From Elusimicrobiota bacterium (GTDB lineage Bacteria; Elusimicrobiota; Elusimicrobia; F11), in contig JAKLIS010000025.1 of assembly GCA_022709485.1 (NCBI GenBank), positions 1-10,435 of the forward strand: DNA of 10,435 bases, written 5' to 3'. Every line of letters starts with the position of its first letter. Position 1 is the stretch's first letter. Under the pieces are notes generated by a model that ran no database searches, was not told where the DNA came from, and worked only from the letters and a program-made list of their open reading frames with translations. The position numbers were made by a program, and so were the translations under genes. Shown piece by piece: positions 1 to 10,435 of the stretch.

Positions 1-2034
1 CCTCGGATTTCGCTGCCATAAGAAAGAATCTCTGGGGCGCAGGCACACGGGAAGAGGTTCATGAGAATAACCGCGCGACAATCCCCCGCCGTACTCTTCA
101 GCCAAAGATTTATCCGCCCATTTCCAATAATCGTTTCCGAGACCTCTGCGATTGACGGGATACTCGTCGAGCGCGCGCAGGACAAACTCGGGACCGATTC
201 TGAGAGCGGAAGAAATCGGTTTTTCTAACTTTTTGTTTTGAAGACACGCCAGAGCCAGGGCGGCCGCCAATGGATTATCTTCATTTCTATTTTGTTCCCA
301 CCACCGTTTTAAAATGGCCCGATATTTTTCCCTGACATATTCATTTTTTTCCAGTTGAATCAAATTGTACAGAGCCAAGACGCTGAGCGTTCCTTTTCGC
401 ATTCGGTTGGCGGAGGGGTTCCCCGCCACCAATTGCATAAATGTCTCTTCGAGCCCGTACCAGTCGATGGCGCTTTGGAGAAGCGCTTGGCCCGAATAAA
501 GATTGGTTTTATAAAAGTGGGCAAATAAATAATCATTGGTGAGATAATCGGCCGTTTTTATGACGTGGAGCGCCAACAGAGCGTTGGCCGCCAGCACCTT
601 GAGGTTTTCCGGGGATTCCAAATATTGACCGTTTTTATTTTTCTTGAAATTTTTCAGGGATTTCGTAATGAGCCTCTCGAGTTTTTTGCCGGGATATTCC
701 TTTCCATTGCGCTTTCTTGAAAAGAAATGGTCTTTATATTTTTCTCTTAAGATTTCAGATAATCGGTCCGCCAAATGAAGAAGGCCATTGGCGGTGGGAA
801 TCGCCAGAAGATAAAGTTTCTCTTTGTCGTTTTTTTGAATGGATTTCATGACGTCTTTCATCCCCGGCCAAAGCTCGTAAAATGGAAAAATACGATGCGC
901 CTTTTTAATTTGTTTTAAAAACCGCTTTTTCTTTTTTTCATCCGATAATAATTCGTCGATTCCGCGCTTAATTTGATCCGCGGAATAATAGGATGAAAGG
1001 CTCGATGAAAATCGGCCGTCTTTTTTTATGAGGAGTTCGTCGTCGATGAGTTGGCCGGCAACCATTGTTAAATCATTCGCCATTTGGTTTTTTAAGGCTT
1101 TATTTTCTATATGCGGGAAGGCCGCCGCGTAAGCGAAAAATAAACCGGTGTAAATATCTTTGCTCGGAGACTTATGATAGGGAACGCCGTCTTTATCCAC
1201 GTACCGGGCCACAAAGACATCCGACGGTGATCCCAGAACTGATCGATGAAGGGTTTGCAGGGCGTTTTCGAGTTCTTGTAGGGTGAGTTTGCTTTTGGTG
1301 ACGCCGTATTTCCACGCCAGAGAAGCGGCGTAAAATCCGGTATAGGTGGTGGCATCCCCGAGTTCGTCCGGGGAGCCGTCCGGTTTCCGCGATGCGACAA
1401 ATCCGTTTTCAAGAAAATCCCGTCTTAACCGATCGCCCAAGGCCTGCGCTTTGTCCTCTAATTTTTTTATATCGATATCCGGATACCGTTCAAATTCGAT
1501 TTTCTTAATCTCCCCATTGGCCAAACCATACCAATAGAGACGCGGCTCAACCTGATGGCCTTCGCGGTCTTTCATGGAAAATTCAATCCACCGCCTTTCA
1601 TATCGGTTGGGGGAGGAAAAATCACACCGCTGGATATCCCGCTGACAAATTATTTCACCCGTGGTGACATCTCTCACTTCCAGCCGAAAAATCTCATAAG
1701 CTTCGTTTAAAAGACCCCTATTCGGATAGTGGCCGCGCCTCAAAATAAACGTGGCTCGATAAAGCCCGGGGCCCAGAGGCAGGGGATTCATAGAATTTTT
1801 CAGGATAAAACCTGGTTGGTCTATTTTGTAGTCCACCATCCAGCCGTGATGTCCTTTTTTGCCGGTTTGATGGGCAAAATCTTGATCGGGATCGAATGTC
1901 CGAATAGATTTCCAGGGCGGGGGATAAAGAGTCGCAGAATGGATATTGATGGCAAAAGAAAATAGCGAGCCTGCCACCAGGCTCCCGGCCAAAAGGAGCA
2001 ATGGAAAGACCCACCTTGAGGGTCCATAGCTCAT
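1..2034 (-). CDS. Envelope-anchored protein, beta-sandwich plus helical-toroid region (partial, C-terminus off left edge)
   Basis: Reading the minus strand from the ATG at 2034 gives 678 uninterrupted codons to position 1, so the C-terminus lies outside the window. Residues about 8-30 (WVFPLLLLAGSLVAGSLFSF) are hydrophobic and look like an uncleaved signal anchor or signal peptide, so most of the protein should be outside the cytoplasm. Residues about 60-165 read like a beta-sandwich or carbohydrate-binding type domain (LGPGLYRATFILRR, then alternating strands and YWYGLANGEI). Residues about 165-660 are mostly amphipathic helices with aromatic motifs such as DATTYTGFYAAS, SKDIYTGLFFAYAAAFP and DSFLWQRNP, suggesting an (alpha/alpha) toroid like those of glycan-active enzymes. 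I see no recognisable catalytic motif and cannot name a family. It is divergent from the yggS operon. No clear Shine-Dalgarno precedes the start. The open frame is certain; the fold and any glycan role are inference. Confidence 0.85.
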   Translation of the reverse strand, partial: MSYGPSRWVFPLLLLAGSLVAGSLFSFAINIHSATLYPPPWKSIRTFDPDQDFAHQTGKKGHHGWMVDYKIDQPGFILKNSMNPLPLGPGLYRATFILRRGHYPNRGLLNEAYEIFRLEVRDVTTGEIICQRDIQRCDFSSPNRYERRWIEFSMKDREGHQVEPRLYWYGLANGEIKKIEFERYPDIDIKKLEDKAQALGDRLRRDFLENGFVASRKPDGSPDELGDATTYTGFYAASLAWKYGVTKSKLTLQELENALQTLHRSVLGSPSDVFVARYVDKDGVPYHKSPSKDIYTGLFFAYAAAFPHIENKALKNQMANDLTMVAGQLIDDELLIKKDGRFSSSLSSYYSADQIKRGIDELLSDEKKKKRFLKQIKKAHRIFPFYELWPGMKDVMKSIQKNDKEKLYLLAIPTANGLLHLADRLSEILREKYKDHFFSRKRNGKEYPGKKLERLITKSLKNFKKNKNGQYLESPENLKVLAANALLALHVIKTADYLTNDYLFAHFYKTNLYSGQALLQSAIDWYGLEETFMQLVAGNPSANRMRKGTLSVLALYNLIQLEKNEYVREKYRAILKRWWEQNRNEDNPLAAALALACLQNKKLEKPISSALRIGPEFVLRALDEYPVNRRGLGNDYWKWADKSLAEEYGGGLSRGYSHEPLPVCLRPRDSFLWQRNPR

Positions 2035-2104
2035 AGTCCGAGGGTAACCCTATTTTGGCCGAAAATCGATAGAAGAAACGGGTTGAGAATTAGAGACGTT
2101 CTTG

Positions 2105-2216
2105 GTGCCTAGTGCCTGGTGCCTGGTGCCTGGTGCCTGGTGCCTAGTGCCTAGTGCCTAGTGCCTAGTGCCTAGTGCCTAGTGCCTAGTGCCTAGTGCC
2201 TAGTGCCTAGTGCCTA
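2105..2216. repeat. Heptanucleotide tandem array, 16 units of GTGCCTA/G
   Basis: Sixteen exact head-to-tail 7-base units fill 112 bases. Unit 1 is GTGCCTA, units 2-5 are GTGCCTG, and units 6-16 are GTGCCTA. The only variation is in the last base, and the two variants are grouped rather than interspersed, which fits recent expansion by slippage or unequal exchange. The array lies between divergent genes, about 70 bases upstream of the envelope gene and about 140 bases upstream of the yggS -10 box. Confidence 0.98.
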
Positions 2217-2272
2217 TATATTAAGCGATTAATTTTTGGGGAGGATTTTCCATTTAATTCTTAGTTTTTTAC

Positions 2273-2300
2273 CAGGCACTAGGAACTAGGCACCAGGCAC
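2273..2300 (-). repeat. Four inverted units of the same heptamer
   Basis: Read on the minus strand, this stretch gives GTGCCTG, GTGCCTA, GTTCCTA and GTGCCTG: four units of the heptamer array in opposite orientation, one with a single substitution. With the main array, across a 56-base AT-rich spacer, it can form a stem of up to about 28 base pairs as a cruciform, or as a hairpin if transcribed. Confidence 0.93.
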
Positions 2301-2334
2301 AGTCTTTGTGAACTGGGAACCATTCCCCTCCAGG

Positions 2335-2363
2335 CTCCGAAAATGGCTGTTTTTTAGTATAAT
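2335..2363 (+). promoter_or_regulatory. Probable sigma-70-type promoter of the yggS operon
   Basis: TATAAT at 2358-2363 matches the -10 consensus exactly. The hexamer 17 bases upstream (CTCCGA, 2335-2340) is a poor -35, so the promoter may need an activator or may be weak. Transcription would begin near 2370, only about 13 bases before the ATG at 2383. That places the upstream in-frame GTG at 2308 outside the transcript and favours the later start. Confidence 0.55.
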
Positions 2364-2382
2364 CCCATCGTTTCTCACCCCA

Positions 2383-3117
2383 ATGGCAAACCTCCAACTT
2401 GAATCTCTGCAAGATCGATGGCTCGGCCTAAAAACCAAGGTCAAGGCGGCAGCTGAAAGAAGCGGCCGGGAGATGAATGATGTGGTCATCCTGGCGGTGA
2501 CTAAAAACGTTCAGTGTGAGATTGTTGCTCAAGCGATAACTTTGGGGATGACAGAAATCGGAGAAAACCGGGTCCAAGAAGCTTTAGAAAAAATTGAAAA
2601 TTTAAAATCCCGGGGAAAATCAGGCTCATTGAATTTAAACGGTGTTCATTTCCACATGATTGGACATCTTCAGTCGAACAAAGCGCGAAAATCGGTCGCG
2701 AATTTTGATGTGATTCAATCGGTTGATCACCCGGATTTAGCCGCTGATTTAAATCGATTGGCGGGAGAAGAGGGGAAAAAACAACGGTGTTTAATTGAAG
2801 TAAAAATTTCTCCCGAACCCTCAAAATCAGGCATCTCCCAACAAGAGGCGCCGGCATTTATTGAAGGTTTTGGGCAATATCAAAACCTTAAATTAGAAGG
2901 ACTCATGACCATCCCTCCGTTTGGCATCACTCCTGAGAAAACCAGGGAATATTTTCGGGAATTTAAAGTCTTTTTTGAAAGGCAAAAGAAATTTTTAGGC
3001 GAGAATCCTGTTCTTTCCATGGGAATGACGGACGACTTTGAAATCGCTATCGAGGAAGGAAGCACCATGATTCGGGTTGGGCGCGCCTTGTTCGGAGAAA
3101 GGAAGCGGCAGGATTAA
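2383..3117 (+). CDS. yggS: YggS/PROSC-family pyridoxal phosphate homeostasis protein
   Basis: This 244-residue protein matches the YggS family in length and motifs. The family binds pyridoxal 5'-phosphate on a single-domain TIM barrel (alanine-racemase N-terminal fold) and buffers PLP in the cytosol; no enzymatic activity is established. Visible motifs: ILAVTKN with the predicted PLP lysine at K41, GENRVQEA, FHMIGHLQSNK, IQSVD, PSKSGI, LEGLMTIPP, and the C-terminal phosphate-binding region SMGMTDDFEIAIEEGSTMIRVGRALFG. An in-frame GTG at 2308 would add 25 residues, but the -10 box lies inside that extension and the added peptide is unlike the family, so ATG 2383 is chosen. No strong Shine-Dalgarno is present, in keeping with a short leader. 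It is followed after 6 bases by proC, a neighbour it has in many bacteria. Confidence 0.95.
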   Translation: MANLQLESLQDRWLGLKTKVKAAAERSGREMNDVVILAVTKNVQCEIVAQAITLGMTEIGENRVQEALEKIENLKSRGKSGSLNLNGVHFHMIGHLQSNKARKSVANFDVIQSVDHPDLAADLNRLAGEEGKKQRCLIEVKISPEPSKSGISQQEAPAFIEGFGQYQNLKLEGLMTIPPFGITPEKTREYFREFKVFFERQKKFLGENPVLSMGMTDDFEIAIEEGSTMIRVGRALFGERKRQD

Positions 3118-3123
3118 TAATTT

Positions 3124-3945
3124 ATGACGGATAAAAACGTAGGGTTCATTGGATGGGGACGGATGGGCGGAGCCTTGGCGCAAGGATCGTTGGCGGCCGG
3201 GGTGCTGTCCGCCAAACAGATGATGGCCTTCGACCCGGATTCCAACGCCAAAGCCCGAATTAAAACCGCCAAATTAAAACTGGCGGGAAGCATCGCCGAG
3301 GTAGTTGAATTCGCCGACATTATTTTTCTCTGCGTGAAGCCTCAGCAGATGAGCGGGGTTTTAAAAGAATTGAGCTCCACTCCCGTAAAAGCCCAGCTTC
3401 CTGATAAATGTCTGGTGTCAATTGCGGCGGGCATCACATTGGCTCGGATAGCGCGGGACGTGGGGGATACCATTTCAATGATTCGCGTGATGCCTAACAC
3501 GCCGGCGCTTATCGGAAAAGGGATGTCGGTCATGAGTCCCGGAGCCCGCGCCACCAAACAACAGATCGATCTCGTAAAACGGATTTTGAAGTCAGTGGGA
3601 GAAGTGTTGGTGGAAGTGGAGCATTTGATGGATGCGGTCACTGCCGTCTCCGGATCGGGACCGGCTTACGTGTTTTATTTGGCGGAAGCCATGACTGAAG
3701 CGGGGGTTGAGCTGGGACTATCCCGTGAACTATCCGCTCAACTGGTTCGTCAAACCGTATGTGGAGCGGGGCATTTAATGGGAGTTAGAAAAGAAAGCGC
3801 TCAAGAACTTCGGGAACAAGTCACCTCTCCCGGCGGAACCACTGCCGCTGCCGTTCAGGAATTTGATGCCCGCGGATTTAAAGAAATTGTGAAAGCTGCG
3901 TTAATTAAAGCGGCGCAGCGGTCCGTCGAACTGTCTCAAGTATGA
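3124..3945 (+). CDS. proC: Pyrroline-5-carboxylate reductase
   Basis: The 273-residue product has the normal length for ProC, which reduces 1-pyrroline-5-carboxylate to L-proline with NAD(P)H, the last step of proline synthesis, in the cytosol. The N-terminal Rossmann motif is VGFIGWGRMGGAL (residues about 6-18). It is followed by FLCVKPQQM and the MIRVMPNTPALIGKGM segment. The C-terminal dimerisation and substrate domain carries AVSGSGPAYVFYLAEAM and the ProC signature region ELREQVTSPGGTTAAAVQEF. All expected motifs are intact. The start is 6 bases after the yggS stop with no strong ribosome-binding site, so translation is probably coupled. Confidence 0.98.
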   Translation: MTDKNVGFIGWGRMGGALAQGSLAAGVLSAKQMMAFDPDSNAKARIKTAKLKLAGSIAEVVEFADIIFLCVKPQQMSGVLKELSSTPVKAQLPDKCLVSIAAGITLARIARDVGDTISMIRVMPNTPALIGKGMSVMSPGARATKQQIDLVKRILKSVGEVLVEVEHLMDAVTAVSGSGPAYVFYLAEAMTEAGVELGLSRELSAQLVRQTVCGAGHLMGVRKESAQELREQVTSPGGTTAAAVQEFDARGFKEIVKAALIKAAQRSVELSQV

Positions 3946-3954
3946 GGTAAAAAT

Positions 3955-4218
3955 ATGATAATTAGAGTGAGAGCCATTCCAAATGCCAAACATAGCGAAG
4001 TCATGGGCCGGGTGGGATCTGTCGTCCGGGTCCGCGTGGCGGCCCCCGCGGTGGACGGCAAAGCGAACGAGGAATTAATTGAATTTTTAGCGGAATTTTT
4101 TGGGGTGAAGCCCAGAGATGTCGCGATTCTTCAGGGCGAAAAAGGAAAAGAAAAAACCGTTGAAATTGAAGGCCGTCCTGAACACGAACTTGAAGAAATA
4201 ATGGACGCCATCCCGTAA
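3955..4218 (+). CDS. yggU: DUF167/YggU family protein
   Basis: This small protein of 87 residues belongs to the DUF167 (YggU) family, whose molecular function is not established. The family signature is clear: IRVRAIPNAKHSEV at the N-terminus, VRVRVAAPAVDGKANEELIEFLAEFFGV in the middle, and a GEKGKEKTVEIEG strand near the end. The start lies 9 bases after proC, with a GAGG Shine-Dalgarno-like element at the end of proC. The TAA stop directly abuts a REP-like palindrome. YggU next to YggS and ProC is a common conserved grouping. Confidence 0.93.
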   Translation: MIIRVRAIPNAKHSEVMGRVGSVVRVRVAAPAVDGKANEELIEFLAEFFGVKPRDVAILQGEKGKEKTVEIEGRPEHELEEIMDAIP

Positions 4219-4283
4219 GGGGTCAAGTCGCACCATGACTCACTTTTTGAGTCAAAAAATGAGTCATGGCGCGACTTGACCCC
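4219..4283. repeat. REP-like near-perfect palindrome, copy 1
   Basis: The 32-base left arm (4219-4250) and 32-base right arm (4252-4283) are reverse complements with two mismatches, around a single central G. The arms begin with GGGGTCAAGTCGC and contain CATGACTCA. A second copy of the family lies at 10251-10309. The form (an extragenic hairpin with GGGG at the foot) is that of REP elements mobilised in trans by RAYT (TnpA-REP) transposases; that link is inference, since no such transposase is visible here. There is no U-tract, so it is not a classical terminator, but the hairpin could modulate the mRNA between yggU and rpoZ. Confidence 0.95.
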
Positions 4284-4313
4284 TTCACCCCTTCATTCAA
4301 ATAAGGAGAAAAG

Positions 4314-4637
4314 ATGACAAAAGCAAAAATTGAAGTTGAAGAAAAAGAAAAGCCCTTGGACGCTTATATTATGGAGTGTTATAAGGATCGTTATAAAATT
4401 CCTTTCGCGGCGCTTCGTTGGGCCAAGGAAATCAAGCAAAAAGAGAACCTGCCGGATCCGCTTCCCTCTTTGGTGCTTCGCGCCTTGAAAGAAATTCTGA
4501 CCGGCCAGGCGACCGTGGCTCAGGTTGAAAAACTTCCATGGGCCATAAAAATCGCGCCTCAACCCATTCCGATGGTTCAAACCACGCCCACCATCAGCTT
4601 GAATGTGGACAAGAAAGAAGAGGAAGGAAAGAAATAG
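4314..4637 (+). CDS. rpoZ: Divergent RNA polymerase omega subunit (RpoZ-like)
   Basis: This 107-residue acidic/basic protein has no strong motif, but residues about 23-65 follow the omega pattern: RYKIPFAALRWAKEIKQKE corresponds to the NRFELVLLAAKRARQL helix, and LPSLVLRALKEILTGQATV to the KPTVIALREIAEGKI helix. Omega helps assemble and stabilise RNA polymerase by clamping the beta-prime subunit. Position supports the call, since rpoZ directly precedes coaBC and priA in many bacteria. The Pro/Thr-rich tail and lysine/glutamate end (residues about 80-107) are outside the core. A good Shine-Dalgarno (AAGGAG, 4303-4308) sits 5 bases before the ATG, after the palindrome. The assignment rests on pattern and context, not on close similarity. 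Confidence 0.7.
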   Translation: MTKAKIEVEEKEKPLDAYIMECYKDRYKIPFAALRWAKEIKQKENLPDPLPSLVLRALKEILTGQATVAQVEKLPWAIKIAPQPIPMVQTTPTISLNVDKKEEEGKK

Positions 4638-4657
4638 ACGGGGGGAGTGTCTCGCCC

Positions 4658-5194
4658 ATGAAGAAAAAAAAGATTGTTTTGGGGATTACCGGGAGCATCG
4701 CCGCTTTTAAAACCCCGGAAATCGTGAGAATTCTCAAGAAGAAAGGTTTTGATGTGGCCTGCGTTCTCACCCCGGCGGCGTCCCAGTTCGTGACCCCGTT
4801 TGTTTTATCCGCTCTTTCCGGGGAGAAAGCGGTGTCGGACATGTTTGACCCGGATGCCGCTCACATTTCCCATTTGAAAATGGCGGAAGAGGCGGACCTT
4901 TTTCTTATTGCCCCGGCTTCAGCCGCCACATTGGCCCGGTGCGCTCAAGGCATTGCGGAAGACATGGTGAGCGTGGTGTATCTCGCCACCAAAGCGCCGG
5001 TTTTAATGGCGCCCGCCATGCACGATACGATGTGGAACCACCCCGCCACTCAAAAAAACGTTGAAATTTTAAAAGAGCGGGGCGCAAAGTTTGTAGGACC
5101 CATAGAAGGCGATTTGGCCGATGGATCTTCCGGTCCCGGCCGCATGAGCGACGTGAACGAAATCGTCAGAATGGCGGAACGGATCGTTTCGTAA
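4658..5194 (+). CDS. coaC: Phosphopantothenoylcysteine decarboxylase (stand-alone CoaC)
   Basis: A flavoprotein of the HFCD family, 178 residues, expected to decarboxylate 4'-phosphopantothenoylcysteine to phosphopantetheine in coenzyme A synthesis. Visible: N-terminal VLGITGSIAAFKTPEIV (FMN-binding), the active-site histidine in AAHISHLKMAEEADL (H69), IAPASAATLARCAQGIAEDM, then PAMHDTMWNHPATQ and GDLADGSSGPGRM. The classical PxMNxxMW asparagine is H122, and the cysteine in the usual G-x-x-A-C-G flap is D155. ATG 4658 was chosen because it opens directly on the conserved MKKKKIVLGITGS. A longer frame from 4538 only adds sequence overlapping rpoZ. A GGGGGAG stretch near 4640-4646 can serve as ribosome-binding site. 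Only the decarboxylase half of the usual fused CoaBC is present; coaB follows after 7 bases. Confidence 0.9.
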   Translation: MKKKKIVLGITGSIAAFKTPEIVRILKKKGFDVACVLTPAASQFVTPFVLSALSGEKAVSDMFDPDAAHISHLKMAEEADLFLIAPASAATLARCAQGIAEDMVSVVYLATKAPVLMAPAMHDTMWNHPATQKNVEILKERGAKFVGPIEGDLADGSSGPGRMSDVNEIVRMAERIVS

Positions 5195-5201
5195 AGTCAA
5201 A

Positions 5202-5879
5202 ATGGTCAGGCCCAAACCAAAAAAGCGATCCCTCAACGTTTTAATTACCGCCGGTCCCACCCGTGAATATTTAGATCCCGTCAGATTTCTTTCCAATGAT
5301 TCCTCCGGTCGCATGGGTTTTGAGGTCTCGGCCGCTTTTCAAAAAACCAAAAATTACGTGATGTTGATTCATGGCCCCACGCCATTGGTTCCTCCCCGTG
5401 GAGTCCGTCATTTTGCTGTTACTTCCGCCCGGGACATGTTTTCCGCTGTTAAAAAATTCCTTCCCAAAGCGGATGTTTTTATCGCCACCGCGGCCGTCTC
5501 TGATTGGCGGTTTTCCAAAACGCATGTTCAAAAACTAAAAAAAGGGAACCTTTCAAAACTGTCCGTGTCTCTGGAAAAAAACCCGGATATTTTGGCGTGG
5601 GCGGGGAAGTGGAAAGGAAATCATGCCCGGCCGCTTCTGGTGGGATTTGCGCTTGAAACGGGGAACGTCCAAAGAGAGGCGCTCAAAAAACTTTCTCAAA
5701 AAAAATTGGATCTGATTATTGGAAACACCATTCAATCTTTTGGCGGGGAAAAAATTAAACCAATCTGGATTGAAACCGGTCCATCCGTTCATCCTTTGCC
5801 CCTCATGAGCAAAAAACGATTGGCGGAAAAAATTTGCCAATGGGTTTCTAAAAAGACCTCGGAGCGAAAAGATGTCTGA
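5202..5879 (+). CDS. coaB: Phosphopantothenate-cysteine ligase (stand-alone CoaB)
   Basis: This 225-residue protein is the ligase half of CoaBC. It activates 4'-phosphopantothenate with a nucleotide (CTP in most bacteria) and joins it to cysteine, supplying the CoaC substrate. Motifs: NVLITAGPTREYLDPVRFL at residues 12-30, SNDSSGRMG, the ATAAVSDWR segment (the usual AAVADYR), QKLKKG equivalent to the KIKK lysine loop, LEKNPDILA, and VGFALETGN. The start codon is 7 bases after the coaC stop in a different frame, with no strong Shine-Dalgarno, so coupled translation is likely. The end overlaps the next gene by 8 bases. Residues look intact, so this is probably a functional split rather than a decayed fusion. 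Confidence 0.93.
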   Translation: MVRPKPKKRSLNVLITAGPTREYLDPVRFLSNDSSGRMGFEVSAAFQKTKNYVMLIHGPTPLVPPRGVRHFAVTSARDMFSAVKKFLPKADVFIATAAVSDWRFSKTHVQKLKKGNLSKLSVSLEKNPDILAWAGKWKGNHARPLLVGFALETGNVQREALKKLSQKKLDLIIGNTIQSFGGEKIKPIWIETGPSVHPLPLMSKKRLAEKICQWVSKKTSERKDV

Positions 5880-6792
5880 AGAATTAAAAACACTGCTTGA
5901 GTCTCTCAAAGCCATCACCCTGGAAAACGATGGCGAGATTCCCTATTGGGGCGAGAAAATTCATTTAAAAGCACCCGCCGTTGGGTCTTTAGGGTTCCCA
6001 ATCCCCAACTCAGTTGAAGGATTGGGAAACCCTAAAGACCCAACGGCTGATACTTCTTCAATTGGCAAATCCCGATTTGGAAAGGAAGTCGGGGCCGTGC
6101 CGGTCTGTTCCCGAAATCCTTCAACGGAGTTGGGGAGGAGGGGGCAGACCGGCACGGCCCCGCATCCTTCAAATTCGGAAATTCAAGATAAAACCTCTGC
6201 CCTTGAGATATTGCGGAAAAATGAAATTGGCGATTGCCTTCGGTGCGCGTTGGGACAAACGCGCAAGAAACTTGTGTTTGGCGTCGGAAATCCCGCGGCC
6301 AGAGTGATGTTTGTGGGAGAAGGGCCCGGGTTTGAAGAAGATCGGCAGGGGGAACCTTTTGTTGGGAAGGCCGGCCAGCTGTTGGACAAGATTTTGGCCG
6401 CCATTCAATTGGACCGCCAGAAAGTGTATATCGCCAATATCGTCAAGTGTCATCCCATGGTGGACCCCAAAAAACCGGAGATGAGGGGAAACGATCGTCC
6501 GCCCACCCCGGAAGAAATGGCGCCCTGCCTTTCTTTCCTTAAAAAACAAATCGATATTATTAATCCGGTGATCATTGTGACCTTGGGCGCCACCGCCGCC
6601 AAAGCTCTATTGAACACTTTCGAAGGGATAACCCGAATCCGCGGGAAACTCCGAGATGTGAATATTGTGGATGGAAAACCGCCTTACAAAGTTTTGCCCA
6701 CTTATCACCCCGCCGCTCTTTTAAGAAACCCCGACCTTAAAAAAGACGTTTGGGAAGACATGAAACTTTTAAGACAAATATTAAGCCAATGA
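5872..6792 (+). CDS. Family 4 (4Fe-4S) uracil-DNA glycosylase with palindrome-derived N-terminal extension
   Basis: The 306-residue product is a family 4 uracil-DNA glycosylase (UDGa type), which removes uracil from DNA to start base-excision repair. The conserved domain begins near residue 111: C122-x2-C125, the active-site motif VMFVGEGPGFEEDRQGEPFVGKAG (residues about 145-168), C193 in NIVKCHP, C219, and YHPAALLRNP near the end. The four cysteines fit the 4Fe-4S cluster; the C193 to C219 spacing carries an extra PEMRGNDRPP-type loop. Family members are usually about 190-230 residues, and the excess is N-terminal. Residues about 36-59 and 73-97 are encoded by two long palindromes, so this extension is unlikely to be part of the fold. 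The ATG overlaps coaB by 8 bases, behind a GGAG sequence. Confidence 0.95.
   Translation: MSEELKTLLESLKAITLENDGEIPYWGEKIHLKAPAVGSLGFPIPNSVEGLGNPKDPTADTSSIGKSRFGKEVGAVPVCSRNPSTELGRRGQTGTAPHPSNSEIQDKTSALEILRKNEIGDCLRCALGQTRKKLVFGVGNPAARVMFVGEGPGFEEDRQGEPFVGKAGQLLDKILAAIQLDRQKVYIANIVKCHPMVDPKKPEMRGNDRPPTPEEMAPCLSFLKKQIDIINPVIIVTLGATAAKALLNTFEGITRIRGKLRDVNIVDGKPPYKVLPTYHPAALLRNPDLKKDVWEDMKLLRQILSQ
5977..6047. repeat. In-frame palindromic insert 1 (in the uracil-DNA glycosylase gene)
   Basis: Left arm 5977-6004 and right arm 6019-6047 are reverse complements apart from a single-base bulge (TT against TTT). They enclose a 14-base loop that can itself pair (CAACT with AGTTG), making the 71 bases almost one continuous hairpin. 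It encodes residues about 36-59 without a stop and lies before the conserved domain. Its centre (6003-6023) is shared with insert 2. I see no obvious target duplication. Confidence 0.93.
6052..6089. repeat. Weak palindrome between inserts 1 and 2
   Basis: CAAATC (6066-6071) pairs with GATTTG (6074-6079) across a 2-base loop, and an outer ACTTC/GAAGT pair lies at 6052-6056 and 6085-6089. It fills the gap between inserts 1 and 2 almost exactly, so it may be a worn third member, but the pairing is short enough to be chance. Confidence 0.4.
6090..6162. repeat. In-frame palindromic insert 2 (in the uracil-DNA glycosylase gene)
   Basis: An 18-base perfect inverted repeat (6090-6107 with 6145-6162; arm starts CGGGGCCGTGCC) encloses about 37 bases. 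The loop holds AATCCTTCAACGGAGTTGG (6115-6133), the reverse complement, with one change, of the centre of insert 1. The arms of the two inserts are unrelated. It encodes residues about 73-97 without a stop. Confidence 0.93.
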
Positions 6793-9029
6793 TTTTGGAA
6801 GTCGCCTGCCCCATTCCGGTTTTTAAAAATTTCGATTATTTGCCGCCTCCCGAGTTCTCACCCCTCAATCCTTCCGAAATTATCGGTCGCCGCGTGGAAA
6901 TTTCTTTCGGATTTAAGAAAGAGGTGGGGATTGTCACGCGAATTAAAGAGACCTCCGATTTCCCCATCGAAAAATTAAAACCCGTGGTTCAGTTTTTGGA
7001 CAACGATTCACTTTTGTCAGAAGAAATGATGGCTTTGGGGCATTGGCTTTCCGAACGGTATGTGTGTTCCTTCGGGGAAGCGCTCTTTTTTATGCTCCCG
7101 CCGGGACGCGGGAATCCGCAGTCTTTTGAAGAACCCGAATCCGACATCGCTTATCACGACGATTATTTGTCTCAACTGGGGACATCCCCAACCTTGACAA
7201 AGGATCAACAAACCGCCGTTGACATGATTCATCGCGCCATTTTTAATTATCCAGAAGAACAATCGAATGAGTCCGACGGGGAGGGGAGTTATCCAACTCC
7301 TTCGAGACCTCGTTTCGGGGAGATACGAAATAATGTTAGAGGTCGAGCGGAGTTGGATAACTCCCCTCCCCGCGGGTTCCCTCTCTCATTTTTGCTATTG
7401 GGCGCGGCCGCCACCGGAAAAACCGAAGTGTATTTGGAGGCCATCAAAGATGTGCTCTCCCAAGGGAAAACCGCGCTCTATCTCGTCCCTGAAATCAGTT
7501 TGGCCCTTCAGCTTAGCGAGGTTCTCAAAAATAGATTCGGAGACAAAAACGTTTTGCATTGGAGAAGCGACCAAGGCCAAAAAAGCCGTGTCGATAATTG
7601 GCTTCGAATCAAAAATGGGGAGTTCTCCATCATTATCGGATCGCGCGCCACCGTGTTGGCGCCTCTCCCCCATTTGGGACTCATCATCGTTGACGAGGAA
7701 CATGATTCCGCTTATAAAGAAGACAGAAAACCCCGGTTCAACGCCAAAGACGTGGCCCTCGAACGGGCGAGACGGGCCGGAGCGGTGGCCGTCTTCGGAA
7801 GCGCGACCCCCAGTCTGGAAATTATGAAAACCGCGGTAGACGGGAAAATTAACCTCATCGAACTTCATAGCCGCGCCATCCCCGCCGCCGAACCCAAGAT
7901 AAAATTGGTGGATTTAAAAACGGAAAAACCCCGCAAGTCCTTTTCCCCGACGCTGGAGAAGGCCATCAATGAAAGATCAAAACTGGGGGAGCAGTCCATT
8001 TTATTTTTGAACCGGCGCGGCTTCTTTCGGTACGCGATGTGCCCCAAATGCGATTGGATGGCCAAGTGCCCCGTTTGTTCCATCGGATTGGTGATGCACA
8101 AAGGGGGGAAGTCTTCCCCCTCCATGGCTTCACAATGGAGGGGGTTGGGGGAGGAAAAAATTCCCCCTCCTACCTCCCCCATTGAGAAGCCATGGGGGAG
8201 AAAGAAAAAAACAGGGAACCGGGAACTTGGAAATGTTTTTCTCAAGTGTCACTACTGCGGACGCACTTCTTCTCTTCCCCCGGCTTGCCCGCAATGCGGG
8301 GCCAAAAAAATAATCCAAGGCGGATTTGGGACCCAGCGTCTCACCAAAGAGCTGGAGGAAATTTTTCCTTGGGCCCGGATTTTAAGGTGGGATCACGATT
8401 CCGCCCTCCGCCGGGGAGAGCCTGAAAAAATCCTCCAAAGTTTTGAAGCCGGGGAGGGGGATATTCTTGTGGGGACGGTGATGGTGGCCCATGGATTCAA
8501 TTTTCCAAAAGTGACTTTGGTGGGGGTGATGGATGCGGATTTAAATCTGCATATTCCGGATTTTCGGGCCGCCGAACGAACTTTTCAAACGATTACCCAA
8601 GTGGCGGGCCGGGCCGGCCGGGCGATGGTTTCTGGAGAAGTCATTATTCAAACGCGAAATAAAGATCACTATTCAATCCAATTCGCGGAAAAAATGGATT
8701 ACAAAGGATTTGCGGCCGAAGAGCTTAAATTCCGCGAGGCGCTTTTCTATCCGCCCTTCAGCCACTTAATTGAGGTCACCACTCAATCCGGCAATTTAAA
8801 AAAAGCTGAAAAGGATATAGAGGGACTCGTTAAAAAAATCTCAGATGGGAATTCTTCCGTTGGAATTCTGGGCCCCACTCCGGCCAAACGGACCGGGAAA
8901 AAAGGAGCCAAGCGACTAATGGTGTTGCTCAAAATTCCCAATGACCGGTTTTTCGATTTTTTGTCCTTTTTTCGTCAAATGGTCGCGCCCCACCCGCAGA
9001 ACTTTCTCATCAACGTCGACCCGCAGTAA
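6789..9029 (+). CDS. priA: Primosomal protein N' (PriA replication-restart helicase) with two palindromic inserts
   Basis: This 746-residue protein is PriA, the 3'-to-5' superfamily 2 helicase that reloads the replisome at stalled forks. Order: N-terminal 3'-DNA-binding domain (CPIPVFKNFDYLPP), Walker A GAAATGKT (residues 205-212, usually GVTGSGKT), YLVPEISL, DEEH at 302-305, GSATPS, eight zinc-binding cysteines (C418, C421, C427, C430, C487, C490, C500, C503), then ADLNLHIPDFRAAERTF and QVAGRAGR. The helicase segment usually reading MIAKGHDFP is MVAHGFNFP. ATG 6789 overlaps the upstream TGA (ATGA), indicating translational coupling; a longer frame from 6750 adds nothing family-like. Two extra segments, residues about 163-195 and 442-472, coincide with palindromic DNA. 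Both sit in linkers: before Walker A, and between the two zinc-binding halves. All key residues remain, so the enzyme is probably active. Confidence 0.96.
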   Translation: MILEVACPIPVFKNFDYLPPPEFSPLNPSEIIGRRVEISFGFKKEVGIVTRIKETSDFPIEKLKPVVQFLDNDSLLSEEMMALGHWLSERYVCSFGEALFFMLPPGRGNPQSFEEPESDIAYHDDYLSQLGTSPTLTKDQQTAVDMIHRAIFNYPEEQSNESDGEGSYPTPSRPRFGEIRNNVRGRAELDNSPPRGFPLSFLLLGAAATGKTEVYLEAIKDVLSQGKTALYLVPEISLALQLSEVLKNRFGDKNVLHWRSDQGQKSRVDNWLRIKNGEFSIIIGSRATVLAPLPHLGLIIVDEEHDSAYKEDRKPRFNAKDVALERARRAGAVAVFGSATPSLEIMKTAVDGKINLIELHSRAIPAAEPKIKLVDLKTEKPRKSFSPTLEKAINERSKLGEQSILFLNRRGFFRYAMCPKCDWMAKCPVCSIGLVMHKGGKSSPSMASQWRGLGEEKIPPPTSPIEKPWGRKKKTGNRELGNVFLKCHYCGRTSSLPPACPQCGAKKIIQGGFGTQRLTKELEEIFPWARILRWDHDSALRRGEPEKILQSFEAGEGDILVGTVMVAHGFNFPKVTLVGVMDADLNLHIPDFRAAERTFQTITQVAGRAGRAMVSGEVIIQTRNKDHYSIQFAEKMDYKGFAAEELKFREALFYPPFSHLIEVTTQSGNLKKAEKDIEGLVKKISDGNSSVGILGPTPAKRTGKKGAKRLMVLLKIPNDRFFDFLSFFRQMVAPHPQNFLINVDPQ
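7277..7372. repeat. In-frame palindromic insert 3 (in priA, before Walker A)
   Basis: A 24-base perfect inverted repeat (7277-7300 with 7349-7372; arm starts CGGGGAGGGGAGTTATCC) encloses a loop that pairs further: TCGA..CCTC with GAGGTCGA, then TTTCG with CGAAA. The hairpin is 96 bases, exactly 32 codons, and open in the priA frame. It shares CGGAGTTGG with the loop of insert 2. Confidence 0.95.
8114..8202. repeat. In-frame imperfect palindromic insert 4 (in priA zinc domain)
   Basis: The stretch from 8114 to 8156 pairs with 8161-8202, with about 27 of 33 aligned positions matching in the inner part, including ATGGCTTC and CAATGG words. The loop is A-rich. It is followed at 8214-8227 by a heptamer pair GGGAACC GGGAACT. 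Together these account for roughly the 42 residues by which the C430-C487 spacing exceeds the ~15 of E. coli PriA. Confidence 0.85.
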
Positions 9030-9051
9030 GAAGGGGTCACCCATTACTTAC

Positions 9052-10200
9052 CTATGACAATTCGTTGAGAAATTCATCGAAGGGGATGGCCACTTCCCCG
9101 CCTGAGAAAACCTGTCGGGTGGGGCCCAAATAGACAACGTATTTTTCCACTTTTTTCCCCGCCAGGGACTCAAAAGATCGAAGGCCTTTGAGTTGCGATT
9201 CCTGAACGCCCCTGGAATATTTGCACTCAATGGCAAGAAATTTTTCGTCTTGCTCGATGATCAGATCCACTTCGGCGCCTCCCTCGGTTCTGTAGGAGCT
9301 GAATTTCCAATTTTTTCGATGGGCTCTGGAAAAGTAGAAGCATTGCAGAATAAACCAGTGTTCAAATAAAGGGCCTTTTTCCAAATTGCTTAATTTCCGG
9401 TTGTGAATCCCCAAAAGGGCATTTCTGACTCCAATATCAAAAAAGAAAAGACGATCCCGTTGGGACACTCTTCGCTTAGAATTCTTCGGTTGAAATGAAG
9501 GAAGGCGAAAGGCAATTAACGTTTCTTCAAGAATTGAAAAAAAGCGCCGAATTGATTCTTTCGGGATTTCTGAATCAGAAGACAATTTTGAATAATTGAT
9601 CCACTGCCCGCTGGCCTCCGCCGCCAAATCCAAAAACCGTCCATAAGCTCCGATATTCTTTATAAAAGCTTCAGCTTGAATTTCTTCGCGCAAATAAACA
9701 CTCGCATAAGTGTCGAGAATGGCCGCCCCTTCTTGGGTGTCCAAAACAATCCCCGGAAGTGACCCCATGGTTAGAGCGCGGTCAAGATTAAATTGGTTTT
9801 CATATTCCCAGAAAGTTAAAGGATCCAGATATTCAAGAATTATTCGTCCAGGTAAAAGATTGGCGCCGCCTCTTTTCAGCTTGCGCGCGCTCGAACCGGT
9901 GAGGAGAAACCGGTGCGAGGAACCTTCATCGATGGCGGCCTGGATAATATTCAGCAAGGCGGTAACGCGTTGAATTTCGTCAATAAATAGGAGGGATTTT
10001 TTGGGAAGGGCTTTTAATTCTCTTGATAAGAGCCCCGGGTCTTTTGAATATGACAGGAACAAGGTTTCATCAGCCAGGTTGATGATGCGCGTGGGCGTTA
10101 GGCTACGACAGAGAGTCGATTTGCCGACTTGCCTGGGGCCTAATAAAAGAATGTTTTTTTTGCTTTGCTGAAGGCGCGGTGTAATGAGCCTGTCTAACAT
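9052..10200 (-). CDS. AAA_14 ATPase with DUF4143 C-terminal region
   Basis: A 382-residue protein of the widespread ATPase family with an AAA_14 domain and a C-terminal DUF4143 region. Its cellular role is not established. Visible: Walker A GPRQVGKST (residues 21-29), Walker B LLFIDEIQR (about 70-78, with D74 and E75), the sensor-like LLTGSSARKLKRG (99-111), DPLTFWEY, YASVYLREEI, and near the end GGAEVDLII...FLAIECKYS (D312, E325, K327), which has the PD-(D/E)xK nuclease-like arrangement. A TTG start at 10215 is possible, but ATG 10200 fits better because the promoter just upstream would start transcription at about that ATG. It is convergent with priA, only 22 bases away, and flanked by mobile sequence, so it is probably accessory. 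Such genes scatter through bacterial and archaeal genomes. Any toxin-antitoxin or defence role is conjecture. Confidence 0.93.
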   Translation of the reverse strand: MLDRLITPRLQQSKKNILLLGPRQVGKSTLCRSLTPTRIINLADETLFLSYSKDPGLLSRELKALPKKSLLFIDEIQRVTALLNIIQAAIDEGSSHRFLLTGSSARKLKRGGANLLPGRIILEYLDPLTFWEYENQFNLDRALTMGSLPGIVLDTQEGAAILDTYASVYLREEIQAEAFIKNIGAYGRFLDLAAEASGQWINYSKLSSDSEIPKESIRRFFSILEETLIAFRLPSFQPKNSKRRVSQRDRLFFFDIGVRNALLGIHNRKLSNLEKGPLFEHWFILQCFYFSRAHRKNWKFSSYRTEGGAEVDLIIEQDEKFLAIECKYSRGVQESQLKGLRSFESLAGKKVEKYVVYLGPTRQVFSGGEVAIPFDEFLNELS

Positions 10201-10206
10201 GCGGGT

Positions 10207-10235
10207 AATATACAACGTAAATGACCCACGGTCAA
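10207..10235 (-). promoter_or_regulatory. Sigma-70-type promoter of the AAA ATPase gene, probably leaderless
   Basis: On the minus strand, TTGACC (10235-10230) and TATATT (10212-10207) each match consensus at five of six positions and are exactly 17 bases apart. A start site 6-7 bases downstream falls at about 10200, the A of the ATG, so the mRNA would have little or no leader. No Shine-Dalgarno is present, which agrees. Confidence 0.72.
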
Positions 10236-10250
10236 GCCTTATGCGAAGAA

Positions 10251-10309
10251 GGGGTCAAGTCGCTACATGACTCATTTTTGGAACAAAAATGAGTCATGTA
10301 GCGACTTGA
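10251..10309. repeat. REP-like perfect palindrome, copy 2
   Basis: A 26-base perfect inverted repeat (10255-10280 with 10284-10309) around a 3-base loop GAA. It begins GGGGTCAAGTCGC and contains CATGACTCA, like copy 1 at 4219-4283. The left foot keeps GGGG, but the expected CCCC after the right arm is missing and replaced by TAATC, where the IS110-type sequence begins. Confidence 0.96.
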
Positions 10310-10342
10310 TAATCATCTAGGAGTCCCCTCCAAGGGATAAAA

Positions 10343-10371
10343 TCGTTTGTGTCTCAAACAAGAACAAACGA
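10343..10371 (+). other. Small hairpin in IS110 left end
   Basis: TCGTTTGT (10343-10350) pairs perfectly with ACAAACGA (10364-10371). An alternative GTTTG/CAAAC pairing (10345-10349 with 10355-10359) overlaps it. It sits 7 bases before the Shine-Dalgarno, so it could restrain translation of the transposase or be part of a structured RNA; nothing here decides which. Confidence 0.5.
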
Positions 10372-10393
10372 CACCCCAAGGAGGAAGACTCAA

Positions 10394-10435
10394 ATGAAAT
10401 TATACGGAGCAATCGACCTACATTCAAACAATTGT
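10394..10435 (+). CDS. IS110-family transposase (DEDD), first 14 codons
   Basis: The visible peptide MKLYGAIDLHSNNC is the typical N-terminus of IS110-family transposases, where the aspartate in IDLH (D8) is the first residue of the DEDD RuvC-like catalytic set. These enzymes are dedicated recombinases that, in studied members, are guided by an element-encoded bridge RNA. A strong Shine-Dalgarno AAGGAGG (10378-10384) lies 9 bases before the ATG, supporting this start. The rest of the gene, including the Tnp_20 domain with its serine, lies past the right edge. With only 14 residues seen, family is likely but subgroup (IS110 or IS1111) cannot be told. Confidence 0.75.
   Translation, partial: MKLYGAIDLHSNNC

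Follow-up and report, generated by a model that had tools for sequence, protein, structure and literature searches.

Palindromic DNA inside or beside working genes has been described in several systems. The CGTC and GTAG families of REPs are defined by a tag plus a stem of 5-13 bp; in the families described in PMC3733652, the hairpins also occur within genes, many of which serve DNA synthesis and repair; dimers or opposite-orientation pairs are frequent, one gene sometimes has two insertions, and the stems of heterodimers can differ. The TIRs of the RAYT/TIRYT systems are long palindromes, and the motif GGGGWSAS is common to some TIRs of the RAYT-like genes covered there (PMC3733652). The families of Rickettsia palindromic elements (RPEs) are dispersed elements of ~150 bp, each with a conserved peptide; in the examples given in PMC10969869, such palindromic DNA lies in frame in unrelated genes and is tolerated as extra peptide. 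Template switching, in the cases presented in PMC8604942, homogenises the arms of inverted repeats and inverts the spacer, so that coding DNA comes to hold flipped spacers between perfect arms, and it can make perfect stems in a single event (as outlined in PMC8794818). Finally, the mitochondria of Nematomorpha carry long perfect inverted repeats within working protein genes, both arms of which encode conserved protein regions in the genes discussed in PMC6649704.

The locus compared here with these systems lies in a window of 10,435 nucleotides (the whole stretch of DNA that was analysed), which is contig 168 of a draft genome of 531 contigs and 2.10 Mb that is 85% complete; further copies of the elements described below may be missing from it. 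A gene of the uracil-DNA glycosylase (UDG) superfamily, encoding 306 aa, runs on the plus strand from 5872 to 6792 (Pfam PF03167, E 1.7e-40) and hosts two palindromic inserts, both in frame in the N-terminal linker, and the reading frame is open through both. Insert 1 (5977-6047) has perfect outer arms of 20 bp (5977-5996 and 6028-6047, 20/20 paired) around an inner stem and tip. Insert 2 (6090-6162) has perfect outer arms of 18 bp (6090-6107 and 6145-6162, 18/18 paired) that are unrelated to those of insert 1. Folded as single-stranded DNA, the two segments reach -35.6 kcal/mol (z -11.9) and -37.6 kcal/mol (z -7.8), respectively, and 0 of 200 shuffles folds as well in either case; both inserts are strong hairpins, and the preliminary description, which had their arms as self-complementary, stands on this point. 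Elsewhere in the window, Flavoprotein (PF02441, 4538-5194) and DFP (PF04127, 5202-5879) occupy two adjacent ORFs, not one fused coaBC gene, and a heptamer array (GTGCCTA/GTGCCTG) is seen at 2098-2216 and 2271-2300, its inverted remnant lying ~55 bases on. At 10394-10435, an ORF start reading MKLYGAIDLHSNN is cut by the contig end; judging from its sequence, we take it to be typical of IS110-type transposases.

A search for inverted pairs shows what the two UDG inserts share. Positions 6002-6023 on the plus strand match the reverse complement of 6115-6136, on the minus strand, at 21 of 22 bases (95%), a slightly wider pair than the 20 of 21 (6003-6023 against 6135-6115) first reported and confirmed here; the second, inverted copy is also found by comparing insert with insert. 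A chance match is ruled out: the best 22-base match between the inserts is 21, while the best in 300 shuffles of one insert is 11-16. Outside this core the likeness is soon lost. The arms compare at z -0.2, as against z 7.5 for what they enclose, where 28 of 37 aligned positions match, so that the claim of a kept centre between differing arms is borne out. When the inner TTCCC/GGGAA stem is counted with the arms, 64 of 2000 dinucleotide shuffles score as high as the real arms; for the outer arms without it, 399 of 2000 do so. The part shared by the UDG inserts thus seems, from this comparison, to extend a few bases past the 22-mer and into that stem. The shared centre is 22 nt long, possibly some 28-37 nt if the inner stem is included. 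The core can be read in both orientations, as had been proposed from the peptides NPSTELG and PNSVEGL, and the sense and antisense frames prove correct on checking. In insert 1, one antisense frame reads AVGSLGFPNPSTELGIGNPKDPTA against the sense AVGSLGFPIPNSVEGLGNPKDPTA, and insert 2 behaves alike; related peptides from both strands are a consequence of the core being flipped and of the palindrome keeping phase with the codons.

Searches for further copies of the UDG core give a consistent picture. A 19-base pattern of the core matches exactly at the two UDG places only in the 85%-complete genome. With a 16-base pattern and up to 3 mismatches, there are 47 matches in the genome including both copies, compared with 39 for the reversed control. 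Allowing one mismatch in 17 bases, the core is present in 0 of 59 relatives, and the only one of the 60 genomes with a match is the window's own. A species-genome collection of 257 billion bases, which may omit the records closest to the window's genome, contains 8 exact matches against ~7.5 expected by our own arithmetic when 18 bases are specified; not one of these sits inside a palindrome with arms of at least 12. The core was also seen in two viral contigs; in one there is no inverted repeat around it, and in the other it is flanked by an inverted pair of 10 bases at a distance of 112 bases, which we take as chance. The covariance model built from both UDG inserts (R1) finds these two alone; since R1 models the UDG arms too, the pattern with up to 3 mismatches is the better test for copies whose arms differ. 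Used as a DNA query, the 191 bp insert region gives, apart from itself, a single weak match to its own genome (21 bases, E 0.35) and a further one to each of three family genomes (20-28 bases, E 0.03-0.26), without a palindrome in any case, and the windows read at six outside loci with weak DNA matches (L131, L133, L137, L138, L139 and L142) are likewise not palindromic. Together, the searches of the genome, the relatives and the collection and the search with R1 lead us to reject a dispersed family. The preliminary description had suggested that the core defines a family, and had itself named a core occurring only twice as what would speak against this; the core is found as two exact copies in a genome of which ~15% is missing, and with up to one mismatch in none of the 59 relatives, and so we drop the claim. 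We regard the UDG core as private to this gene, with two copies, for which local duplication in inverted orientation is the simplest explanation.

The neighbouring gene, however, leads to a second group of palindromes, for which the proposed design, in which the core is fixed and its self-complementary arms are exchangeable, does hold: what fails for the UDG core stands for a separate element, which we call the AATAATGTT element. The priA gene (6789-9029, plus strand; Pfam PF17764, PF00270 and PF18074) carries two further palindromic inserts, and the first of them (7277-7372, plus strand) is a copy of this element with perfect arms of 24 bp. Its core (7301-7348, plus strand) is common to contigs C1, C508 and C62 and falls within a match at 7294-7352 to the covariance model R3 (E 1.2e-12, from a model built with this copy). 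The core is asymmetric, roughly GCGAC.TTGAGGCGCC.TTTCAATT...AATAATGTT.GGCGCCGAG.GGAGCG. Contig C1 (locus L067, with the same coordinates) holds an inverted copy at C1:7860-7961 and a second at C1:7983-8088, the latter found by pattern search; C508 holds copies at 5810-5905 and 5957-6055 (L238:1500-1594 and 1646-1744); and in C62 a copy at C62:15 (L109:1-61) is truncated at the contig end. From their sequences, we take the genes downstream of the C1, C508 and C62 copies to be thiD, rpe and pcrA/uvrD. In this genome the group thus has six members, five of them full copies and one truncated. At two of the three other places (C1 and C508) the copies are paired, with starts 123 and 147 bases apart, in opposite orientation in C1 and the same way round in C508.

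Because R1, R2 and R3 were built from copies that they find, the E-values for those copies are not independent. The C508 pair is a different case: it was found by R2, a model of three copies that includes neither member (E 0.034 and 0.17), and both members proved to be palindromes with arms paired at 18/18 and 16/16, which gives the group independent support. The truncated C62 copy was found independently by pattern, by blastn (E 0.0097) and by R2 (E 0.056). R3, a model of five cores, recovers its five copies, and C62 is absent from its matches. In the 59 relatives, R3 gives two weak matches only (one in G054 and one in G030, each with E 0.036 in a search of 60 genomes), which we take as chance; its filters were stricter, with at most 89 candidates scored per genome, and weak relatives may be missed. 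There is, then, no convincing match to the AATAATGTT element in the 59 relatives. A census of 708,021 bases, in which the best of overlapping hits was kept, contains 38 palindromes with arms of at least 15; keeping the best hit hides both UDG palindromes behind their cross-match. Five of the 38 bear the heptamer-array label (GTGCCTA/GTGCCTG), four of them outside the window.

Within the AATAATGTT group, the arms of the five full copies pair at 24/24, 19/19, 20/21, 18/18 and 16/16 (97 of 98 positions), with arm ends set by a repeat finder that favours perfectly paired stretches. The stretches between the arms share 31-47 matches over 59-68 positions (~50-75% identity). For the ten pairs of full copies, core similarity ranges from z 1.2 to 9.4 against shuffles and is at least 4.0 in seven, whereas arm similarity for the same pairs is z 1.3 at most. 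The weak core pairs all involve priA (z 1.2 with C1a, 1.5 with C508a and 2.5 with C508b). Ungapped comparison of arms, over 21 pairs that include the UDG arms, gives 7-11 matches in up to 20 positions each. A power control with 84 trials per level indicates how these scores are to be read: arms changed by 25% or 35% score above z 2.2 in 100% and 88% of trials, and above z 1.3 in 100% and 93% (80% at a change of 45%), and at 45%, the level of the weak priA pairs, arm relatedness is detectable in only 57% of trials. The low arm scores are therefore informative for the better-conserved pairs; arm unrelatedness is firm for these and less so for the priA pairs. A relationship between the UDG and AATAATGTT cores was considered and rejected, as the ten cross pairs have core z between -0.9 and 1.9; between the groups, the highest arm z, taken as the larger of two orientations, is 2.2 (the second UDG insert with C508a). 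An architecture of fixed centre and changing arms is thus real in this genome, though the proposed UDG family is not.

The second priA insert (8112-8205) has 45 nt arms that are 80% paired and lies in the loop where a sister-genus genome, G002, has a different palindrome. The priA frame is open through both inserts, so that four palindromes in two genes keep frame with no stop. Alignments with the PriA proteins of G002 and of another sister genus, G001, show a gap at the first insert (7277-7372), and that with G001 also at the second; the alignment with the G002 UDG has a gap over most of the linker. The G001 UDG linker (L038:1611-1800) contains an imperfect palindrome of its own, with 25 nt arms and a score of 28 compared with a best of 21 in 500 shuffles. 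It resembles another G001 palindrome, L091:15977-16071, with an extra stretch inside, and was omitted by the repeat finder at its settings. The palindrome in the G002 PriA loop (L101:11633-11703) has 28 nt arms, 86% paired, and encodes VIPAEAGIQ; viewed by eye, it looks like a CGTC-type REP dimer. Its spacer also happens to hold AATAATGTT. Across the sister genera, the UDG linker and the PriA loop look like palindrome hotspots.

How do these elements compare with the described classes? With RPEs they share palindromic inserts that keep frame, here in UDG and PriA, and that are absent from the G002 UDG and from the G001 and G002 PriA. They differ in that the UDG core exists as two copies at one locus with outer arms that are not conserved, and no conserved peptide in dispersed copies is found: PNSVEGL and NPSTELG are encoded by the opposite strands of a single core with two copies. 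For CGTC REPs, the criteria are an unpaired CGTC tag, a stem of 8-9 bp, a loop of 4-5 nt and a CCA tail; scoring the tag and the arm length, we find no CGTC in the 12-base flanks of the seven elements (the two UDG inserts and the five full AATAATGTT copies), and perfect arms of 16-24 bp. Neither GTAG nor CTAC occurs in the same flanks. Where REP families have their tag and stem, the elements here keep the centre. In another place, L112:497-626, a CGTC-type palindrome appears by eye to be nested in a second one, with perfect arms of 52 bp. Direct target repeats of the MITE type, sought at lengths of 3-9 bases and no more than 3 bases from the ends, are found in none of the seven elements. Rfam gives 33 matches in the window up to E 1, all below the gathering score (32 to miRNA models and one to a bicoid 3'-UTR model), and with such sub-threshold hairpin matches only, we set aside a known RNA family. 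Whereas both arms encode conserved protein regions in Nematomorpha, here the palindromes are extra linker sequence. In a literature search of open-licence papers, which is weak evidence of novelty, we found no description of a palindrome with conserved centre and variable arms.

The RAYT/TIRYT comparison needs the genome's own transposase. The single Y1_Tnp (RAYT-type) match is at C112:5833-6165 (E 3.4e-11), and the palindrome just upstream of it belongs not to the UDG or AATAATGTT inserts but to a third, intergenic family, AAGGGGTCAAGTCGC, with members at 4217-4285 and 10248-10309 of the window. The AAGGGGTCAAGTCGC palindromes of the window thus look like repeats of that transposase. The UDG and AATAATGTT elements, in contrast, are not beside a detected transposase gene and have arms unrelated among copies, although their G4-rich outer ends recall GGGGWSAS. 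A G4 or C4 run lies within the outer 10 nt of five of the seven arms, against 0.66 expected (p 7e-5, for a motif chosen post hoc).

The copies and their cores, the pairing of the arms, their unrelatedness and the lack of the inserts in some sister genera are observed; a template-switch origin for the arms, a direction of copying and neutrality of the inserts are what we infer. Most likely, the elements are palindromes like REPs or RPEs, those in UDG having settled in frame in a linker that tolerates insertions; descent would concern the core alone, and template switching would make the arms, or restore their match, on site, a reading that we consider evenly balanced between right and wrong. 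Replication would fold back at the core and use either flank as a template for writing the opposite one; the resulting arms would be single-copy and pair along their full length, and the core could be flipped too. Inserts in loops that keep the frame would be tolerated as neutral linkers, and others would be lost. Counting against template switching, the spacer inversions published in the cases of PMC8604942 involve 2-5 substitutions, not 20-60 bases. Those cases also differ in having no dispersed conserved core. A variant that we think rather unlikely is a mobile palindrome indifferent to its stem: only an asymmetric core of ~60 nt would be copied and would gain a perfect palindrome through an inverted copy of 16-24 bp of adjacent target, so that each copy has private arms.

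The G4/C4 runs in five of the seven arms point to a recognised end over purely host-derived arms, and are compatible with insertion into palindromes already present or with a transposase recognising the foot. If small core elements had inserted into the loops of existing palindromes, for example of the RAYT/TIRYT TIR type, the arms would differ as the targets differ. The runs near the outer ends would fit, as GGGGWSAS is found in some of the RAYT-like TIRs treated in PMC3733652 and GGGGTCAC in the C1a arm matches that motif exactly; nesting also seems to exist, by eye at L112:497-626 and in the G001 UDG palindrome as compared with L091:15977-16071. However, the arms of the UDG and AATAATGTT groups have no match of more than 14 bases elsewhere in 710 kb of their own genome, unlike the genome's RAYT-type palindrome, and ready-made palindromes within genes should be rare enough to make three in-gene cases improbable, and so we regard insertion of this kind as rather unlikely. 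Mobilisation of the hairpins in trans by the single detected RAYT-type transposase, reading the fold and the tip or foot and not the stem sequence, could draw on the Y1_Tnp match and on the AAGGGGTCAAGTCGC palindromes that precede it and recur in the window. Yet the arms of the AAGGGGTCAAGTCGC family are conserved, and inspection by eye shows no UDG core and no AATAATGTT core in it; the inserts, too, lack flanking direct repeats and adjacent GTAG or CGTC tags; we see a slender chance for it.

An ordinary old palindromic repeat, with core and arms of one descent and arms that drifted with compensatory changes, would account for the weak alignment of the UDG arms when the inner TTCCC stem is included (64 of 2000) and for a likeness reaching slightly past the 22-mer. 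The UDG outer arms themselves are at random level (399 of 2000; z -0.2), and in the pairs C1a-C508a, C1a-C508b and C508a-C508b the cores match at 45/60, 47/67 and 46/67 while the arms score z 0.4, 0.0 and 0.3, when arms of like divergence would nearly always exceed z 1.3 (100% at 25% change, 93% at 35%). Arm pairing at 97 of 98 positions, despite unrelated arms and diverged cores, is likewise not readily explained by slow descent of whole palindromes, and we find such descent decidedly unlikely. Perfect arms are also typical of fold-back chimeras, and the draft assembly is fragmented; even so, four palindromes in two genes keep frame without a stop and diverged forms of the same core lie on separate contigs, which makes an assembly or amplification artefact very improbable.

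A conserved stem or tag is what usually identifies a family of bacterial palindromes. Repeat finders would split or miss elements whose centre stays the same while the arms differ, and such elements would be evidence that perfect complementarity may arise locally instead of by inheritance. The elements also draw attention to loops of repair and replication proteins, two of which are seen here, where palindromes are taken up repeatedly in sister genera.
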